Source of the DNA: Martelella mediterranea DSM 17316
GTDB taxonomy: Bacteria > Pseudomonadota > Alphaproteobacteria > Rhizobiales > Rhizobiaceae
Direction of reading: 5' to 3'
Assembly: GCF_002043005.1 (NCBI RefSeq)
Contig: NZ_CP020330.1
Span: 952,501 to 1,016,500, forward strand
Length of the DNA stretch: 64,000 nucleotides
Each line of letters starts with the position of its first letter. The first letter of the stretch is position 1. The notes under the pieces are model-generated. The model searched no databases, had not been told where the DNA came from, and was given only the letters and a program-made list of their open reading frames with translations. Below, one piece after another: positions 1-64,000 of the stretch. The position numbers and the translations under genes are program-made.

Positions 1-163
1 GCACCAGCACATCTGCGCGGGCCATGGCCTCGGCGAGCCTTTCGCGCGAAAAGGGCCGGTCGTCATGGTTCAGCTCGACGCTGAACAGCTCCCCCATCCG
101 CGCCTCCACCGAAGCGGGCAGCTTGCGGGTGACGACGACGACGGGCTTTCTGGGGTTATTCAT
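1..163 (-). CDS. D-isomer specific 2-hydroxyacid dehydrogenase (glyoxylate/hydroxypyruvate reductase type), N-terminal part only
   Basis: The gene runs off the left edge, so only about 54 N-terminal residues are present. The visible protein begins MNNPRKPVVVVTRKLP and continues through ELNHDDRPFSRERLAEAMARAD. This is how rhizobial NAD(P)H-dependent glyoxylate reductases of the 2-hydroxyacid dehydrogenase family start, before their catalytic and Rossmann domains. The family reduces glyoxylate or hydroxypyruvate in the cytoplasm. The start is the ATG at 161-163, and a CtrA-type site lies directly upstream. The substrate cannot be judged from this fragment, and the active-site residues are outside the window. 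Confidence 0.75.
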   Translation of the reverse strand, partial: MNNPRKPVVVVTRKLPASVEARMGELFSVELNHDDRPFSRERLAEAMARADVLV

Positions 164-166
164 CGG

Positions 167-181
167 TTAACAGCTCATTAA
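167..181. promoter_or_regulatory. Candidate CtrA binding site (TTAA-N7-TTAA)
   Basis: TTAACAGCTCATTAA is a complete match to the alphaproteobacterial CtrA full site, two TTAA halves spaced by seven bases. It lies 4 bp upstream of the start codon of the minus-strand dehydrogenase and about 170 bp upstream of the SH3 gene at 354. So close to the ATG it would more likely block the dehydrogenase gene than activate it. Binding is inferred from the motif only. Confidence 0.45.
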
Positions 182-225
182 TCATGTCGGGCGATAATGC
201 ACATAATGAGGGCGCTTTTCCACCT

Positions 226-257
226 GAAGCGGTTCTTCCCGTGATGAAAACCGCTTC
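226..257. repeat. Inverted repeat, 9-bp arms, in the divergent spacer
   Basis: GAAGCGGTT (226-234) and AACCGCTTC (249-257) are perfect inverted arms around a 14-base loop, in the spacer between two divergent genes. There is no T-run after it, so it is not an obvious terminator. It could be a leader hairpin of the SH3 gene or a protein site. Confidence 0.4.
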
Positions 258-353
258 GGACACGTAAATCCCTCGCTGAAAGGGCAGGCGCGTGGCCGTA
301 AACCCGCGCAAACAAACAACCAAGGCCGGGAAAACGGCATTCGAAGAGGTCAT

Positions 354-887
354 ATGCGTCGTCTGGCAAGATTGCTGATCTGCACATTGCTTGTCTTCGC
401 CATGCTGGAGCCGGCGATGGCGCAGACCGAGCGCAAGGGCGCTTCGGGCGGTCCGCTGCCGCGTTTTGCCATGATCAAGCCGGATCGCGCCCGCATGCGC
501 GTCGGCCCCGGCTTCAACTACGCCACCAAATGGATCTACAAGCGTCCCGGCCTTCCCGTCGAAATCACCGAGGAATACAGCGTCTGGCGGCAGGTGCGCG
601 ATGCCGACGGCACCGAGGGCTGGATGCATGTCTCCGTGCTTTCCTCGCAGCGCAACGCCATGATCGCGCCCTGGCTGCGCAGCGCCAACGCGGACGACAA
701 GAACTTTCTGGCGCTGAAGGCCGGTAAGGACGATTCGGCGCGCGATGTCGCAAGCGTGGAACCCGGCGTGATCGTGAATCTTGAAGAATGCGACGGCACC
801 TGGTGCGAGCTCTCGGTCAAGGGCGTCAAGGGCTACATGCACCAGAAGGATATCTGGGGCGTCTATCCGAACGAAGTGTTCAACTGA
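354..887 (+). CDS. Secreted SH3-domain protein
   Basis: A 177-residue protein with a signal peptide (MRRLARLLICTLLVFAMLEP, cleavage near AMA-Q). The rest resembles two bacterial SH3-like modules: residues about 40-100 contain the RVGPGFNY turn and the GTEGWMHVSVL strand, and residues about 110-170 contain EECDGTWCELSVKG and KGYMHQKDIWGVYP. Such proteins are exported and are thought to bind cell-wall peptides or glycans; no catalytic motif is present. It stands alone, divergent from the dehydrogenase and convergent with ubiG. The ATG at 354 follows AGAGG, a usable ribosome site. Its exact role is unknown; the family call is secure. Confidence 0.85.
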   Translation: MRRLARLLICTLLVFAMLEPAMAQTERKGASGGPLPRFAMIKPDRARMRVGPGFNYATKWIYKRPGLPVEITEEYSVWRQVRDADGTEGWMHVSVLSSQRNAMIAPWLRSANADDKNFLALKAGKDDSARDVASVEPGVIVNLEECDGTWCELSVKGVKGYMHQKDIWGVYPNEVFN

Positions 888-912
888 CGCGGCGCAAACC
901 CGTCTGGCCCGG

Positions 913-1665
913 TCAGGCCTCCGGCTTTACCGCCAACACCATGTAGTTGACATCGGTATCCTTCGAGCGGTTCCAGCTATCGGTCAGCGGGCTGTAGAAC
1001 ACACCCTGACGCTCCACCGGCGTCATGCCGGACGCCTTCAGCGGGGTCTCGATTTCCTCCGGGCGCACCAGCTTTTCATACTGGTGGGTGCCCGGCGGCA
1101 GCCAGCGCAGCACCCGCTCGGCGGCGAAGATCGCCAGCGCGCCGGCCTTCAGCGTGCGGTTGATGGTGGCGACGAACATCATGCCGCCGGGTTTCACCAG
1201 CGAAGCGCAGGTCGTGAGGAAGAAATCGACATCGGCGACATGCTCGACCACTTCCATGTTGAGCACGATATCGAAGCTCTCGCCATCCTCGGCAAGCTGC
1301 TCCGCCGTGACGGCGCGGTAATCCACCGGCACGCCGCTTTCGGCGGCATGGGTCCTGGCGATGCCGATATTCTTTTCCGCAGGGTCAATGCCGACGACGC
1401 TAGCGCCCATGCGCGCCATCGGCTCCGACAGCAGCCCCCCGCCGCAGCCGACATCGAGCACGCGCAGCCCCTCAAGCGGGCGGGCCAACTTCTCGTCGCG
1501 GCCGAAATGGGCGCAGGCCTTCTCGCGTACATAGCTGATGCGCACGGGGTTGAACTTGTGCAGCGGCTTGAATTTTCCGCGCGGGTCCCACCACTCGGCG
1601 GACATCTTCGAGAACCACTCGACCTGTGCGTCATCGATCGTCGTCTTGCCGGCAGCCTCGGTCAT
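913..1665 (-). CDS. ubiG: Ubiquinone biosynthesis bifunctional O-methyltransferase UbiG
   Basis: A 250-residue class I SAM-dependent methyltransferase that carries out both O-methylation steps of the ubiquinone ring. The N-terminal [28 protein letters not shown] segment (about residues 15-42) is diagnostic for UbiG. The SAM-binding motif I is [16 protein letters not shown] (about 69-84), followed by [11 protein letters not shown] and EVVEHVAD, where the acidic and His residues of the active region sit. Length matches the family (240-250). It follows pheT on the same strand with a 114-bp gap and may be transcribed separately. Confidence 0.96.
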
Positions 1666-1779
1666 CGGTCTCTCCAGGGTTGTTTCCCAAGGTTATAGGG
1701 GCGAGGGGGCGATGCGGCAAGGCGCTGGCGGAAGACAGATGCGCGCACCTGCCTCCCGCACGGGGCAGATTTCGCCCGC

Positions 1780-4221
1780 CTACGCCCGGATCACGCCGCC
1801 GGTCGATTTGCCGACATTGGCGACGATCTTTTTCGTCAGCGCCTCGAAATCCTCATCCGTCAGCGTGCGCTCGGCCGGCTGGATCGCGACCTCGATGGCC
1901 ACCGACTTCTTGCCCTCGCCCAGCGACGCGCCCTCGAAGATGTCGAAGACGGTAACGCCGGTGATCAGCTTGCGGTCGGCGCCGGCCGCCGCGCGCTCGA
2001 TGGCGCCCGCCTCCACCGTGCGGTCGACCACGAAGGCGAAGTCGCGGGTGACTGTCTGGAACGGCGACAGCGTCAGCGCCGGCTTGGTGCGGGTCGCCTT
2101 CTTCTTCGGCTCCGGCATGGCGTCGATGAAAATCTCGAAGCCGGCCAGCCTGCCGGAAACATCCAGCGCTTCCAGCGCCTTCGGATGGAATTCGCCGAAA
2201 TGGCCGAGCACGATTTTCGGGCCCATCCTGATGGTGCCGGAACGGCCGGGATGGTACCAGTCCGGCCCGCCGGCGACGATCTGGACATTGCCCATCGGTA
2301 CGCCGCAGGCCTCGATCACGGCCAGCGCATCGGCCTTGGCATCGAACACGCCGACCGCGCGACCGGCGCCCGTTTCGGCGTTCGACCACATCCGGCCGGA
2401 GCCGGAAAGCGTTGCCGTGCCGCGGCGGATGCCGCCGGCAACCCGGCGCTGGCCCTCCGGCCTGTCATTCTCATAGGTCGCGGCCACCTCGAACAGGGCG
2501 ACATCGCCATGGCCGATCGCGGCATTGCGCCGGGCGGCCGTCAGCAGGCCCGGCAGCAGCGAGGGGCGCATGTCGGACATATCGGCGGCGATCGGGTTCG
2601 ACAGCTTCAGCGAAGGCGCGCCGCCGCCGAAAAGCCTCGCCTGATCTTCCGGAATGAAGGACCAGGTGACCGCCTCCAGCATGCCGCGCGCGGCGAGCTC
2701 GCGCCGTGCGGCGCGCGAGCGGATCTGCAGCGTGGTCAGGATCTTCTCGTTGACAGCGCCAGCGGATGGCAACGGCTCCGGCCTGATCTTGTCGACGCCA
2801 TGGATGCGCATGACCTCTTCCACCAGATCGGCCTTGCCCTCGATATCCGGCCGCCATGACGGCACCTTGACGAACACGCGCTCGCCCGCGCCATCGACGG
2901 TGAAACCAAGGCGAGTCAGGATATCGCTGCTCTCGCGCGGCGAGACATCGAGCCCGGTGAGGCGCTTGACCTCGGAGAACGGATAGTCGATCACCTTCGC
3001 CGTGTAGCCGTCATAGCCCTCGACCTTCTTCTCCGCGGCTGTGCCGCCGCACAGCTCCAGCACAAGTTCGGTGGTGCGCTCCAGCCCCGGCACCATATAT
3101 TCCGGATCGACGCCGCGCTCGAAGCGGTAGCGGGCGTCGGTGATGATGCCGAGGTCGCGGCCCGTGCGGGCGATGTTCATCGGATCCCACAGCGCCGATT
3201 CGATCAGCACGTCAGTGGTGTTCTCGTCGCAGCCGGAATGCTCGCCGCCCATGATGCCGCCGATCGACTCGACGCCATTGTCATCGGCGATGACGACATT
3301 GTCATGATTCAATTCATATTCGCGCTCATCAAGCGCCAGCAGGGTTTCGTCTTCCTTCGCCCGACGCACCACGAGCCCGCCCTTGACCTTGGCGGCGTCG
3401 AAGACATGCATCGGCCGACCCTGATCGAAGGTCATGTAGTTGGTGATATCGACCAGCGCGTTGATCGGACGGAGGCCGATCGCGATCAGGCGCTGCTGCA
3501 TCCATTTCGGGCTCGGCCCGTTCCTGACGCCGCGCACCAGACGCAGCGCGAAGCCGGGGCAGAGATGCCTGTCTTCCGCCGAAAAATCGAGCGTCAGGCC
3601 GACCGGGGTTTCACCCTCGGTCTTGAAAGAGGGCTCGGGCCGCGTCTTCAGCGTGCCGAGGCCGGAAGCGGCGAGATCGCGGGCGATGCCGAAAATGCTG
3701 GTGCAATCCGGGCGGTTCGGCGTCAGATTGATCTCGATGACCGGATCATCGAGCCCGGCATATTCGGCGAAGGAGGCGCCGATCGGCGCATCGTCGGGCA
3801 GGTCGATGATGCCGTCGTGATTGTCCGACATGTCGAGCTCTTTTTCCGAGCACATCATGCCCTGGCTCTCGACGCCGCGGATCTTGCCAACCGACAGCGT
3901 GACATCGATGCCCGGCACATAGGTCCCCGGCAACGCCAGCGCGCCGATGAGGCCGGTGCGCGCGTTCGGCGCGCCGCAGACGATCTGCAGCGGCTTGCCG
4001 CCATTGACCGCCGGCCCGCCATCAACCGTCAGCACCCGCAATCGGTCGGCATCGGGATGCTGCTTGGCCTCGATGACCTTGGCGATGGTGAACGGCCGGT
4101 AGGCCGCCTTATCATCGACCTCTTCAACCTCAAGCCCGATCGTCGTCAGCCGCTCGCAGATCTCCGCAAGCGAGGCCTCGGTCTCCAGATGGTCCTTCAA
4201 CCAGGACAGTGTGAATTTCAT
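1780..4221 (-). CDS. pheT: Phenylalanyl-tRNA synthetase beta subunit
   Basis: An 813-residue protein, normal length for PheT. Together with PheS it forms the (alpha-beta)2 enzyme that charges tRNA-Phe. The N-terminus [14 protein letters not shown] leads into the tRNA-binding OB fold (about residues 39-150, including YVPGIDVTL). The B3/B4 editing module follows ([21 protein letters not shown] near 165-185), then the B5 and catalytic-like domain, and a C-terminal FDX-ACB anticodon-binding domain (about 720-813, [19 protein letters not shown]). It sits in the infC-rpmI-rplT-pheS-pheT order typical of bacteria, separated from pheS by a short ASCH gene. No broken domain is visible. Confidence 0.97.
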
Positions 4222-4293
4222 GTCTCTCGTCTCGCCATTTCATTCGACTGCCAACCGGAGCGATAAGTCCATTGCCGTCGATTTCAGTTTCTA

Positions 4294-4716
4294 TCAACCG
4301 TTTCTGTATTCACCCAACGTCTCCACCAGCCGGAACCGCTCGCAGATCAGCTCCATGTCCGGCTCGAAGCCGCCATTGCGGGCGAAATAGGCTTCGTGGC
4401 CTTCGCGCCAGTATTCGAGCGACAGGTCGCCCTCGCCTTCGTCGCGCGCGAACGCCTCGTCGACCTCGTCAAACCGGCGAACCGTCACCTCGGTCGTCTC
4501 GATCACGGCAGCGGGCTTGCCGGCGCCGTCGAGCACCACGTCGCGGCGTCCGACCTCGGGCATCGGCTCCTGTGCGTCCTTCACGTCCCTGAGCGCGGTG
4601 CAGGTCGCCGTTTTCTTGCCGGCAAGCACCAGCGCCAGAAGCTCGTCCTTCAGCGTCGGCGTATCGCCGAACGCGAACTGGACGGCATCCCTGTAGCGTT
4701 CCGGAAGCGCGGTCAT
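4294..4716 (-). CDS. ASCH-domain protein
   Basis: A 140-residue cytoplasmic protein with the ASCH fold, related to the PUA-like RNA-binding domain. The hallmark [16 protein letters not shown] is near residues 28-44, followed by [41 protein letters not shown] and the aromatic C-terminal [11 protein letters not shown]. The start is the ATG at 4714-4716, which overlaps the pheS stop as ATGA. This coupling puts the gene in the pheS-pheT operon, 72 bp before pheT. Some ASCH proteins are nucleoside amidohydrolases or RNA modifiers; the substrate here is unknown. Longer in-frame starts exist upstream but lie inside pheS. Confidence 0.88.
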
Positions 4717-5795
4717 GACGACAGGCCGCCGAACAGCGTCGGGATATCGAGCGGGCGGAAGCCGTAATGGCTCGTCCAGCGCTCGTCTGCGGCGAAGAAG
4801 TCGCGGAGATCCGGCATGCCGTATTTCAGCATGGCGATGCGGTCGAGACCCATGCCCCAGGCAAAGCCCTGGTAGACGTCCGGGTCGAGGCCGCAATGGC
4901 GCAGCACATTCGGGTGCACCATGCCGCAGCCGAGGATTTCCATCCAGTCGGTGCCGGTTCCGAACTTCACCTGGTCGCCGGAGCGGTCGCACTGGATATC
5001 GACCTCGAAGGAGGGTTCGGTGAACGGGAAGAAGGACGGGCGGAAGCGCATGGTCACGCTGTCGACCTCGAAGAACGCCTTGCAGAACTCTTCCAGCGTC
5101 CAGCGCAGATGGCCGACATGGGTGGTCTTGTCGATGACCAGCCCCTCGAGCTGATGGAACATCGGCGAATGGGTGGCGTCACTGTCCTGCCGATAGGTCT
5201 TGCCGGGAATGACGACGCGGATCGGCGGCTCCTGGCTCTCCATCGTGCGGATCTGCACCGGCGAGGTGTGGGTCCTGAGCACCTTGCGCTTGCCCTCCTC
5301 ATCCGGATTGAAGAAGAAGGTGTCGTGCATCTCGCGGGCGGGATGGCCTTCCGGGAAATTCAGCGCGGTGAAATTGTAATAGTCGGTCTCGATCTCCGGC
5401 CCCTCGGCAATCGAAAAGCCCATATCGCCGAAAATGGCGGTGATTTCGTCGATCACCTGGCTGACGGGATGGATGCGGCCGGAAAGCGAGGGCGAGGGGC
5501 GCACCGGCAGGGTCACGTCCACCGTCTCGGCGGCAAGCCGGGCGGCGATCGCGGCATCCTTCAGTTCGGCCTTGCGGGCGGCAATCGCATCGGAGACCTC
5601 GGTCTTCAACTCGTTGATGGCAGCACCCCGGGTCTTACGCTCCTCCGGGTCCATCTTGCCGAGCGTCTTCAGAAGCTCGGACACGGAGCCCTTCTTGCCG
5701 ATGGCGTTGACGCGCACCGCCTCGATCTGCGCCTCATCGGCGGCATCGGCGATCTCGCCCATCAGCTTCGTCTTCAGATCCTCAAGATCGGACAT
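4713..5795 (-). CDS. pheS: Phenylalanyl-tRNA synthetase alpha subunit
   Basis: A 360-residue catalytic subunit of class II Phe-tRNA synthetase. It has an N-terminal coiled-coil (residues 1-85, ending in [24 protein letters not shown]) and the class II core. The core shows [19 protein letters not shown] (motif 1), [24 protein letters not shown] (motif 2 area) and the C-terminal GLDRIAML motif 3. The start [15 protein letters not shown] at 5795 agrees with family length; an ATG 25 codons further upstream would add a non-conserved tail through the preceding hairpin region. Its stop overlaps the start of the ASCH gene. Confidence 0.97.
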
Positions 5796-5858
5796 GTTCT
5801 CGTCTTCCTGCTGCCGCCTGGACCCATAGCGGTCCAGAATTGTGATCGTCTGAATGCG

Positions 5859-5891
5859 AAAAACCCGCACTGGTCCTGCCAGCGCGGGTTT
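5859..5891 (-). terminator. Terminator or attenuator hairpin between rplT and pheS
   Basis: On the minus strand AAACCCGC pairs with GCGGGTTT, with an inner CTGG/CCAG extension, and is followed by a short T-run. It sits about 30 bp after the rplT stop and about 65 bp before the pheS start. It may end the ribosomal transcript or act as an attenuator for pheS. No Phe-rich leader peptide fits in the space upstream, so classical pheL-type attenuation is unlikely. Confidence 0.65.
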
Positions 5892-5923
5892 CCCAAATGT
5901 CGTATAGGTCGGGAAGCGCTGGC

Positions 5924-6328
5924 TTAAGCTACAGCGCTTTCAAACTCGTTGGCGGTACCTTCCTTCTTGAGGTACTCCAGGCCCTTCTTCGCAGCCGCTA
6001 CCAGGCTTGCAAATGCTTCGGGCTCGTGGATCGCCATGTCGGACAGAACCTTGCGGTCGACTTCGATACCGGCCTTGTTCAGACCGTCGATGAAGCGGCC
6101 ATAGGTCAGGCCATGTTCACGCACGGCGGCGTTGATGCGCTGGACCCACAGAGCGCGGAAATTGCGCTTGTTTACCTTGCGGTCGCGGTAGGCGTACTGC
6201 ATGGACTTGTCGACAGCGGCCTTGGCCGTGCGGATGGTGTTCTTGCGACGGCCATAGAAGCCCTTGGCTTTCTTGATGACCTTCTTGTGCTTGGCGTGGG
6301 CGGTAACGCCACGTTTTACGCGAGCCAT
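5924..6328 (-). CDS. rplT: 50S ribosomal protein L20
   Basis: A 134-residue L20 that binds 23S rRNA early in large-subunit assembly. The sequence [21 protein letters not shown] and the downstream [17 protein letters not shown] and [21 protein letters not shown] blocks are conserved family landmarks. It lies 44 bp after rpmI on the same strand. In several bacteria L20 represses its own operon by binding the leader mRNA; no such site was identified here. Confidence 0.98.
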
Positions 6329-6372
6329 ATCATGATCTCCTTAAATCTATCTGTTGAGCGAGTTGACGGGCG

Positions 6373-6573
6373 TTACTTGCTGTAAGGCATGAACTGCTTG
6401 ACGATCTTGGCGTCTGCATCCGCCAGAACCATCGTGCCGCGCGCATCACGGATAAACTTGTTGGAACGCTTGATCATTCCATGGCGCTTGCCGGCAGCTG
6501 CCGACTTCACCTTGCCGGTCGCGGTAACCTTGAACCGCTTCTTGACCGACGATTTCGTCTTCATCTTGGGCAT
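6373..6573 (-). CDS. rpmI: 50S ribosomal protein L35
   Basis: A 66-residue basic protein, [20 protein letters not shown] to the C-terminus FMPYSK, the standard length and sequence of L35. The ATG at 6571-6573 follows AACGGAGT. Upstream in-frame codons exist but would add an unconserved extension. It is the middle gene of the infC-rpmI-rplT set. Confidence 0.97.
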
Positions 6574-6725
6574 TTTGCTACTCCGTTTTATTGATTGCGC
6601 CGGGAGACGAACCCCGGCTTCGCATTTGGAGCGGACACGGCATGCCCTGCCGGCCCGCTCGGACGGCGCGTGTATACGCGCTTTGCCCTTGTAGTGCAAC
6701 CTCTCCGTCGCGACAAAAAGACAAC

Positions 6726-6755
6726 GACCGTCGCGGGCGGTTTTCCCGGACGGTC
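6726..6755 (-). terminator. Hairpin with T-run between infC and rpmI
   Basis: GACCGTC (6726-6732) and GACGGTC (6749-6755) form a stem with an inner GC-rich part and a TTTT loop. On the minus strand the sequence after it contains a five-T run. It lies about 30 bp after the infC stop and could be a partial terminator that sets the infC to rpmI/rplT ratio. Confidence 0.55.
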
Positions 6756-6782
6756 TGTCATTTATCGTCGACAGCGAAAAGC

Positions 6783-7319
6783 TTATTTCGGCGCGAGCAC
6801 CATCAGCATCTGACGGCCTTCGAGCTTCGGCTCGGCTTCCACCTTGGCGATTTCGGCGGTGTCCTGCTTGACCTGGGACAGAAGCTTCATGCCGAGTTCC
6901 TGGTGGGCCATTTCGCGGCCGCGGAAGCGAAGGGTAACCTTCACCTTGTCGCCTTCCTCGAAGAACTTGTTCATCGCCTTCATCTTCACCTGATAGTCAT
7001 GGGTGTCGATGTTGGGACGCATCTTGATTTCTTTGACTTCGACGATCTTCTGCTTCTTGCGGGCCTCGGCGGCGCGCTTCTGGTTGGCATATTTCAGCTT
7101 GCCCAGATCGAGAATCTTGCAAACGGGCGGCGTGGAGTTGGGGGCGATCTCGACGAGATCAAGCCCGGCTTCCTCAGCCATTCTCAACGCATCTTCAGTC
7201 AGTACGACGCCCTGGTTCTCCCCGTCCTCGGTAATCAACTGGACTTCGCGAATGCGGATGTCACGGTTGGCGCGGGGACCTTCTTTGGTCGGGGGAGCGG
7301 CTCTATGGGGTCTGCGAAT
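6783..7319 (-). CDS. infC: Translation initiation factor IF-3 (ATT start)
   Basis: A 178-residue IF-3, which prevents premature 70S association and proofreads the start codon. The N-terminal domain ([22 protein letters not shown], then [22 protein letters not shown]) is joined through the basic linker ([22 protein letters not shown]) to the C-terminal domain ([19 protein letters not shown]). No ATG, GTG or TTG lies where the protein should begin. ATT at 7317-7319 does, preceded by GAGGAG at 9-base spacing, and it gives the usual rhizobial length starting (M)[13 protein letters not shown]. An AUU start is the known basis of IF-3 autoregulation in E. coli. An upstream ATG at 7397 would add 26 unconserved residues. 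Confidence 0.95.
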
Positions 7320-7524
7320 GGTCGTTGTCTCCTCAAATTGTTGAAATTCGGCTGCATCAGCGCCAATTGCACAAAAACTTGCACGTGATGGACACAAATG
7401 GTTGTTACAGCCGATGAGTCAATAACACAGCCGAAAAAGAAAATCACCTGCCGATCGCCAAAAGCGCGCGATTGCGGGCGTTTTACGGGGCGGCGCCATG
7501 TCCAAGACGAGCCTGGAGAGCAAG

Positions 7525-8334
7525 ATGAACGACGAGAGCCAGCTGACCTACACCGAAATCGACCATGGCGACGGCCCGCTCAAGATCGCCATGCGCCTCC
7601 GCAAGGGAAGGGACGATGCGCCGATGCTGGTCTGGTTCTCCGGCTACGGCTCGGACATGCTGGGCTCCAAGGCCGAGGCGCTCGACGCCTATGCCGGTGA
7701 AAACGGGCTTGCCATGCTGCGCTTCGACTATACCGGCCATGGCGAAAGCGAAGGCGCGTTCAAGGACGGCACGATCTCACGTTGGCTTGCCGACGCGCTC
7801 AAGGCCATCGCCCATGCCGCTCCCGAACGGGTCATCATCATCGGCTCGTCCATGGGCGGCTGGCTGGCGCTTCGCGCGGTGCAGGAGCTGAAGGCCAAAG
7901 CCGGCGCGCCCGCGATCGAGGGGCTTCTGCTGCTCGCGCCCGCGCCCGACTTCACCAGCGAACTGATCGAGCCGGACCTGACGGACGCCCAGTGCAAGGC
8001 GCTTGCCGAGAACGGCTATTTCGCCGAGCAATCGATCTACGGCCCGGAGCCGACCATCTATACCGCCGCCCTTCTCGATGACGGCCGGCGCAATATGGTG
8101 CTCACCGGCATTATCGAGACCGGCTGCCCGGTGCACATCATCCAGGGCAAGCAGGACCCGGACGTGCCCTATAAGCACGCGCTGAAGCTGATGTCGCATT
8201 TGCCGGCCGACGATGTCGTGCTGACGCTGGTGCAGGATGGCGACCACCGGCTTTCGCGACCGGAGGACATTGCCCGCATGCTGACCGCGCTTTCCGGCCT
8301 TCTGGAGACCGCCTCCGAACATCGCGCCGGTTAA
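7525..8334 (+). CDS. Alpha/beta hydrolase
   Basis: A cytoplasmic serine hydrolase of about 269 residues. It shows the nucleophile elbow GSSMGG (about residue 110), the preceding FDYTGHGES loop, and the C-terminal GDHRLSRPED that carries the catalytic His; the acid is probably in the KQDPDVPY segment. The fold and size resemble small esterases or acyl-peptide hydrolase-like proteins; the substrate is unknown. The ATG at 7525 is preferred because GGAGAG lies about 8 bases before it; an in-frame ATG at 7498 is the alternative. The gene ends at 8334 inside the first of two CtrA-type sites. Confidence 0.85.
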   Translation: MNDESQLTYTEIDHGDGPLKIAMRLRKGRDDAPMLVWFSGYGSDMLGSKAEALDAYAGENGLAMLRFDYTGHGESEGAFKDGTISRWLADALKAIAHAAPERVIIIGSSMGGWLALRAVQELKAKAGAPAIEGLLLLAPAPDFTSELIEPDLTDAQCKALAENGYFAEQSIYGPEPTIYTAALLDDGRRNMVLTGIIETGCPVHIIQGKQDPDVPYKHALKLMSHLPADDVVLTLVQDGDHRLSRPEDIARMLTALSGLLETASEHRAG

Positions 8335-8345
8335 CCATTTCTTAA
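8331..8345. promoter_or_regulatory. Candidate CtrA site, distal
   Basis: TTAACCATTTCTTAA fits TTAA-N7-TTAA exactly. It overlaps the stop codon of the hydrolase and lies 93 bp upstream of the peptidase start. Together with the second site at 8398 it suggests cell-cycle control of the downstream gene. Confidence 0.5.
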
Positions 8346-8397
8346 GATCTCGGTCCCCGCACCCCTCACGCTGATTGACTCACCGCCCTATTTCTCC

Positions 8398-8412
8398 TTA
8401 ACTCTTTGTTAA
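8398..8412. promoter_or_regulatory. Candidate CtrA site, proximal
   Basis: TTAACTCTTTGTTAA is a second exact TTAA-N7-TTAA match, 26 bp before the GTG start of the peptidase gene, where CtrA often overlaps the -35 region. Two full sites within 82 bp in GC-rich DNA are unlikely by chance. Confidence 0.55.
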
Positions 8413-8437
8413 GAATTCAAGGGCGGATGGGTATAGC

Positions 8438-9043
8438 GTGCCTCGTTTGGATAGACTGATCATCTCGGCTTTCTGCGCCATTATGGGCCTCGGCTTCGCG
8501 ACGCCCGCGCTTGCCGCATCGGCCATGCCGGTGGGCGGGGTCACGTCCCAGCCGATCGGCCATTTCGAGTTCTGCGAGCAGCACCGCCGCGATTGCGCGC
8601 CCCACACCGCCAGCAAGATCGCCGCGCGGCTGACCAATTTCGGCTGGAAGACGGTGGTTGCCGTCAACAGCGCGGTCAATGCCGAAATCGAGCCGATGAC
8701 CGACGAGGAGCTTTATGGCCGCGAGGAAGTCTGGGCCTATCCCGATAGCGGCGCCGGCGACTGCGAGGATTTCGTGCTGGAGAAGCGCCGCCGCCTGATG
8801 AAGGCCGGCATTGCCGCCTCCGACCTCTTGATCACCGTGGTGCGCAAGCCCAATGGCGAGGGCCATGCGGTGCTGACGCTGCGCACCAATGACGGCGATT
8901 TCATCCTCGACAATCTGAACGACGATGTGCTGGCCTGGTCGGATACGCCTTACACCTTCCTCAAGCGTCAGGCGTCCTTCGACAGCGGTCGCTGGGTCAA
9001 GGTCGAAACCGGAACCGATCTGCCGGTCGCCTCGTTGCGTTGA
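8438..9043 (+). CDS. Bacterial transglutaminase-like cysteine peptidase (BTLCP family)
   Basis: A 201-residue exported protein with a signal peptide (about residues 1-27, ending PALAAS). The BTLCP triad is visible: Cys in GAGDCEDF, His in GEGHAVLT and Asp in FILDNLND. In other bacteria LapG-type members of this superfamily clip surface adhesins; this shorter rhizobial subgroup is uncharacterised. The start is GTG at 8438, giving a full signal peptide. Two CtrA-type sites directly upstream suggest expression tied to the cell cycle. It could be co-transcribed with cobB, 45 bp downstream. Confidence 0.9.
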   Translation: MPRLDRLIISAFCAIMGLGFATPALAASAMPVGGVTSQPIGHFEFCEQHRRDCAPHTASKIAARLTNFGWKTVVAVNSAVNAEIEPMTDEELYGREEVWAYPDSGAGDCEDFVLEKRRRLMKAGIAASDLLITVVRKPNGEGHAVLTLRTNDGDFILDNLNDDVLAWSDTPYTFLKRQASFDSGRWVKVETGTDLPVASLR

Positions 9044-9088
9044 CATCAGCCTCAGGCCAGGCGCCTGGGCCCGAGACAGGCGTGACAC

Positions 9089-9799
9089 ATGAAGATTGAC
9101 ACATCCTCCCCGATCGTTGTGCTGACCGGCGCCGGCATTTCTGCGGAATCGGGCCTTGCGACATTCCGCGATCAGGGCGGGCTCTGGGAGGGGCACAGCA
9201 TCGAGGATGTCGCGACCCCTGAGGGTTTCCATAAAAACCCTGACCTGGTGTTCGATTTCTACAATATGCGCCGCCGCGAGGCCGCGAAGGCCAAGCCGAA
9301 CGCCGCTCACAATGCGCTTGCCGCACTGGAAAACGCCTGGGACGGCGATTTCCTGCTGATCACCCAGAATGTCGACGACCTGCACGAACGGGCCGGCTCC
9401 AAGAGGATGTTGCACATGCATGGCCGGCTCGATTCCGCGCTGTGCTATGAATGCGGCAGCCACCAGCACTGGGAGGGCGATCTCGACCGGGACTGCTTCT
9501 GTTCAAGCTGCAGCCGCCCCTCGCTGCGCCCCGATATCGTCTGGTTCGGCGAAATGCCCTATGATATGGACGCGATCGAGGTCGCTTTGGAAAAGGCGGC
9601 CCTGTTCGTGGCGATCGGCACGTCCGGCACGGTCTATCCCGCCGCCGGCTTCGTGGCGGGGGCTGCGGCCGCCGGCGCGCATACGGTCGAGATCAATCTC
9701 GAAGCAACCGGCAACAGCCTGTTCGGCGAATGCCGGACCGGTTCGGCCTCGACGGCCGTTCCAGACTTTGTCGCGACGCTTCTCGGCAAGAAACCCTGA
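9089..9799 (+). CDS. cobB: NAD-dependent protein deacylase, sirtuin family
   Basis: A 236-residue class III sirtuin that removes acetyl or succinyl groups from lysines, using NAD+. Visible motifs are GAGISAESGLATFRD (NAD binding), TQNVDDLHERAG (catalytic segment), HMHGRL with the catalytic His, and four zinc-ligand Cys (CYEC and CSSC around residues 118-145). These are followed by RPDIVWFGE and AIGTSGTVYPAAGF. In E. coli CobB desuccinylates through a Tyr-x2-Arg pair; here the YNMRRREA segment fits that place. It precedes mbfA, which has its own promoter. Confidence 0.95.
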   Translation: MKIDTSSPIVVLTGAGISAESGLATFRDQGGLWEGHSIEDVATPEGFHKNPDLVFDFYNMRRREAAKAKPNAAHNALAALENAWDGDFLLITQNVDDLHERAGSKRMLHMHGRLDSALCYECGSHQHWEGDLDRDCFCSSCSRPSLRPDIVWFGEMPYDMDAIEVALEKAALFVAIGTSGTVYPAAGFVAGAAAAGAHTVEINLEATGNSLFGECRTGSASTAVPDFVATLLGKKP

Positions 9800-9807
9800 T
9801 TACCCGT

Positions 9808-9845
9808 TTGACCTTTGACGAATTCGGATTTAGAATTATTCTAAA
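9808..9845 (+). promoter_or_regulatory. mbfA promoter with an Irr-type iron box over the -10
   Basis: TTGACC (9808-9813) and TAGAAT (9831-9836), spaced by 17 bases, form a good sigma-70 promoter. The -10 lies inside the perfect palindrome TTTAGAATTATTCTAAA (9829-9845), which matches the Irr/ICE box of rhizobia. Irr represses Agrobacterium mbfA under low iron, and this arrangement would let it do so by occluding RNA polymerase. The leader would be only about 20 bases. Confidence 0.8.
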
Positions 9846-9865
9846 CTATAACCGGAATCAGTCCC

Positions 9866-10849
9866 ATGGTCCTGCCCCTTTTTGGTCGCGCCAAGCGCGA
9901 CTTCTCCTCCCTGCGCGAAGCTGAGATACTGGCGCTTGCGATTTCCTCCGAGGAGGACGATGCGCGCATCTACAAGGCCTATGCCGCTCACCTGCGCGGC
10001 GAGTACCCCGACAGCGCGCGGATTTTCGATGACATGGCCGAGGTTGAGGACAGTCACCGGCGCATGCTGATCGACATGTTCAAGCGCCGCTTCGGCGATG
10101 ACATACCGCTGGTCCGGCGCGAGCATGTGCGCGGCTTCATCGAGCGCCGCCCCGACTGGCTGATGAAGACGCTGTCGCTGGACAAGATCCGCCGCCAGTC
10201 GGTGCTGATGGAGGAACAGGCCCAGCGCTTCTACCGCGCCGCCATGAACGAGGTTTCCGACGCCGATACCCGCAAGCTGCTCGGCGATCTCGCCATGGCC
10301 GAGGAGGCGCATGAGGAGCTCGCCGAGACGCTGACCGAGAAACACGCGCCGGAAGGCGTGCGCGACGAGGAGGCCGCCAAGGAGCACCGCCAGTTCCTGC
10401 TGACCTGGGTGCAGCCGGGCCTTGCCGGGCTGATGGACGGCTCGGTCTCGACGCTGGCGCCGATCTTCGCCGCCGCCTTCGCCACGCAGGATACCTGGCA
10501 GACCTTCCTGATCGGCCTGTCGGCCGCCGTCGGCGCCGGCATTTCCATGGGCTTCACCGAGGCGGCCCATGACGACGGCAAGCTTTCGGGCCGCGGCTCG
10601 CCGATCAAGCGCGGCATCGCCTCCGGCGTGATGACCATGCTCGGCGGGCTCGGCCACGCGCTGCCCTATCTGATTCCGGACTTCTGGACCGCGACGATCA
10701 TCGCCATTGTCGTCGTGTTCTTCGAGCTCTGGGCGATCGCCTTCATCCAGAACAAATATATGGAAACTCCGTTCATGCGCGCCGCCTTCCAGGTCGTGCT
10801 GGGCGGCGGCCTGGTGCTGGCGGCCGGCATGATCATCGGCAGCGGCTGA
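9866..10849 (+). CDS. mbfA: Membrane-bound ferritin-like iron exporter MbfA
   Basis: A 327-residue inner-membrane protein. It has an N-terminal rubrerythrin-like domain (about 1-165) with the di-iron ligands in EILALAISSEEDD, EVEDSHRRM, MEEQAQRFY and AEEAHEEL. A C-terminal VIT1/CCC1-like membrane domain (about 175-327) follows, with LAGLMDGSVSTLAPIFAAAF, the SAAVGAGISMGFTEAAHDDG turn and several helices. MbfA exports ferrous iron and protects against iron overload and peroxide in Agrobacterium and Bradyrhizobium. The Irr-type box upstream agrees with that role. Confidence 0.94.
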   Translation: MVLPLFGRAKRDFSSLREAEILALAISSEEDDARIYKAYAAHLRGEYPDSARIFDDMAEVEDSHRRMLIDMFKRRFGDDIPLVRREHVRGFIERRPDWLMKTLSLDKIRRQSVLMEEQAQRFYRAAMNEVSDADTRKLLGDLAMAEEAHEELAETLTEKHAPEGVRDEEAAKEHRQFLLTWVQPGLAGLMDGSVSTLAPIFAAAFATQDTWQTFLIGLSAAVGAGISMGFTEAAHDDGKLSGRGSPIKRGIASGVMTMLGGLGHALPYLIPDFWTATIIAIVVVFFELWAIAFIQNKYMETPFMRAAFQVVLGGGLVLAAGMIIGSG

Positions 10850-10888
10850 GGGGGGCCGCCCGGCTTGGCCTTTGTGTTGCGGGCGGCT

Positions 10889-11812
10889 TCAGCCGTAGCT
10901 GCGGGTCGGGCGGTCCATGACGCGCCTGCCGAACAGGCTGGCGGTCAGGTCCGTCATCAGGATCGCCGCCTTGCCGCGCTCATCGAGGAACGGGTTGAGC
11001 TCGACCAGATCGAGGCTGGTCACGAGCCCGCTGTCATGCAGTATTTCCATCACCAGATGCGCCTCGCGGAAGGTTGCCCCGCCCGGCACGGTGGTGCCGA
11101 CCCCCGGCGCGACCGTCGGGTCGAGGAAATCGACGTCGAAGCTCACATGCAGCATGCCGTTTTCGGCCTCGACCTTTTCCAGGAATGCCGTCAGCAACCC
11201 GGCAATGCCGTTTTCGTCGATGGCGCGCATGTCATGCACCGTAACGCCCGCGCCGCGGATCGTCGCGCGTTCGGCCGGATCGACGCTGCGGATGCCGATC
11301 ATGCAGACATTTTTCGGATCGACCGGAGCGGCGAGCGGCGGAAACACGCCTTCGAAACCCGGCTGGCCGGTGAAATAGGCGGCCGGCGTGCCGTGCAGAT
11401 TGCCGCTGTCGGTGGTCTCGAGCGTGTGGAAATCCGTGTGTGCGTCGAGCCACAGCACGAAAAGCGGTCGGCCCTCTTCCTGCGCCCGCCGCGCAACGCC
11501 GGCAACGCTTGCCGCCGCCATCACGTGATCGCCGCCCATGAAGATCGGCAGGCCATCCGCGGAAATTTCGAACGCCTTGTCGACCAGCGCGTCGAGCCAG
11601 GACACGGTCTCGCTCAAGGCCTTGAGCTTGGCGTTGGGATGGGAGACGGCGCGTTCGGCGGCGGGCGTCAGATCGCCGAGATCGCGCACGGTATGGCCGA
11701 GCCCCCTCAGCGCCTCGGCCAGGCCCGCGGCTCTCAACCCGTTGGGCCCCATATTGCAGCCCTTGCGCCCCGAGCCGCACTCGACCGGCACGCCCAGCAA
11801 GATACAGTCCAT
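10889..11812 (-). CDS. rocF: Arginase
   Basis: A 307-residue ureohydrolase that cleaves arginine to ornithine and urea. The manganese ligands are in GGDHVMAAAS, DAHTDFH and SFDVDFLDP, and LHGTPAAY and LVELNPFLD complete the signature. The presence of GNLHGTP and the length favour arginase over agmatinase. The start at 11812 (MDCILLGVPVECG) has GGAGA close upstream; a longer in-frame start at 11914 adds an unconserved tail. It is convergent with mbfA and divergent from the diguanylate cyclase; no regulator (ArgR/Lrp type) is adjacent. Confidence 0.93.
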   Translation of the reverse strand: MDCILLGVPVECGSGRKGCNMGPNGLRAAGLAEALRGLGHTVRDLGDLTPAAERAVSHPNAKLKALSETVSWLDALVDKAFEISADGLPIFMGGDHVMAAASVAGVARRAQEEGRPLFVLWLDAHTDFHTLETTDSGNLHGTPAAYFTGQPGFEGVFPPLAAPVDPKNVCMIGIRSVDPAERATIRGAGVTVHDMRAIDENGIAGLLTAFLEKVEAENGMLHVSFDVDFLDPTVAPGVGTTVPGGATFREAHLVMEILHDSGLVTSLDLVELNPFLDERGKAAILMTDLTASLFGRRVMDRPTRSYG

Positions 11813-11998
11813 GTCATTCTCCACAGCCCTGCCGAAGAATCGGGCATCCGGCGCATGCAAACACGAATGATCGTAAAAGAGAACCGTCACAACGCCATGA
11901 ATTACAGGAGCCATGCGTCAGCAGGAATATCGATCCGGGCCGGTTCTGTGCTATTTGATGTCGAAAGGAAACGGCGAGGCATGAATTGAGAAGGCAGC

Positions 11999-14959
11999 AT
12001 GGATGAAATCTGTTTGAGCGACGCCCGGCAATCGGCCGGCCGTTTTTTCCAGAAGATGACCAAGCCGGTCTTCGCCTTCATCCTGCTGATCACCTCCCTT
12101 GCCGCCAGTCCGCTTGCGGCCGAACCGGTCGACCTGACCGATGAGGAGCGGGCCTATATCGCCGCTTACCGCGTGGCGACCATCGGGCTCGTGGCCGACA
12201 ACGAGCCGTATTCCTTCTACCTCAATGGCAAGATCATGGGCTGGTCGGTGGACGTGCTGGACGCGATCTCCGCAATGACCGGTCTCGATTTCGCGGTCCG
12301 GCTGGGTTCGTGGCCGGAAATCTACGGCCAGTTCCGCCAGGGCGGGCTGGACGTGATCGCCGACATCTCCTTCACCGAGGAGCGGGACCCGTTCATTCTC
12401 TTCACCGAACCCTACCACCTGCGTCGCACGATATTGTTCGAAAATGTCGACCGCCCGCTCGGCGATCTCGCCGACACGGAGGCGCTGAAAGCGCGGCGGA
12501 TCGGCGTGATCCGCGACATCTACTATGCCAACGCGCTCAAGGATGCCGGATTCCAGCTCCAGGAATATGCGACCTATCGCGACCTGATGGCGGCGGTCGC
12601 CTTCGGCTGGGTGGACGGCGCGCTCGCCGCGGAGTTGACCGGGAATTTCTTCATCCGCGAGAATGGTTTCACCAATGTGGCGGCCGCCGGCGCGCTGCCG
12701 TTGACAGCGGTGTCACTGGAAGACTTCCGCCTCGGCGTTCTCGATCAGGCCGGCGATGCCGCGCTTCTGTCGTCGATCCTGCAGAAGGCCGTGCTGGCGT
12801 TGCCGCCCGAAACCCTGGACGAGATCACCGACCGCTGGCTGAGCTACCGCACGGGGCGCACCAGCAATGGCGGCCTGCTGCGGCTGCTGCCGGAGGAACA
12901 GGCCTTCATCGAGGAAGCGCCGACGCTCTCGATCGGCTTCATCATCGATTACCAGCCCTTCAGCTATCTCGAGAACGGTCGCGGCCAGGGTCTTGCCGTC
13001 GATCTTGCCCAGTATATCAGCGCCAGCACGGGCCTCTCGTTCGAGCCGGTCTATGACAACTGGGCGAAATTGCTGCAGCGCTTCAAATCCGGCGACCTCG
13101 ATATTATCACCAATATCTCCCACACCGAGGAACGCAGCGAATTCACGCTGTTTTCCGACGAATACCACCGCATCCCCAATGCGGTATTCGTGCGCTCCGG
13201 CTTCGGCCCCTATCGCGACATCGCCGATCTCGACGGCAAGCGGATCGGGATCGGCCGCGACATCTATTACGCCGATGCGGTTTCGGCGCGGTTTGACGAC
13301 GTGCGCCAGTTCGATGGCCAGGAAGCGCTGATCCACGCGCTGGCCGACGGCGAGATCGACGCCGCCATCGCTTCGCTGAGCAATGGCAATTCCATCATCC
13401 GCCGCGACGGGTTGATCAATATCCAGATCGGCGGCGAGTTCCTGATGGACGGGGTCGAGCGCGAGGACCTGCGCTTCGGCGTCTCGCCGAAATATCCCTA
13501 TCTCGAAAGCATCATCGACCGTTCGCTCGCCTCGATCCCGCTCGCGCGCTGGCAGGAGATGGAAAACCGCTGGCTCGGTCCGCCGCTGGCCGGGATCGAT
13601 CGCCGCCGCGCCGTGCTCGATGAAGACGAACGCGATTATCTGCATGACAGAGGGCCGCTCAGGGTCTGCGTCGATCCGCGATCGCCGCCTTATACCATGA
13701 TCGAACGCGACGGCGATTTCACCGGAGCGATTGCCGATATCCTTGCGCTTCTGGGTGAGAACGGCGAGTTTTCCTGGCAGATTCAGCCGGTGCCGCTCAC
13801 CTCCGACAGCGAGCGTGAGGCCGCCCTTGCCGGCTGCGACGTGCTGCCATTCGTCGCCAATGCCGATTTCGCCGGAAGCGACTACGATCTGACGCCCTCC
13901 TATCTCGAAATGGCGCTTGCCGTCGCAAGTCGGCTGCAGGCGCCGTTCGTGGAAAGCATGCGCGACCTTGAAGGACAGCGTGTCGGGGTGGTGTCGCGCC
14001 ACGCGCCGCTGACGATGCTGAAGGCGCGCTATCCCGATGTCGCGATCGTGGCGCTGGACGGTGAAGGCGCCGGGCTCGATGCCGTGCTGGGCGGCGAACT
14101 GGACGCGGTCGTCGGCCCGCTCGACACGCTCGTCTATCTGATCGCCGCCAGGAACACCAACGACATCAAGATCTCCGGCCGAATCTCCGAGAACGTCCAG
14201 GTGGTCGCAGCCACGACGGCGGCCGAGCCCATGCTCGGCGATATTTTCGAAAAGCTGATCGCCACGCTCGATCCCGTCGAGGTCGACCGGATTCTCAACC
14301 GCCAGAAGCTGGCGCCGTTCAAGCGCGCGATCGACTACCGGCTGTTGTTCGCCACCGCGGCGCTGATCGCCGTCGTGTTCCTCGTTTTCCTGTACTGGGT
14401 CCGCAAGTTGCGACTGCTCAACAGGGCGCTGAACACGGCCAATGACCTGCTGCAACAGTCCTCCATCACCGATGGGTTGACCGGGCTCTACAACCGAACC
14501 CATTTCATCGCGCGCGCCGAAGTCGCCTTTGAACAATGCCGGCGCGACGGCGAGCGCTTTACTCTCACCATGCTCGACGTCGACCATTTCAAGCCGATCA
14601 ACGACCGGATGGGCCACGTCTTCGGCGATGCCTGTCTGGAACATCTCGCCGCGGTCTTCCGGTCCCACTTCCAGAGAGCGGACGACATGGTCGCGCGTTA
14701 CGGCGGAGAGGAGTTCATCGCCTATCACATCGCGGGCGGACCGGAGGAAATCCGCGCTTTCCTCGAGGATTTGCGCGCCAAAGTGGAGGCGAGCCCGGTG
14801 CGCCATCACGATTACGTCCAGCCGCTGACGGTGAGTATAGGATTTTATTCCGCCGTTCCCGGTGAACACGACACGCTCGATCGCTTCATCGCCGAAGCCG
14901 ACCAGCGGCTCTACGACGCCAAGGAGGCCGGGCGCAACCGCGTCATCGGCAACGACTGA
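11999..14959 (+). CDS. Diguanylate cyclase with three periplasmic solute-binding sensor domains
   Basis: A 986-residue transmembrane receptor. After a signal or anchor segment (about 20-40) come three consecutive SBP_bac_3-type domains (about 45-285, 300-540 and 548-770). Repeats such as GWSVDVLDAISAMTGLDF / GLAVDLAQYISASTGLSF and DVIADISFTEERDPF / DIITNISHTEERSEF show internal duplication of the first two; the third begins RVCVDPRSPPYTMIERDG. A membrane helix near 778-798 (LLFATAALIAVVFLVFLYW) leads to a GGDEF domain with active-site GGEEF and an intact RxxD inhibitory site (RADD). It should make c-di-GMP in response to small periplasmic ligands, probably amino acids. Start uncertain: Met20 is possible. 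Confidence 0.93.
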   Translation: MDEICLSDARQSAGRFFQKMTKPVFAFILLITSLAASPLAAEPVDLTDEERAYIAAYRVATIGLVADNEPYSFYLNGKIMGWSVDVLDAISAMTGLDFAVRLGSWPEIYGQFRQGGLDVIADISFTEERDPFILFTEPYHLRRTILFENVDRPLGDLADTEALKARRIGVIRDIYYANALKDAGFQLQEYATYRDLMAAVAFGWVDGALAAELTGNFFIRENGFTNVAAAGALPLTAVSLEDFRLGVLDQAGDAALLSSILQKAVLALPPETLDEITDRWLSYRTGRTSNGGLLRLLPEEQAFIEEAPTLSIGFIIDYQPFSYLENGRGQGLAVDLAQYISASTGLSFEPVYDNWAKLLQRFKSGDLDIITNISHTEERSEFTLFSDEYHRIPNAVFVRSGFGPYRDIADLDGKRIGIGRDIYYADAVSARFDDVRQFDGQEALIHALADGEIDAAIASLSNGNSIIRRDGLINIQIGGEFLMDGVEREDLRFGVSPKYPYLESIIDRSLASIPLARWQEMENRWLGPPLAGIDRRRAVLDEDERDYLHDRGPLRVCVDPRSPPYTMIERDGDFTGAIADILALLGENGEFSWQIQPVPLTSDSEREAALAGCDVLPFVANADFAGSDYDLTPSYLEMALAVASRLQAPFVESMRDLEGQRVGVVSRHAPLTMLKARYPDVAIVALDGEGAGLDAVLGGELDAVVGPLDTLVYLIAARNTNDIKISGRISENVQVVAATTAAEPMLGDIFEKLIATLDPVEVDRILNRQKLAPFKRAIDYRLLFATAALIAVVFLVFLYWVRKLRLLNRALNTANDLLQQSSITDGLTGLYNRTHFIARAEVAFEQCRRDGERFTLTMLDVDHFKPINDRMGHVFGDACLEHLAAVFRSHFQRADDMVARYGGEEFIAYHIAGGPEEIRAFLEDLRAKVEASPVRHHDYVQPLTVSIGFYSAVPGEHDTLDRFIAEADQRLYDAKEAGRNRVIGND

Positions 14960-14988
14960 GCGCGACCTTCATCCGACACGCGCAGACC

Positions 14989-15897
14989 TCAGTTCTCGCG
15001 CGAGGCCACGAAGCGGGCTGCGGCGATCAGCGTTGCCGCCCGCGCACCGAAGGGGCTAAGCAGGGCCTCGGCCTCCGCGACCAGTTCCGTCAGCCGGCGC
15101 TCGGCCCAGGCCGGGCCGTGGAGCGACACCAGCGTGCCCTTGCCGCGCCCGGCATCCTTGCCGGTCGCCTTGCCCATGGTTTCGGCATCGGCTCTGAGAT
15201 CGAGGAGATCGTCGGCAAGCTGGAAGGCGAGGCCGATCACCGCGCCGAACCGGGCAAGCCGGGCGCGCGCGTCCGCCCCGGCGCCGGCAATGATCGCACC
15301 GGCCTCCGCTCCAAACCGGATCAGCGCGCCGGTCTTCATCGCCTGTAGCGTCACGATGCCGGCCTCGTCCGGCGGGGTCTTCTCCGCCGCCAGATCAAGC
15401 GCCTGACCGCCCGCCATGCCGCCAATGCCCGCCGCCCGCGACAGCGCGCTGACAAGCGCAAGGCGGGCTACGGGATCGAGCCCGGTCGCATCGTCGGCGA
15501 TGATATCGAAGGCGAGCGTCAGCAGGCTGTCGCCGGCGAGAATCGCGGCGGCCTCGTCAAAGGCCGTGTGCACGGTCGGTCGTCCCCGGCGCAGATCGTC
15601 GTCATCCATGGCCGGCAGGTCGTCATGGATCAGCGAATAGCAGTGGATGCATTCCAGCGCAGCCGCCACCCTGAGCGCCGCATCCGCCGGCCCGCCGAGA
15701 AGCCGCGTTGTCTCGATCACCAGAAACGGGCGGAAACGCTTGCCGCCGTTCAGCACGCCGTGGCGGATCGCCGCCATCAGCGTTTCCGGCCGCGCCGTTT
15801 CGCCTTCAAGCGGTTCGGGGCCGAGCAGTCGGTCGAGGCAGGCTTCGACGTCCTTGCGGGCGCTTTCGAGGCGGGTGGTGAATTCGGTCTCTGACAT
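14989..15897 (-). CDS. ispA: Farnesyl (polyprenyl) diphosphate synthase
   Basis: A 302-residue trans-prenyltransferase that condenses IPP with allylic diphosphates, most likely to farnesyl diphosphate. The first Asp-rich motif is [17 protein letters not shown] with the inserted two residues typical of bacterial IspA. The second is [10 protein letters not shown], and the GGKRFRP motif lies near residue 50. It begins [19 protein letters not shown]; an upstream in-frame ATG (15915) adds six residues. No dxs is next to it, unlike in many bacteria. It is convergent with the diguanylate cyclase and divergent from mtgA. Confidence 0.93.
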
Positions 15898-15997
15898 GGG
15901 GCCATGTCTTGGCATGAGGGCGCGCGGCGTTCAAGCGGTTTCGCGCGCGCTCTCATGCAGGGACGGCAACGGCTTTTCTTGGCGTCGGCATCACGCT

Positions 15998-16759
15998 ATG
16001 GAAGGGGCGGATTTCACGAAAGCTGATATATCGATGCGCGACGACGACATGCCGGAAGACGATGAGGATGAGGCTCCCCGCCGGTCGCTGTTTCGCCGCC
16101 TGATCCGCTATGGCGTGATCGCAATCATCGTGATCGTGCTTTTGCCGTATCTGCTGCTGCCGCTCTACCGGCCGTCCTTCGTCCATCCGGTTTCGGTGCC
16201 GATGATGGCCCGGCTTTTTACCGGCTACGACCGGCAATGGGTGCCGTTCGACGAGATCGCGCCGGTGCTGGTGCAATCGGTGATGATGTCGGAGGACGGG
16301 CAGTTCTGCAATCACGACGGCATCGACTGGGGCGAGTACAAGGCCGTGGTCGAGGATGCGCTGGCGGGCAAGGCCGTGCGCGGGGCGAGCACGATACCGA
16401 TGCAGACGGTGAAAAACCTCTATCTCTGGAACAGCCGCTCCTATCTGCGCAAGGCGCTGGAACTGCCGCTGGCGATCTCCGCCGACATCGTCTGGCCGAA
16501 GAAGCGGATCATGGAAATCTATCTCAACATCGCGCAATGGGGGCCGGAAACCTTCGGTATCGAGGCGGCGGCGCGCGAACAGTTCGGAGTGTCCGCCGCG
16601 GACCTGACGGCGCGGCAGGCCGCACTGCTCGCCGTCTCGCTGCCCGATCCGGTGGGCCGGCAGGCCGCGGCCCCAAGCCGACATATGCAGAACCTCGCCG
16701 CCAGGGTGGAGCGGCTGGCCGGGCGCTCGGGCGCCTATATCACCTGCCTTTATGACTGA
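15998..16759 (+). CDS. mtgA: Monofunctional biosynthetic peptidoglycan transglycosylase
   Basis: A GT51 glycosyltransferase of about 253 residues that polymerises lipid II into glycan strands at the inner membrane. After an acidic N-terminus ([11 protein letters not shown]) there is one membrane anchor (about 35-58, [20 protein letters not shown]). GT51 motifs follow: [16 protein letters not shown] (motif 1, catalytic Glu), [16 protein letters not shown] (motif 2), [25 protein letters not shown] (motif 3) and the final [14 protein letters not shown]. The start is uncertain among ATGs at 15998, 16034 and 16049; none has a strong ribosome site. Confidence 0.93.
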
Positions 16760-16828
16760 CATTCGACATTGTTGTTGGCGCGGGGCGGGGAAATGCGGTT
16801 AACTCCCGCGCAAACGGAAGGGTGAAGC

Positions 16829-17476
16829 ATGAGCGATCTGACGCTTTATATCGGCAACAAGAAATATTCCTCATGGTCGCTCAGGCCCTGGCTGGCGATG
16901 GAGGCCGCCGGCATTCCGTTCAAGGAAGTACTGATCCCGTTCGATTTTCCCGCCGGCAATCCGCGCTTCCGCGAGGTCTCGCCCGTGGGTCAGGTGCCGG
17001 TATTGCATCACGGCAAATTCCGGGTCTGGGAATCGCTCGCGATCATCGAATATGTCGCCGAGCTTTACCCCGAGGCCCAGCTCTGGCCCGCAGACAGGAT
17101 CGAACGGGCGGCGGCGCGGGCGGTCTCGGCGGAAATGCATGCGGGCTTCCGGGCGCTGCGCGGGGCTTGCCCGATGAATTTCGGCCGCAAGCCCGCCCCA
17201 CTTGCCGTCGATGACGCCGTCCGGGCCGATGTCCGGCGCATCGAGACGCTGTGGGCCGACGCGCTGGAGGCCTCCGGCGGGCCGTTCCTGTTCGGCAGCT
17301 TTTCGGCGGCCGATGCGATGTATGCACCGGTCGTCAACCGCTTCGAGGTCTATGAACTCACCGACAATCCGACGTCGCTCGCCTATATGACCGCGATCAG
17401 AAGCGTGCCGGCTTTCCAGCGCTGGCGCGACGGTGCGCTGGCCGAAAGCTGGGTGGTTCCGGAAGACGAAGTCTGA
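16829..17476 (+). CDS. Glutathione S-transferase family protein
   Basis: A 215-residue cytoplasmic GST. The thioredoxin-like N-terminal half shows [22 protein letters not shown] with the likely catalytic Ser in [13 protein letters not shown] (cis-Pro) and the glutathione-binding [11 protein letters not shown]. The helical C-terminal half contains [20 protein letters not shown], where the conserved Asp caps helix 6. It resembles the GstA-like group common in rhizobia. The ATG follows GAAGGGTGAAGC. Substrate unknown; stress or xenobiotic detoxification is the usual role. Confidence 0.9.
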
Positions 17477-17526
17477 GCCCGGTCTCCGCCCGGCTTCCCA
17501 ATGAGTCAAAAAAATGCCAAGGGGAC

Positions 17527-17555
17527 TGGTCAAACTCCGGATTGCCCTGTATAAG
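17527..17555 (+). promoter_or_regulatory. Probable sigma-70 promoter of rpmF
   Basis: TGGTCA (17527-17532) and TATAAG (17550-17555) are spaced by 17 bases. They lie about 90 bp before the rpmF start, after the end of the GST gene. Confidence 0.5.
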
Positions 17556-17643
17556 CGCGCCAAATTTCAAGAATTCCAAGGGCGATCTTGCGGTGGTTTC
17601 ACCCGCCGATGATTGCGCCTTGCGCCCCAAGTGGAGTAGTCCA

Positions 17644-17829
17644 ATGGCTGTACCGAAAAGAAAAACGACCCCGTCCAAGCGCGGTATGCGCCGTGCTGCC
17701 GACGCTCTCAAGGCTCCGACCTATGTCGAAGACAAGAATTCCGGCGAACTGCGCCGTCCGCACCATATCGATCTGAAGACCGGCATGTATCGCGGCCGCC
17801 AGGTTCTGACGCCGAAGGAAAGCGCCTGA
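17644..17829 (+). CDS. rpmF: 50S ribosomal protein L32
   Basis: A 61-residue protein, [20 protein letters not shown] onward, with the alphaproteobacterial C-terminus [18 protein letters not shown]. This form lacks the zinc-binding Cys pairs found in some L32 proteins, as is usual in rhizobia. The ATG at 17644 follows GTGGAGTAGTCCA. It is monocistronic, with its own promoter upstream and a strong terminator 30 bp downstream. Confidence 0.97.
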
Positions 17830-17860
17830 TCCATCAGGCAGCGTTTCCGCTGAAATTGAA

Positions 17861-17888
17861 AAAGCCGTCCCAAAGGGACGGCTTTTTT
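17861..17888. terminator. Bidirectional terminator between rpmF and phaR
   Basis: AAAGCCGTCCC pairs perfectly with GGGACGGCTTT around an AAA loop. The plus strand then has a run of six T, and the complement gives a T-run for the minus strand. It serves rpmF and the convergent phaR. Confidence 0.9.
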
Positions 17889-17931
17889 GTTGCGGCGCAT
17901 TTCATGGCCGGGCGTTTCCGCCCGGCGTCGC

Positions 17932-18483
17932 TCACATATTGTCGATACGGTCCTGCAGCACCCGCAACTGACGCCTGAGATCGTCGAGATCGCCGGCGGC
18001 CGCAGTGTGCATGCCGTCAAGGTCGTCCTCTTCTGCCGCGGCGCGGTAGCTGGTGGCGCCGAGGCCGGCCTGACGCGCGGCCTCTTCCTTGCGGTAGTAC
18101 TCCCGCTTCAGCGGATTGGCGTAGAGTGCCTTGTCCATCTGTTCGCGCATATGGGTCTGCTGCTCGGAAAACGCCTTCATGGCGTTGTCGAGAAAGCCCG
18201 GCAGCATGGCCTGCATCTGGTCGCCGTAATAGCCGATGATCTCGCGCAGGAATGAAACCGGCAGGATCGCCTGATCGGACTTCGCCTCCTGTTCGAAGAT
18301 GATCTGGGTCAGCACGGTATGGGTGATGTCGTCGCCGGCCCTGGCGTCCTTCACGGTGAAATCCTCTCCTCTTTTCACCATGTCGGCCAGGTCTTCCAGC
18401 GTGACGTAGCTGCTGGTGCCGGTATTGTAGAGCCGGCGGTTCGCATATTTCTTGATGATTGTTGGTCCGTCGCTTACGGGCAT
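17932..18483 (-). CDS. phaR: Polyhydroxyalkanoate synthesis repressor PhaR
   Basis: A 183-residue transcription repressor that binds PHB granules and phasin or biosynthesis promoters. The N-terminal PHB/PHA accumulation DNA-binding domain is clear (IIKKYANRRLYNTGTSSYVTLEDLADMVKRGEDFTVKDA, about residues 9-48), followed by the ITHTVLTQIIFEQE block and helical C-terminal parts. The start MPVSDG at 18483 matches the family. It is divergent from the acetyl-CoA acetyltransferase gene at 18683, the usual rhizobial neighbour, and the 199-bp gap should hold the promoters of both. Confidence 0.95.
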   Translation of the reverse strand: MPVSDGPTIIKKYANRRLYNTGTSSYVTLEDLADMVKRGEDFTVKDARAGDDITHTVLTQIIFEQEAKSDQAILPVSFLREIIGYYGDQMQAMLPGFLDNAMKAFSEQQTHMREQMDKALYANPLKREYYRKEEAARQAGLGATSYRAAAEEDDLDGMHTAAAGDLDDLRRQLRVLQDRIDNM

Positions 18484-18682
18484 TGTGCCTCCTCCCGCGA
18501 TCTGTTTCCTCTTCCCGCCTTGATGTAACCTCAAAACCGGGCCCGGTACAATGATTTTGTCGCAATGCAGCGACGCCGGCGGCGGGGCCTTTCCCGCGCG
18601 GCAAAGCGGCGGCGGCGGCCCGTTTGACTTCGCAAACCGGCTTCTGCACATTGCCGCTATCGTGAAACGGGGAGAGAGAAAC

Positions 18683-19864
18683 ATGTCCGGTTCGGCCATT
18701 GTTATTGCAGGCGCGGCGCGCACGCCGATCGGCGTTCTGGGCGGCGCGCTTTCCAGCGTGCCCGCCCATGAGCTGGGGGCCGTGGCGATCGCCGAAGCGC
18801 TTACCCGGTCGGGCGTTTCGCCGGCGGACGTCGACGAGGCGATCCTCGGCCAGGTGCTGACGGCAGGCGCCGGCCAGAACCCCGCCCGACAGGCGGCGAT
18901 GGCCGCCGGCATGCCGGCCGAGAAAACCGCCTTCGTCATCAACCAGCTCTGCGGGTCGGGGCTCAGGGCGGTCGCGCTCGGCATGCAGCAGATCCTTGCC
19001 GGCGATGCCGAAATCGTGGTGGCGGGCGGACAGGAATCGATGTCGCTGTCGCCGCATTGCGCCCATCTTCGCAGCGCAACGCGGATGGGCGACGCCGCCA
19101 TGGTCGACACCATGCTGAAGGACGGGCTGGTCGACGCCTTCTATGGCTATCACATGGGCGTGACGGCGGAAAACATCGCCGAGCGCTGGGGCCTGACCAG
19201 GGCGGTGCAGGACGATTATGCCGCCCGCTCGCAAAACCGCGCCGAGGCCGCCCGCGCCGCCGGCCACTTCGCCGAAGAGATCGTGCCGGTCACGGTTGCC
19301 GCCCGCAAATCCGAGGTGGTGGTCGATCAGGATGAAGGCATCCGCGAGGGCATGACCCCGCACGCGCTCGAACGCCTGCGCCCGGCCTTCATGGATGGCG
19401 GTAGCGTGACCGCCGGCAATGCCTCCGGCATCAATGACGGCGCGGCGGCGCTGGTGCTGATGGACGCGGCAAACGCTGAACGGCGCGGCATCGAGCCACT
19501 GGCGCGGATCGTGTCCTGGGCGACCGCCGGCGTCGATCCGCAGGTCATGGGCACGGGCCCGATCCCGGCATCGCAAAAGGCGCTGGCCAGGGCCGGCTGG
19601 CAGGTCGGCGATCTCGATCTGATCGAGGCCAACGAGGCGTTCGCGGCGCAGGCCTGCGCGGTGGTGCGCGAACTGGCGCTCGATCCGGAAAAGGTCAATG
19701 TCAATGGCGGGGCGATCGCGCTCGGCCATCCGATCGGCGCGTCCGGCGCGCGGGTGTTGACGACCCTGCTTTACGAAATGCGCCGGCGCGATGCGAAAAA
19801 GGGCCTCGCCACGCTCTGCATCGGCGGCGGCATGGGCGTTGCGATGTGCGTGGAACGCGCCTGA
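18683..19864 (+). CDS. phaA: Acetyl-CoA C-acetyltransferase (beta-ketothiolase)
   Basis: A 393-residue thiolase that makes acetoacetyl-CoA for polyhydroxybutyrate and works reversibly in fatty acid or ketone breakdown. The nucleophile Cys is in [14 protein letters not shown] (about residue 88), His is in [18 protein letters not shown] (about 349), and the second Cys is in [12 protein letters not shown] (about 379). The start at 18683 has GGGGAGAGAG before it; an in-frame ATG at 18551 would add 44 unconserved residues overlapping the phaR promoter region. phaB is not next to it, since the following gene is on the other strand. Confidence 0.95.
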
Positions 19865-19877
19865 GCGGAAAAGAAAA

Positions 19878-19898
19878 GGCGTCGCAAAAAGCGACGCC
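19878..19898 (-). terminator. Hairpin after phaA, with T-rich tail on the minus strand
   Basis: GGCGTCGC and GCGACGCC pair around AAAAA. On the minus strand the stem is followed by TTTTCTTTT, so it can end the minus-strand lipoprotein transcript. On the plus strand there is no T-run after it. Confidence 0.6.
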
Positions 19899-20007
19899 TG
19901 GATCGACGAGCGGGGGGATGCTTCGAGCCGATCTTGACGCGACAGCCCGAGGCGCGCGCCGCTTTAGATGGCCCCGGCATGAATGACGCTGCCGGGGCGA
20001 CCCTGGA

Positions 20008-20193
20008 TTACCTTGCGGTTGCAGCGCCGACGCCAGCGCCGATAAGGCCGCCGGCAACAGCACCGGTCGTATTGCCCGTCACGGCGGCGCCGGTCGCCAC
20101 GCCCAGGCCACCACCGATTGTGGCGTTGCGCTGCTGCGTGCTGCATGCTGCAAGCGGAAGAAGGATTGCGATGGCGAGAACGGTCTTTTTCAT
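20008..20193 (-). CDS. Small glycine-zipper lipoprotein
   Basis: A 61-residue protein with a lipoprotein signal (MKKTVLAIAILLPLAAC; lipobox LAAC, lipidated Cys about residue 19). It has a glycine-zipper tail (IGGGLGVATGAAVTGNTTGAVAGGLIGAGVGAA). Such proteins sit in the outer membrane or periplasm, often in envelope stress sets; function unknown. The start is the ATG at 20193; longer in-frame reading upstream is not conserved in character. It lies 33 bp beyond the DUF3309 gene on the same strand and may share its transcript. Confidence 0.8.
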   Translation of the reverse strand: MKKTVLAIAILLPLAACSTQQRNATIGGGLGVATGAAVTGNTTGAVAGGLIGAGVGAATAR

Positions 20194-20225
20194 GCGGTCA
20201 TGTCTCCAATTATCTTTGGTCTTTG

Positions 20226-20381
20226 TCAGATATAGCCTGCCAGAAGCAGGATTATGACGATCAGCAGCACGAGGCCGAGACCGCCGGACGGCCCGTAGCC
20301 CCAGTTGGTCGAATAACCCCAACGCGGCAGCGCGCCGATCAACAGCAATATCAGAATAATGAGAAGAATGGTGCCCAGCAT
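20226..20381 (-). CDS. DUF3309 family small membrane protein
   Basis: A 51-residue protein of two hydrophobic stretches (MLGTILLIILILLLIGALP and GLGLVLLIVIILLLAG) around WGYSTNWGYGPSGG, the DUF3309 signature. The start at 20381 is preceded by GGAGAGGG. A textbook EcfG-type promoter lies about 36 bp upstream, which places the gene in the general stress response. Molecular function is unknown; it is probably an inner-membrane peptide. Confidence 0.85.
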   Translation of the reverse strand: MLGTILLIILILLLIGALPRWGYSTNWGYGPSGGLGLVLLIVIILLLAGYI

Positions 20382-20416
20382 GTGATTGCCCTCTCCGTTC
20401 AGATGTTCGCAGCCTA

Positions 20417-20442
20417 AACGCGGCCGGGCAAAATTTTGTTCC
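20417..20442 (-). promoter_or_regulatory. EcfG-type general stress promoter of the DUF3309 gene
   Basis: On the minus strand GGAAC (20442-20438) and CGTT (20420-20417) are spaced by exactly 17 bases, matching the EcfG/RpoE2 consensus. The predicted transcript starts about 30 bp before the ATG at 20381. Confidence 0.75.
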
Positions 20443-20530
20443 CGGCCCATCTTCCGAAGGCGGCGCGGAAAAGGTTAACGGCGGCGCGCGTCCCCCGCGC
20501 CAACCGCTTGAAATATATGGTTAACAAATC

Positions 20531-20624
20531 CTTCCCGCACCATATCTAGCGGTGAACAAAACCGGAAGATCGACCGGTAAGCGATTCGTCGCTGATTCGT
20601 TCCGGCTTTGACCTGAAAGTTAAC
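20531..20624. repeat. Dispersed intergenic element, copy A
   Basis: This stretch shares an ordered set of blocks with 22110-22200: TCTAGC-G-TGAACAAA, CCGG, AGCGATTCGTC, TGATTCGTTC and TTAACG. The two copies are about 60-70 percent alike by eye and both lie in intergenic DNA beside the membrane/LytTR gene pair. Each has closely spaced GATTC sites, which are CcrM (GANTC) methylation sites. No ORF crosses it. Confidence 0.5.
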
Positions 20625-21132
20625 GGGGAGCGCTTTCACCGGCGCCGGCGAGCCTTTTTACCTTGAGCAGATAGGCTACGGCGCGAGCGGTGGAAAAGCC
20701 TGTCGCAATGCCGATCACGGCGTTGACCGCGAGCATGAACGGCACGTTGTTGGCAAGCGCGGGGTTCACGGCGAGGCCGGCATTCTGCGCATAAAGCGCG
20801 GCAAACAGCGCCAGGACCATCGCCAGCGTGTGCCATTCGCCCTCGACATGGGCGCTATCCCCGCCGGCATAGGAAAGCCGATCCTGCGGCCGCAGCATGA
20901 CCGTCAGCAACGCGCCGACAACCAGGCCGCCGACGAGCCCGACAAACACCGCATGGGTGTAGTCAAGCGTAGCCAGCCGGTGACCGGCGAGAAACAGAAA
21001 CAGAAGCGGCAGGATCACGAAGGCGCGTAGATGAACATCGCGCGGATAAAGCCGCTTCACGCCGCGATAGACGAGCAGCGCCAGGATGAGCCAGACATAG
21101 AGGGGCGTGCCGGTGATGATGTCGATAAACAT
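20620..21132 (-). CDS. Polytopic inner-membrane protein of unknown function
   Basis: A 170-residue protein with about five membrane helices: TPLYVWLILALLVYRG near the start, then AFVILPLLFLFLAGH, AVFVGLVGGLVVGALLTVML, LAMVLALFAALYA and MLAVNAVIGIATGF. The opening GTPLYVW...LVYRG...YPR resembles DUF6622-type proteins, though I cannot confirm this. The start is taken at 21132 (MFIDII) after AAAGGAAC; MKGTADMF at 21150 is an alternative. It is divergent from a LytTR regulator 79 bp away, which suggests that regulator controls it. Confidence 0.75.
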   Translation of the reverse strand: MFIDIITGTPLYVWLILALLVYRGVKRLYPRDVHLRAFVILPLLFLFLAGHRLATLDYTHAVFVGLVGGLVVGALLTVMLRPQDRLSYAGGDSAHVEGEWHTLAMVLALFAALYAQNAGLAVNPALANNVPFMLAVNAVIGIATGFSTARAVAYLLKVKRLAGAGESAPR

Positions 21133-21211
21133 GTCCGCTGTTCCTTTCATCTTGGAGAAACGATAACCTCGGCCGCTGCCATAACATTCCGAGCCATCGG
21201 GAAAACAGGGA

Positions 21212-22021
21212 ATGAACGAACTGCGCGAAAACTTCGCGAATGACAGCGGCCTGCAATTCACGCTTCGCCAGATGCAGCGCGATCTTGCCAATTGGCGGGT
21301 GCATGGCCTGCTTCTTATCCTCGTCGCCGTGCTCGCCTGGTCCGGCCCCTTCGATACGCAATCGGCGTTTTCGCTCGCCGGGCGCTTCGCCTTCTGGGCG
21401 GCAACCACGTTTCTGACCTATTGGGCGGCGCATTTCTTTGCAAAGTGGACGCGGTTTCACTTGAGAGCCCGCCGGACACCGCGCCATTTCGCGCTTGTGG
21501 CCGTTATTCTTGTCGCGGGCCTTGCCGCCACCATCGCCGTGCTGCCGGTCACGATCGCGGTCGAAGGCATTGCGGCGCTCGCGCCCTCTGCGATTGCCGC
21601 GACCGCGACCCATGCCTTCATCATCGCCACCGCCGCGGTTGCGGCAATGGAGCTTCTTGCGCGCGACAAGCCGGCGCAAGCGGAGACGCCGCAAAGGCCC
21701 GAACCGCCGCGGCTGCTAACGCGCCTGCCGGTTGAAAAGCGCGGACCGCTGGTCTCGCTCAGCGTCAGCGATCATTATGTCGAGGTCACCACCGTCTCGG
21801 GCCGCCACATGCTGCTGATCCGGCTGAAGGACGCGATCGAGGAGACCGCGCCGGTAGCGGGCCTGCAAATCCACCGCTCCCACTGGGTTGCGCTCGACGC
21901 CGTCTCCGCCGTCCAACGCGAGAACGGCAAGGTGTTTGTCGAGACCACCGCCGGCGACCGCCTGCCCGTCAGCCGTTCCTGTGTCGACGACCTGCGCCAG
22001 GCGGGCCTGCTGGCACGTTGA
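21212..22021 (+). CDS. Membrane-anchored LytTR-family transcription regulator
   Basis: A 269-residue protein with three or four membrane helices in the first 150 residues (LLLILVAVLAWSG, FWAATTFLTYWAAHFF, LVAVILVAGLAATIAVLPV, TATHAFIIATAAVAAM). A cytoplasmic LytTR DNA-binding domain follows (about 175-269), with LVSLSVSDHYVEVTTVSGRHMLLIRLKDAIEE, GLQIHRSHWVALDAV and RLPVSRSCVDDLR. It probably senses a membrane or envelope state and regulates the divergent membrane gene. This class of one-component LytTR regulators often acts as a pair with a small membrane partner. The ATG at 21212 has AGGGA very close before it. Confidence 0.88.
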   Translation: MNELRENFANDSGLQFTLRQMQRDLANWRVHGLLLILVAVLAWSGPFDTQSAFSLAGRFAFWAATTFLTYWAAHFFAKWTRFHLRARRTPRHFALVAVILVAGLAATIAVLPVTIAVEGIAALAPSAIAATATHAFIIATAAVAAMELLARDKPAQAETPQRPEPPRLLTRLPVEKRGPLVSLSVSDHYVEVTTVSGRHMLLIRLKDAIEETAPVAGLQIHRSHWVALDAVSAVQRENGKVFVETTAGDRLPVSRSCVDDLRQAGLLAR

Positions 22022-22109
22022 GGCAAATGGTTAACGCGATGGCCGAATCCGGCCTTTCGCTATGATCCCGCAAGAAATCCGAATCCAGATGTGGATCGCG
22101 CACGAAGCG

Positions 22110-22200
22110 TTTCCGCAACATCTAGCCGTGAACAAACCGGGAAAACAGCAGAGTCAGCGATTCGTCTGTGATTCGTTCGCATCTGTTCCAAAACTTAACG
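22110..22200. repeat. Dispersed intergenic element, copy B, rich in GANTC
   Basis: Second copy of the element at 20531-20624. Three GANTC sites (22151, 22159, 22170) fall within 24 bp, and two more lie just upstream (22045, 22081). It ends in CTTAACG, a CtrA half-site. The surrounding 361-bp spacer up to the helicase start shows no other gene. Confidence 0.5.
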
Positions 22201-22382
22201 AAAGGGCGTTTTCGCGGCTGAAATCGCGCGGCCCTCTTGCTTGTCGGCGATGGGCGGGCCATCTATAGGCGAGCGACCGCTGCGGGCCGATGGAGCCGGC
22301 CCGCGCGGATATGAAAGACCGTCGGGGGCGAGGATTTGGCCCTGACCACATCATTCGGGACCGGACATTGAATTCTGAAGCA

Positions 22383-25300
22383 ATGATCTTGAGCGGGCGC
22401 GGCGTGACCGCGATGCTCGGTCCGACCAATACCGGCAAGACCCATTTCGCGATCGAGCGCATGGTGGCGCATTCCTCGGGCGTCATCGGCCTACCGCTGC
22501 GCCTTCTGGCGCGCGAGGTCTATACCCGTATCGTCGAGCGCGTCGGCGTCAACAATGTCGCGCTGATCACCGGCGAGGAGAAGATCGCCCCGCCCAAGGC
22601 GCGTTTCAGCGTCTGCACCGTGGAAGCCATGCCGCGCGAGGCCGATGTCGCCTTCGTCGCCATCGACGAGGTGCAGCTCGCCAGCGACATGGAGCGCGGC
22701 CACATCTTCACCGATCGTATCCTGCATCTGCGCGGACGCGAGGAGACGCTGCTTCTCGGCTCGGCGACGATGCGGCCGATCCTGCAGAAACTGCTTCCCG
22801 GCATTTCCGTGGTAGAGCGGCCCCGGCTGTCGCAGCTTTTCTATGCCGGCCAGAAACGGATCACTCGCCTGCCGCGGCGTTCCGCCGTCGTCGCCTTTTC
22901 CACGGAGGAGGTCTATGCGATCGCCGAGCTGATCCGCCGCCAGCGCGGCGGCGCGGCGGTGGTGCTGGGCGCGCTTTCGCCCCGCACCCGCAATGCCCAG
23001 GTGGAGCTCTACCAGAACGGCGACGTCGAATATCTGGTGGCGACCGACGCGATCGGGATGGGCCTCAACCTCGATGTCGACCACGTTGCCTTTGCCCAGG
23101 ACCGCAAGTTCGACGGCCATCAGTACCGCAATCTCAATCCCGGCGAACTCGGCCAGATTGCAGGCCGCGCCGGCCGCCACATGCGCGACGGCACGTTCGG
23201 CGTCACCAGCCGGGTCGCACCGTTCGACGATGAGCTGGTGGAACGGCTGCAATCGCACCAGTTCGATCCCGTCCGCGTGCTGCAATGGCGCTCCAAGGCG
23301 CTCGATTTCACGTCGCTCGACAGCCTGAAGGCGAGCCTTGACGACGTGCCGCGCGTGCCGGGCCTGACGCGGGCGCTGCCGGCCGTCGACCAGCGCGCGC
23401 TCGAATTTCTGGCGCGCAATCCCGACGTTGCCGGCAAGGCCGACCGCCGCGCCCGCATCGAGCTTCTGTGGGAAGCCTGCGCGCTGCCGGATTATCGCCG
23501 GATCACCCCCGCCCAGCATGCCGAGCTGATCGCCTCGCTCTATCTGGACCTGGTCCAGCACGGCACGGTGGACGAGGATTTTCTGGCAAAGCAGGTAAAA
23601 CACGCCGACCGGATCGATGGCGAAATCGATACGCTGTCGGCGCGGATTGCCCAGATCAGAACATGGACTTATGTTTCGAACCGGCCCGGATGGCTTGCCG
23701 ATCCGACACACTGGCAGGAAAAGACACGGAAAATCGAGGATCGGCTGTCAGATGCGCTGCATGAGAGGTTGACGAAACGCTTCGTTGACCGCAGGACATC
23801 TGTGCTGATGAAGCGCCTGAGAGAGAATGCGATGCTTGAAGCTGAAGTGAGCGTGAATGGTGATGTCTTTGTGGAAGGACATCATGTGGGGGAACTGGCG
23901 GGCTTCCGTTTCAAAGCCGTGTCCGGGGCCGAGGGTCCCGATGCCAAGGCGATTGAAGCGGCGGCGCTGAAGGCGCTCGCGCTGGAGTTCGAGGCGCGGG
24001 CCGCGCGGCTGCACGCCTCCGGCAATGGCGACCTGGCGCTTGATGCGTCGGGCACCGTGCGCTGGCTCGGCGATCCGGTGGCGCGTCTGGTTGCCTCCGA
24101 CAACGTGTTGCGCCCGCGCGTGATCGTGCTGGCCGACGAGCAGTTGACCGGTCCGGCGCGCGATCATGTCGCCGCCCGTATTGAGCGCTACGTCAATCAC
24201 CAGATCCAGACCGTGCTGAAGCCGCTCGATGATCTCGCCAGTGCCGAGGATCTCGAAGGCATCGCCCGCGGCCTCGCCTTCCAGCTCGTCGAAGCCTACG
24301 GCGTGCTGTTCCGCCGCGATGTCGCCAATGAAGTCAAGTCGCTGGATCAGGATGCGCGCGCTTCGCTCCGCCGCTACGGCGTGCGTTTCGGCGCCTATCA
24401 CGTGTTCATGCCCGCGCTTCTGAAACCCGCTCCGGCGGAGATGATCACGCTTTTGTGGGGCCTGAAGAATGACGGGCTTGAGAAGCCCGGCTATGGCGAT
24501 CTGATCTCGGTGCTGGCCGCCGGCCGCACCTCGGTCGTCACCGACCCGACGTTCGAACGCGAATTCTACAAGCTCGCCGGTTTCCGCTTCCTCGGAAAGC
24601 GCGCCGTGCGCATCGACATTCTCGAGCGTCTCGCCGATCTCATCCGCCCGCTGACGCAGTGGAAGCCGGAAGGCGGCTCGGCCCGGCCGGAAGGCGCGTT
24701 CGACGGCCGCCGTTTCGTCACCACGCCGGCGATGATGTCGATCCTCGGCGCCACCGCCGACGACATGGAGGAAATCCTCAAGGGTCTCGGTTATCGCGCC
24801 GACATCGCTTCGGAGGAAGAGGTCGCCACGCTTGCCGAAATCCAGGCCGCGCGCGACGCCGAAAAGGCCGCCCGCCAGGCCCCGAGCGGCGTGACGGTGG
24901 AAACCGTCGCCAAGAAGGCCGTCGCTGAGAAGTCTGCCGAAGCCGAAAAGCCCGCGACCGAGGCCACCGAAACCTCGACCGTCGCCCAGGAAACGGCCAC
25001 GTCCGAGACCTCCGCAAGCGATGAAGCGCCGGCAGCCGAGACGGAAGCCACCGACGCGCAAACGGCTGAAGCGCCGGTGACCGAGGCCGCAAAGCCCGTT
25101 ACGGACGAAGCCTCCGCGCCTGCCGCCGAAAAGCCGGAAGATACGGCTCAGGACGCTGGCCAGCCGACCGGCGAGACCGCAGGCGAAGACAAATCGGAAG
25201 AAGAAGCCAAGCCGGTTCTTCTCTGGCGTCAGGCCGGTCGTAACGAACGCAACGCCCGCCCCCAGCAGGGCCGCGGCCAGCAGCGCGGCGAAGGCCGCGG

Positions 25301-25538
25301 GCGCGGGCAGCAGGGCGGCCGCAAGGGCGGCGAAGCCGGCGAGAACCGCGGCGATGGAGAGCGTTTCGGCAAGAACGACCGGGGAGGAAAGGGCGGCAAG
25401 GGCGGCAAGGGGCCGCGCCGCGATCGCAACGACGATCATGCCAACCAGCGTCCGCCGCGCCGCGAGAAGGAAAAGCCGATCGATCCCGATTCGCCGTTTG
25501 CCAAGCTCGCCGCGCTGAAGGCGCAGATGAAGCGCTAG
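22383..25538 (+). CDS. Suv3-like ATP-dependent RNA helicase
   Basis: A protein of about 1051 residues. The N-terminal superfamily 2 helicase core has Walker A GPTNTGKTHFAIERM at about residues 13-27, AIDEVQLASD (motif II, DEVQ rather than DEAD), GSATM (III), and the motif V/VI region VATDAIGMGLNLDVD and GQIAGRAGRHMRDGTFG. This is the mitochondrial SUV3 type. The middle carries a Suv3 C-terminal-like region. The tail is low complexity: Ala/Glu/Thr-rich (about 840-940), then Gly/Arg-rich RGG-like (about 950-1030), and a final FAKLAALKAQM motif. It probably unwinds structured RNA in decay or ribosome assembly. An upstream ATG (22290) is possible. Confidence 0.9.
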   Translation: MILSGRGVTAMLGPTNTGKTHFAIERMVAHSSGVIGLPLRLLAREVYTRIVERVGVNNVALITGEEKIAPPKARFSVCTVEAMPREADVAFVAIDEVQLASDMERGHIFTDRILHLRGREETLLLGSATMRPILQKLLPGISVVERPRLSQLFYAGQKRITRLPRRSAVVAFSTEEVYAIAELIRRQRGGAAVVLGALSPRTRNAQVELYQNGDVEYLVATDAIGMGLNLDVDHVAFAQDRKFDGHQYRNLNPGELGQIAGRAGRHMRDGTFGVTSRVAPFDDELVERLQSHQFDPVRVLQWRSKALDFTSLDSLKASLDDVPRVPGLTRALPAVDQRALEFLARNPDVAGKADRRARIELLWEACALPDYRRITPAQHAELIASLYLDLVQHGTVDEDFLAKQVKHADRIDGEIDTLSARIAQIRTWTYVSNRPGWLADPTHWQEKTRKIEDRLSDALHERLTKRFVDRRTSVLMKRLRENAMLEAEVSVNGDVFVEGHHVGELAGFRFKAVSGAEGPDAKAIEAAALKALALEFEARAARLHASGNGDLALDASGTVRWLGDPVARLVASDNVLRPRVIVLADEQLTGPARDHVAARIERYVNHQIQTVLKPLDDLASAEDLEGIARGLAFQLVEAYGVLFRRDVANEVKSLDQDARASLRRYGVRFGAYHVFMPALLKPAPAEMITLLWGLKNDGLEKPGYGDLISVLAAGRTSVVTDPTFEREFYKLAGFRFLGKRAVRIDILERLADLIRPLTQWKPEGGSARPEGAFDGRRFVTTPAMMSILGATADDMEEILKGLGYRADIASEEEVATLAEIQAARDAEKAARQAPSGVTVETVAKKAVAEKSAEAEKPATEATETSTVAQETATSETSASDEAPAAETEATDAQTAEAPVTEAAKPVTDEASAPAAEKPEDTAQDAGQPTGETAGEDKSEEEAKPVLLWRQAGRNERNARPQQGRGQQRGEGRGRGQQGGRKGGEAGENRGDGERFGKNDRGGKGGKGGKGPRRDRNDDHANQRPPRREKEKPIDPDSPFAKLAALKAQMKR

Positions 25539-25542
25539 AGCC

Positions 25543-25926
25543 ATGGACGAGGCCGCGATACGACAGCGCATCGACAAATGGCTGTTCTTCGCGCGCATCG
25601 TCAAATCGCGCTCGCTGGCGCAGAAACTGGTGCGCGACGGCCATGTCCGGCTCAACGGGTCGCGGGTGATCCGCCCGAGCGTCGATGTCGGCGATGGCGA
25701 CAAGCTCGTCGTCGCGCTGGAACGGCGCGATGTCCATGTGATCGTGCGCGCGGCCGGCACAAGGCGGGGACCGTTTGCCGAAGCGCAGACGCTCTACGAA
25801 GATATCAGCCCGCCGCCGGAAGCACGCGCCAAGCTCAACGCCTTCGAACAGGCCCAGCGGGTTCCGGGCTCCGGCCGTCCGACCAAGAAGGAGCGCCGCG
25901 ACCTTTCGAAACTGCGCGGCGACTGA
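25543..25926 (+). CDS. S4-domain RNA-binding protein (Hsp15-like)
   Basis: A 127-residue basic protein whose N-terminal S4 domain (RIDKWLFFARIVKSRSLAQKLVRDGHVRLNGSRVIRPSVDVGDGD, about 6-52) matches heat-shock protein 15, which rescues stalled 50S subunits with nascent chains in E. coli. The C-terminus is basic (GSGRPTKKERRDLSKLRG). It starts 4 bp after the helicase stop, so the two are translationally linked and may act together on rRNA. Confidence 0.92.
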   Translation: MDEAAIRQRIDKWLFFARIVKSRSLAQKLVRDGHVRLNGSRVIRPSVDVGDGDKLVVALERRDVHVIVRAAGTRRGPFAEAQTLYEDISPPPEARAKLNAFEQAQRVPGSGRPTKKERRDLSKLRGD

Positions 25927-26104
25927 ATTGTCGGCGAGGGTTTGGAAAGTTCTACCCGTCACGCCCCGGTTTCGAGCATGAAATGGTCTTGCCCGGCCGT
26001 TTGAAAGCCGGTACTTCCGGGCATAAGTTCATGGTTGCGAAGCCCGCGGCGAACCGGTTTTTGGTTTTACAGGGCGCGCGCCGGCCGTTTTTCTGGAGTC
26101 TTTC

Positions 26105-26443
26105 ATGACCTATGTCGTGACCGATAATTGCATCAAGTGCAAATATACCGATTGTGTCGAAGTCTGTCCGGTGGACTGTTTTTACGAGGGCGAGAACTTC
26201 CTCGTCATCCACCCCGATGAATGCATCGATTGCGGCGTGTGCGAGCCGGAATGTCCCGCCGAGGCGATCAAGCCCGACACCGAGCCCGGCCTCGACAAGT
26301 GGTTGAAGCTGAACGCCGATTTTTCCGAATCCTGGCCCAATATCACCATCAAGAAAGAGCCGCTGCCCGAGGCGGAGGAGATGGATGGCGTCGAAAACAA
26401 GTTCGAGAAATTCTTCTCCGACAAGCCCGGCACGGGTGACTGA
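26105..26443 (+). CDS. fdxA: Seven-iron ferredoxin FdxA
   Basis: A 112-residue cytoplasmic electron carrier. The first motif [18 protein letters not shown] holds a [3Fe-4S] site (with Cys or Asp variation) and a [4Fe-4S] Cys. The second motif, [16 protein letters not shown], completes the clusters, and the C-terminal tail is the long acidic one found in 7Fe ferredoxins. The first motif begins after MTYVVTDN, as in rhizobial FdxA. It lies between the S4 gene (178 bp before) and carD (445 bp after) and probably has its own promoter. The redox partner is unknown. Confidence 0.95.
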
Positions 26444-26619
26444 GCGACGCTCCGTCCGTCGGAAACTGACGCGCCCCGGTGATTGACGCATCGTCAACAA
26501 GCGCCGCTTTTTTCCGGCCGGGTCACAATTTTGGGCTTGGCGAAGCGCTCCAATTCGGTTACGTGTCGGCCATGGACCACCCTCCCGCCGGTGACGATGC
26601 GTCACGGGTGCACGGCTCA

Positions 26620-26650
26620 TTGATTTCTGCTGCACAACATGCTATATAAT
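26620..26650 (+). promoter_or_regulatory. Promoter of carD with a long leader
   Basis: TTGATT (26620-26625), a 17-base spacer and TATATA (26643-26648, part of TATATAAT) form a good sigma-70 promoter. Transcription would begin near 26655, leaving a leader of about 235 bases before carD. The leader holds a hairpin at 26800-26823 (GGTGGCAAC with GTTGCCCCACC, two-base bulge). Confidence 0.6.
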
Positions 26651-26888
26651 TGGCACTGACCCATAAAACGGCAGCTTTGTCTTAAAAGCCGAAGAAAGAA
26701 ATCAACCCAAACGTCGAATAATCGGAATTTTTTTGAAGGCCTTTGTCTTCAGATCAGGATTTCGTGTCGCTTTTCGTTGCCCGTTCGATGGAAACAGTGG
26801 GTGGCAACCTCCGTTGCCCCACCCTCCGGATCATGCATGTCCGGAACCGGCGCCCGCCGGATGCGTAACAGGGAGTTTTTGAAAGCCT

Positions 26889-27461
26889 ATGACAGTACAA
26901 CAGAAAAAACCTGCCGGCCGCCACGGTTTCAAGCCCGGCGAGTCGATCGTCTACCCTGCCCACGGCGTCGGCATGATCAGCGCGATCGAGGAGCAGGAAG
27001 TGGCCGGCATGAAGCTCGAGCTTTTCGTTATCGAATTCGACAAGGACAAGATGCGCCTGAAGGTGCCGGTGGCCAAGGCCATGAGCATCGGCATGCGCAA
27101 GCTGTCGGAGACCGATTTCGTCGAGCGCGCGCTGAAGGTTGTGCAGGGCAAGGCCCGCGTGAAGCGCACCATGTGGTCGCGCCGCGCGCAGGAATATGAC
27201 GCCAAGATCAATTCCGGTGACCTGATCTCGATCGCCGAGGTGGTGCGCGATCTTTACCGCGCCGAGAACCAGCCCGAGCAGTCCTATTCCGAACGCCAGC
27301 TCTATGAGGCGGCGCTTGACCGCATGGCGCGCGAAATCGCCGCCGTCAACAAAATGTCGGACACCGAGTCTGTCCGTCTGATCGAAACCCACCTTGCCAA
27401 GGGTCCCAAGCGCGGCAAGGCGGCGGAAGACGAAGACGACGCCCGCGAGGAAGCGGCCTGA
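26889..27461 (+). CDS. carD: CarD-family transcription regulator
   Basis: A 190-residue protein that binds the RNA polymerase beta subunit and stabilises open complexes, especially at rRNA and housekeeping promoters. The N-terminal Tudor-like RNAP interaction domain (FKPGESIVYPAHGVGMISAIEEQEVAGMKLELFVIEFDKDKMRLKVPVAKA, about 16-66) is clear, followed by a helical DNA-contacting domain (WSRRAQEYDAKINSGDLISIAEVVRDLYR). Its Glu/Asp-rich tail ends EDEDDAREEAA. The ATG follows AGGGAGTTTTTGAAAG. A strong terminator follows. Confidence 0.95.
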   Translation: MTVQQKKPAGRHGFKPGESIVYPAHGVGMISAIEEQEVAGMKLELFVIEFDKDKMRLKVPVAKAMSIGMRKLSETDFVERALKVVQGKARVKRTMWSRRAQEYDAKINSGDLISIAEVVRDLYRAENQPEQSYSERQLYEAALDRMAREIAAVNKMSDTESVRLIETHLAKGPKRGKAAEDEDDAREEAA

Positions 27462-27493
27462 TCAAGGCGCTTCCAGCAGCGTATCGAATGAAA

Positions 27494-27521
27494 AATCCGG
27501 TCTTTTAGGCCGGATTTTTTT
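27494..27521 (+). terminator. Terminator of carD
   Basis: AATCCGG pairs with CCGGATT around a short loop, followed by a seven-T run, 30 bp after the carD stop. Confidence 0.9.
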
Positions 27522-27560
27522 ATGATCCAGCCCTTTTTTATGAAAAAATGAATTCCATGT

Positions 27561-27586
27561 TGAACTAAATGGCCTTGCTCTGCGTT
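27561..27586 (+). promoter_or_regulatory. Candidate EcfG-type promoter of rpoH2
   Basis: TGAAC (27561-27565), 17 bases, CGTT (27583-27586) matches GGAAC-N17-CGTT with one mismatch. In Sinorhizobium and R. etli rpoH2 is under an ECF stress sigma factor (RpoE2/RpoE4), so the position is sensible. The leader would be about 80 bases. Confidence 0.55.
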
Positions 27587-27672
27587 GATATTTTCGAGGA
27601 GCAAGGGGATGCGCCTGACGCCGTCCCGAAGCACTCGTTGGCCCAAACAACGCGCCTTCCGGGAGCCACGCC

Positions 27673-28536
27673 ATGGATATCGACGTACAGGACCACCGCA
27701 TTGCCAGCGCAGCAATGGCAGCGCCCTATCTCTCACGCGAACAGGAAACCGAGCTTGCCACCCGCTGGCGGGTGCAGGACGACAGCGATGCGCGCGATGA
27801 TATCGCCATGGCGCATCTGCGGCTGGTGCTCTCGATGGCCGGCAAGTTTCGCGGCTTCGGCCTTCCCAAGGCCGATCTGGTGCAGGAGGGTTATGTCGGG
27901 CTTCTGGAAGCGGCCGCCCGGTTCGATCATCAGCGCGGCGTCAGGTTTTCGACTTACGCAAGCTGGTGGGTCCGGGCCTCGATGCAGGATTACGTGCTGC
28001 GCAACTGGTCGATCGTGCGCGGTGGCACCAGTTCCACCCAGAAAGCACTGTTCTTCAAGCTTCGTCGCCTGCGCGCCAAGATTGCCGCGCGCGACCGGAG
28101 CATGAGCTCACAGGCAATCTACGAGGAGATCGCCGCCAGTCTCGGCGTCTCGGTCTCGGACGTACAGGTCATGGACGCCCGGCTTTCCGGCAATGACGCC
28201 TCGCTTCAGGCCCCCGTCGGCAATGATGGCGAGGAGGGCGCGGAGCGGATCGACCTTCTGGTCTGCGACGCACCGCTGCCGGAAGAGCAGGTCTCCGGCA
28301 TTATCGACGGCGAGCGGCTTCATCTCCGGCTGAAGCGCGCGCTGACAAAGCTGACCGCGCGGGAAAACCGCGTGATCCGCGCCCGCAAGCTTGCCGACGA
28401 CAGCGCCACGCTCGCCGAACTCGGCGCCGAACTCGGCATTTCCAAGGAACGCGTGCGCCAGATCGAAACCCGGGCGCTTGAAAAGCTGAAGATGGCGATG
28501 ACATCGGACGGTATTCAGGAACTCGCGCTCGCCTAA
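27673..28536 (+). CDS. rpoH2: RNA polymerase sigma factor RpoH2 (sigma-32 type)
   Basis: A 287-residue sigma-70 family factor. Region 2 (about 45-115) has AHLRLVLSMAGKFRGFGLPKADLVQEGYVGLLEAAARFDHQRGVRFSTYASWWVRASMQDYVLRNWSIVR. The RpoH-box region follows (STQKALFFKLRRLRAKI). Region 4 carries LTARENRVIRARKLADDSATLAELGAELGISKERVRQIETRALEKLK. The SSTQKALFFKLR stretch identifies sigma-32; the divergence from RpoH1 and the ECF-like promoter point to RpoH2. It directs heat, osmotic and oxidative stress genes. It stands alone after carD, convergent with the M48 gene 25 bp away. Confidence 0.93.
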   Translation: MDIDVQDHRIASAAMAAPYLSREQETELATRWRVQDDSDARDDIAMAHLRLVLSMAGKFRGFGLPKADLVQEGYVGLLEAAARFDHQRGVRFSTYASWWVRASMQDYVLRNWSIVRGGTSSTQKALFFKLRRLRAKIAARDRSMSSQAIYEEIAASLGVSVSDVQVMDARLSGNDASLQAPVGNDGEEGAERIDLLVCDAPLPEEQVSGIIDGERLHLRLKRALTKLTARENRVIRARKLADDSATLAELGAELGISKERVRQIETRALEKLKMAMTSDGIQELALA

Positions 28537-28561
28537 GCGGCAGGAACTGCTCCAGCGGCCC

Positions 28562-30070
28562 CTACTGCGAAACGATCTTCACCGTCTCGCCCGCTGAAAG
28601 CGTTGCCCCCGGCGGCAGCGCGTTCAGGACCTGGAACAGGGCGAGCTTGCGGTTTGTGCCCATCATTTTCGCGGCGAGGCTGGCGACCGTGTCGCCCGGC
28701 TGAACGGTGACGATGCGAATTCTCAAGGGCTTCAGATCGGCGGCCTCGGCAGGCGACAGCTTGCGGAACGAAGACCGCACGGAAAAGGCGGTATCCTCCA
28801 GCGCGCCGCTGCCGCGCGGCGCGGCGGTCAACAGGCGATAGATATCGCCGCCGTCGCGGATCACCGTGACGTCGAACACCCAGTCGCCGGCAACCGCCTT
28901 CGCGGTCGCGGCCGGCATGCCGTTGACGGTGGTCGACTGGACCGAACCTTCGACCAGACCCGTCACCCAGCCGCTTCTGATATATTCCTCGAGATCGCGC
29001 CGGCCATTGGCCTTCACGCCGTCGAAACGGATCGCGACATCGCCGGGTCCGGTGGCGACCACTGCATTGGCCTTGTCTGTCATCACAAAACCGGGTGGCA
29101 CCTGGAAGGCGATCTGCAGCTTGGGATGATAGAAATCGCGGTTGCGGATATAGCCCTGCTCAGGATTGCTGCCATAAAGCAGTCCGTTGATTCCGTTCAG
29201 GAAATAATCGCGCCCGATCTCGCTTGGGCCGACATTGGCATAGAGCGCGGCCTGCTGGGCGGCGAGTTCGACGCGGCGCGGCGTGTTGGGATGGCTTGAC
29301 AGGAAGTCGAGGCTCTCGCCCTCCGCGCCCGCCGATTCATATTGCGCATAAGCCGCCATGGAGCGCAGGAACCGCGAGGCGGCATAGGGGTCGTAGCCGG
29401 CTTCCGCCAGCATGCGGATGCCAATCGCGTCGGCCTCCAGCTCCTGCTGGCGCGAGAAGGCGGCAAGGCGCATCTTGCCGCGCGCGGCGATCTGGTCGAC
29501 TTCAGGATTGCCCGGCAGAACCTCGGAAATCACCTCGTTGGAAATCGCTTCCGCTTCCTCCCGGCGCTGGCGTTCAATGCCGTGATTGGCGGTGACATGC
29601 GCCATTTCGTGCGACAGCACGGCGGCGATCTCGGAGGCATCGGTGGCAAGCGCCAGAAGCCCGCGGGTGACATAGAGATAGCCGCCCGGCAGCGCGAAGG
29701 CGTTGATGCTGGGCGAATTCAGGATGGTGATCCGGTAGGTCTGGCGCGGATTTTCCGAAACCGCCGTCAGCGCCCCGGCGACGCGCGCCACCAGTTTTTC
29801 CACCTGCGGGTCGCGGTACTGGCCGCCATAAGTCTCGAGAATGCGGGGATGCTCGCGCGCGCCCATCGCCGCATTCGGATCGTTGCGGGTCAGCGCGTCG
29901 ACGGTCTGTTCGGCGCTTGCCGGTGTTTCCGGCAGGATGAAGAATGTGTCGTTGGTCTGGCACGAGGCAAGCCCCAGCGCCGCGATCAGTACGAACACGG
30001 ATGGCCGCACTCCCGGCAGGAAGCGCCTGCGTCTGTCTTGCGTGAGGCCGCGGCCGACCTTGTTCACCAT
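28562..30070 (-). CDS. M48 zinc metallopeptidase lipoprotein (BepA/YfgC-like)
   Basis: A 502-residue lipoprotein with a signal and lipobox LASC near residues 34-37. The M48 domain contains the zinc motif HEMAH (in AAVLSHEMAHVTANHG, about 155-170), the third ligand in ELEADAIG, and the later SSHPNTPRRVEL. The C-terminal part adds a domain ending in a LysM-like stretch (VTVQPGDTVASLAAKMMG through AGETVKIVSQ), which may bind peptidoglycan. Relatives such as BepA control outer-membrane protein quality. Convergent with rpoH2; no operon partner. Confidence 0.92.
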   Translation of the reverse strand: MVNKVGRGLTQDRRRRFLPGVRPSVFVLIAALGLASCQTNDTFFILPETPASAEQTVDALTRNDPNAAMGAREHPRILETYGGQYRDPQVEKLVARVAGALTAVSENPRQTYRITILNSPSINAFALPGGYLYVTRGLLALATDASEIAAVLSHEMAHVTANHGIERQRREEAEAISNEVISEVLPGNPEVDQIAARGKMRLAAFSRQQELEADAIGIRMLAEAGYDPYAASRFLRSMAAYAQYESAGAEGESLDFLSSHPNTPRRVELAAQQAALYANVGPSEIGRDYFLNGINGLLYGSNPEQGYIRNRDFYHPKLQIAFQVPPGFVMTDKANAVVATGPGDVAIRFDGVKANGRRDLEEYIRSGWVTGLVEGSVQSTTVNGMPAATAKAVAGDWVFDVTVIRDGGDIYRLLTAAPRGSGALEDTAFSVRSSFRKLSPAEAADLKPLRIRIVTVQPGDTVASLAAKMMGTNRKLALFQVLNALPPGATLSAGETVKIVSQ

Positions 30071-30173
30071 GCCTGTCGCGTCCGGATGAACGCGTCCCTG
30101 ATCACTGCGGTCCGGCGAAAGCCGCCCGGCGCTTGTTTCACTCTATCATATTTGACGTTCCGCACGCCAAGGG

Positions 30174-30821
30174 TCAATAGCGCGCGGAAAGTTGCCCGTC
30201 CTCGACAACCAACCGGTGGTCGGCGATCGCCTCCACCTCGTCCGGCTCATGCGAGACGATAACGACGGTATTGCCGGATTCGCGGTGAAGTTCAAGCAGC
30301 AGCCTGCCCATCTCGCCGCGCATATCGGGATCGAGCGCCGCGAATGGCTCGTCGAGCAGCAGAACCGGCCGGTCGCGCACCAGCGCTCGGGCAAAGGCGG
30401 CGCGCTGGCGTTCGCCGCCGGACAAGGTCGCGGGCTTGCGCTTGTCATAGCCTTCGAGCCCGACCCGTTTCAACGCATCGCGCACTTTCTCCCGTCCGGC
30501 CTCGTCCAATTTAAGGGCAGGATCAAGGCCGAGGCCGACATTGGTGAAGATATCGAGATGGGCGAACAGGTTGTTTTCCTGAAACACCACCGTCACCGGT
30601 CGTCTGGAGATGTGGAGCCCGTTCATCCGCTCCCCGGCGATCAGGATCTCGCCGCTGTCGGGCTTCTCGAAGCCGGCGATCAGGTTGAGCAGCGTCGTCT
30701 TGCCGGAGCCGGAGCGGCCGGTCACCGCGCTCACCTTCGCGCCCTCGATCTGGCCATCGAAGAGGAAGTCCTTGTCGCCGAGCCTCAGGGCAACATCGTC
30801 AAGCGTGATATCGACGGGCAT
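30174..30821 (-). CDS. thiQ: Thiamine ABC transporter ATPase
   Basis: A 215-residue ATPase of the ThiBPQ importer. Walker A is GRSGSGKTT, Q-loop FQENNLFAHL, signature LSGGERQRAAFARAL, Walker B VLLLDEP and the switch His in IVSHEPDE. The chosen start MPVDITLDDVAL has AAAGGA 8-9 bases before it. An alternative ATG at 30839 adds MKGKAT and overlaps the thiP stop as ATGA. Short relative to general ABC ATPases, as is usual for ThiQ. Regulated with thiB by the TPP riboswitch if the transcript reads through. Confidence 0.93.
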   Translation of the reverse strand: MPVDITLDDVALRLGDKDFLFDGQIEGAKVSAVTGRSGSGKTTLLNLIAGFEKPDSGEILIAGERMNGLHISRRPVTVVFQENNLFAHLDIFTNVGLGLDPALKLDEAGREKVRDALKRVGLEGYDKRKPATLSGGERQRAAFARALVRDRPVLLLDEPFAALDPDMRGEMGRLLLELHRESGNTVVIVSHEPDEVEAIADHRLVVEDGQLSARY

Positions 30822-30835
30822 GGTCGCTTTTCCTT

Positions 30836-32446
30836 TCATCGCGCGGCCTGTCGGCGGGTGCCGGCGACCATCAGGATAAGGCAGATCGCGCCGAGGATCA
30901 GCGCCAGCCCGTTGGCATCGGCCGTGCGGTAACTGCCGAGCCGGCTGTAGAGCAGCCAGGGCAGGGTGGTGAGATCATCGCCGCCGAACAGCGCCACCGC
31001 GCCAAGATCGCCAAGCGACAGGGCCATGGCGAAGGAGAGCGCGGTCAGAAGCGGGCGTTTGAGCCCCGGCCAGTCGACGATCCTGAGCCGGGCGAAACCG
31101 GAAAGGCCGAGACTTGCCGCAAGCCGCGCGGTGCGCGCCCTGTGGACGGCGATTGCCGGCTGCAGCACGCGCAGCACGAAGGGCAGCGCCATCAGCGCAT
31201 TGATGCCGGCGACCACCAGCGGCGCGGCCGCGTCTGTCAGCCCGAAGGGGCGCAGCAGCAGGAACCAGCCGGTGCCCAGCACGATTGGCGGCACCAGCAG
31301 CACCAGCGATCCCATTGCCGCCATCGTCGCGCTGAAACCCTTCTCCACCGCGCTCGGCCGTTTTGCCGCGGCCACCGCCCCGGTCGCGGCGATGAAGGCG
31401 AGCGCCACGAGAAGCGAGAGCAGCGCGGCGCCAAGCCCAATCGCAAGGCTTGTCGCCGTCGCCCGCAGAAAGACCCGTTCGCCGAGAAGCTTGACGAGGT
31501 CGGCCTCGAAGCCCTTGATGACGATCATGGCGAGCGGCAGTGCGAGGGCGATCGTGAAAAGCGCGATGATGCCGGCATCTGCCAGCGCCTTGAACCGTCC
31601 GGCGCCGTCCGGACGGGCAAGCGCGGTGTCGGCGCTGGTGCCGGGATCGCTGGCCTTGGGCAGGAAGGCGAGCGCGATCAGCACCAGACCGGTCAGCCCG
31701 ATCTGCATGCCGGCAAGGGCGACGGCGCGGGCGGGATTGAAATCGAAGCGCAGCGCCTGATAGATCGCGACCTCGATCGTGGTCGCCGCCGGCCCGCCGC
31801 CAAGGATCAGCACCAGCGTGAACGAGGTGGCGCACAGCATGAAGATCAGCCCGGCGACGCCGGCGATCAGCGGCGCGATCACCGGCCATTCGACGAAGCG
31901 GAACACCGCGCGGCCGGGCATGTCAAGCATCGCCGCCGATTTGAAATATTCCTGCGGCACCCGCTCCAGCCCCGCCAGAAACAGGCGAGCAGCGAGCGGC
32001 AGGTTGAAATAGACATGGGCCAGCAGAATGCCCTGCAGGCCATAGATCTGGAGCGGGCGGCCGAAGCCTGCGAGCGTCAGCAGATCGTTGAATATTCCCT
32101 GCCGGCCCCAGATGCCGATCAGCCCGAGCGCGCCGATCAGCACCGGCAGGCCGAGCGGCACCGCCATCAGCCGCACGATCCACAGCCGGCCCGGAAAATG
32201 CGGCCGCCGCGCCAGCGCCAGCGCGACCGGGATGGCCAGCGCCACCGAAATCAGCGTCGACAGCGTGGCCTGCCACAGCGTGAAACGCAGGATGCGCCAG
32301 ACATAGGGCTCGTCGAACACCGCGATCGAAGCCTGCAGCCGCCCGAAACCGGAGAGCGCGGCAATGGCGATCGCGATGAAGCCGATCACGCTCGCAAGGG
32401 CGGCGATGCCGTAGCCATAGCTGCGGCGGCGTTCTGAGGAGGACAT
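30836..32446 (-). CDS. thiP: Thiamine ABC transporter permease
   Basis: A 536-residue inner-membrane protein with about twelve helices, made of two fused permease domains as in ThiP and FbpB. EAA-type loops occur in both halves (LERVPQEYFKSAAMLDMPGRAVFRFVEWPVIAPLIAG and ARLAASLGLSGFARLRIVDWPGLKRPLLTAL). The start MSSSERRRSYGYGIAA at 32446 is preceded by GAGAGG; a GTG two codons earlier is possible. A much longer reading to 32593 runs into the repeat element and is rejected. Between it and thiB lies a 660-bp repeat-rich stretch. Confidence 0.92.
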   Translation of the reverse strand: MSSSERRRSYGYGIAALASVIGFIAIAIAALSGFGRLQASIAVFDEPYVWRILRFTLWQATLSTLISVALAIPVALALARRPHFPGRLWIVRLMAVPLGLPVLIGALGLIGIWGRQGIFNDLLTLAGFGRPLQIYGLQGILLAHVYFNLPLAARLFLAGLERVPQEYFKSAAMLDMPGRAVFRFVEWPVIAPLIAGVAGLIFMLCATSFTLVLILGGGPAATTIEVAIYQALRFDFNPARAVALAGMQIGLTGLVLIALAFLPKASDPGTSADTALARPDGAGRFKALADAGIIALFTIALALPLAMIVIKGFEADLVKLLGERVFLRATATSLAIGLGAALLSLLVALAFIAATGAVAAAKRPSAVEKGFSATMAAMGSLVLLVPPIVLGTGWFLLLRPFGLTDAAAPLVVAGINALMALPFVLRVLQPAIAVHRARTARLAASLGLSGFARLRIVDWPGLKRPLLTALSFAMALSLGDLGAVALFGGDDLTTLPWLLYSRLGSYRTADANGLALILGAICLILMVAGTRRQAAR

Positions 32447-32520
32447 CAGCACGGGGGGGTCCTCTCGCTCAGGCGCAGGCGGGCGGATGGGCCCGGCAGC
32501 GTCTGGAGGGTGCAAGCCAC

Positions 32521-32752
32521 CGCACAGCCAGCCCGCTACCTCGCCACTTGAGAAGTGGGTCTGTTGCATGCAGGCGTGGCGTCTTGCTCCCAATATTCTC
32601 TCCCGCTGGCGGGAGAGATGCCCCGAAAGGGGCAGTGAGGGTGGCGCAGCATTTCAAATTGTGAAGGCGTTCGTAGTGATAGACTCCCCCCTCACTGTCG
32701 CTGTCGCGACATCTCTCCCCTCCGGGGCGAGAAGGCTTGGGGGCTATGCGGC
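32521..32752. repeat. Structured intergenic repeat, unit 1
   Basis: A 232-bp unit that recurs at 32800-33031 with only a few differences. Inside it, two arms are imperfect inverted copies: GGGAGAGATG...CAGTGAGGG (about 32604-32641) and the complementary CCCTCACTG...CATCTCTCCC (about 32690-32718). Each arm also carries its own small hairpin (GCCCC/GGGGC in one, TGTCGC/GCGACA in the other). It lies between thiB and thiP. This is the type of mosaic repeat seen between rhizobial genes; no protein is encoded. Confidence 0.85.
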
Positions 32753-32799
32753 ATGGTTCGCCGCAGTATGCTGGAGGTGAGGCAATGTCACGCACCCAC

Positions 32800-33031
32800 C
32801 GCACAGCCAGCCCACCACCTCGCTTATAAAGGAGTGGGGCTGTTGCATGCAGGCGCGGCGTCTTGCTCCCAATATTCTCTCCCGCTGGCGGGAGAGATGC
32901 CCCGAAAGGGGCAGTGAGGGTGGCGCAGCATTTCAAATTGTGAAGGCGTTCGTAGTGATAGACTCCCCCCTCACTGTCGCTGTCGCGACATCTCTCCCCT
33001 CCGGGGCGAGAAAGTTTGGGGGCTATGCGGC
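32800..33031. repeat. Structured intergenic repeat, unit 2
   Basis: Second copy of the 232-bp unit, 279 bp from the first. The central stretch of about 180 bp, from the GTTGCATGCAG block to the GGGGCGAGA block, appears almost identical in the two. It ends about 75 bp before the thiB stop codon. The recent look of the duplication suggests local copying. Confidence 0.85.
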
Positions 33032-33106
33032 GCGGTCGTTTGCTGTGGTGCGGCACCAAGCGAGAGGCAGCGTCCCGTCTCCATTTCGCCGTCGCGTGGC
33101 TCGCCC

Positions 33107-34117
33107 TCACCGCGCGCTCATGGCGTTCAGCCATTCGTCGATCCATTTCTGGCGGTTCTCGGCGACGACGTCGGGGGAAAATTGCAGGGTCTTTTGCGGT
33201 TTGACGGCGTTTTCGAAGGCGGCGGGCAGCGGCTCGCTGGTCGCGGCCGCGGGCATCATCCAGTTGTGGGTCGGGATCGCGTCCTGGAAACCGGGGGTGA
33301 GGATGAATTCGAGGAAGGAGCGGGCGAGTTCCGGGTCATCGGCCACGGTCGTCATGCCGGCGACCTCGATCTGGATGTAGAGCCCGTCCTTGAAATCGAT
33401 CGCCTTGTAGCGGTCGCTCCCCTCCTCGATCTCGTGATAGGCCGGCGAGGTGGTGTAGGACAGCACCATCGGCGCCTCGCCGCTGGTGAACAGGCCGTAG
33501 GCTTCCGACCAGCCCGGGGCGACCGTCAGGATCCGGTCGGAGAGCTTTTCCCATTGCGCTGCGGCGTCATCGCCATAGATCGACTTCATCCACAGCAGCA
33601 TGCCAAGGCCCGGCGTCGAGGTGCGTGGGTCCTCGATCACCAGTTTCTGGTCGGCGGGTCCGTTCACCAACTCGTCAAGCGTGGTCGGCGGGTTGTCGAT
33701 GCTTTCGGTGTCGTAGACGATGTCGAACCAGCCGTAATCGAAGGGCACGAAGATATCGTCGGAAAAGCCACCGGGGATATCGGCCGCTTCGGTCGAGACG
33801 CCGGATTTCGCGAAGAAGCCGGTTTCCTTCGCTTCGTGGACGAGGTTGTTGTCGAGGCCGAGAACGATATCGGCCGGGCTCGACTGGCCTTCGAGCTTCA
33901 GCCGGTTGAGGAGCGCAACGCCGTCCTCGACGCTGACGAATTTCAGCGTACAGTCGCAGGTCTGCTCGAAGGCGTCCTTGACCACCGGCCCCGGACCCCA
34001 TTCGGCATCGAAGCTTTCATAGGTGTAGACGGTGAGGACCTTGTTCTCCTGGGCGCCCGCCGGCAGCGCCGGCAGCGCCGCAAGCGCGAGAATGGCGATG
34101 GTCGTGCGATAGGTCAT
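33107..34117 (-). CDS. thiB: Thiamine ABC transporter periplasmic binding protein
   Basis: A 336-residue periplasmic protein with a signal peptide ([22 protein letters not shown]). Family landmarks are [50 protein letters not shown] near the start, [25 protein letters not shown], and [19 protein letters not shown]. It binds thiamine and its phosphates for ThiPQ. It is the first gene after a TPP riboswitch at 34165-34252. thiP follows only after 660 bp of repeat DNA, an unusually wide gap for this operon. Confidence 0.95.
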
Positions 34118-34164
34118 GACGCCTCCTTGTGTTCGATAACTGAAGGGGAAAACGGCGTCCTGCG

Positions 34165-34252
34165 CGTCTAATCCCTCCGCCGGTGCTAGCCGGATCAGGT
34201 TCTTCGGGTTGGCTTAAAGCCTCTCAGCGAAAATCGCACCCCGTTAGAGCTG
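34165..34252 (-). promoter_or_regulatory. TPP riboswitch (THI element) upstream of thiB
   Basis: Read on the minus strand it contains the conserved blocks in order: ACGGGGTGC, GCTGAGAGG, ACCCGAAGAACCTGATC and GCTAGCACCGGCGGAGGGA. These form the pyrimidine- and pyrophosphate-binding helices of the THI element. It ends about 50 bp before the thiB start, so it probably acts on translation or on early termination of thiBPQ. Confidence 0.95.
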
Positions 34253-34480
34253 ACCAAACACCTATCGCGGCGTACCCGGCATTTCAAGAGGCGCGCGATT
34301 TGAAAAAATGGCCCGGAAGCATTAGGTAAAGGCGTGTCCGGCCTGCCGGACGAAAAGTCGGTCGTCATGCGAAATAAAGCGTGTCGGCTCATCCTTCAGG
34401 GGCGAAAGCACTCTGGAAAACCGGAAACGGCGCGGCCGATCTCGGCCAGCGTGCAGTGTTTCAAGGAAGGAGCACACGAG

Positions 34481-34918
34481 ATGACAGAAGCAAAAGCGGG
34501 CGATACCGTTCGTATTCACTATACCGGAACCCTCAATGACGGTTCGACCTTCGACAGTTCCGAAGGCCGCCAGCCGCTGGAATTCACCGTCGGCGCCGGT
34601 CAGATCATTCCCGGCCTCGACCGCGAGATCGCCGGCATGAATGTCGGCGACAGCCGCGATGTGAAGGTCGATTCCAGCGAAGCCTATGGCCCCCATGACC
34701 CGCAGAAGGTGCAGGTCGTGCCGCGCTCCGCCATGCCGCAGGAAGTGGAAGTTGCCCCCGGCATGCAGCTTCAGGCGCGCACGCCAGATGGCCAGACCGT
34801 GCCGCTGATCGTGACCAAGGTCGAGGAACAGGAAGTCACCGTCGACGCCAATCATCCGCTCGCGGGCCAGGATCTGAATTTTGCTGTCGAGTTGGTCGAG
34901 ATCGTCAAGGCCGCCTGA
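34481..34918 (+). CDS. FKBP-type peptidyl-prolyl isomerase (SlyD-like)
   Basis: A 145-residue cytoplasmic FKBP. The core HYTGTLNDGSTFDSSEGRQPLEFTVGAGQIIPGLDREIAGMNVGDSRDVKV (about 13-63) is followed by an inserted flap domain (AYGPHDPQKVQVVPRSAMPQ...) and VDANHPLAGQDLNFAVELVEI, as in SlyD. The His-rich metal-binding tail of E. coli SlyD is absent, so it is a folding helper without that nickel function. The start follows AAGGAAGGAG. Monocistronic; a 373-bp gap follows in which I see no gene. Confidence 0.93.
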   Translation: MTEAKAGDTVRIHYTGTLNDGSTFDSSEGRQPLEFTVGAGQIIPGLDREIAGMNVGDSRDVKVDSSEAYGPHDPQKVQVVPRSAMPQEVEVAPGMQLQARTPDGQTVPLIVTKVEEQEVTVDANHPLAGQDLNFAVELVEIVKAA

Positions 34919-35291
34919 TCAGGGCCTGCCGCACGGTTTTCGAACTATGTGAAAATATTGCGGCGCGAAGGTGGCACATTGCCATGATTTTGCCATTCTT
35001 TGGCTGAATGGCTTTGCTAATAATGGGCTGGTACGCAAATGTGTGTGTCAGCCCTTTTTGATGAGCCATCCCCATGCCGGATTCCCGGAACGTCTATTTT
35101 ATCGATCGAAAATATTCTCCTTCACCGATGGAACCGAAACGGGCCTGCCTCGTTTGTGACTCGTCCGCGCCCGTCTGGCGCCGGGCATTCGCGCAACCGC
35201 GCCTGCGCGCTTCCGGCGGGCGAAGGGAATGAGTATGCTGCTCTGCACCATTTCATATTATCTATCCATTTAAAGCCAACGGGATTTACGC
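34919..35291. other. 373-bp intergenic region before opgG
   Basis: This stretch is less GC-rich than its surroundings, especially at 34935-35060. It should hold the promoter of the glucan operon. I see no convincing ORF, RNA gene, terminator or known operator. A GGAAC at 35089 is not followed by CGTT at the proper spacing. Confidence 0.4.
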
Positions 35292-36911
35292 ATGAAGAGA
35301 CGAACCTTTCTGGCCCAGACCGCGGTTGGCGCGCTCGCCCTTTCCGGAATGGGCGGCGAGGCATTCGCGCAGCAGGCGGTCGAGCCGGGAAAGATGCCGG
35401 AGGCCAATGCAACGGTCGAGGCGTCAGCGCCGCCTCCCGATGCCTTCACTTTCGACACGCTTACCGAGCAGATGAAGGCCAGGGCCGGCGAGCCCTATCA
35501 GGAGCCGTCCCAGGAGGTTCCCGAGCCGTTCCGGGACCTTCAGTATGATGATTACCGCGCGATCCGTTACGATCCCAACAAGGCGATCTGGCGCGACCAG
35601 TCCGATTTCCAGCTTCAGGCCTTCGCGCTCGGCTGGCTGTTCAAGACGCCGGTCGATATCTACGAGGTCGCCGATGGCGCGGCGCAGAAACTCGAGTTCA
35701 CGGGCGATGACTTCATCTACCGCGCGCCGCTGGATGTCGAGCAGTTCCATGGCGTCAAGCTGCCGGGGGTCGCGGGCTTCCGGATCAACTATCCGCTGAA
35801 CCGACCGGAAGTCTCGGACGAGCTGATCTCGTTTCTGGGCTCGTCCTATTTCCGCGCGCTCGGCCAGAACAATCTTTATGGCCTTTCGGCGCGCGGGCTC
35901 GCGGTCAACACCGCGACCAGCCAGGGCGAGGAGTTTCCGCGGTTTTCCGCCTTCTACATCATGCGCCCGGGAACGGAGAACGACAAGATCACTGTCTTCG
36001 CCGCGCTTGACGGCCCGAGCGTGACCGGCGCTTACCGTTTCGTGATCACGCCGGGCAAGAACACGCGCATGGATGTCACCGCGCGACTCTTTTTCCGGAA
36101 CGATATCGAGCGTCTCGGCGTTGCCCCTATGACTTCCATGTTTCTGTTCGGGCCGGCCAACCATCATGCCTTCGATGACTACCGCGAGCGGGTTCATGAC
36201 AGCGAGGGCCTCAAGATCGTGCGGGCCGATGGAACGGAGTTGTGGCGCAATCTGCAGAATGCCAAGACGCTTGCCAATTCGTTCTTCGGCGAAACCAATC
36301 CGCGGGCGTTCGGCCTCTACCAGCGCCATCGCGCATTCGAGGATTATCAGGATGCAGAGGCCCATTACGAGCGGCGGCCTTCGCTTCTGGTGGAGCCGGT
36401 CGGAAACTGGGGCAAGGGCACGATTTCGCTTGTCGAGATCCCGACCGACAAGGAAGTCAACGACAATATCGTCTGCTTCTGGCAGCCGGAAGCGCCCGCC
36501 AAGAAAGGCGGATCGGCCGAATTCGGATACCGGCTGACCTGGGGCGCGATCGAGGAAGACCAGGCCAGGCTCGCCCGCGTCATCGATATTCGCAGCGGCG
36601 AGGGCGGCGTTTCGGGCGTGGCCAACGACGATGACGACGTGCGCAAGCTCGTGGTCGATTTCGCCGGCGGCCCGCTGGATGACATGGCGCCCGGCTCGGA
36701 ACTGCAGGAGCGCCTGCACATTACCAATGGCGAGGTCGTGCATTCCACGGTCTCGGCAATCAGAGGCCAGGGCGTCTGGCGTCTGGCAATCGATATCAAG
36801 CCCGCCGGCGACGCGCCGGTGGAAATTGTCGGGGCGCTGACGGACGGAAGCCGCGACGTGAGTGAAATCTGGTTATATCAGTGGAGAAAAGGCGATGACC
36901 AACCAAATTAA
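35292..36911 (+). CDS. opgG: Glucan biosynthesis protein OpgG (MdoG)
   Basis: A 539-residue periplasmic protein with a Tat-type signal (MKRRTFLAQTAVGALALSG). It works in backbone synthesis of osmoregulated periplasmic glucans. Family landmarks are FTFDTLTEQMKARAGEPYQEP near residue 50, YDDYRAIRYDPNKAIWRD, GVAGFRINYPLN, FLGSSYFRALGQNNLYGLSARGLAVNTA, MTSMFLFGPANHHAFDDYRERVHDSEGL and WRNLQNAK. The Tat signal is more typical of OpgD in enterics. Its 3' end overlaps a small ORF and opgH follows, as in the opgGIHC operon of Rhodobacter sphaeroides. Confidence 0.93.
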   Translation: MKRRTFLAQTAVGALALSGMGGEAFAQQAVEPGKMPEANATVEASAPPPDAFTFDTLTEQMKARAGEPYQEPSQEVPEPFRDLQYDDYRAIRYDPNKAIWRDQSDFQLQAFALGWLFKTPVDIYEVADGAAQKLEFTGDDFIYRAPLDVEQFHGVKLPGVAGFRINYPLNRPEVSDELISFLGSSYFRALGQNNLYGLSARGLAVNTATSQGEEFPRFSAFYIMRPGTENDKITVFAALDGPSVTGAYRFVITPGKNTRMDVTARLFFRNDIERLGVAPMTSMFLFGPANHHAFDDYRERVHDSEGLKIVRADGTELWRNLQNAKTLANSFFGETNPRAFGLYQRHRAFEDYQDAEAHYERRPSLLVEPVGNWGKGTISLVEIPTDKEVNDNIVCFWQPEAPAKKGGSAEFGYRLTWGAIEEDQARLARVIDIRSGEGGVSGVANDDDDVRKLVVDFAGGPLDDMAPGSELQERLHITNGEVVHSTVSAIRGQGVWRLAIDIKPAGDAPVEIVGALTDGSRDVSEIWLYQWRKGDDQPN

Positions 36912-37071
36912 CGGGTCGGATCAGAACATGGAATTCAGCCGGTTTCTTCCGGCGTCCGCGCCGCTTCCCATGCCCGAGCAGCTTCTTGAGCGCCCGCGCC
37001 GCCGCGGCGTGATCGCGACGATCCTGTCGCCGGTTCTCGTGTGGCAGCGCCCGCGCTCGGCACGGCTCTAG
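36895..37071 (+). CDS. Small protein in the opgI position between opgG and opgH
   Basis: A 58-residue ORF starting at ATG 36895, overlapping the opgG stop by 17 bp in another frame, with GTGGAGAAAAGGCG just before it. The sequence includes FSRFLPASAPLPMPEQLLERPRRRGVIATILSP and a basic Trp-containing end. It has one weak hydrophobic stretch and no signal peptide. Its place matches opgI of the R. sphaeroides opgGIH-opgC operon, whose function is unknown; I infer equivalence from order only. The MPEQ-type region resembles the cytoplasmic N-terminus of longer OpgH proteins, which this short OpgH lacks, so it may be a split-off piece. Confidence 0.65.
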   Translation: MTNQINGSDQNMEFSRFLPASAPLPMPEQLLERPRRRGVIATILSPVLVWQRPRSARL

Positions 37072-37145
37072 AAACCGGAAGATAACTTTTCCGGACGGCG
37101 TCTCGCTTTCAACGGCGAGGCCCGCAAGGATTAAAGGGATAACCG

Positions 37146-38957
37146 ATGCTGGCCTTCAGACGGACCTTTTCGATCGTATTCGCCGCAATCATCGCGATTG
37201 CGGCGTCTCGCATCGCGATGGACGTTTTCTTCGCCGACGGCGCCGACTGGGTCGACTTCGTGCGGATCGCGCTTTGCGCTGCGACCGCCGCCTGGATCGC
37301 CTGGGGCGCGGCGCTCGGCATTGGCGGCCTGATCGGTCGCCGGTTCAAGACGCCGCCGCGCGCCTCGCTTGCCGAAAGCGGCCAGGCGGCAAAGACCGCC
37401 ATCCTGATCCCGGTCTATAACGAGGACCCGCGCGCGACGTTCTCGTCGGCCGCCGCCATGGCGCATTCGCTGGCGCAAACGCCCTATGCCGGGCTTTTCG
37501 ATATCGCCATCCTCTCCGACAGCCGCGACCCCGAGGTGATCGCGCAGGAGGAGGCGTGGTTCCTCACCCTTCACGCCGACATGCCGCGCGAGATCGGCGC
37601 GTTCTATCGCCGCCGCACCGACAATACCGGCAAGAAAGCCGGCAATATCGGCGATTTCGTCCGCCGCCACGGCGCGCGCTACCCCTATATGCTGATCCTC
37701 GACGCCGACAGCCTGATGGAAGGCGAGACGATCGTGGAAATGCTGCGCCGGATGGAAGCCGAGCCAAGGCTTGGCCTGTTACAGACTCTGCCCAAGATCA
37801 TCGCGTCGAAGACCTGGTTCGCCCGCGCCCTGCAGTTTTCCGCCGGCCTGTTTTCGCCGATGTTCACCCGCGGCCTTGCCCGTATCCAGGGCGAGGAAGG
37901 CCCGTTCTGGGGCCATAACGCCATGGTGCGCACCAATGCCTTTGCCGAAAGCTGCGGCCTGCCGGCGCTTTCCGGCGCGCCGCCCTTCGGCGGCCATATC
38001 CTGAGCCACGACTATGTCGAGGCGGCGCTCTTGCGGCGTCAGGGATGGATCGTGCGTGTCGATCCTGATCTCGAGGGCTCCTACGAGGAAGGGCCGCAAA
38101 ACGCGATCGACTACGCCAAACGCGACCGCCGCTGGTGCCAGGGCAACCTCCAGCATATCCGCCTTTTGACCGCGCCCGGCCTGCATGGCTGGAACCGCTT
38201 CACCTTTCTGCAGGGCGTGATGGCCTATATCAGCTCGCCGCTGTGGATGGCCTTCATCGTCGCCTCGATCGTCGCGCCGCTGTTTGCGCCCGCGATCGAC
38301 TATTTTCCAAGCCCCTATCTGCCAGCGATCTTTCCGCGGGCCGAGACCGCGCTCGCGGTCACGCTGCTGGTCGGCGTCGGCGGTCTGCTGATCGGGCCGA
38401 AACTGCTGATCGCGCTGCGCGCCGGGCTTTCCGGCGAAGCGCGCCGTTTCGGGGGCTTTTTCCGGGTGTTCCTGTCCACGCTCGCGGAAATCATCTGGTC
38501 GTCGCTGCTCGCGCCGATCACGCTGATGTATCAAAGCCGTTCGGTGATGCAGGTGATCTTCGGCATGGATGGCGGCTGGCCGTCTTCCGACCGCGAGGGC
38601 CAGACGCTGAAATTCGGCGAAGCCTTCCGGGCAAGCTGGTGGATCGTGCTGACCGGCATTCTGACGCTCGTCGGCTCGTGGACGCTCGCGCCGGACCTGT
38701 TCTGGTGGCTGACGCCGATTGCCGGTCCGCAGATTATCGCCCCGCTGCTGATTGCCGCCAGTTCATCGCCGGCGAGCGGGCGGTTCGCGTATCACTGCCA
38801 GCTGTTCCGCACGCCCGAGGAACTGGCGCGTCCGGCGATCGTCAGGGAACGCGACCGCGTTCTTGCGCGTTGGAACGAGAGACCGGTTGTTGACCGGGAG
38901 ATCGCCGCGCCGAGGACGGATGCAATCGAGCCCGCCTATTCGGCCGCGCAGGGATAA
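37146..38957 (+). CDS. opgH: Glucan glucosyltransferase OpgH (MdoH)
   Basis: A 603-residue inner-membrane GT2 enzyme that makes the beta-1,2-glucan backbone from UDP-glucose. Two N-terminal helices (about 5-25 and 40-60) precede the catalytic domain, with AILIPVYNEDPR, ILSDSRDPEV, YMLILDADSLMEG (DxD), ILSHDYVEAALLRRQGW and the terminal RDRRWCQGNLQH. Four to five helices follow, ending near residue 560. At 603 residues it is shorter than E. coli OpgH (about 847), mainly lacking the long cytoplasmic N-terminus, as in R. sphaeroides. A hairpin (37075-37094) lies in the 74-bp gap after the small ORF. Confidence 0.95.
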   Translation: MLAFRRTFSIVFAAIIAIAASRIAMDVFFADGADWVDFVRIALCAATAAWIAWGAALGIGGLIGRRFKTPPRASLAESGQAAKTAILIPVYNEDPRATFSSAAAMAHSLAQTPYAGLFDIAILSDSRDPEVIAQEEAWFLTLHADMPREIGAFYRRRTDNTGKKAGNIGDFVRRHGARYPYMLILDADSLMEGETIVEMLRRMEAEPRLGLLQTLPKIIASKTWFARALQFSAGLFSPMFTRGLARIQGEEGPFWGHNAMVRTNAFAESCGLPALSGAPPFGGHILSHDYVEAALLRRQGWIVRVDPDLEGSYEEGPQNAIDYAKRDRRWCQGNLQHIRLLTAPGLHGWNRFTFLQGVMAYISSPLWMAFIVASIVAPLFAPAIDYFPSPYLPAIFPRAETALAVTLLVGVGGLLIGPKLLIALRAGLSGEARRFGGFFRVFLSTLAEIIWSSLLAPITLMYQSRSVMQVIFGMDGGWPSSDREGQTLKFGEAFRASWWIVLTGILTLVGSWTLAPDLFWWLTPIAGPQIIAPLLIAASSSPASGRFAYHCQLFRTPEELARPAIVRERDRVLARWNERPVVDREIAAPRTDAIEPAYSAAQG

Positions 38958-38962
38958 CGCCT

Positions 38963-40150
38963 TTGGACGCAAACAGGAGCAAGGCCGCCGCCCCGACGGC
39001 CCCGGTGAAAAGCAAGCGCGATCCGCGCCTCGATGTTCTGCGCGGTCTGGCGCTGATCATCATCTTCATCGACCATGTGCCGGAAAACCTCTACTCGTTC
39101 TACACCATGCGGATGTATGGTTTCTCCGATGCGGCAGAAGCCTTCGTTCTGATCTCGGGCATTTCGGCGGGCCTTGCCTATAGCGGCCGGTTCGTCGCCG
39201 GCTCGCTGATGGAGACGGCGAAACGCATCTGGCGCCGGGCCGGCACGATCTATGGCGCGCATCTGTTCTCCACGCTCGTGGTTCTGGCGCTTGCGACGCC
39301 GTTCCTGGTCCGCTTCGGCATGGAGGAGTTCGCCGAGTTGAACGGGCTGTCATGGCTTTGGAAGCAGCCGCTCGGCACGGTCGCCGGCTCGGCTCTGCTC
39401 ACTTATCAGGTCAGCTATTTCAACATCCTGCCGCTTTATATCGTGCTGTTTGCGGCCCTGCCGGCGCTGCTATTGCTTGGCAAGCGCAGCATCGGCCTGA
39501 TGCTGTCGGTCTCGTTCGCGGTCTGGCTTGTGGCGCGCTATTTCGAGGTCCGGCTGCCGGCCTATCCGGCCGACTGGGCCTGGTTCTTCAATCCGTTCTG
39601 CTGGCAGTTGCTGTTTGCGATCGGCCTTGCGGTCGGCATCGCCAACCGGCGCGGCAAGGCGCTGGTCGCGTTTCACCCCGCCCTTTACGCTGCCTGCGTC
39701 GCCTTCGTGGTCTATGCCTTGTGGTGGCGGCTGATCGGGGAGTATAATTTCCCGTTCCCCGCCTTCATGCCGGACTTCATCGCCGATACCAGCAAGGAAT
39801 GGCTCAGCCTGCCGCGCATCGCCCACATTCTGGCGCTCGCCTATATCGTGGTTTACATGCCGGGGCTCAAACGCCTCCTGTCGCTGCCGGTCTTCGAGCC
39901 GATCAATGTCATGGGCCGGGCGAGCCTCGCCACCTTCGTCACCGGCTCGCTGACCGCCTTCGCGTTTCAGATCCTGCGCGAAATGACCGGCGTTACGGTT
40001 CTGGGGGATACTCTGCTGCTGCTGGCGGGCATCGCGATCCAGTATTTCGCCGCCCGCACGGCGCTTGCCCGCGCCGGCAAGGCCAGGGCTGCGGCGATAC
40101 CGGCCGCGATCACGCCGCCGCCGGAGGCCGCCATCAAGCGGTCAGGCTGA
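38963..40150 (+). CDS. opgC: Periplasmic glucan succinyltransferase OpgC
   Basis: A 395-residue membrane protein with about ten helices of the OpgC type. It adds succinyl groups to periplasmic glucans at the inner membrane. The opening RDPRLDVLRGLALIIIFIDHVPENLYSFYTMRMYGFSDAAEAFVLISG contains the conserved His of this acyltransferase superfamily. The start appears to be TTG at 38963, 5 bp after the opgH stop with AGGG before it; no ATG lies before the conserved part. The gene closes the opgG-I-H-C set and overlaps the convergent MFS gene by 9 bp at its stop. Confidence 0.92.
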   Translation: MDANRSKAAAPTAPVKSKRDPRLDVLRGLALIIIFIDHVPENLYSFYTMRMYGFSDAAEAFVLISGISAGLAYSGRFVAGSLMETAKRIWRRAGTIYGAHLFSTLVVLALATPFLVRFGMEEFAELNGLSWLWKQPLGTVAGSALLTYQVSYFNILPLYIVLFAALPALLLLGKRSIGLMLSVSFAVWLVARYFEVRLPAYPADWAWFFNPFCWQLLFAIGLAVGIANRRGKALVAFHPALYAACVAFVVYALWWRLIGEYNFPFPAFMPDFIADTSKEWLSLPRIAHILALAYIVVYMPGLKRLLSLPVFEPINVMGRASLATFVTGSLTAFAFQILREMTGVTVLGDTLLLLAGIAIQYFAARTALARAGKARAAAIPAAITPPPEAAIKRSG

Positions 40151-41680
40151 GCTTCCGGCCTTGGCCGGCGCGCCGAGCAGCATCGGCCGCAGCGCAAGGG
40201 CGGCGACAAGGCCGATCAGACAGACGACGGCCGCAAACATGAACAGCATGGTGAATGTATCGCCGTAACCGCCGATCGCCAGCGCGCGGGCAGGCTCCGG
40301 CAATGCGGCGATGGCCGTGGGAGAAAGCTCCGTAAGCGATCCGACGCCCGGAATGGACGCGGAACGGCCAAGGCCATGGGCCAGGATCGCGCCGTAGATG
40401 GAAATGCCGGCGGATGCCCCCACCATGCGCGACAGCGTCACCGTGCCGGTAGCGGCCCCGACATCGCCGCCGCGCGCGGCGTTTTGAACGCCAAGCACCG
40501 GCACCTGCTGGCCGAAGCCGATGCCGAGCCCGTGCAGGCCGAGGATCACCGCCATCAGCGCCAGCGGCGCGGAGACGGCAAACAGCGATAGCGTCACAAA
40601 GGCCAGCGTCGAGATCGACAGGCCGAGAATGGCAAATGGCCGGTATCGTCCGGTGATCGACATCAGCCGCCCGCCGGTGAGCGCGCCGACAGCGAGGCCG
40701 ATGGTGACCGGAATGAAGAACAGGCCCGCCGCCGTGGGCGAGAGCCCGTGAACGGTCTGCAGGAACAAGGCGAGATAATTGACCATGCCGATCGCGATGC
40801 TGCCGCTGGCGATCGAGACGATCAGAAGCAGCACGACAGTCCGGTTGGAAAACAGCGAGAGCGGGATCATCGGCTCGGGCGCGCGCCGTTCCACCATCAC
40901 CCACAGGGCGGTGAGCACGGCGACGGCTGCCACCACGCCGAGGCTTTCAGGCGACAGCATCGAGCCGAAGATTTCGCCGGAATCGCACCACAGCACGATC
41001 CCCGTCACCATCAGCGCCAGAAGCAGCGCGCCGAGGAAATCGATCTTCGGCCTGCGCCCGGTCTTGCGGTTGGGGAGAAGGATGTGGAGGCCCACCAGCA
41101 CGACAAGCCCGACCGGCAGGTTGACGAGAAAGATCGAGCGCCAGCCGAAAGCGGCCGTCATCGTGCCGCCGAGGATCGGGCCGAGCGCGCCCGACGTCAT
41201 CAGCACAAGGCTGGCATAGCTCTGGTACTTGGCCCGTTCGCGCGCGGGAAACAGGTCGGCGTTGAGCGAGAAGATCGACACCATCAGCCCGCCGCCGCCG
41301 AAACCCTGGAGAACGCGCGCGGCGATCAGCGTGTTCATCGAGACCGCCAGCCCGCAGGTTAGCGATCCGACCAGAAAGATCACGATTGCCGCCATCAGCA
41401 CATATTTTCGCCCGATAAGATCGCCAAGCTTGCCGTAGATCGGCATCACCGCGCAGGACGCCAGCAGATAGGCCGAGGCGACCCAGCCGAACCGCTCGAC
41501 GGCGCCGAACTCGCCGACGATGGTCGGCAGCGCGGTGGAGACGATCTGGTTGTCGAGGGTCGCCAGGAACATCGACATCAGCAGGAACAGGAAGGCGATG
41601 ACCCGACGACGCGGATGCTCTACCAGCGAGACGAACGGGCTTTGTTGGTCCATGGGCGGGGCTGTCTCAGTGGAACGCAT
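40142..41680 (-). CDS. MFS multidrug efflux transporter, DHA2 family (14 helices)
   Basis: A 512-residue drug:proton antiporter. The first helix (FLFLLMSMFLATLDNQIVSTALPTIVGEFG) carries the DHA2 motif with Asp. Motif A is KLGDLIGRKYVLMAA, and motif C follows in GALGPILGGTMTAAFGWRSIFLVNLPVG. About 14 helices are predicted. The start is at 41680 (MRSTETAPP), with MDQQSP at 41653 possible; a longer reading through the marR gene is rejected. It is divergent from a MarR regulator 94 bp away, the usual arrangement of a repressor and its efflux target. Confidence 0.93.
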   Translation of the reverse strand: MRSTETAPPMDQQSPFVSLVEHPRRRVIAFLFLLMSMFLATLDNQIVSTALPTIVGEFGAVERFGWVASAYLLASCAVMPIYGKLGDLIGRKYVLMAAIVIFLVGSLTCGLAVSMNTLIAARVLQGFGGGGLMVSIFSLNADLFPARERAKYQSYASLVLMTSGALGPILGGTMTAAFGWRSIFLVNLPVGLVVLVGLHILLPNRKTGRRPKIDFLGALLLALMVTGIVLWCDSGEIFGSMLSPESLGVVAAVAVLTALWVMVERRAPEPMIPLSLFSNRTVVLLLIVSIASGSIAIGMVNYLALFLQTVHGLSPTAAGLFFIPVTIGLAVGALTGGRLMSITGRYRPFAILGLSISTLAFVTLSLFAVSAPLALMAVILGLHGLGIGFGQQVPVLGVQNAARGGDVGAATGTVTLSRMVGASAGISIYGAILAHGLGRSASIPGVGSLTELSPTAIAALPEPARALAIGGYGDTFTMLFMFAAVVCLIGLVAALALRPMLLGAPAKAGSSA

Positions 41681-41708
41681 CGCCGATACATGTGCTGAAA
41701 GCAAATAT

Positions 41709-41738
41709 TTGTCAACAGCATGGATATGCACTATGCAT
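41709..41738 (+). promoter_or_regulatory. marR promoter overlapping a palindromic operator
   Basis: TTGTCA (41709-41714), a 17-base spacer and TATGCA (41732-41737) form a promoter facing marR. Over it lies the imperfect palindrome ATGGATATGCACTATGCAT (41720-41738; arms ATG-ATA / TAT-CAT). A MarR dimer bound here would block both divergent genes. Confidence 0.55.
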
Positions 41739-41774
41739 GTTTCAAATTTTCCGATGATCTGATAGACAGAGAGC

Positions 41775-42314
41775 ATGGACGAAAAGCGCGACACGACAGC
41801 CCCGGACCAGGCCGATGCCATGCAGCGGATTTCCGACACCATGACGCAGCAGCGGCTGATGATGCGCCGCCGCATCATCGGGCGGATCGCGATCGCCAAT
41901 GTCGCGCCGGCGCTGGAAATCACCCATCTCGATGTGCTTGACGTGGTCCATCGCGCCGGCGAGAATGACCGCGCGACGATCGGCTCGGTGGCCGACGGCA
42001 TGCGGATCGACCCTTCGCGCGCAAGCCGGATCGTCGCCGAACTCGTTTCCCAGAACGTGCTGGAACGCCGCGTCTGCCAGAACGACGCCCGCCGTTCGAT
42101 CCTGGTGATCACACCGAAAGGCAGGGCGCTGCTGAACGAGGTGCACGCGGTGAAGCGGCGGCTTCTGGAAAGCGTCACGGAAAACTGGTCGGCCGATGAC
42201 CTTGACACGTTTTCCAAGCTCTATCAGCGCTTCGTCGACGGCCTCGAGGACTATGCCCGCGACCATGCCGGCGAAGCCGCCGAGATCGCGCCCAAGGCCC
42301 GCACCGCGAGCTGA
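41775..42314 (+). CDS. MarR-family transcription regulator
   Basis: A 179-residue winged-helix repressor. The HTH spans about 65-110 (VAPALEITHLDVLDVVHRAGENDRATIGSVADGMRIDPSRASRIVAELVSQNVLERRVCQNDARRSILVITPKG), with the MarR wing RxxxxxDxRR present as RRVCQNDARR. The helical ends make the dimer interface. It should repress the divergent DHA2 efflux gene and itself, released by phenolic or drug ligands. A Cys in the wing (VCQNDARR) might give redox sensitivity; this is speculation. Confidence 0.92.
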   Translation: MDEKRDTTAPDQADAMQRISDTMTQQRLMMRRRIIGRIAIANVAPALEITHLDVLDVVHRAGENDRATIGSVADGMRIDPSRASRIVAELVSQNVLERRVCQNDARRSILVITPKGRALLNEVHAVKRRLLESVTENWSADDLDTFSKLYQRFVDGLEDYARDHAGEAAEIAPKARTAS

Positions 42315-42407
42315 GCAGAACTGACCGGGCGGGGATCGACAGGCGAACACGCCCGGGCGTGCGTGCCACCCTTCCCTTTGGCCCCGATCCGCTCTATTGC
42401 GTAGGCG

Positions 42408-43058
42408 ATGAACGAGACCTTCACGATATTGCTGGGCGGCGCGCTTACGGTTGACGACCGGGTGCTGGCGCTTGTGGCCGGAAGCCGGGTGATCGCCGCC
42501 GATGGCGGCATGCGCCATGCCGGGGCGTTGGGCGTGAAGCCGGAAGTCTGGGTCGGGGATTTCGATTCCACCGATGCAGCACTTGTGGCGCGCTTTCCGG
42601 ACATCACGCGCAAGAGCTTCCCGCCCGCCAAGAACCTGACAGACGGCGCGCTTGCAATCGAGGAGGCGCTGCAGCGGGGCGCTCGGCGGATCGTGATGGC
42701 CGGCGCGCTGCAAGGCGAGCGCACCGATCACGGGCTGATGAACCTGCTGCTCGCCGTCCGGTTGGCCGGCGATGGCATCGAGATCGTGCTGACCTCGGGT
42801 GAAGAAGAGGCCCATCCCCTGCTTGCCGGCGAGACGGTGGTGGAGATGCCGGAAGGCGCGCTGTTTTCCGTGCTCGGCGTTTCGGATCTTGCCGGCCTTT
42901 CGATCGGCAATGCCGTCTACCCGCTTGAGGATTTCGCCCTGCCCTTCGGCGCGGCGCGCGGCGTCTCCAACAAGGCGAAGGGCGGGCCGGTGCGCTTCGG
43001 CTTGAAAAACGGTTCGGGGATCATCATTCTCCGCCCGCATGATTTTTCGGGAGTATGA
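42408..43058 (+). CDS. thiN: Thiamine pyrophosphokinase
   Basis: A 216-residue enzyme that turns thiamine and ATP into thiamine diphosphate. Motifs are VIAADGGMRHA, VWVGDFDSTD, KNLTDGALAIEEAL and AGALQGERTDHGLMNLLLA, followed by a thiamine-binding C-terminal beta domain (GALFSVLGVSDLAGLSIGNAVYPLEDFALPFGAARGVSN). With thiBPQ in the same window it gives a salvage route: import of thiamine and direct pyrophosphorylation. It is 6 bp upstream of the ABC-F gene and probably co-transcribed. Confidence 0.93.
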   Translation: MNETFTILLGGALTVDDRVLALVAGSRVIAADGGMRHAGALGVKPEVWVGDFDSTDAALVARFPDITRKSFPPAKNLTDGALAIEEALQRGARRIVMAGALQGERTDHGLMNLLLAVRLAGDGIEIVLTSGEEEAHPLLAGETVVEMPEGALFSVLGVSDLAGLSIGNAVYPLEDFALPFGAARGVSNKAKGGPVRFGLKNGSGIIILRPHDFSGV

Positions 43059-43064
43059 GGCGTT

Positions 43065-44882
43065 ATGCCGCCGATTTTGAAACTGGACGATATTCATCTG
43101 AGCTTCGGCGGAACGCCGCTGCTTGCCGGCGCGGGCCTGCAGGTCGAACCGGGCGACCGGATTTGCCTTGTCGGGCGCAACGGTTCGGGCAAGTCGACGC
43201 TTCTGAAGATCGCCGCCGGTCTGGTCGAGGCGCAGTCGGGCGAAATCTTCCGCCAGCCCTCGGCCACCATCCGTTATCTCGAACAGGCGCCGGATTTCTC
43301 CGGCTATGCCACGGTCGAGGCCTATGTCGCGGCGGGGCTTGCGCCCGGTGACGAACGCTACCGCGCCGACTACATGATGGAGCATCTCGGCATTTCGCCC
43401 TCGGCCGACCCGAAAAAACTCTCCGGCGGCGAGGCGCGGCGGGCCGCGCTTGCCCGGGTGCTCGCGCCCGAACCCGATATCCTGCTGCTCGACGAGCCGA
43501 CCAACCATCTCGACCTCACCACCATCGAATGGCTGGAAGAAGAGCTTGCCGGCACGCGCTCGGCCATGGTGCTGATCTCGCATGACCGGCGCTTTCTCGA
43601 AAACGTCTCGACCGCCACCGTCTGGCTCGACCGCGGCATCGCGCGGCGGATGGACCGGGGCTTTGCCCATTTCGAGGAATGGCGCGACAAGGTGCTGGAG
43701 GAGGAAGAGGCCGAGCAGCACAAGCTGGCGCGCGCGATCGTGCGCGAGGAGCACTGGCTGCGCTATGGCGTGACCGCAAGGCGCAAGCGCAACATGCGCC
43801 GTCTCGGCGAACTGCACGACATGCGCGCCCGGCATCGCGGCCACCAGGGCCCGCAGGGCACCGTCAACGCCACGGTCAGCGATGTGCGCGAAAGCGGCAA
43901 GCTGGTGATCGAGGCGGAGAACATCACCAAATCCTTTGGCGAACGGACGATCGTGAAGCCGTTTTCGCTCAGGGTTTCGCGCGGCGACCGCATTGGTCTC
44001 GTCGGCCCGAATGGGGCGGGCAAGACCACGCTTCTGAAGATGCTCACCGGCCAGCTTGCGCCCGACAGCGGCTGGGTGCGCCTCGGCGTCAATCTGGAGA
44101 TCGCCGTGATCGACCAGAAGCGCGAGGAACTCGACCCCGACGACACGCTGGCGCATTACCTCACCGACGGGCGCGGCGACACGTTGCTGGTCAATGGCGA
44201 GCAACGCCATGTCGCGGGCTACATGAAGGACTTCCTGTTCCAGCCGGAACAGGCGCGCACGCCGATCCGCAACCTCTCCGGCGGCGAACGCGCGCGGCTG
44301 ATGCTGGCGCGCATCCTGGCGCGGCCGGCGAACGTGCTGATCCTCGACGAGCCGACCAACGATCTGGACATCGAGACGCTGGATCTGCTGCAGGAGATCG
44401 TCGCCGGTTTTGCCGGCAGCGTCATTCTCGTCTCTCATGACCGTGATTTCCTCGACCGTACCGTCACCTCGACGATCGCGCCGGCCAATCCGCTGTCGCC
44501 GGATGGCGAATGGCTGGAATATGCCGGCGGCTATTCCGACATGATGGCCCAGCGCAAGGGGGCTGCCGCCGAGGCCAGGGCGGCCGAAAAGAAGGAAAAA
44601 CAGGCCGCCCGGGAGAAGGCCGCGCCCGAACCCGCCAAGGCGAAAGGAAAACTGTCCTACAAGCAGAAATTCGCGCTCGAAAACCTGCCGAAGGAAATGG
44701 CGAAGATCGAGGCGGATATCGCCAGGCTCGAGGAACGCATGGCCGACCCGCAATTCTTCGCCCGCGATCCAGACGGTTTCTCCAAGGCCGCGAAAGTGCT
44801 GGAACGCGAGCGTGCGACGCTCGCCGCCAAGGAAGAGGAATGGCTGGAGTTGGAAATGCTGCGCGAGGAACTGGAGGGCTGA
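43065..44882 (+). CDS. ABC-F family ATPase (Uup-like)
   Basis: A 605-residue cytoplasmic protein with two ABC domains and no membrane part. The first has GRNGSGKST, LSGGEARRAALARVL and LLLDEPTNHLD; the second has GPNGAGKTT, LSGGERARLMLARIL and LILDEPTNDLD. The linker (about 220-265) is short and basic, and the C-terminus is a charged coiled-coil (about 500-605), which favours the Uup subgroup over EttA. ABC-F proteins act on ribosomes at the E site or on DNA junctions. The stop overlaps the start of the next gene (TGATG). Confidence 0.93.
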   Translation: MPPILKLDDIHLSFGGTPLLAGAGLQVEPGDRICLVGRNGSGKSTLLKIAAGLVEAQSGEIFRQPSATIRYLEQAPDFSGYATVEAYVAAGLAPGDERYRADYMMEHLGISPSADPKKLSGGEARRAALARVLAPEPDILLLDEPTNHLDLTTIEWLEEELAGTRSAMVLISHDRRFLENVSTATVWLDRGIARRMDRGFAHFEEWRDKVLEEEEAEQHKLARAIVREEHWLRYGVTARRKRNMRRLGELHDMRARHRGHQGPQGTVNATVSDVRESGKLVIEAENITKSFGERTIVKPFSLRVSRGDRIGLVGPNGAGKTTLLKMLTGQLAPDSGWVRLGVNLEIAVIDQKREELDPDDTLAHYLTDGRGDTLLVNGEQRHVAGYMKDFLFQPEQARTPIRNLSGGERARLMLARILARPANVLILDEPTNDLDIETLDLLQEIVAGFAGSVILVSHDRDFLDRTVTSTIAPANPLSPDGEWLEYAGGYSDMMAQRKGAAAEARAAEKKEKQAAREKAAPEPAKAKGKLSYKQKFALENLPKEMAKIEADIARLEERMADPQFFARDPDGFSKAAKVLERERATLAAKEEEWLELEMLREELEG

Positions 44883-45436
44883 TGGCGCTCGCCTATTTCG
44901 CCTACGGCTCCAACATGCTGACCGAGCGGCTGGCGCGACGCTGCCCCTCGGCAAGACCTGTCGGCCCGGCGGTGCTGGCGGATCATGCGCTCGCCTTTTC
45001 CAAGATCGGCAATGAGGGTTCTGGCAAGGCGACGATCGTCGAGCGGCCAGGCGAGACGGTGTTCGGCGTGGTCTTCATGCTCGACCTGAGCGAACGCGAT
45101 CTGCTTGATGCGTTCGAGGGCATGGGCAACGGCTATGACCGGATCGATGACTGCGCGGTGCGCCTCCTCAAGGACGACGCGATGGTCTCAGCCTGCACCT
45201 ACAAGGCCCCGCCCGCCTTCCGCGATCCGGCGCTGCTGCCCTTCGACTGGTACCACGCGCTGGTGATCGCCGGCGCGCGCCAGCACGGTCTGCCGGCGGA
45301 TTATGTCGACCAGCTCGGCGCCGCCCCTTGCCGCGCCGATCCGGACCGCGCGCGACCGTCCGGGATCGAGGCAAGAGAGGTTCTGGCCAGCGCGGGCTTT
45401 GATGGCGATGGGGCTTTTGCTGGCTATCGACCTTGA
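44882..45436 (+). CDS. Gamma-glutamylcyclotransferase family protein
   Basis: A 184-residue protein with the GGCT fold. The signature YFAYGSNM opens it, followed by RRCPSARPVGPAVLADHALAFSK, GVVFMLDLSERDLLDAFEG (Glu in the catalytic place) and NGYDRIDDCAVRL. Such enzymes cleave gamma-glutamyl peptides to 5-oxoproline. Its start is coupled to the ABC-F stop. The substrate is not known; it is longer than ChaC-type enzymes in a different branch. Confidence 0.88.
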   Translation: MALAYFAYGSNMLTERLARRCPSARPVGPAVLADHALAFSKIGNEGSGKATIVERPGETVFGVVFMLDLSERDLLDAFEGMGNGYDRIDDCAVRLLKDDAMVSACTYKAPPAFRDPALLPFDWYHALVIAGARQHGLPADYVDQLGAAPCRADPDRARPSGIEAREVLASAGFDGDGAFAGYRP

Positions 45437-45495
45437 AAGGCGATATGGGGGCAGCATAGATAATGCCGGGCTGTCCGACGGGAAAGAAACAGGCG

Positions 45496-46674
45496 ATGGA
45501 TCAGAAACCGCATCACAGGACGCAAAGCTGGATCGGCACGGCCGCCGCCGCCCGCGCGCCGCTGATCCCCTCCGTCACCGCCGCGCGCTGGCTGCTGCTC
45601 GGCGTGGCGCTCGCCGCGATCTATTTCTTTCACGGCTTCCTGGTGCCGGTTCTGGCGGCGCTGATCATCGCCTTTGCCTCGCAGCCGGTCTATCGCAAGC
45701 TCGACAGTCGGCTTGGCGGGCGGCGCAAGATCTCGGCCGCGATCGCGATCTTCCTGATCCTGTTGTTCCTGATCCTGCCGATCGTCTTCGCGGTGATCTA
45801 CATGTCGCGCGAACTGGAGGCCTGGATCTCTTGGGCCGCCGCGGCCAACCGTATCGGCGCGCCGGTTCCCGACTGGATCCACAACCTGCCGGTCATCGGC
45901 GAATGGGTTTCGGCGAAATGGCGGGAATATCTCGGCCAGCCCGGCGATATAGGTCAGTTGATCCAGGCCGTCAGTGGCGAGAATATCGGCAGCATCTATC
46001 GCACCGCCCTGTTCGTCAGCGGCCGGGTGTTCGGGCTGGTGCTTGCGGCGCTGTTCATGCTGATCGCGCTGTTCTTCCTCTACAAGGACGGCGACAAGTT
46101 CGCCGCCCAACTCGACATGATCGGCGAGCGGCTGTTTCCCGACCGCTGGTACCGGATTTCGCGCGTGGTTCCGGCGACGATTTCCTCCACGGTCACCGGC
46201 ATGACGCTGATCGCCATGGGCGAAGGCATCGTGCTCGGCACAGCCTATTATGTGGCCGGGGTGCCCAATTTCGTTTCCTTTGGTCTGCTGACGGCGGTGA
46301 TGGCGATGGTGCCGGGCGGCGCGCCGCTGACCTTCACGCTGATCTCTGCCTATCTTGTCGCGCGCGGCACGCCGATCCATGGCATCGCGCTGTTTGCCTG
46401 GGGAACGATCGAGCTCTTCATCGTCGACAAGACGCTGAGGCCGCGCCTCGTCGGCGGGCCGATCAAGCTGCCTTTCCTGCCGACCTTTTTCGGCCTTGTC
46501 GGCGGGGTCAAGACCATGGGGCTGATCGGGCTGTTCGTCGGTCCGGTGCTGATGGCGCTGATCGTCGCGATCTGGCGCGAATGGGTGCTGGAGGCAAACC
46601 TCGCCGCCGCCGAAAAACCGGCCGAGGCCGAGCCCCCGCCTGCGCAAAGCCCGACCGCAGTCAGCACGGACTGA
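45496..46674 (+). CDS. AI-2E family transporter
   Basis: A 392-residue inner-membrane protein with about eight helices of the AI-2 exporter (TqsA/PerM) family. Family landmarks are LVPVLAALIIAFASQPVYRKLDSRLGGRRKISAAIAIFLILL near the start and the conserved FLYKDGDKFAAQLDMIGERLFPDR, TVTGMTLIAMGEGIVLGTAYYVAGVPN and VDKTLRPRLVGGPIKLPFLPTFFGLVGGV. Members export autoinducer-2 or ions; no evidence here selects one. The start at 45496 (MDQKPHH) has GGAAAG upstream; ATG 45463 is the alternative. It ends the thiN-uup-GGCT run. Confidence 0.9.
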   Translation: MDQKPHHRTQSWIGTAAAARAPLIPSVTAARWLLLGVALAAIYFFHGFLVPVLAALIIAFASQPVYRKLDSRLGGRRKISAAIAIFLILLFLILPIVFAVIYMSRELEAWISWAAAANRIGAPVPDWIHNLPVIGEWVSAKWREYLGQPGDIGQLIQAVSGENIGSIYRTALFVSGRVFGLVLAALFMLIALFFLYKDGDKFAAQLDMIGERLFPDRWYRISRVVPATISSTVTGMTLIAMGEGIVLGTAYYVAGVPNFVSFGLLTAVMAMVPGGAPLTFTLISAYLVARGTPIHGIALFAWGTIELFIVDKTLRPRLVGGPIKLPFLPTFFGLVGGVKTMGLIGLFVGPVLMALIVAIWREWVLEANLAAAEKPAEAEPPPAQSPTAVSTD

Positions 46675-46840
46675 ACCGACATCGCCTGACCCCGCCTCCC
46701 GGATACGGTTGGGACGGCGAAACATGCTTTACGTACATCATTTTTCCCGCTAGGCTCATCAGGGAAAGGGCAGCCGTCGCCGCAAGGGCGAAGCCGCGCC
46801 CGTTTTGCGCCGCTCGGGAAGGCGGCGCGGAGGAACATCT

Positions 46841-46859
46841 TCCGGCGCGGCGCGCCGGA
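46841..46859. repeat. Strong hairpin in the leader of the ribose-type transporter genes
   Basis: TCCGGCGC and GCGCCGGA pair perfectly around GGC, 40 bp before the ATG of the ATPase gene. No T-run follows, so it is probably an mRNA leader structure rather than a terminator. The rest of the 224-bp spacer shows no clear operator. Confidence 0.5.
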
Positions 46860-46898
46860 GAGAAATGAGCGCTTCGGCAACAGCGCCTGGGGAGGATC

Positions 46899-48425
46899 AT
46901 GATTGAGAAAGCGGGCGGAAACGCCGCTATTCTGCAGACCGAGGGGCTCAGGAAGTCCTTTGGCCCGATCGAGGTGCTGCACGGCATCGACCTGTCCGTT
47001 CGTGCCGGCGAAATCCATGCCGTGATCGGCGAAAATGGCGCCGGCAAATCCACGCTGATGCGGCTTCTGGCCGGCAATCTGAAACCCTCCGCCGGTGCCG
47101 TGAAAGTCGACGGCGCGCCCGTAAGCTTCGAAAACCCTGTCGAAGCGGAGGCCGCCGGCATCGTGCTGGTGCATCAGGAAATCCTGCTCGCGCCCGATCT
47201 CACCGTGGCGCAGAATATTTTCCTCGGTCGGGAAGTCCGCCGTGGCCTTGCGGTCAACGACCGGGTGATGAATGCGGAGGCCCACAAGGCGCTCCTCGAA
47301 CTCGGCACCGATATCGCGCCCGATACACTCGTTTCCAGGCTGTCGATCGCCAAGCGCCAGCTCGTGCAGATCGCCCGCGTGCTGTTGACTCCGCACCGGG
47401 TGGTGATCTTCGACGAGCCGACCGCCTCGTTGACCCCGTTCGAGACCGAGGCGCTCTTGAAGGTGATCCGCGCGATCCGCGACCGCGGCGTTGCCGTGCT
47501 GTTCATTTCCCACCGCCTCAACGAGGTGAAGGCGATCGCCGACACGGTGACCGTGCTGCGCGATGGCCAGCTGATCGCCAGCCGTGACGCCGATACGCTC
47601 GAGCCCGCCGACATGGCCCGGCTGATGGTCGGCCGCGACGTCTCCAAGCTTTATCCCGACCGCGCCCATGACGGCGCCGGCCTGCCGGTGCTGGAGGTCG
47701 AGGACTTTACCGTGCCGGGTTACACCGAACGCTGTTCGTTCACGCTCAGGAAGGGCGAGATCCTCGGCTTTGCCGGCCTGATCGGCGCCGGACGCACGGA
47801 GCTGATGGAAGGCCTGCTGGGCTTGAGGCCCGGCAAGGGCGCGGTGCGGCTCAACGGCAGGACGGTTAATTTCAACGCCCCGATCGCGGCCCTTCGCTCC
47901 GGCATCGTCTACCTCTCTGAGGACCGCAAGGGCAAGGGCCTGCTCTTGACCAAGGACCTCAGAACCAACCTCACGCTCTCCGCCCTCGACCGGTTCACGA
48001 AGAACCTGCAGGTCGACCGCAAGGCCGAGGACAAGGCGCTTGACGACGCGATCCGCGACTTCGACATCCGCACCGGCTCGAAGGAACTTGCCGCCGGCGA
48101 ACTGTCGGGCGGCAACCAGCAGAAGCTTCTGCTCGCCAAGATGATGCTGCTCGAACCCGAGATCGTGATCATCGACGAGCCGACGCGCGGCATCGACATC
48201 GGCAACAAGGAACAGATCTACAAATTCATCGCCGACCTCGCCCGAAACGGGCACTCGATCATCGTGGTTTCCTCGGAAATGCCGGAACTGATCGGCCTTT
48301 GCGACCGGATCGTGGTGATGCGCTCGGGCGAGATCGCCGGCGAGGTGACGGGAGAGGACATGAACGAAAACGAGATCGTGGTGCTGGCGACCGGCGTTTC
48401 CGGCAAGCGGGAGATGGCGTCGTGA
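46899..48425 (+). CDS. Sugar ABC transporter ATPase (RbsA/MglA type)
   Basis: A 508-residue protein with two fused ABC domains, as in ribose/galactose importers. The first has GENGAGKST and a degenerate signature (VSRLSIAKRQLVQIARVL), with VVIFDEPTASLT as Walker B. The second has GAGRTELMEGLLG as a divergent Walker A, and the LSGGNQQKLLLAKM signature with VIIDEPTRGID. Only one of the two sites should be fully active, as in the family. Its gene overlaps the permease gene (GTGA), starting a transporter-catabolic operon. Confidence 0.94.
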   Translation: MIEKAGGNAAILQTEGLRKSFGPIEVLHGIDLSVRAGEIHAVIGENGAGKSTLMRLLAGNLKPSAGAVKVDGAPVSFENPVEAEAAGIVLVHQEILLAPDLTVAQNIFLGREVRRGLAVNDRVMNAEAHKALLELGTDIAPDTLVSRLSIAKRQLVQIARVLLTPHRVVIFDEPTASLTPFETEALLKVIRAIRDRGVAVLFISHRLNEVKAIADTVTVLRDGQLIASRDADTLEPADMARLMVGRDVSKLYPDRAHDGAGLPVLEVEDFTVPGYTERCSFTLRKGEILGFAGLIGAGRTELMEGLLGLRPGKGAVRLNGRTVNFNAPIAALRSGIVYLSEDRKGKGLLLTKDLRTNLTLSALDRFTKNLQVDRKAEDKALDDAIRDFDIRTGSKELAAGELSGGNQQKLLLAKMMLLEPEIVIIDEPTRGIDIGNKEQIYKFIADLARNGHSIIVVSSEMPELIGLCDRIVVMRSGEIAGEVTGEDMNENEIVVLATGVSGKREMAS

Positions 48426-49423
48426 GTGGACAGGCTGAAAACACATCAGGCTTCATGAGCCGGATCGACCTTCGGGTGCTGGCCCCCTTCCTGGCGCTGG
48501 CCCTGCTTCTGGTGCTCGGCGCGTTTTCCAACCCGAACTTCCTGAGCGTCACCAATCTGATGAATGTGGCGACGCGCTCGGCCTTCATCGCGATCATCGC
48601 GGTCGGTGCGACCTTCGTGATTTCGGCGGGCGGGCTCGATCTTTCGGTCGGCGCGATGGTGGCCTTCGTCGCCAGCCTGATGATCATGTTCATCAACACG
48701 GCGGTGATTTCCAACCCATACCTGCTGATCGCCGCCGCCATGGTGCTCGCAATCCTGATCGGCATGGCCTGCGGGCTTCTGAACGGGGTGATCACCACGG
48801 TCGGGCGAATAGAACCGTTCATCGTCACGCTTGGCACGATGGGGATATTCCGGGGGCTGACGACATGGCTGTCGCAGGGCGGCGCGATCACGCTGAAGGA
48901 TTTCGACGTCCAGTCCGCCTATCGCCCCGCCTATTTCGGCACGGTGCTCGGCATTCCGGTCCCCGTGATCGCGATCGTGGTGACGGCGCTGATCGGGGCC
49001 TTCGTGCTCTACCGCACCCGCTTCGGCCGCCACGTCATCGCTGTCGGCTCCAATGAGGAGGTGGCGCGCTATTCCGGCATCTCGGTGCGCAATGTCCGGA
49101 TCATCACCTATCTGATCCAGGGGCTCTGTGTCGCGGTCGCCGTGCTGTTCTATGTGCCGCGCCTCGGCTCGACGTCTGCAACCACCGGCATATTGTGGGA
49201 GTTGCAGGCGATCACCGCGGTCGTCGTCGGCGGCACCGCGCTGCGCGGCGGCGTCGGCCGCATCTGGGGCACGATCTGCGGCGCCTTCATTCTGGAGATC
49301 GTCGGCAACATCATGCTGTTGTCGAACTTCATTTCCGAATATCTGATCGCCGCCATCCAGGGCACGATCATCATCATCGCCATGCTGGTGCAGCGTTCGC
49401 TGTTCAACAGGCAAAAAGGCTGA
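48422..49423 (+). CDS. Sugar ABC transporter permease (RbsC type)
   Basis: A 333-residue permease with about ten helices. Landmarks are NFLSVTNLMNVATRSAFIAIIAVGATFVISAGGLDLSVGAMVAFVAS near residues 40-85, the GRIEPFIVTLGTMGIFRGLT segment, FGRHVIAVGSNEEVARYSGI and the GGVGRIWGTICGAFI loop. The start is GTG at 48422, overlapping the ATPase stop; it is the only start consistent with the family N-terminus. One permease gene is normal, as two copies form the channel. Confidence 0.93.
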   Translation: MSGQAENTSGFMSRIDLRVLAPFLALALLLVLGAFSNPNFLSVTNLMNVATRSAFIAIIAVGATFVISAGGLDLSVGAMVAFVASLMIMFINTAVISNPYLLIAAAMVLAILIGMACGLLNGVITTVGRIEPFIVTLGTMGIFRGLTTWLSQGGAITLKDFDVQSAYRPAYFGTVLGIPVPVIAIVVTALIGAFVLYRTRFGRHVIAVGSNEEVARYSGISVRNVRIITYLIQGLCVAVAVLFYVPRLGSTSATTGILWELQAITAVVVGGTALRGGVGRIWGTICGAFILEIVGNIMLLSNFISEYLIAAIQGTIIIIAMLVQRSLFNRQKG

Positions 49424-49501
49424 ATGGTTTGCGGGTTTTACGGACCGCCCGCAGCCCGGACATTCCGGACTGAACCGGTCCGCCACTTGGGAGGAGTAAA
49501 C

Positions 49502-50446
49502 ATGAAACATATGGTATTGGGCGCAAGCCTTATGGCGGCGACATCGCTTGTCGGCATCACCGAAGCCCAGGCGCTGACGGTCGGCGTATCCATCCCGGCC
49601 GCCGACCATGGCTGGACCGCCGGCATCGTCTATCACGCCGAGCGCGTGGCCGAGGAACTGATGAAGGAATATGACGATCTCAACGTGATCGTCAAAACCT
49701 CGCCAGATCCGGCAAGCCAGGCGAATGCCGTGCAGGATCTGGCCGTGCAGGGCATCGATGCGCTGGTGATCCTGCCGACCGACCCGGATCCGCTGGTCAA
49801 CGCCATCATGCAGGTCAAGAGCCAGGGCGCCTTCGTGACGCTGGTGGACCGCGCGCCGTCGAACAACGACAGCAATGTCCGCGACCTCTATGTCGCCGGC
49901 AATAATCCGGCTCTCGGCGCCGTCGCCGGCGAATACATCGTCGAAACCACGCCGGATGCCGAAGTCGTCGTCATCCGCGGCCTGCCGATCCCGATCGACC
50001 AGCAGCGCCAGGACGGTTTCGACGCGTCGCTCGAAGGCTCCAACGTCAAGGTTCTGGAAAAGCAGTTCGGCAACTGGAACCGCGACGACGCCTTCCGCGT
50101 GATGCAGGACTATCTCACCAAGTATCCGAAGATCGACGTGGTCTGGGCGCAGGATGACGACATGGTCGTCGGCGTGCTGCAGGCGATCGAGCAGTCCGGC
50201 CGCGACGACATCCAGTATGTCATCGGCGGCGCGGGTTCGAAGGACATGATCAAGAAGGTCATGGACGGCGACAGCATGATCCCGGTCGACGTGCTTTATC
50301 CGCCGGCAATGATCGGCACGGCGATGGAATTGACGGTCGCGGGCCTGATGGATCAGGTTCCGGTGGCCGGCAGCTACATCCTCGACGCCACGCTGGTGAC
50401 CGAGGATAATGCCGAGGACTACTACTTCCCGGATTCGCCTTACTGA
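49502..50446 (+). CDS. Sugar-binding periplasmic protein (RbsB-like)
   Basis: A 314-residue periplasmic protein with a signal peptide ending near TEAQA. The mature part starts LTVGVSIPAADHGWTAGIVYHAERVAEELMKEY, with the later SQANAVQDLAVQGIDALVILPTDPDPL, VVIRGLPIPIDQQRQDGF and VWAQDDDMVVGVLQAIEQSG. These are the hallmarks of the type I sugar-binding fold. The ligand is unknown; family members bind pentoses, hexoses or polyols. GGGAGGAGTAAAC precedes the ATG. A strong hairpin follows the gene (50486-50529). Confidence 0.92.
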   Translation: MKHMVLGASLMAATSLVGITEAQALTVGVSIPAADHGWTAGIVYHAERVAEELMKEYDDLNVIVKTSPDPASQANAVQDLAVQGIDALVILPTDPDPLVNAIMQVKSQGAFVTLVDRAPSNNDSNVRDLYVAGNNPALGAVAGEYIVETTPDAEVVVIRGLPIPIDQQRQDGFDASLEGSNVKVLEKQFGNWNRDDAFRVMQDYLTKYPKIDVVWAQDDDMVVGVLQAIEQSGRDDIQYVIGGAGSKDMIKKVMDGDSMIPVDVLYPPAMIGTAMELTVAGLMDQVPVAGSYILDATLVTEDNAEDYYFPDSPY

Positions 50447-50485
50447 TCCGGCAGGCCGGCCATGCCGACCTAAAATCAAAATACC

Positions 50486-50529
50486 CCGGCGGAGCCTCCG
50501 GCCCTGCACAAGCAGGGCCGCTTCGCCGG
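50486..50529 (+). repeat. Large hairpin after the binding-protein gene
   Basis: A long stem in which GGCCCTGC pairs with GCAGGGCC around ACAA, extended outward by CCGGCG and CGCCGG with small bulges. It lies between the binding-protein gene and the isomerase gene. Such structures protect the 3' end of abundant binding-protein mRNA or cause partial termination. Confidence 0.65.
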
Positions 50530-50585
50530 AAACCCGAGGTGGATGCCACCGACACGACGCGACCGCATAGAACGGAGGAAATATC

Positions 50586-51638
50586 ATGAAGACGATCAAG
50601 GGACCGGCCATCTTTCTCGGTCAGTTCGCGGGCGACGAGGCCCCGTTCAACAGCTGGGACGCGATCACGAAATGGGCCGCCGATTGCGGCTATGAGGGCG
50701 TTCAGGTGCCGACCTGGGCCGGCCAGCTCATCGACCTGAAGAAGGCCGCCGAATCCAGGGATTACTGCGACGACTTCAAGGGCCAGGCCCGCGAGAACGG
50801 CGTCGAGGTGACCGAGCTGTCCACCCACCTTCAGGGCCAGCTCGTCGCCGTTCATCCGGCCTATGACGAGGCCTTTGACGGTTTCGCGGCGCCCGAAGTG
50901 CGCGGCAACCCAAAGGCAAGGCAGGAATGGGCCGTCAACCAGGTGAAGATGGCGATCTCCGCCTCGAAGAATATGGGCATCAACGCCCATGCGACCTTCT
51001 CCGGCGCGCTCGCCTGGCCGTTCCTCTATCCCTGGCCGCAGCGCCCGGCTGGCCTGGTCGAGACCGCCTTCGCCGAACTTGCGAAACGCTGGACGCCGAT
51101 CCTGAACCATGCCGACGAGAACGGCGTCGACATCTGCTACGAGATCCATCCGGGCGAGGACCTGCATGATGGCGTGACCTTCGAGATGTTCCTTGACCAC
51201 GTCAACAACCACCCGCGCGCCAACATGCTCTACGACCCGTCGCATTACGTGCTGCAGTGCCTCGACTATCTCGATAACATCGATATCTACAAGGACCGGA
51301 TCAAGATGTTCCACGTCAAGGACGCGGAATTCAATCCGACCGGCCGGCAGGGCGTCTATGGCGGCTATCAGGGCTGGGTCGATCGCGCCGGACGGTTCCG
51401 TTCGCTCGGCGACGGTCAGGTGGATTTCGGCGCGATATTCTCGAAGATGGCGGCCAATGATTTCGACGGCTGGGCCGTGGTCGAGTGGGAATGCTGCCTG
51501 AAACACCCGGAAGACGGCGCCCGCGAAGGCGCGGAATTCGTGCGTCACCACATCATCCGCGTGACCGAGAAGGCCTTCGACGACTTCGCCGGCGGCGGCA
51601 CCGACGAGGCCGCCAACAAGCGGATGCTGGGGCTTTAG
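50586..51638 (+). CDS. TIM-barrel sugar phosphate isomerase/epimerase family protein
   Basis: A 350-residue AP-endonuclease-2-like barrel. Metal and acid sites are suggested by CYEIHPGEDLHDG (Glu and His near residues 182-190), NMLYDPSHYVLQCLDY (Asp/His near 221), MFHVKDAEF (His/Asp near 240), and VEWECCLKHPEDG (Glu near 300). Relatives include 2-keto-myo-inositol dehydratases, sugar epimerases and enzymes acting on 3-keto sugars. Next to it is a Gfo/Idh/MocA dehydrogenase, so a keto-sugar step is likely. It follows 140 bp after the binding-protein gene, behind the hairpin. Confidence 0.88.
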   Translation: MKTIKGPAIFLGQFAGDEAPFNSWDAITKWAADCGYEGVQVPTWAGQLIDLKKAAESRDYCDDFKGQARENGVEVTELSTHLQGQLVAVHPAYDEAFDGFAAPEVRGNPKARQEWAVNQVKMAISASKNMGINAHATFSGALAWPFLYPWPQRPAGLVETAFAELAKRWTPILNHADENGVDICYEIHPGEDLHDGVTFEMFLDHVNNHPRANMLYDPSHYVLQCLDYLDNIDIYKDRIKMFHVKDAEFNPTGRQGVYGGYQGWVDRAGRFRSLGDGQVDFGAIFSKMAANDFDGWAVVEWECCLKHPEDGAREGAEFVRHHIIRVTEKAFDDFAGGGTDEAANKRMLGL

Positions 51639-51670
51639 TTTCGCTGACGCAGGTAAGGGCTGTTGGCCTT

Positions 51671-51794
51671 CCCCCTCACCCCAACCCTCTCCCCTGAGGG
51701 GCGAGGGGGCTGCTGGTCGGGGTGATAGGCAGAGAACCAGCCCCGCGATCCCTTCTCCCCGCCGGGGAGAAGGTGGCGGCAGCCGGATGAGGGG
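51671..51794. repeat. Intergenic palindromic repeat, type 2, copy 1
   Basis: A 124-bp element from CCCCCTCACCCC to GATGAGGGG with terminal inverted ends (CCCCTCA/TGAGGGG) and an inner TTCTCCCCGCCGGGGAGAA palindrome. It recurs 207 bp downstream. The style is a common noncoding repeat of rhizobial genomes, lying between the isomerase and dehydrogenase genes. Confidence 0.85.
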
Positions 51795-51877
51795 CGCAGG
51801 CCCAACGAGGAAGCGGAGAAGAGCGGCAGTCGGAGGGCCGCAGACAAACACAACGGCCGGCGTGGGCTGCTAGCCTC

Positions 51878-52002
51878 CCCCCTCACCCCAACCCTCTCCC
51901 CTCCGGGGCGAGGGGGTATGCTGATCGAGGTGATGGGCAGAGAACCAGCCCCACGGTCCCTTCTCCCCGCCGGGGAGAAGGTGGCGGCAGCCGGATGAGG
52001 GG
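51878..52002. repeat. Intergenic palindromic repeat, type 2, copy 2
   Basis: Second copy, differing at several scattered positions (for example CTCCGGGG for CTGAGGGG near the start). It ends 39 bp before the dehydrogenase ATG, close enough to affect its leader. Together the two copies fill most of the 403-bp gap 51639-52041; no gene is there. Confidence 0.85.
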
Positions 52003-52041
52003 TTTTCACCCCGCACAAAGACAATTCAGGAGAACACGAAA

Positions 52042-53226
52042 ATGGCGATTGAAGGCAAAGACGAGAAATATTCCGGCCGCATCCGGCTCGGCATGGTGGG
52101 CGGCGGCTCGGGCGCGTTCATCGGCGGCGTGCACCGCATCGCGGCGCGGCTTGACGATCACTACACGCTGGTCGCGGGCGCGCTGTCGTCCACGCCGGAA
52201 AAGGCGCTGGCCTCCGGCAAGGAACTCGGCCTCGACCCGGAGCGCACCTACGGCTCCTATGAAGAAATGGCCGAGAAGGAAGCCGCCCGCGAGGACGGCA
52301 TCGAGGCGGTGGCGATCGTGACGCCGAACCACATGCATTTCGGCCCGGCCAAGGCCTTCCTCGAAAAGGGCATCCACGTCATCTGCGACAAGCCGGTGAC
52401 CTCCAATCTGGAAGACGCCAAGGCGCTGAAGGCGATCGCCGACAAGGCCAATGCGCTGTTCATCCTCACCCATAATTACACCGGCTATCCGATGATCCGT
52501 CAGGCCCGCGCCATGGTGGCAAACGGCGATCTCGGCGACATCCGCCTGATCCACGCCGAATATCCGCAGGACTGGCTGACCGAGCCGGTTGAAAGGCAGG
52601 GGTCGAAACAGGCCGAGTGGCGCACCGACCCGAAACGCTCAGGCGCCGGCGGCGCGCTGGGCGATATCGGCACCCATGCGCTGAACCTTGCCCTGTTCGT
52701 CTCGGGTGCTTCGGTCGAAAGCCTTGCCGCCGATCTCGACAGTTTCGTCGAGGGTCGTCAGCTCGATGACAACGCCCATGTGATGCTGCGCTTCAAGGAG
52801 AAGAACGGCGTCAGGCCCAAGGGCATGCTGTGGGCGAGCCAGGTGGCGCCCGGCTTTGAAAACGGTTTGAAAATCCGCGTCTGCGGCACCAAGGGCGGGA
52901 TCGAATGGGTGCAGGAACACCCGAACATTCTGTGGTTCACCCCGTTCGGCCAGCCGAAGCAGATGCTGACCCGCAACGGCGCCGGCGCCCTGCCGGAATC
53001 CACCCGCGTCTCACGCATCCCCGCCGGCCACCCGGAAGGCTATCTCGAAGGCTTCGCCAACATCTATTCCGAAGCGGCGCTCGCCATCAAGGCATATCGC
53101 GATGGAAGAGAAGCCCCCGACGTGATCTATCCGACGATCGAGGACGGCGTGATCGGCCTCGCCTTTGTCGAGGCCTGCGTCGAATCCGCCAAGAAGGACG
53201 GCGCCTGGGTGAAACCGAACGTCTGA
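52042..53226 (+). CDS. Gfo/Idh/MocA family NAD(P)-dependent dehydrogenase
   Basis: A 394-residue oxidoreductase. The Rossmann fold starts RLGMVGGGSGAFIGGVHRIAARLDDHY (GGGxGAF variant of GxGxxG), followed by VTPNHMHFGPAKAFLEKGIHVICDKPVT (the EKP-like Lys region, here DKP). The catalytic part contains GSKQAEWRTDPKRSGAGGALGDIGTHALNLALFVSG, with the conserved Asp and His (GDIGTHA). The C-terminal half is the alpha/beta substrate domain. Members oxidise sugars or polyols, frequently at C3. Likely in one operon with the transporter and isomerase despite the repeats between. Confidence 0.93.
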   Translation: MAIEGKDEKYSGRIRLGMVGGGSGAFIGGVHRIAARLDDHYTLVAGALSSTPEKALASGKELGLDPERTYGSYEEMAEKEAAREDGIEAVAIVTPNHMHFGPAKAFLEKGIHVICDKPVTSNLEDAKALKAIADKANALFILTHNYTGYPMIRQARAMVANGDLGDIRLIHAEYPQDWLTEPVERQGSKQAEWRTDPKRSGAGGALGDIGTHALNLALFVSGASVESLAADLDSFVEGRQLDDNAHVMLRFKEKNGVRPKGMLWASQVAPGFENGLKIRVCGTKGGIEWVQEHPNILWFTPFGQPKQMLTRNGAGALPESTRVSRIPAGHPEGYLEGFANIYSEAALAIKAYRDGREAPDVIYPTIEDGVIGLAFVEACVESAKKDGAWVKPNV

Positions 53227-53306
53227 TGCGCTTCGGCCCTGCATGCGCGCTCAACGGAGCCATGCAGGGCCGGGTGACGCAATTCGGCAACGTTGTCCGG
53301 ATAAGT

Positions 53307-53322
53307 TCTGTAACGTTACAGA
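53307..53322. promoter_or_regulatory. Palindrome of LacI-family operator type, site 1
   Basis: TCTGTAACGTTACAGA is a perfect 16-bp palindrome with the central CG typical of LacI/GalR operators. It lies about 145 bp before the beta-glucosidase start, in a spacer of 233 bp. No LacI gene is inside the window. Confidence 0.55.
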
Positions 53323-53342
53323 TTTCGGCGGCCCGTTCTGTA

Positions 53343-53354
53343 CAAAGCGCTTTG
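53343..53354. promoter_or_regulatory. Palindrome of LacI-family operator type, site 2
   Basis: CAAAGCGCTTTG is a perfect 12-bp palindrome, also CG-centred. It resembles sites of alpha-glucoside and related LacI regulators in alphaproteobacteria. It differs from site 1, so two regulators may meet here, about 105 bp before the glucosidase gene. Confidence 0.5.
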
Positions 53355-53459
53355 GATTTTCTAGAGATCGGCCTCGAGAAGCTGCGGTGCGTTTAGCGGC
53401 GAGACGACTAAGGCCGGGTGGAATCGCCTCATCCCGGCCGAGACGAAAGGATATCCAGC

Positions 53460-54833
53460 ATGATCGATCCCAAGGCTCTGGCCGGACGTTTTCCGTCCGA
53501 TTTCATGTTCGGCGTCGCGACGGCCTCCTACCAGATTGAAGGCGCGGCGCGCGAGGATGGCCGCAAACCGTCGATCTGGGATGCGTTTTCCCACATGCCG
53601 GGCCGCACCTTCAACGGCGACAGCGGCGATATCGCCTGCGATCATTACCATCGTCTCGACCAGGACCTCGACCTGATCAAGGAACTCGGTGTGGAGACCT
53701 ACCGGTTTTCGATCGCCTGGCCGCGCATCATTCCGGACGGGCGGGGACCGATAAACGAGGCCGGTCTCGACTTCTACGACCGGCTGATCGACGGCTGCAA
53801 GGAGCGCGGCATCAAGACCAATGCGACGCTCTATCACTGGGACCTGCCGCTGACGCTTGCCGGCGATGGCGGCTGGGCGGCACGCTCGACGGCCTACGCC
53901 TTCCAGCGCTATGCGCAGACGGTGATGAAGCGGCTCGGCGACCGCCTCGACATGGTCGCGACCTTCAACGAACCCTGGTGCATCGTCTGGCTCAGCCATC
54001 TCTACGGCGTTCACGCACCGGGCGAGAAATCGATCGACGCCGCCCTTGCCGCGCTCCACACGATGAACCTCGCCCACGGCCTTGGCGTCGAGGCGATCCG
54101 CCAGGAAGCGCCGGACGTGCCGGTCGGCATCGTCTGCAATCACCAGGCGATCGAACCCGCCTCTGACCGCGCCGAGGATATGGCCGCGGTCGAACGGGCC
54201 TTCCAGTTCCACAATGCCTGCTTCTTCGATCCGATGCTGAAGGGCGAATATCCGGCCGACTTCATGGCCGCCTATGGCGAACGCATGCCGGAGATCGAGG
54301 ACGGGGATCTTCAGACCATCAACCAGAAGCTCGACTGGTGGGGGCTCAACTATTATCGTCCCATGCGCATCGCCCATGACGGCAGCCCGGACGCGGCGTT
54401 TCCTGCGGCGAGAGAAACTGCCCCGGTCAACAATGTCCTCACCGATATCGGCTGGGAAGTCTACGCCCCCTCGCTCGGCAAGCTGATCAAACAGCTCTAT
54501 GATCGCTACGACCTGCCGGACATGTACATCACCGAGAACGGCGCCTGCTACAATATGGAGCCGGTCGACGGCGTGGTCGACGATGCGCCGCGCACCGAGT
54601 ACCTCTCCGAGCACATCTCGGTCTGCGCCGACGTCATTGACGCGGGCATTCCGCTGAAGGGCTATTACGCTTGGAGCCTGATGGACAATTTCGAATGGGC
54701 GGAAGGCTACCGCATGCGTTTCGGCCTGGTCCACGTGGACTACGAAACCCAGGAACGCACCATCAAGGACTCCGGCAAGTGGTACAAGGCGCTGGCCGAG
54801 ACCTTCGGGACGACTGAAACCGAAGCAGCCTGA
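53460..54833 (+). CDS. GH1 beta-glucosidase
   Basis: A 457-residue glycoside hydrolase family 1 enzyme that cleaves beta-linked glucose (or galactose/fucose) from di- and oligosaccharides. FMFGVATASYQIEGA opens the barrel. The acid/base Glu is in MVATFNEPWC and the nucleophile Glu in YITENGACYN; the end has SLMDNFEWAEGYRMRFGLVHVDY. There is no signal peptide, so it acts in the cytoplasm on imported sugars. The start MIDPKALAG at 53460 gives the normal length. It is convergent with the adjacent ABC importer, whose substrate is probably its own. Confidence 0.95.
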   Translation: MIDPKALAGRFPSDFMFGVATASYQIEGAAREDGRKPSIWDAFSHMPGRTFNGDSGDIACDHYHRLDQDLDLIKELGVETYRFSIAWPRIIPDGRGPINEAGLDFYDRLIDGCKERGIKTNATLYHWDLPLTLAGDGGWAARSTAYAFQRYAQTVMKRLGDRLDMVATFNEPWCIVWLSHLYGVHAPGEKSIDAALAALHTMNLAHGLGVEAIRQEAPDVPVGIVCNHQAIEPASDRAEDMAAVERAFQFHNACFFDPMLKGEYPADFMAAYGERMPEIEDGDLQTINQKLDWWGLNYYRPMRIAHDGSPDAAFPAARETAPVNNVLTDIGWEVYAPSLGKLIKQLYDRYDLPDMYITENGACYNMEPVDGVVDDAPRTEYLSEHISVCADVIDAGIPLKGYYAWSLMDNFEWAEGYRMRFGLVHVDYETQERTIKDSGKWYKALAETFGTTETEAA

Positions 54834-54876
54834 GGGCCGCTGCGCGCTCCCGTGCCGCCGTCGGCTGGCCTCCGAC

Positions 54877-56013
54877 TCACCCTTGGGCTTCCGGGGCCAG
54901 CACTTTCTCGAAATCGAAATCCTTGAGTTCGACGCGGCGCTCCAGCGCATTGCCGTCGCCATCGAACAGGTGGCAGTCGGCGGCGTTGATGCCGATCACC
55001 ACGTCCTCGTCGACGCGCACCGGGGCCGAGCCCGAAGTCAGCGAGCAGAAGGTCTTGCCCTCGCCAAGCGCCGCATAGGCAATGGTGTTGATGCCGAGGC
55101 GTTCGATTACCGTCGGTTTGATGGTGATCGCCAGCTCGCCACCGCCGAGCACGGTGTGCTCCGGGCGAATGCCGAGCGTCAGCGTCTCGCCGACAAGACC
55201 GTCGCGGGGTTCGACCGGCACGGTGAGGCTCTTGCCGTCATATTCGACGGTGACGCCCGACTGATCGGCGCCGGTGCAGGTCACCTTCAGGAGATTCATC
55301 GGCGGATTGCCGATAAAGCCCGCGACGAACAGGTTCCGCGGCTTGTGATAGAGCTCGAGCGGCGCGCCGACCTGGGCGATGTCGCCGGCATTCAGCACCA
55401 CGATCCGGTCGGCCATGGTCATCGCCTCGACCTGGTCGTGGGTCACATAGATCATGGTCGCCGCGAGGTCGTGGTGGAGGCGGGTCAGTTCGATGCGCAT
55501 TTCGCCGCGCAGCGCCGCGTCGAGGTTGGAGAGCGGCTCGTCGAACAGGAAGATTTTCGGCTTGCGCACGATCGCGCGGCCGATCGCGACGCGCTGGCGC
55601 TGGCCGCCCGACAGCATGCCGGGCTTCTGTTGCAGGCGCTCGCCGAGTTGCAGGATATTCGCCGCCGCCTCGACGCGCTCGCGCACCTCCGGCTCGGCCA
55701 TTTTCTGCACGCGCAGCGGAAAGGCGATGTTCTCGTAGACCGTCATATGCGGATAGAGCGCGTAGGACTGGAACACCATCGAGATGCCGCGCTTGACGGG
55801 GGCGAGATTGTTGACGCGCTCGCCGTCGATCGTGATGTCGCCGGAGGTGATGTCCTCAAGGCCGGCGATCATGCGCAGAAGCGTGGATTTGCCGCAGCCG
55901 GACGGACCGACGAAAACCACGAATTCGCCCTCGTGCACCTCGAGATCGATGCCCTTGATGACATCGTAGATGCCGTAATTCTTGTAGATGTTTTTGAGAT
56001 TGAGCTGTCCCAA
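54877..56013 (-). CDS. Sugar ABC transporter ATPase (UgpC/MalK type)
   Basis: A 378-residue ATPase. Walker A is GPSGCGKST, the Q-loop is [16 protein letters not shown], the signature is [15 protein letters not shown] and Walker B is [12 protein letters not shown], with [13 protein letters not shown] as the switch region. A C-terminal TOBE-like regulatory domain follows ([15 protein letters not shown]). The start is TTG at 56011-56013 with AGGAGAG before it, giving (M)[13 protein letters not shown] as in UgpC homologues. An ATG 16 codons upstream gives an unlikely tail. It is the last gene of the minus-strand importer operon. Confidence 0.92.
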
Positions 56014-56102
56014 GAGGTCTCTCCTGCCGCATCCGGGCCGCCATTCCAGGCCGGCCCGCAAATGGGAAGCCGCCCGGCGGGTTTTCGCCGGGCGGCCGTC
56101 GC

Positions 56103-57320
56103 TTACTTGTATTCTTCGATCTCGGCCGCGGTCGAGCTCAGGATCTCGGCCGGCTCGGCGGAACCGATGACGACGGACTGCACCATATCGACCATGGCAT
56201 TCTGGAACGCCTGGTAATCGGTGAACAGCGGCTCGGGACCGCCGAACTCGATACCGTCGAGGAAGGGGGCCCAGGTCGGGTCCTCTTCAACCATTTCCTG
56301 CACGCCCGCCACCGGCCGCAGCGGCGTCAGGCCGTGGGTCTTCTCATAGTAGAACTGGTTGTCCGGATTGGTGAGCCATTTGGCCAGGCTGATCGCCTGC
56401 TCTTCCACGCCGGAACCATCGAACACGGCCATGCTGTCGGTAATCAAGAGCGTACCGGGACCCTTGCCCTGCGGGCCGACCGGCAGCGGCGCGACGCCCC
56501 AGTTGAGATCGTCATTGACGCGGTTCCTGACCCAAGGGCCCTGCTCGATCATGGCGACCTGGGCATCGTTGAACAGCGGCGTCAGTTCATCCTGCTCGTA
56601 AGCCGTCGGGCCTTCCTCGGAGACATCCACCATCTTGCCGTACCATTCCAGCGCCTCAAGGTTCTGCGGGCTGTCGAGCACGATATTGCCGTCGGCGTCG
56701 ATGACCTGGCCGTTATTGGTGTAAACCCAGTGCAGATACTGGTGCATGGTGTTGTCGAAGCTCTTGGCGGTCAGGCCGAAACCGGGCGTGCCGGTCTTTT
56801 CCTTGATGGTGGCGGCCATGTCGTAGAGTTCCTGCCAGGTCTTCGGCGGGGTTTCCGGGTCAAGGCCCGCCTGTTCGAACAGGTCCTTGTTCCAGTAGAG
56901 CGCCTTGGTGGAGAAGGCCACCGGAACGCCCCATTGCGCGCCGTCGAAGGTGACGGTGTCGACGATGTGCGGATAATAGGAGGCCTTTTCCTCCTCGCTC
57001 ATCGGGATCGGCACGATCAGGCCGTTTTCGGAAAGCTGCTTCAAGGTGCGCGAGCCCATATAGGCAAGGGCGATCGGCGTGCCGGCAACGGCGAGGTTGG
57101 TGGCCTTGTCCTGGCACTGGCCCCAGCCGACGACCTCGGTCTCGACCTTGTAGCCGGGATTGTTCTTTTCCCATTCGGCGATGAAGCCGTCATAGCCTTC
57201 GGCGAGCTCGTCGCCGCACTGGATCATCGAGACGACCTTGTCTTCGGCGGAGGCGACGGAGGCCGAGGCGAGGAGCGCGAGCGTTGCGACGCCGAGGCTG
57301 AGTTTCTTCAGATCAGGCAT
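56103..57320 (-). CDS. Sugar ABC transporter binding protein (family 1, MalE-like)
   Basis: A 405-residue periplasmic protein with a signal peptide (MPDLKKLSLGVATLALLASASVASA). The mature part has FIAEWEKNNPGYKVETEVVGW, ALYWNKDLFEQAGLDPETPPKTWQELYDMA and GPWVRNRVNDDLNWGVAPLPVGPQG, where MalE-type proteins place their sugar-contact residues. It supplies a di- or oligosaccharide to the two permeases upstream. The start is the ATG at 57320. A longer reading to 58301 is an artefact in another frame of the permease. Confidence 0.93.
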   Translation of the reverse strand: MPDLKKLSLGVATLALLASASVASAEDKVVSMIQCGDELAEGYDGFIAEWEKNNPGYKVETEVVGWGQCQDKATNLAVAGTPIALAYMGSRTLKQLSENGLIVPIPMSEEEKASYYPHIVDTVTFDGAQWGVPVAFSTKALYWNKDLFEQAGLDPETPPKTWQELYDMAATIKEKTGTPGFGLTAKSFDNTMHQYLHWVYTNNGQVIDADGNIVLDSPQNLEALEWYGKMVDVSEEGPTAYEQDELTPLFNDAQVAMIEQGPWVRNRVNDDLNWGVAPLPVGPQGKGPGTLLITDSMAVFDGSGVEEQAISLAKWLTNPDNQFYYEKTHGLTPLRPVAGVQEMVEEDPTWAPFLDGIEFGGPEPLFTDYQAFQNAMVDMVQSVVIGSAEPAEILSSTAAEIEEYK

Positions 57321-57475
57321 TTTGAATTCCCCTATCTTTCGTCCATTCGATGATCGCCCGTGGACGGTGCGGGCCTTTGCGTTTCGGCAGTCAAACCCCT
57401 GCCGTTCAAACTGGCGGTCGCATGCGGCGCATGTTCTCCCGATCGCCAAATCAGTGGGCGGACGAAGCCGCCGGG

Positions 57476-58333
57476 TCAGGTCTTCACCGCCCCCGCCGTC
57501 ATACCGGCGACGAGGTAGCGCTGAAGGAACAGGAACACGATGAACACCGGCAGGATGCCGACGAAGCTTGCCGCCATCAGCTCGTTCCAGATCACCTCCT
57601 GCCGGCCGAAGAAGGCGTAAAGCCCGACCGGAAGCGGCATGTATTCGGTCTTGGAATTGAAGGTCAGCGCGAAGATGAACTGCTGCGCATAGATCGTCAG
57701 GAAGGCGGCGATCGCGATCACGGCGATGCCGGGCATGGCGAGCGGCACGATCACCCGGCGGAAGGTGTAGAACCGGCTTGCGCCATCGACCAGAGCCGCT
57801 TCCTCCAGCTCGCGCGGGATGCGCAGCATATAGGTGCGCAGCAGCCAAATGCCGGTCGGGATGGTGAAGGCGACGCCGGGCACGATCATCGCGAAGTAGG
57901 TGTTGATCAGGCCGAAGGAGCGCATCAGCCGGAACAGCGGAATCAGGAGCACCGCGCCCGAAAACATGTTGACCGCTAGAAACGCGCCGAGCAGCGGCCC
58001 GCGGCCCTTGAACTCGAACCGGGCGAAGGCATAGGCCGCCGGCGTCACGAAGATCACCGAAAGCGCCGTGCCGATGCCGGCAATCAGGATCGAGTTGAAG
58101 ATATAGCGCCCGAGCAGCGGCACCCGCTCCCACATGTCGTAATAGGCGGCGAGCGACGGGTCTTCCGGCCAGAACCTGTAGGGCGCGGAGAACAGATGGT
58201 TGAGCGGCTTCAGCGACACCATGAAGCCCTCGAAGAATGGCGCCAGCACGAAGAACAGGAAAACGGCGAGCCCGGCATAGACGCCGATCAGCTCGTACCA
58301 TTTGTAATGATGGATGCGGGCGGTGGGTCTCAT
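57476..58333 (-). CDS. Sugar ABC transporter permease (MalG type)
   Basis: A 285-residue permease with six helices and a typical EAA loop (EEAALVDGASRFYTFRRVIVPLAMPGIAV, about 170-198). The N-terminus RPTARIHHYKWYELIG is cytoplasmic. Its ATG overlaps the stop of the upstream permease (ATGA), showing translational coupling. A 155-bp gap separates it from the binding-protein gene. Confidence 0.93.
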   Translation of the reverse strand: MRPTARIHHYKWYELIGVYAGLAVFLFFVLAPFFEGFMVSLKPLNHLFSAPYRFWPEDPSLAAYYDMWERVPLLGRYIFNSILIAGIGTALSVIFVTPAAYAFARFEFKGRGPLLGAFLAVNMFSGAVLLIPLFRLMRSFGLINTYFAMIVPGVAFTIPTGIWLLRTYMLRIPRELEEAALVDGASRFYTFRRVIVPLAMPGIAVIAIAAFLTIYAQQFIFALTFNSKTEYMPLPVGLYAFFGRQEVIWNELMAASFVGILPVFIVFLFLQRYLVAGMTAGAVKT

Positions 58334-59214
58334 CGTGCGGCCTCCCCGGAAAAGCGGCTGACGGCGCGGAAATAGACGTAGCAGAAGATCGACAGGAAGA
58401 TACAGATCAGCACGGCCCGCGCGGCGCCCGCGCCGAACTTGTAGGAGCCGATCGCGACCTTGTAGGTATCGATGATCATCGTGGTGGTGGCATTCGAGGG
58501 GCCGCCCTTGGTCAGGATCCAGATGATGTCGAAGGAGTTGAAGGTCGAGATCAGAGAGATCATCGACATCGTCACCAGGGCCGGCACGATCAGCGGCAGC
58601 GTGATCCGGCGGAAGCGGTAGAACCGGCCGGCGCCATCGGTCCAGGCGGCTTCGTAGAGATCGGACGGGATCGACTGCACGGCGGCCAGCATGTAGATCG
58701 TCACCATCGGCACGCCGATCCAGACATCGGTGACGATGGTGGCGATGAAGGCGGAGGTGCCGGTGGCAAGGATCGGGAACGGGCCATCGAGCAGGCCGAA
58801 GCGCTGCAGCAGGCCGGAAATCATGCCGAACTGGCCGTTATACATCCAGCCCCACATGAAGATGCCGATCGCCATCGGCACGATCCATGGCGGCATGGCG
58901 AGCACCCGAAACAGGGTGCGACCGGGCACGGCGGCGCTCAGGAGCAACGCGCCGAACACGCCGATCACCATTTTCGCGGCGACCGAGAAGAAGGTCCAGA
59001 TGAAGGTGCGGATGATCACCTCGCCGAAGCCGCGTTCGAAGATCTTGAAATAGTTTTCCAGCCCGACCCAGTCATAGGTCCGCTTCAGCGAGGCGTCGGT
59101 GAAGGAAAGGTTGATCGTGTCGAGCAGCGGATAGGCGACGATCAGCAGAATATAGATCAGGGCGGGGGCGAGAAGGAGCCAGGCGAAGATGACGGCTGAG
59201 CGTTTGGTATCCAT
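58330..59214 (-). CDS. Sugar ABC transporter permease (MalF type)
   Basis: A 294-residue permease with six helices. It starts MDTKRSAVIFAWLLLAPALIYILLIVAYPLLDTINLSFTDASL, the usual MalF-type opening helix, and its EAA loop is YEAAWTDGAGRFYRFRRITLPLIVPALV (about 197-224). It pairs with the next permease to form the channel. It begins 11 bp after the dehydrogenase stop on the minus strand. Confidence 0.93.
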   Translation of the reverse strand: MDTKRSAVIFAWLLLAPALIYILLIVAYPLLDTINLSFTDASLKRTYDWVGLENYFKIFERGFGEVIIRTFIWTFFSVAAKMVIGVFGALLLSAAVPGRTLFRVLAMPPWIVPMAIGIFMWGWMYNGQFGMISGLLQRFGLLDGPFPILATGTSAFIATIVTDVWIGVPMVTIYMLAAVQSIPSDLYEAAWTDGAGRFYRFRRITLPLIVPALVTMSMISLISTFNSFDIIWILTKGGPSNATTTMIIDTYKVAIGSYKFGAGAARAVLICIFLSIFCYVYFRAVSRFSGEAAR

Positions 59215-59225
59215 CCCGGTCCCCC

Positions 59226-60404
59226 TCAGCCCGTCGCTTTCGCTTCGGCGGTCTCGCCGTGAAGAAGCGCGTCATAGCGAGCCCAGACCGGGGCGAGATC
59301 GACCACCTTGCGCTCGCGGCGAGCCTCGTCCATGGCGAGCGCCAGAATGCCGGCCTCGATGGCGTCGAGCGCGGAGACCGGCAGCGCCGCGCCGCGGGTG
59401 ATGTGGGCGATCACATCCTCTGCCATCTGCTCGTCCGCGCCGTAATGCTGCGAGCGTTCGGAGGGGGCGGAATAGGTGCGCGACACGGTCTTCTCACCGG
59501 TGCGGGCATCGTGAACATCGAGGAAGCCGCGCACGAAATCGCCCTCCGCCATGCCCTTCGCGCCGATCACGCAGAAGCGGCGGAACTCGTCGGGTACATT
59601 GAGATTGGTGTGAAAGGTCATGGCGACGCCGTTTTCATATTCGACGGTCGCGGTCTGGTAATCGATGATGTCGCCATCGCTGTCGAACACCCTGTCCGAT
59701 CCCATCCAGCCGCTCGGCTTACGGTGATAGACCTCGATATCGTTGGCGCCCGCGCCCTGGGGCGCATTGGCGGGCGTGAAGCTCTTGCGGCCGCCGAAGC
59801 TTGCGACATAACGCGGCCGCGCGCCGACCACGCCATTATAGAGGTCGAGGTCGTGGCAGCATTTTTCCAGCATGAACGGCCCGGAATAGCGGGTGTGTCG
59901 CCGCCAGTCGCGCATGAAGAACGCGCCGTGATAGGGCGCGATATGCTCCGACGCCTCGATCGAAACCACATCGCCCAGCCGGCCGTCGGCCTGGGCGGCA
60001 CGCAGGTCGCGGTAAAGCGGCGAATAGCGCAGCACGAGGCCGACCAGCAGCCGGTCATAACCGTAGGCGTTGAGGAGGGCTGCGAGTTCGTAGCTCTCCT
60101 CGATACTCATCACGATCGGCTTTTCGGTGAAAACGGTCAGTCCCGCCTCAAGCCCGGTGCGGATATGGTCGAGATGCATGAAATTGGGCGAACCGATCAT
60201 CAAGAGATCGAACGTCTCGTTTTCGATCAGCGCTTCGGGCGTGTCATAGGCCCTGCCGGGAGAAATGCCGTCTTTTTCAAGCGTTTCGAGACCTGCGGGT
60301 GCCGGATCCACATAGCCCACGATCTCGAAATCGGGGTCCAATTCGGAAAACACCACGCCAAGATAACCCAGACGGAAACCGAGTCCGATAATAGCGACCT
60401 TCAT
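59226..60404 (-). CDS. Gfo/Idh/MocA family dehydrogenase, first gene of the importer operon
   Basis: A 392-residue oxidoreductase. KVAIIGLGFRLGYLGVVFSELDPDFEIVGYVD is the NAD-binding fold (GLGFRLG variant of GxGxxG), then LMIGSPNFMHLDHIRTGLEAGLTVFTEKPIVMS with the EKP motif. The catalytic stretch includes RDWRRHTRYSGPFMLEKCCHDLDLYNGVVGA with the conserved His/Asp (KCCHDLDL). It is not close to the other dehydrogenase in sequence, so the two act on different sugars. The start is the ATG at 60404; its ribosome site is weak. It leads the operon dehydrogenase-permease-permease-binding protein-ATPase. Confidence 0.92.
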   Translation of the reverse strand: MKVAIIGLGFRLGYLGVVFSELDPDFEIVGYVDPAPAGLETLEKDGISPGRAYDTPEALIENETFDLLMIGSPNFMHLDHIRTGLEAGLTVFTEKPIVMSIEESYELAALLNAYGYDRLLVGLVLRYSPLYRDLRAAQADGRLGDVVSIEASEHIAPYHGAFFMRDWRRHTRYSGPFMLEKCCHDLDLYNGVVGARPRYVASFGGRKSFTPANAPQGAGANDIEVYHRKPSGWMGSDRVFDSDGDIIDYQTATVEYENGVAMTFHTNLNVPDEFRRFCVIGAKGMAEGDFVRGFLDVHDARTGEKTVSRTYSAPSERSQHYGADEQMAEDVIAHITRGAALPVSALDAIEAGILALAMDEARRERKVVDLAPVWARYDALLHGETAEAKATG

Positions 60405-60499
60405 GGAGGACTGTTCCCAACATTTTCGTAATTTATTTTCTTCAGACTGAGACAAGAAAGCCGAAACGTCAACAAACTTTCACTAAAAAAATGACTTCA

Positions 60500-60514
60500 T
60501 GAAAATGATTTTCA
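60500..60514. promoter_or_regulatory. Palindrome upstream of the second sugar operon
   Basis: TGAAAATGATTTTCA is a perfect palindrome about one central base, 96 bp before the dehydrogenase start. It lies in an AT-rich promoter region that stands out from the GC-rich surroundings. It may be the operator of the importer operon; the regulator is not in the window. Confidence 0.55.
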
Positions 60515-60581
60515 GAAACTTGTCATGGCCTCAATACTGACAGGAGGGCGCGCCGGGATCCGCTGACGCCCGCCACACGAC

Positions 60582-60609
60582 AAAAAAAAGGCCCCGGAAA
60601 ACCGGGGCC
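60582..60609 (-). terminator. Terminator of the small secreted-protein cluster
   Basis: GGCCCCGG and CCGGGGCC pair around a four-base loop, followed on the minus strand by eight T. It lies about 95 bp after the last of four small genes. Confidence 0.9.
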
Positions 60610-60702
60610 ATCCTGAGGTGGAGGGGGGCAAGTCACCTCGGGCATTGCAGCCGATGTTGGGCTTTGCCAGTTTCGGCGGCGAAAGCGGCAGGCTGTTCGT
60701 GA

Positions 60703-60912
60703 TCAGTCGACGGGCTGTTGGGCCTCGTCACTGACAGTCATTCCAGCACTCTCCGCGGTGTCGAAACGCTCGGTGCTTTCAATGTCGATGCCGTCGGCGG
60801 ACACCATCATCCGCAGACCGTCCATCGGGATCGCCGCTGGCTGGAGAGCGAAGGCCGCCGGCGCGGCGGCCAGCAAAAGGACCAGGGCTGAGGGGACCGT
60901 GAACCTTGTCAT
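60703..60912 (-). CDS. Small secreted protein, divergent relative of the adjacent triplet
   Basis: A 69-residue exported protein. The start is taken at 60912 (MTRFTVPSALVLLLAAAPAAFA), since AGGAG lies 8 bases before that ATG; an ATG at 60918 is too near. The signal peptide and the next residues (LQPAAIPMDG) parallel those of the three 78-residue proteins upstream (IQPSAVPETG). The rest (SADGIDIESTERFDTAESAGMTVSDEAQQPVD) is acidic and dissimilar. Fourth gene of the cluster, before the terminator; function unknown. Confidence 0.7.
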   Translation of the reverse strand: MTRFTVPSALVLLLAAAPAAFALQPAAIPMDGLRMMVSADGIDIESTERFDTAESAGMTVSDEAQQPVD

Positions 60913-60931
60913 TGCCATTGCTCCTGGAAGA

Positions 60932-60957
60932 GTGCGACGCCGGAAACCGGCGCGCAC
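60932..60957. repeat. Spacer hairpin between small genes 3 and 4
   Basis: GTGCG and CGCCGG pair with CCGGCG and CGCAC around an AAA loop, with a single bulged A at 60937. It fills most of the 60-bp gap and has no T-run. It belongs to a set of hairpins found in every spacer of the cluster. Confidence 0.7.
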
Positions 60958-60972
60958 GCGTTGTTTGTTGCG

Positions 60973-61209
60973 TCAGTCGTCGCTCTGGCGAACCTGATCG
61001 ACGAGCTTCAGCGAACCGTCATCGGAAACGCGGAAGAAATTCACGTAACGGTCGCCAAACTTGTCGGTGCCATTGATCTGGACCGTGGAGCCGACCGGAG
61101 CCTTGGACAGCGTGCCGGTTTCCGGAACGGCCGAAGGCTGGATGGCGAAGGCGGCGGGGGCTGCTGCGAGGGCGGCAACGAGCGCTGCGGTTGCTGTGAA
61201 CTTGTTCAT
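60973..61209 (-). CDS. Small secreted protein, tandem paralog 3
   Basis: A 78-residue protein with a signal peptide (MNKFTATAALVAALAAAPAAFA). The mature part of about 56 residues is IQPSAVPETGTLSKAPVGSTV, then NGTDKFGDRYVNFFRVSDDG and LVDQVRQSDD. It has no Cys and no known motif; the pattern of short strands suggests a small beta protein. It differs from paralog 2 at about 4 of 78 positions and from paralog 1 at about 7. AAGGAGTATTCACA precedes the ATG. I do not recognise the family; it is probably periplasmic or secreted. Confidence 0.85.
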   Translation of the reverse strand: MNKFTATAALVAALAAAPAAFAIQPSAVPETGTLSKAPVGSTVQINGTDKFGDRYVNFFRVSDDGSLKLVDQVRQSDD

Positions 61210-61240
61210 TGTGAATACTCCTTGGGTATTTTTATGCGGA

Positions 61241-61256
61241 GCGCCTCTTTCGGCGC
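61241..61256. repeat. Spacer hairpin between small genes 2 and 3
   Basis: GCGCC and GGCGC pair around TCTTTC. A second small stem (GCGGT/ACCGC, 61273-61289) lies beside it in the same 82-bp spacer. Neither has a T-run on the minus strand. Confidence 0.6.
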
Positions 61257-61291
61257 ATTATCATTATTGTTTGCGGTGGGTACTACCGCTT

Positions 61292-61528
61292 TCAGTCGTC
61301 GCTCTGGCGAACCTGATCTACGAGCTTCAGCGAGCCGTCATCGGAAACGCGGAAGAAATTCACGTAACGGTCGCCAAACTTGTCGGTGGCGTTGATCTGG
61401 ACCGTCGAGCCGACCGGGGCCTTGGAAAGCGTGCCGGTTTCCGGAACGGCCGAAGGCTGGATGGCGAAAGCGGCGGGGGCTGCTGCGAGAGCGGCGACGA
61501 GCGCCGTGGCTGCTGCGAACTTGTTCAT
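61292..61528 (-). CDS. Small secreted protein, tandem paralog 2
   Basis: A 78-residue copy starting MNKFAAATALVAALAAAP. The mature part is nearly the same as in paralog 3, with NATDKFGDRYVN in place of NGTDKFGDRYVN. The near identity at the protein and DNA level shows recent duplication or gene conversion. TAAGGAATATTTTACA precedes the ATG. Confidence 0.85.
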   Translation of the reverse strand: MNKFAAATALVAALAAAPAAFAIQPSAVPETGTLSKAPVGSTVQINATDKFGDRYVNFFRVSDDGSLKLVDQVRQSDD

Positions 61529-61554
61529 TGTAAAATATTCCTTAGATATGTGGG

Positions 61555-61586
61555 CGATGGGTGCGCTGGTGCCAGCGCGCCCATCG
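61555..61586. repeat. Spacer hairpin between small genes 1 and 2, 14-bp stem
   Basis: CGATGGG-GCGCTGG pairs with CCAGCGC-CCCATCG around TG, with one mismatch (T62/G79) in the stem. It takes up about half of the 67-bp spacer. Without a T-run, it is more likely an RNA-processing or stability element than a terminator. Confidence 0.75.
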
Positions 61587-61595
61587 CTATGTGTG

Positions 61596-61832
61596 TCAGT
61601 CGTTGCTCTGGCGAACCTGGTCGACCAGCTGCAGCGAGCCGTCTTCGGTCACGCGGAAGAAGTTGACATAGCGGTCGCCGAAATTGTCGGTGCCGTTGAT
61701 CTGGACCGTGGAGCCGACCGGGGCCTTGGAAAGCGTGCCGGTGTCCGGAACGGCGGAGGGCTGGATGGCGAAGGCCGCGGGGGCTGCTGCGAGAGCGGCG
61801 ACCAGGGCGGCGGTTGCTGCGAACTTGTTCAT
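61596..61832 (-). CDS. Small secreted protein, tandem paralog 1 (first of the cluster)
   Basis: A 78-residue copy, MNKFAATAALVAALAAAPAAFA then IQPSAVPDTGTLSKAPVGST. It is the most divergent of the three (NGTDNFGDRYVN, RVTEDGSLQLVDQ, RQSND), with mostly conservative changes (E/D, K/N, S/T, D/E, K/Q, D/N). This fits purifying selection on the fold. AAAGGAG precedes the ATG. It would be first on a minus-strand transcript from the 305-bp spacer that carries two palindromes. Confidence 0.85.
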   Translation of the reverse strand: MNKFAATAALVAALAAAPAAFAIQPSAVPDTGTLSKAPVGSTVQINGTDNFGDRYVNFFRVTEDGSLQLVDQVRQSND

Positions 61833-61884
61833 GATGAAACTCCTTTGATCATCATTGTGTCGTTTGATGACTGGGAGATGGGTT

Positions 61885-61900
61885 TTAATCAGTTGATTAA
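61885..61900. promoter_or_regulatory. Palindrome upstream of the small-protein cluster, site 1
   Basis: TTAATCAGTTGATTAA has perfect 7-base arms around GT, 53 bp before the first small gene. It shares its arms with the site at 62018, so one dimeric regulator may bind both. Confidence 0.6.
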
Positions 61901-62017
61901 CAAGTCTTCATTTTAGAACCGCAGCGTCGTTTTTTTGTTGACGACCCACTCCGAAGTCTTTGATGCCACTCCATTTTTCAGAACGAAACTGCCTGAGCAG
62001 CGCGACGAATCGCATTA

Positions 62018-62033
62018 TAAATCAATTGATTAA
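62018..62033. promoter_or_regulatory. Palindrome upstream of the small-protein cluster, site 2
   Basis: The core AATCAATTGATT (62020-62031) is a perfect palindrome. With flanks it reads T-AATCA-TTGATT-A, very like site 1. It lies between the small-protein cluster and the tal terminator, 133 bp from site 1. Confidence 0.55.
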
Positions 62034-62084
62034 ATCGGTATTGAGGCCATCGCCTAGAAGCCCGCAGGGGCCGTTTCAGGCAAC

Positions 62085-62116
62085 AAAAAACCCGGCCGCG
62101 AGGCCGGGTCATTTTT
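62085..62116. terminator. Terminator after transaldolase (bidirectional)
   Basis: CCCGGCC and GGCCGGG pair around GCGA. A-runs on the left and T-runs on the right give termination in both directions. It lies just after the tal stop codon. Confidence 0.9.
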
Positions 62117-62137
62117 CTATTTTTTGTCAAAAAAACT

Positions 62138-63094
62138 TCAGGCGTCGAGCTTTTCCGCCACCAGCGTGCGCAATTTTCCGAGGTCCTTGGCGAAATTGCG
62201 GATGCCTTCGGCGAGCTTTTCGGTCGCCATCGGGTCCTCGTTCATCATCCAGCGGAAGGTTTTTTCGTCCATGTCGACCTTGTCTTCGGCCTCGAACACA
62301 TCGGGCGTGAGCTTGCGTTCCAGCTTGCCCTCGTCAGCGGCGAGTTCTTCCAGCAGGTTCGGCGCGATCGTCAGCCGGTCGCAGCCTGCAAGGCCTTCGA
62401 TTTCGCCGGTATTGCGGAACGAAGCGCCCATGACCACGGTCTTGATGCCGTTGGCCTTGTAGTAATTGTAGATCGAACGGACCGACAGCACGCCCGGATC
62501 GGTCTCCGACGTGTAGGTCTCGCCGGTGTCCTTCTTGTACCAGTCGAGGATGCGGCCGACGAAGGGCGAGATCAGGAAGGCGCCGGCATCGGCGCAGGCA
62601 ATCGCCTGGCACTTGGCGAACAGCAGCGTCAGATTGCAGTCGATGCCTTCCTTCTGCAGGACTTCACAGGCGCGGATGCCTTCCCAGGTCGAGGCGAGCT
62701 TGATCAGGATGCGTTCGCGTCCGATGCCGCGCTCGTCATAGGCCTTGATGATCTCGCGCGCCTTGGCAATCGAAGCATCGGTATCAAAGGACAGGTCGGC
62801 ATCCACTTCGGTGGAGACCCGGCCGGGGACCAGCTTGACCAGCGCAGCACCCACATCGATGGCAAGCCGGCTGGCGACGGCTGCAACGACGTCATCCTTG
62901 GCGCCGCCCTGCTCCTTGCCCCACTTGATCGCCTCGGCGAAGGCGTCGTCGAACATGTCGGTGGACAGCGCCTTCAGCACGATCGAGGGATTGGTGGTGC
63001 AATCGACCGGTTTCAGTTTCTCGACAGCGCGGATATCGCCGGTATCGGCAACGACCGTGGTCATCTCGCGCAATTGATCTAGCTTGGAAGCCAT
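62138..63094 (-). CDS. tal: Transaldolase
   Basis: A 318-residue enzyme of the pentose phosphate pathway that moves a three-carbon unit between sedoheptulose 7-phosphate and glyceraldehyde 3-phosphate. The Schiff-base Lys is in RILIKLASTWEGIRA (about residue 132). Other marks are VADTGDIRAVEKLKPVDCTTNPSIVLKA near the start and CNLTLLFAKCQAIACADAGAFLISPFVGRILDWYK. The length is that of TalB-type enzymes. The start MASKLDQLREM has AAGGAAGG upstream; an in-frame ATG at 63103 and longer ones are less likely. Confidence 0.96.
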   Translation of the reverse strand: MASKLDQLREMTTVVADTGDIRAVEKLKPVDCTTNPSIVLKALSTDMFDDAFAEAIKWGKEQGGAKDDVVAAVASRLAIDVGAALVKLVPGRVSTEVDADLSFDTDASIAKAREIIKAYDERGIGRERILIKLASTWEGIRACEVLQKEGIDCNLTLLFAKCQAIACADAGAFLISPFVGRILDWYKKDTGETYTSETDPGVLSVRSIYNYYKANGIKTVVMGASFRNTGEIEGLAGCDRLTIAPNLLEELAADEGKLERKLTPDVFEAEDKVDMDEKTFRWMMNEDPMATEKLAEGIRNFAKDLGKLRTLVAEKLDA

Positions 63095-63358
63095 TTTCCT
63101 CATCCTTCCTTCTATGGCCGGGCCCGAAGGCCAGCCGCAATCCTGTTCCGCCGAAGCCGTCGCGGCGCTCCCGCGATGATAGCGGGTCGCGGTGATGCGT
63201 TCATGACTGTTCGCAGACATCGGCCCGCCATGCAAGGGCGGCGGTTTCCCGGCGACTATCGCAAGCCGGGCTTTTCAAAGTCAAGAAAGGATATGGAAAC
63301 GAAGGGCCGAAACGGCAACCGGTTCGGCTGGAATATCCGTTTTGGTCAAGCGCGGCGC

Positions 63359-64000
63359 TCACGCCTTGCCGGCCTCCCAGCCGAGCATGGCCCGTTTGCG
63401 GGTCACGCCCCAGTGATAACCGGTCAAGGCGCCGGACTTGCCGAGCGCGCGGTGACAGGGAACGACGAAGGAGACCGGATTTCGCCCGATCGCAGCGCCG
63501 ACGGCGCGAGACGCGTTCGGGCGGCCGATCTCGGATGCGATTTCGGAATAGGACTTCGCCTTGCCGAAGGGTATCTTCAAAAGGCTTTCCCAGACCTGAA
63601 CCTGGAAATCCGTGCCGATCAGAACGACCTTGAGCGGCCGATCCGAGGACCATTCCTCCGGGTCGAATATCCGCCGCGCATAGGCCGCCGTCGCCGGCTC
63701 GTCCTCGATATAGGTCGCATTGGGCCAGCGCGCGGTCATGTCCTCGAAGGCGGTGCGCTCCTCGCCCGGATCGGCGAAGGCGACGCCGGCAAGGCCGCGA
63801 TCGGTGATCATCAGCAGCGACCGGCCGAAGGGCGAGGCATGAAATCCGTAGCGGATCACCAGGCTCTCGCCGCCGCTCTTCCATTCGCCCGGCGACATCG
63901 CCTCATGGGTGACGAAAAGATCGTGCAGCCGTCCGGGGCCGGACAGACCGAGTTCATAGGAGGTGTCGAGCACCGGAAGCCGCTCCTTGCCGAGAAGCTC
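63359..64000 (-). CDS. Ada-type HTH / methylated-DNA-protein-cysteine methyltransferase, 5' part outside the window
   Basis: The frame stays open to the right edge, so about 213 C-terminal residues are present. The first visible residues (KERLPVLDTSYELGLSGPGRLHDLFVTHEAMSPGEWK) are the end of an AraC-type helix-turn-helix domain. Then comes the methyltransferase domain with FQVQVWESLLKIPFGKAKSYSEIA and the acceptor Cys in VVPCHRALGKSGALTGYHWG. It removes methyl groups from O6-methylguanine. This class lacks the N-terminal phosphotriester domain of E. coli Ada, but that cannot be checked here. A GTG at 63973 is not the true start. Confidence 0.9.
   Translation of the reverse strand, partial: ELLGKERLPVLDTSYELGLSGPGRLHDLFVTHEAMSPGEWKSGGESLVIRYGFHASPFGRSLLMITDRGLAGVAFADPGEERTAFEDMTARWPNATYIEDEPATAAYARRIFDPEEWSSDRPLKVVLIGTDFQVQVWESLLKIPFGKAKSYSEIASEIGRPNASRAVGAAIGRNPVSFVVPCHRALGKSGALTGYHWGVTRKRAMLGWEAGKA

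Follow-up and report, generated by a model that had tools for sequence, protein, structure and literature searches.

A tandem array of genes for small exported proteins in Martelella, with a recurrent promoter dyad and a possible role in the cell envelope

The window analysed here is a 64,000-nucleotide stretch of the Martelella mediterranea DSM 17316 genome (NZ_CP020330.1, positions 952,501 to 1,016,500). Along its minus strand, a transaldolase gene with a terminator-like hairpin is followed by a promoter, copies 1, 2 and 3 of a small gene, a divergent gene 4 and a further terminator-like hairpin (Table 1). The original prediction, made from the letters of the DNA, described three 78-residue open reading frames (ORFs) in a row; these were confirmed, and a repeat search returned the same three units as direct repeats of 243 nt, spaced 319 and 304 nt from start to start. 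Their near identity also held, but the range is slightly wider than the 71-74 of 78 positions first given, with 69 identical residues between copies 1 and 2, 71 between copies 1 and 3, and 74 between copies 2 and 3. In each of the three, a signal peptide ending in APAAFA precedes 56 further residues; the signal peptides of the array proteins were called by reading the sequence, and this reading supports the export signals of the earlier description. Gene 4 encodes 69 residues when read from an inner ATG, or 71 if the start is taken to be the ATG that ends at 60918. As had been described, its likeness to the copies is confined to the signal peptide and the first residues of the mature part, and the KAPVGS core motif is missing from it. 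A gene-4-like gene closes the array in three of the 16 array stretches examined (the window, L044 and L047). Elsewhere in the window, a TPP riboswitch scores above the gathering score (34155-34253, minus strand).

Table 1. Genes and putative control elements at the array, in window coordinates
Feature	Position	Strand	Remark
Transaldolase gene	62138..63100	minus	upstream neighbour of the array, same strand
Second dyad copy	62018..62033	minus	one mismatch; further upstream
Upstream block GTCAAC ... GACGCTGCGG	61916..61945	minus	conserved; possible activator site
CTTGTT, putative -35 box	61899..61904	minus	E. coli-type scan finds no promoter here
Dyad TTAATCAACTGATTAA	61885..61900	minus	in promoter spacer; probable operator
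CCATCT, putative -10 box	61876-61881	minus	17 nt on from the -35 box
Possible 5' stem-loop of leader	61848..61871	minus	pairing kept; covariation not significant
Copy 1	61596..61832	minus	78 aa, of which 56 form the mature part after the signal peptide
Hairpin, spacer of copies 1 and 2	61554..61587	minus	
Copy 2	61292..61528	minus	78 aa
Hairpin, spacer of copies 2 and 3	61241..61256	minus	
Copy 3	60973..61209	minus	78 aa
Hairpin, spacer of copy 3 and gene 4	60932..60957	minus	
Gene 4	60703..60912	minus	69 aa; divergent, core motif lost, low codon adaptation
Terminator-like hairpin after gene 4	60590..60609	minus	eight G-C pairs and a run of T

Copies 1-3 are real genes under purifying selection. 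Computed over the mature parts, dN/dS is 0.16 between copies 1 and 2 (dS 0.37, dN 0.057), 0.11 between copies 1 and 3 (0.45, 0.049) and 0.05 between copies 2 and 3 (0.16, 0.008), while gene 4 and its counterpart in the nearest genome give 0.13, a value based on 14 changes. These ratios bear out the earlier suggestion that the protein sequence is maintained. For 99% of the 1191 array-member pairs whose dS lies in the range 0.1 to 1.5, dN/dS is below 1; the median is as high as 0.45 because many of the pairs are old paralogues. Homologues are present in 13 of 13 Martelella genomes, arguing that the array is not a product of chance, and 2 of the other 48 genomes searched match with E near 1e-3.

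The comparison of cluster sizes proposed with the original prediction gave main arrays of 2-6 core copies across the genus (3, 3, 3, 6, 4, 5, 2, 5, 3, 3, 3, 3 and 3 in genomes G000 to G012, not counting the gene-4-like genes in G000, G001 and G004), and G007 has two extra arrays of 3 and 2 copies. A transaldolase gene lies just upstream of the main array in 12 of the 13 genomes; none was found in the G012 stretch or beside the two extra arrays of G007. In a tree based on few columns, positions 1 and 2 of one clade group by position across species and position 3 is unresolved. Unequal recombination might account for most of the copy number, a single functional gene being enough. The spread of 2 to 6 copies, the duplication of some spacers nearly unchanged and the lineage-specific copies seen in trees all speak for such an origin. 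However, all 13 genomes of the genus have at least two copies, purifying selection acts on all of copies 1-3, and copy 2 has a dyad promoter of its own (a second box and dyad) in seven loci, and so this explanation is judged distinctly unlikely.

Two further records bear on the distribution of these genes. One that is labelled Marinicella sp. W31 (L010, NZ_JAQOMR010000001.1) carries a Martelella-type array beside a transaldolase gene 86% identical to that of the window, and its organism name looks wrong. The genome of M. mediterranea itself has a single divergent family member of 86 aa elsewhere (L096 1501-1761; C1:2079005-2079262), found with a mixed profile at E 3.9e-5.

The codon adaptation computed for copies 1-3 is 0.76, 0.67 and 0.68 (0.84, 0.73 and 0.75 for the mature parts), compared with a mean of 0.70 in the reference set (13 ORFs of ribosomal or translation genes) and of 0.59 in the 21 window ORFs that, out of 41, pass a GC3 filter; the genes are short and the codon figures accordingly rough. 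The three copies are outscored by 0, 4 and 3 of the 21 window ORFs, respectively, and gene 4, at 0.40, lies below all of them. A codon usage near the level of ribosomal proteins, together with the conservation of the promoter, would fit high expression of copies 1-3. The original prediction had taken gene dosage to suggest an abundant structural, inhibitory or signalling role. Codon usage and promoter conservation would fit abundance, and the regulatory company described below favours the envelope over inhibition or signalling.

A simple scan with an E. coli-type consensus found no promoter at the array. Alignment of twelve array promoters, from 11 genomes of the genus and record L010 and chosen for having the box and the dyad, revealed a block GTCAAY...RACGCNNCGG, the box CTTGTT and the dyad TTRATCRNNYGATTAA in the spacer. 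The GTCAAY block is weaker in L010, L046 and L057, and the dyad is off at one position in L010 and L057; the exact dyad is missing from the main arrays of G005 and G007. The arrangement CTTGTT-N17-TATATC, as in L057, resembles the sigma-70 consensus given for R. etli, cTTGAc-N16-cnATAA (PMC4167512). A 5' stem-loop in the leader is plausible: pairing is kept in 98.6% of cells across 10 leaders, but the single two-sided change was matched by 79 of 500 shuffles.

Within the window, the dyad was found twice at two or fewer mismatches, against 0.05 expected. The exact dyad TTRATCRNNYGATTAA occupies 23 positions in the 13 Martelella genomes, 16 of them upstream of genes in arrays, 2 upstream of stray family members (L066 and L076) and 5 upstream of other genes. 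Orthologous genes for a beta-barrel outer-membrane protein are preceded by it in G000, G001 and G004 (OMP_b-brl, E 2.7e-16 to 9e-19), as is a gene for PagL lipid A 3-O-deacylase in G012 (E 3.1e-13). In G003, a PAP2 phosphatase gene (E 2.1e-23), whose product has weak NCBIfam matches to undecaprenyl-diphosphate phosphatases, lies about 0.2 kb downstream of an exact dyad. The independent non-family targets with an exact dyad number only three. Other Rhizobiaceae genera have 4 dyad positions, in four of 60 genomes: the first is inside a reading frame, the second is flanked by a TetR-like and one other gene, the third by genes that look sensor-like and fumarase-like, and the last has no ORF start nearby (all gene names assigned by eye). 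Dyads away from arrays thus number 7 in 13 Martelella genomes versus 4 in 60 others, these being raw counts with base composition uncontrolled. In the genome of M. mediterranea, all 13 near-dyad positions with at most one mismatch were inspected, and only the array and omp sites are convincing. At L103, a long exported ORF that looks autotransporter-like by eye and has no Pfam match begins about 0.2 kb after a one-mismatch dyad.

The dyad is probably the operator of a genus-specific regulator, and this regulator is probably a repressor, because the dyad sits between the promoter boxes. Several known regulators were considered. The IHF consensus, WATCAANNNNTTR, agrees with the site in the window; the sites of L046, L047 and L049 retain the symmetry but do not match this consensus, and IHF was rejected. 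LdtR was rejected as well, since the site quoted for it (ATATTCCTTGTATTTTAA; PMC5481520) is unlike the dyad. For ChvI, an 11-bp motif and binding at ropB1 are on record (PMC3687685). A near-match in L100, between BetI-like and ChoX-like genes (by eye), falls inside a different, longer inverted repeat, and BetI was set aside. The stray family genes preceded by an exact dyad in G007 (L066) and G005 (L076) each lie divergent from a gene that looks TetR-like by eye. The TetR-like gene is a weak candidate for the dyad regulator; a GTAC-rich repeat also lies between the two genes.

The structure prediction that had been suggested was made with AlphaFold2, which gives a three-stranded beta meander at pLDDT 93.4, with no helix covering a face of the sheet. 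One might suppose that the small protein leaves the cell to block an enzyme, attack rivals or act as a cue. It is small, exported and multicopy, and the highest-ranking structural matches include cystatin beta-sheets and a bacteriocin, laterosporulin. However, the company of the dyad (genes for outer-membrane and PAP2 proteins and stray family genes) argues for the envelope rather than for inhibition or signalling, and a secreted inhibitor, toxin or signal is considered improbable. Comparably improbable is a periplasmic binder of a ligand or metal, whose amount would set a buffering capacity. A small acidic periplasmic protein (pI 4.4-4.7) at high dosage would suit this role, but the mature copies contain neither cysteine nor histidine, their conserved residues are mostly P, G, S and L (plus one K and one D), and the array is without a transporter.

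The mature part had been called unplaceable in any known family. This stands insofar as no relevant Pfam or NCBIfam family matches any of 100 aligned members and no solved structure in the PDB is related by sequence; but the protein is not an orphan. A profile built from ten diverse members matches at least 451 proteins at E <=0.01 (8000 candidates scored), and 33 of 199 Rhizobiaceae genomes, in 19 of 109 genera, match at E <=1e-5, three of the 33 being Martelella. Conversely, a lipoprotein-type profile finds copies 1-3 over the mature part (E 1.8e-9 to 4.3e-10). Judged by these profiles, the copies are members of a wider, so far undescribed family in the Rhizobiaceae, whose small exported proteins are often lipid-anchored. 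The relatives, which carry EPIPGSITYGGQPRTKLTKAPVGS and ETYxIQPDRSLKLV, are like the Martelella copies in signal sequence, in length (75-100) and in a core of KAPVGS, G and Y-x-V/I-x-x-D-x-S-L. They differ in an extra GSITYGGQPRTKL stretch and, mostly, in a lipobox: among the matches listed, a regular expression found one in 50 of 64 proteins with a GSITY-type motif versus 1 of 56 without (120 proteins in all, the 56 being Martelella or metagenomic relatives). Copies 1-3 have no lipobox, as they have no cysteine; being frequent but not universal in the GSITY-type proteins, the lipobox does not define the family.

Outside Martelella, pRL12 of R. johnstonii 3841 carries, close to treZ and malQ, a family member annotated as hypothetical (WP_041937032.1), and 158 plasmid records match one lipoprotein member, versus 0 for copy 1. 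In another Rhizobiaceae genus, four family genes of the GSLN type stand in tandem (L139; G320:C1:1751379-1752520), which implies that amplification of the family occurred more than once or is old. No conserved neighbour emerged in the wider family, the largest flank cluster covering 4 of 30 loci. An order-wide search with the mixed profile gave matches in 7 of 249 genomes; apart from M. mediterranea itself and two Rhizobiaceae genomes, these are single matches at E 0.001-0.01 and probably due to chance. In L086 (G267), a long protein, SPOR-like by eye, weakly matches the end of the profile (VETFVVRPDGT), probably through a short common hairpin. No paper on this array was found in the open-access literature.

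DUF1471 proteins (YhcN/BhsA/McbA) of enterobacteria are small, stress-linked periplasmic paralogues, several per genome, and resemble the array proteins in how they might work; PepSY and cystatin-like folds share an antiparallel meander with their predicted structure, in agreement with some homologue source names and the top structural rows. That the array proteins are divergent members of DUF1471, PepSY or DUF5666 is nonetheless highly improbable: PepSY or DUF5666 appears in some homologue source names and the McbA model weakly matches 16 of 100 members (best E 0.017), but copies 1 and 3 reach 14.1 and 12.8 bits against a curated cut-off of 110, these sub-threshold NCBIfam matches begin in the signal peptide, the array proteins have no Pfam match to PepSY or DUF5666, and none of the three families is among the 18 Pfam families matching any of the 100 members at E <=1.

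The wider family shows signs of a link to stress. Of 43 distinct genes of the wider family, 12 have an EcfG-like site, GGAAC-N15-18-NGTT, in the 300 nt upstream; shuffles have 0.71 on average (at most 3 in 200 runs), the reverse strand has 1, and such a site is present in 74 of 1732 background windows. It corresponds to the motif given for R. etli EcfG1 (PMC3892343). The site lies at -49 to -91 in 9 of the 12 genes, several of which are near-orthologues, and the strict CGTT form occurs in 3 of 43. In contrast, none of 22 Martelella first genes has the GGAAC-N-GTT promoter, nor does L096, arguing that the arrays, probably controlled by the dyad, do not carry the stress link of the wider family. 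If that link is real, control has changed in Martelella.

The best explanation of the array is that it encodes an abundant soluble periplasmic protein for upkeep or protection of the envelope, its dosage raised by tandem duplication; this reading is tentative, with a probability of roughly 0.45. Selection, the spread of the genes, promoter conservation and the company kept by the dyad come from computation; abundance, repression, mRNA protection and molecular action are inferred. A repressor bound to the dyad would free the promoter on an envelope signal, and stem-loops might shield the array mRNA. Signal peptidase I would release the mature protein, whose open three-stranded sheet may pack against itself or against a partner in the envelope. 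A high periplasmic amount could then serve to preserve or shield the outer envelope during changes in its composition or under stress. By losing the lipobox, a protein once bound to the membrane would have become free to diffuse, and gene copies would then have supplied its amount. A more specific version, rather unlikely as it stands, is that of a former outer-membrane lipoprotein freed from its lipid, amplified and tuned by dosage, working with changes in outer-membrane proteins and lipid A under one genus-specific regulator.

The family, absent from Pfam and NCBIfam, belongs to the Rhizobiaceae, which include symbionts and soil and marine bacteria, and its likely setting is the outer envelope. 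The array comes with a compact regulon marked by one defined site, and it may exemplify the trading of lipid anchoring for soluble export and gene dosage. If true, the freed-lipoprotein reading would amount to an undescribed system of envelope maintenance in Martelella.
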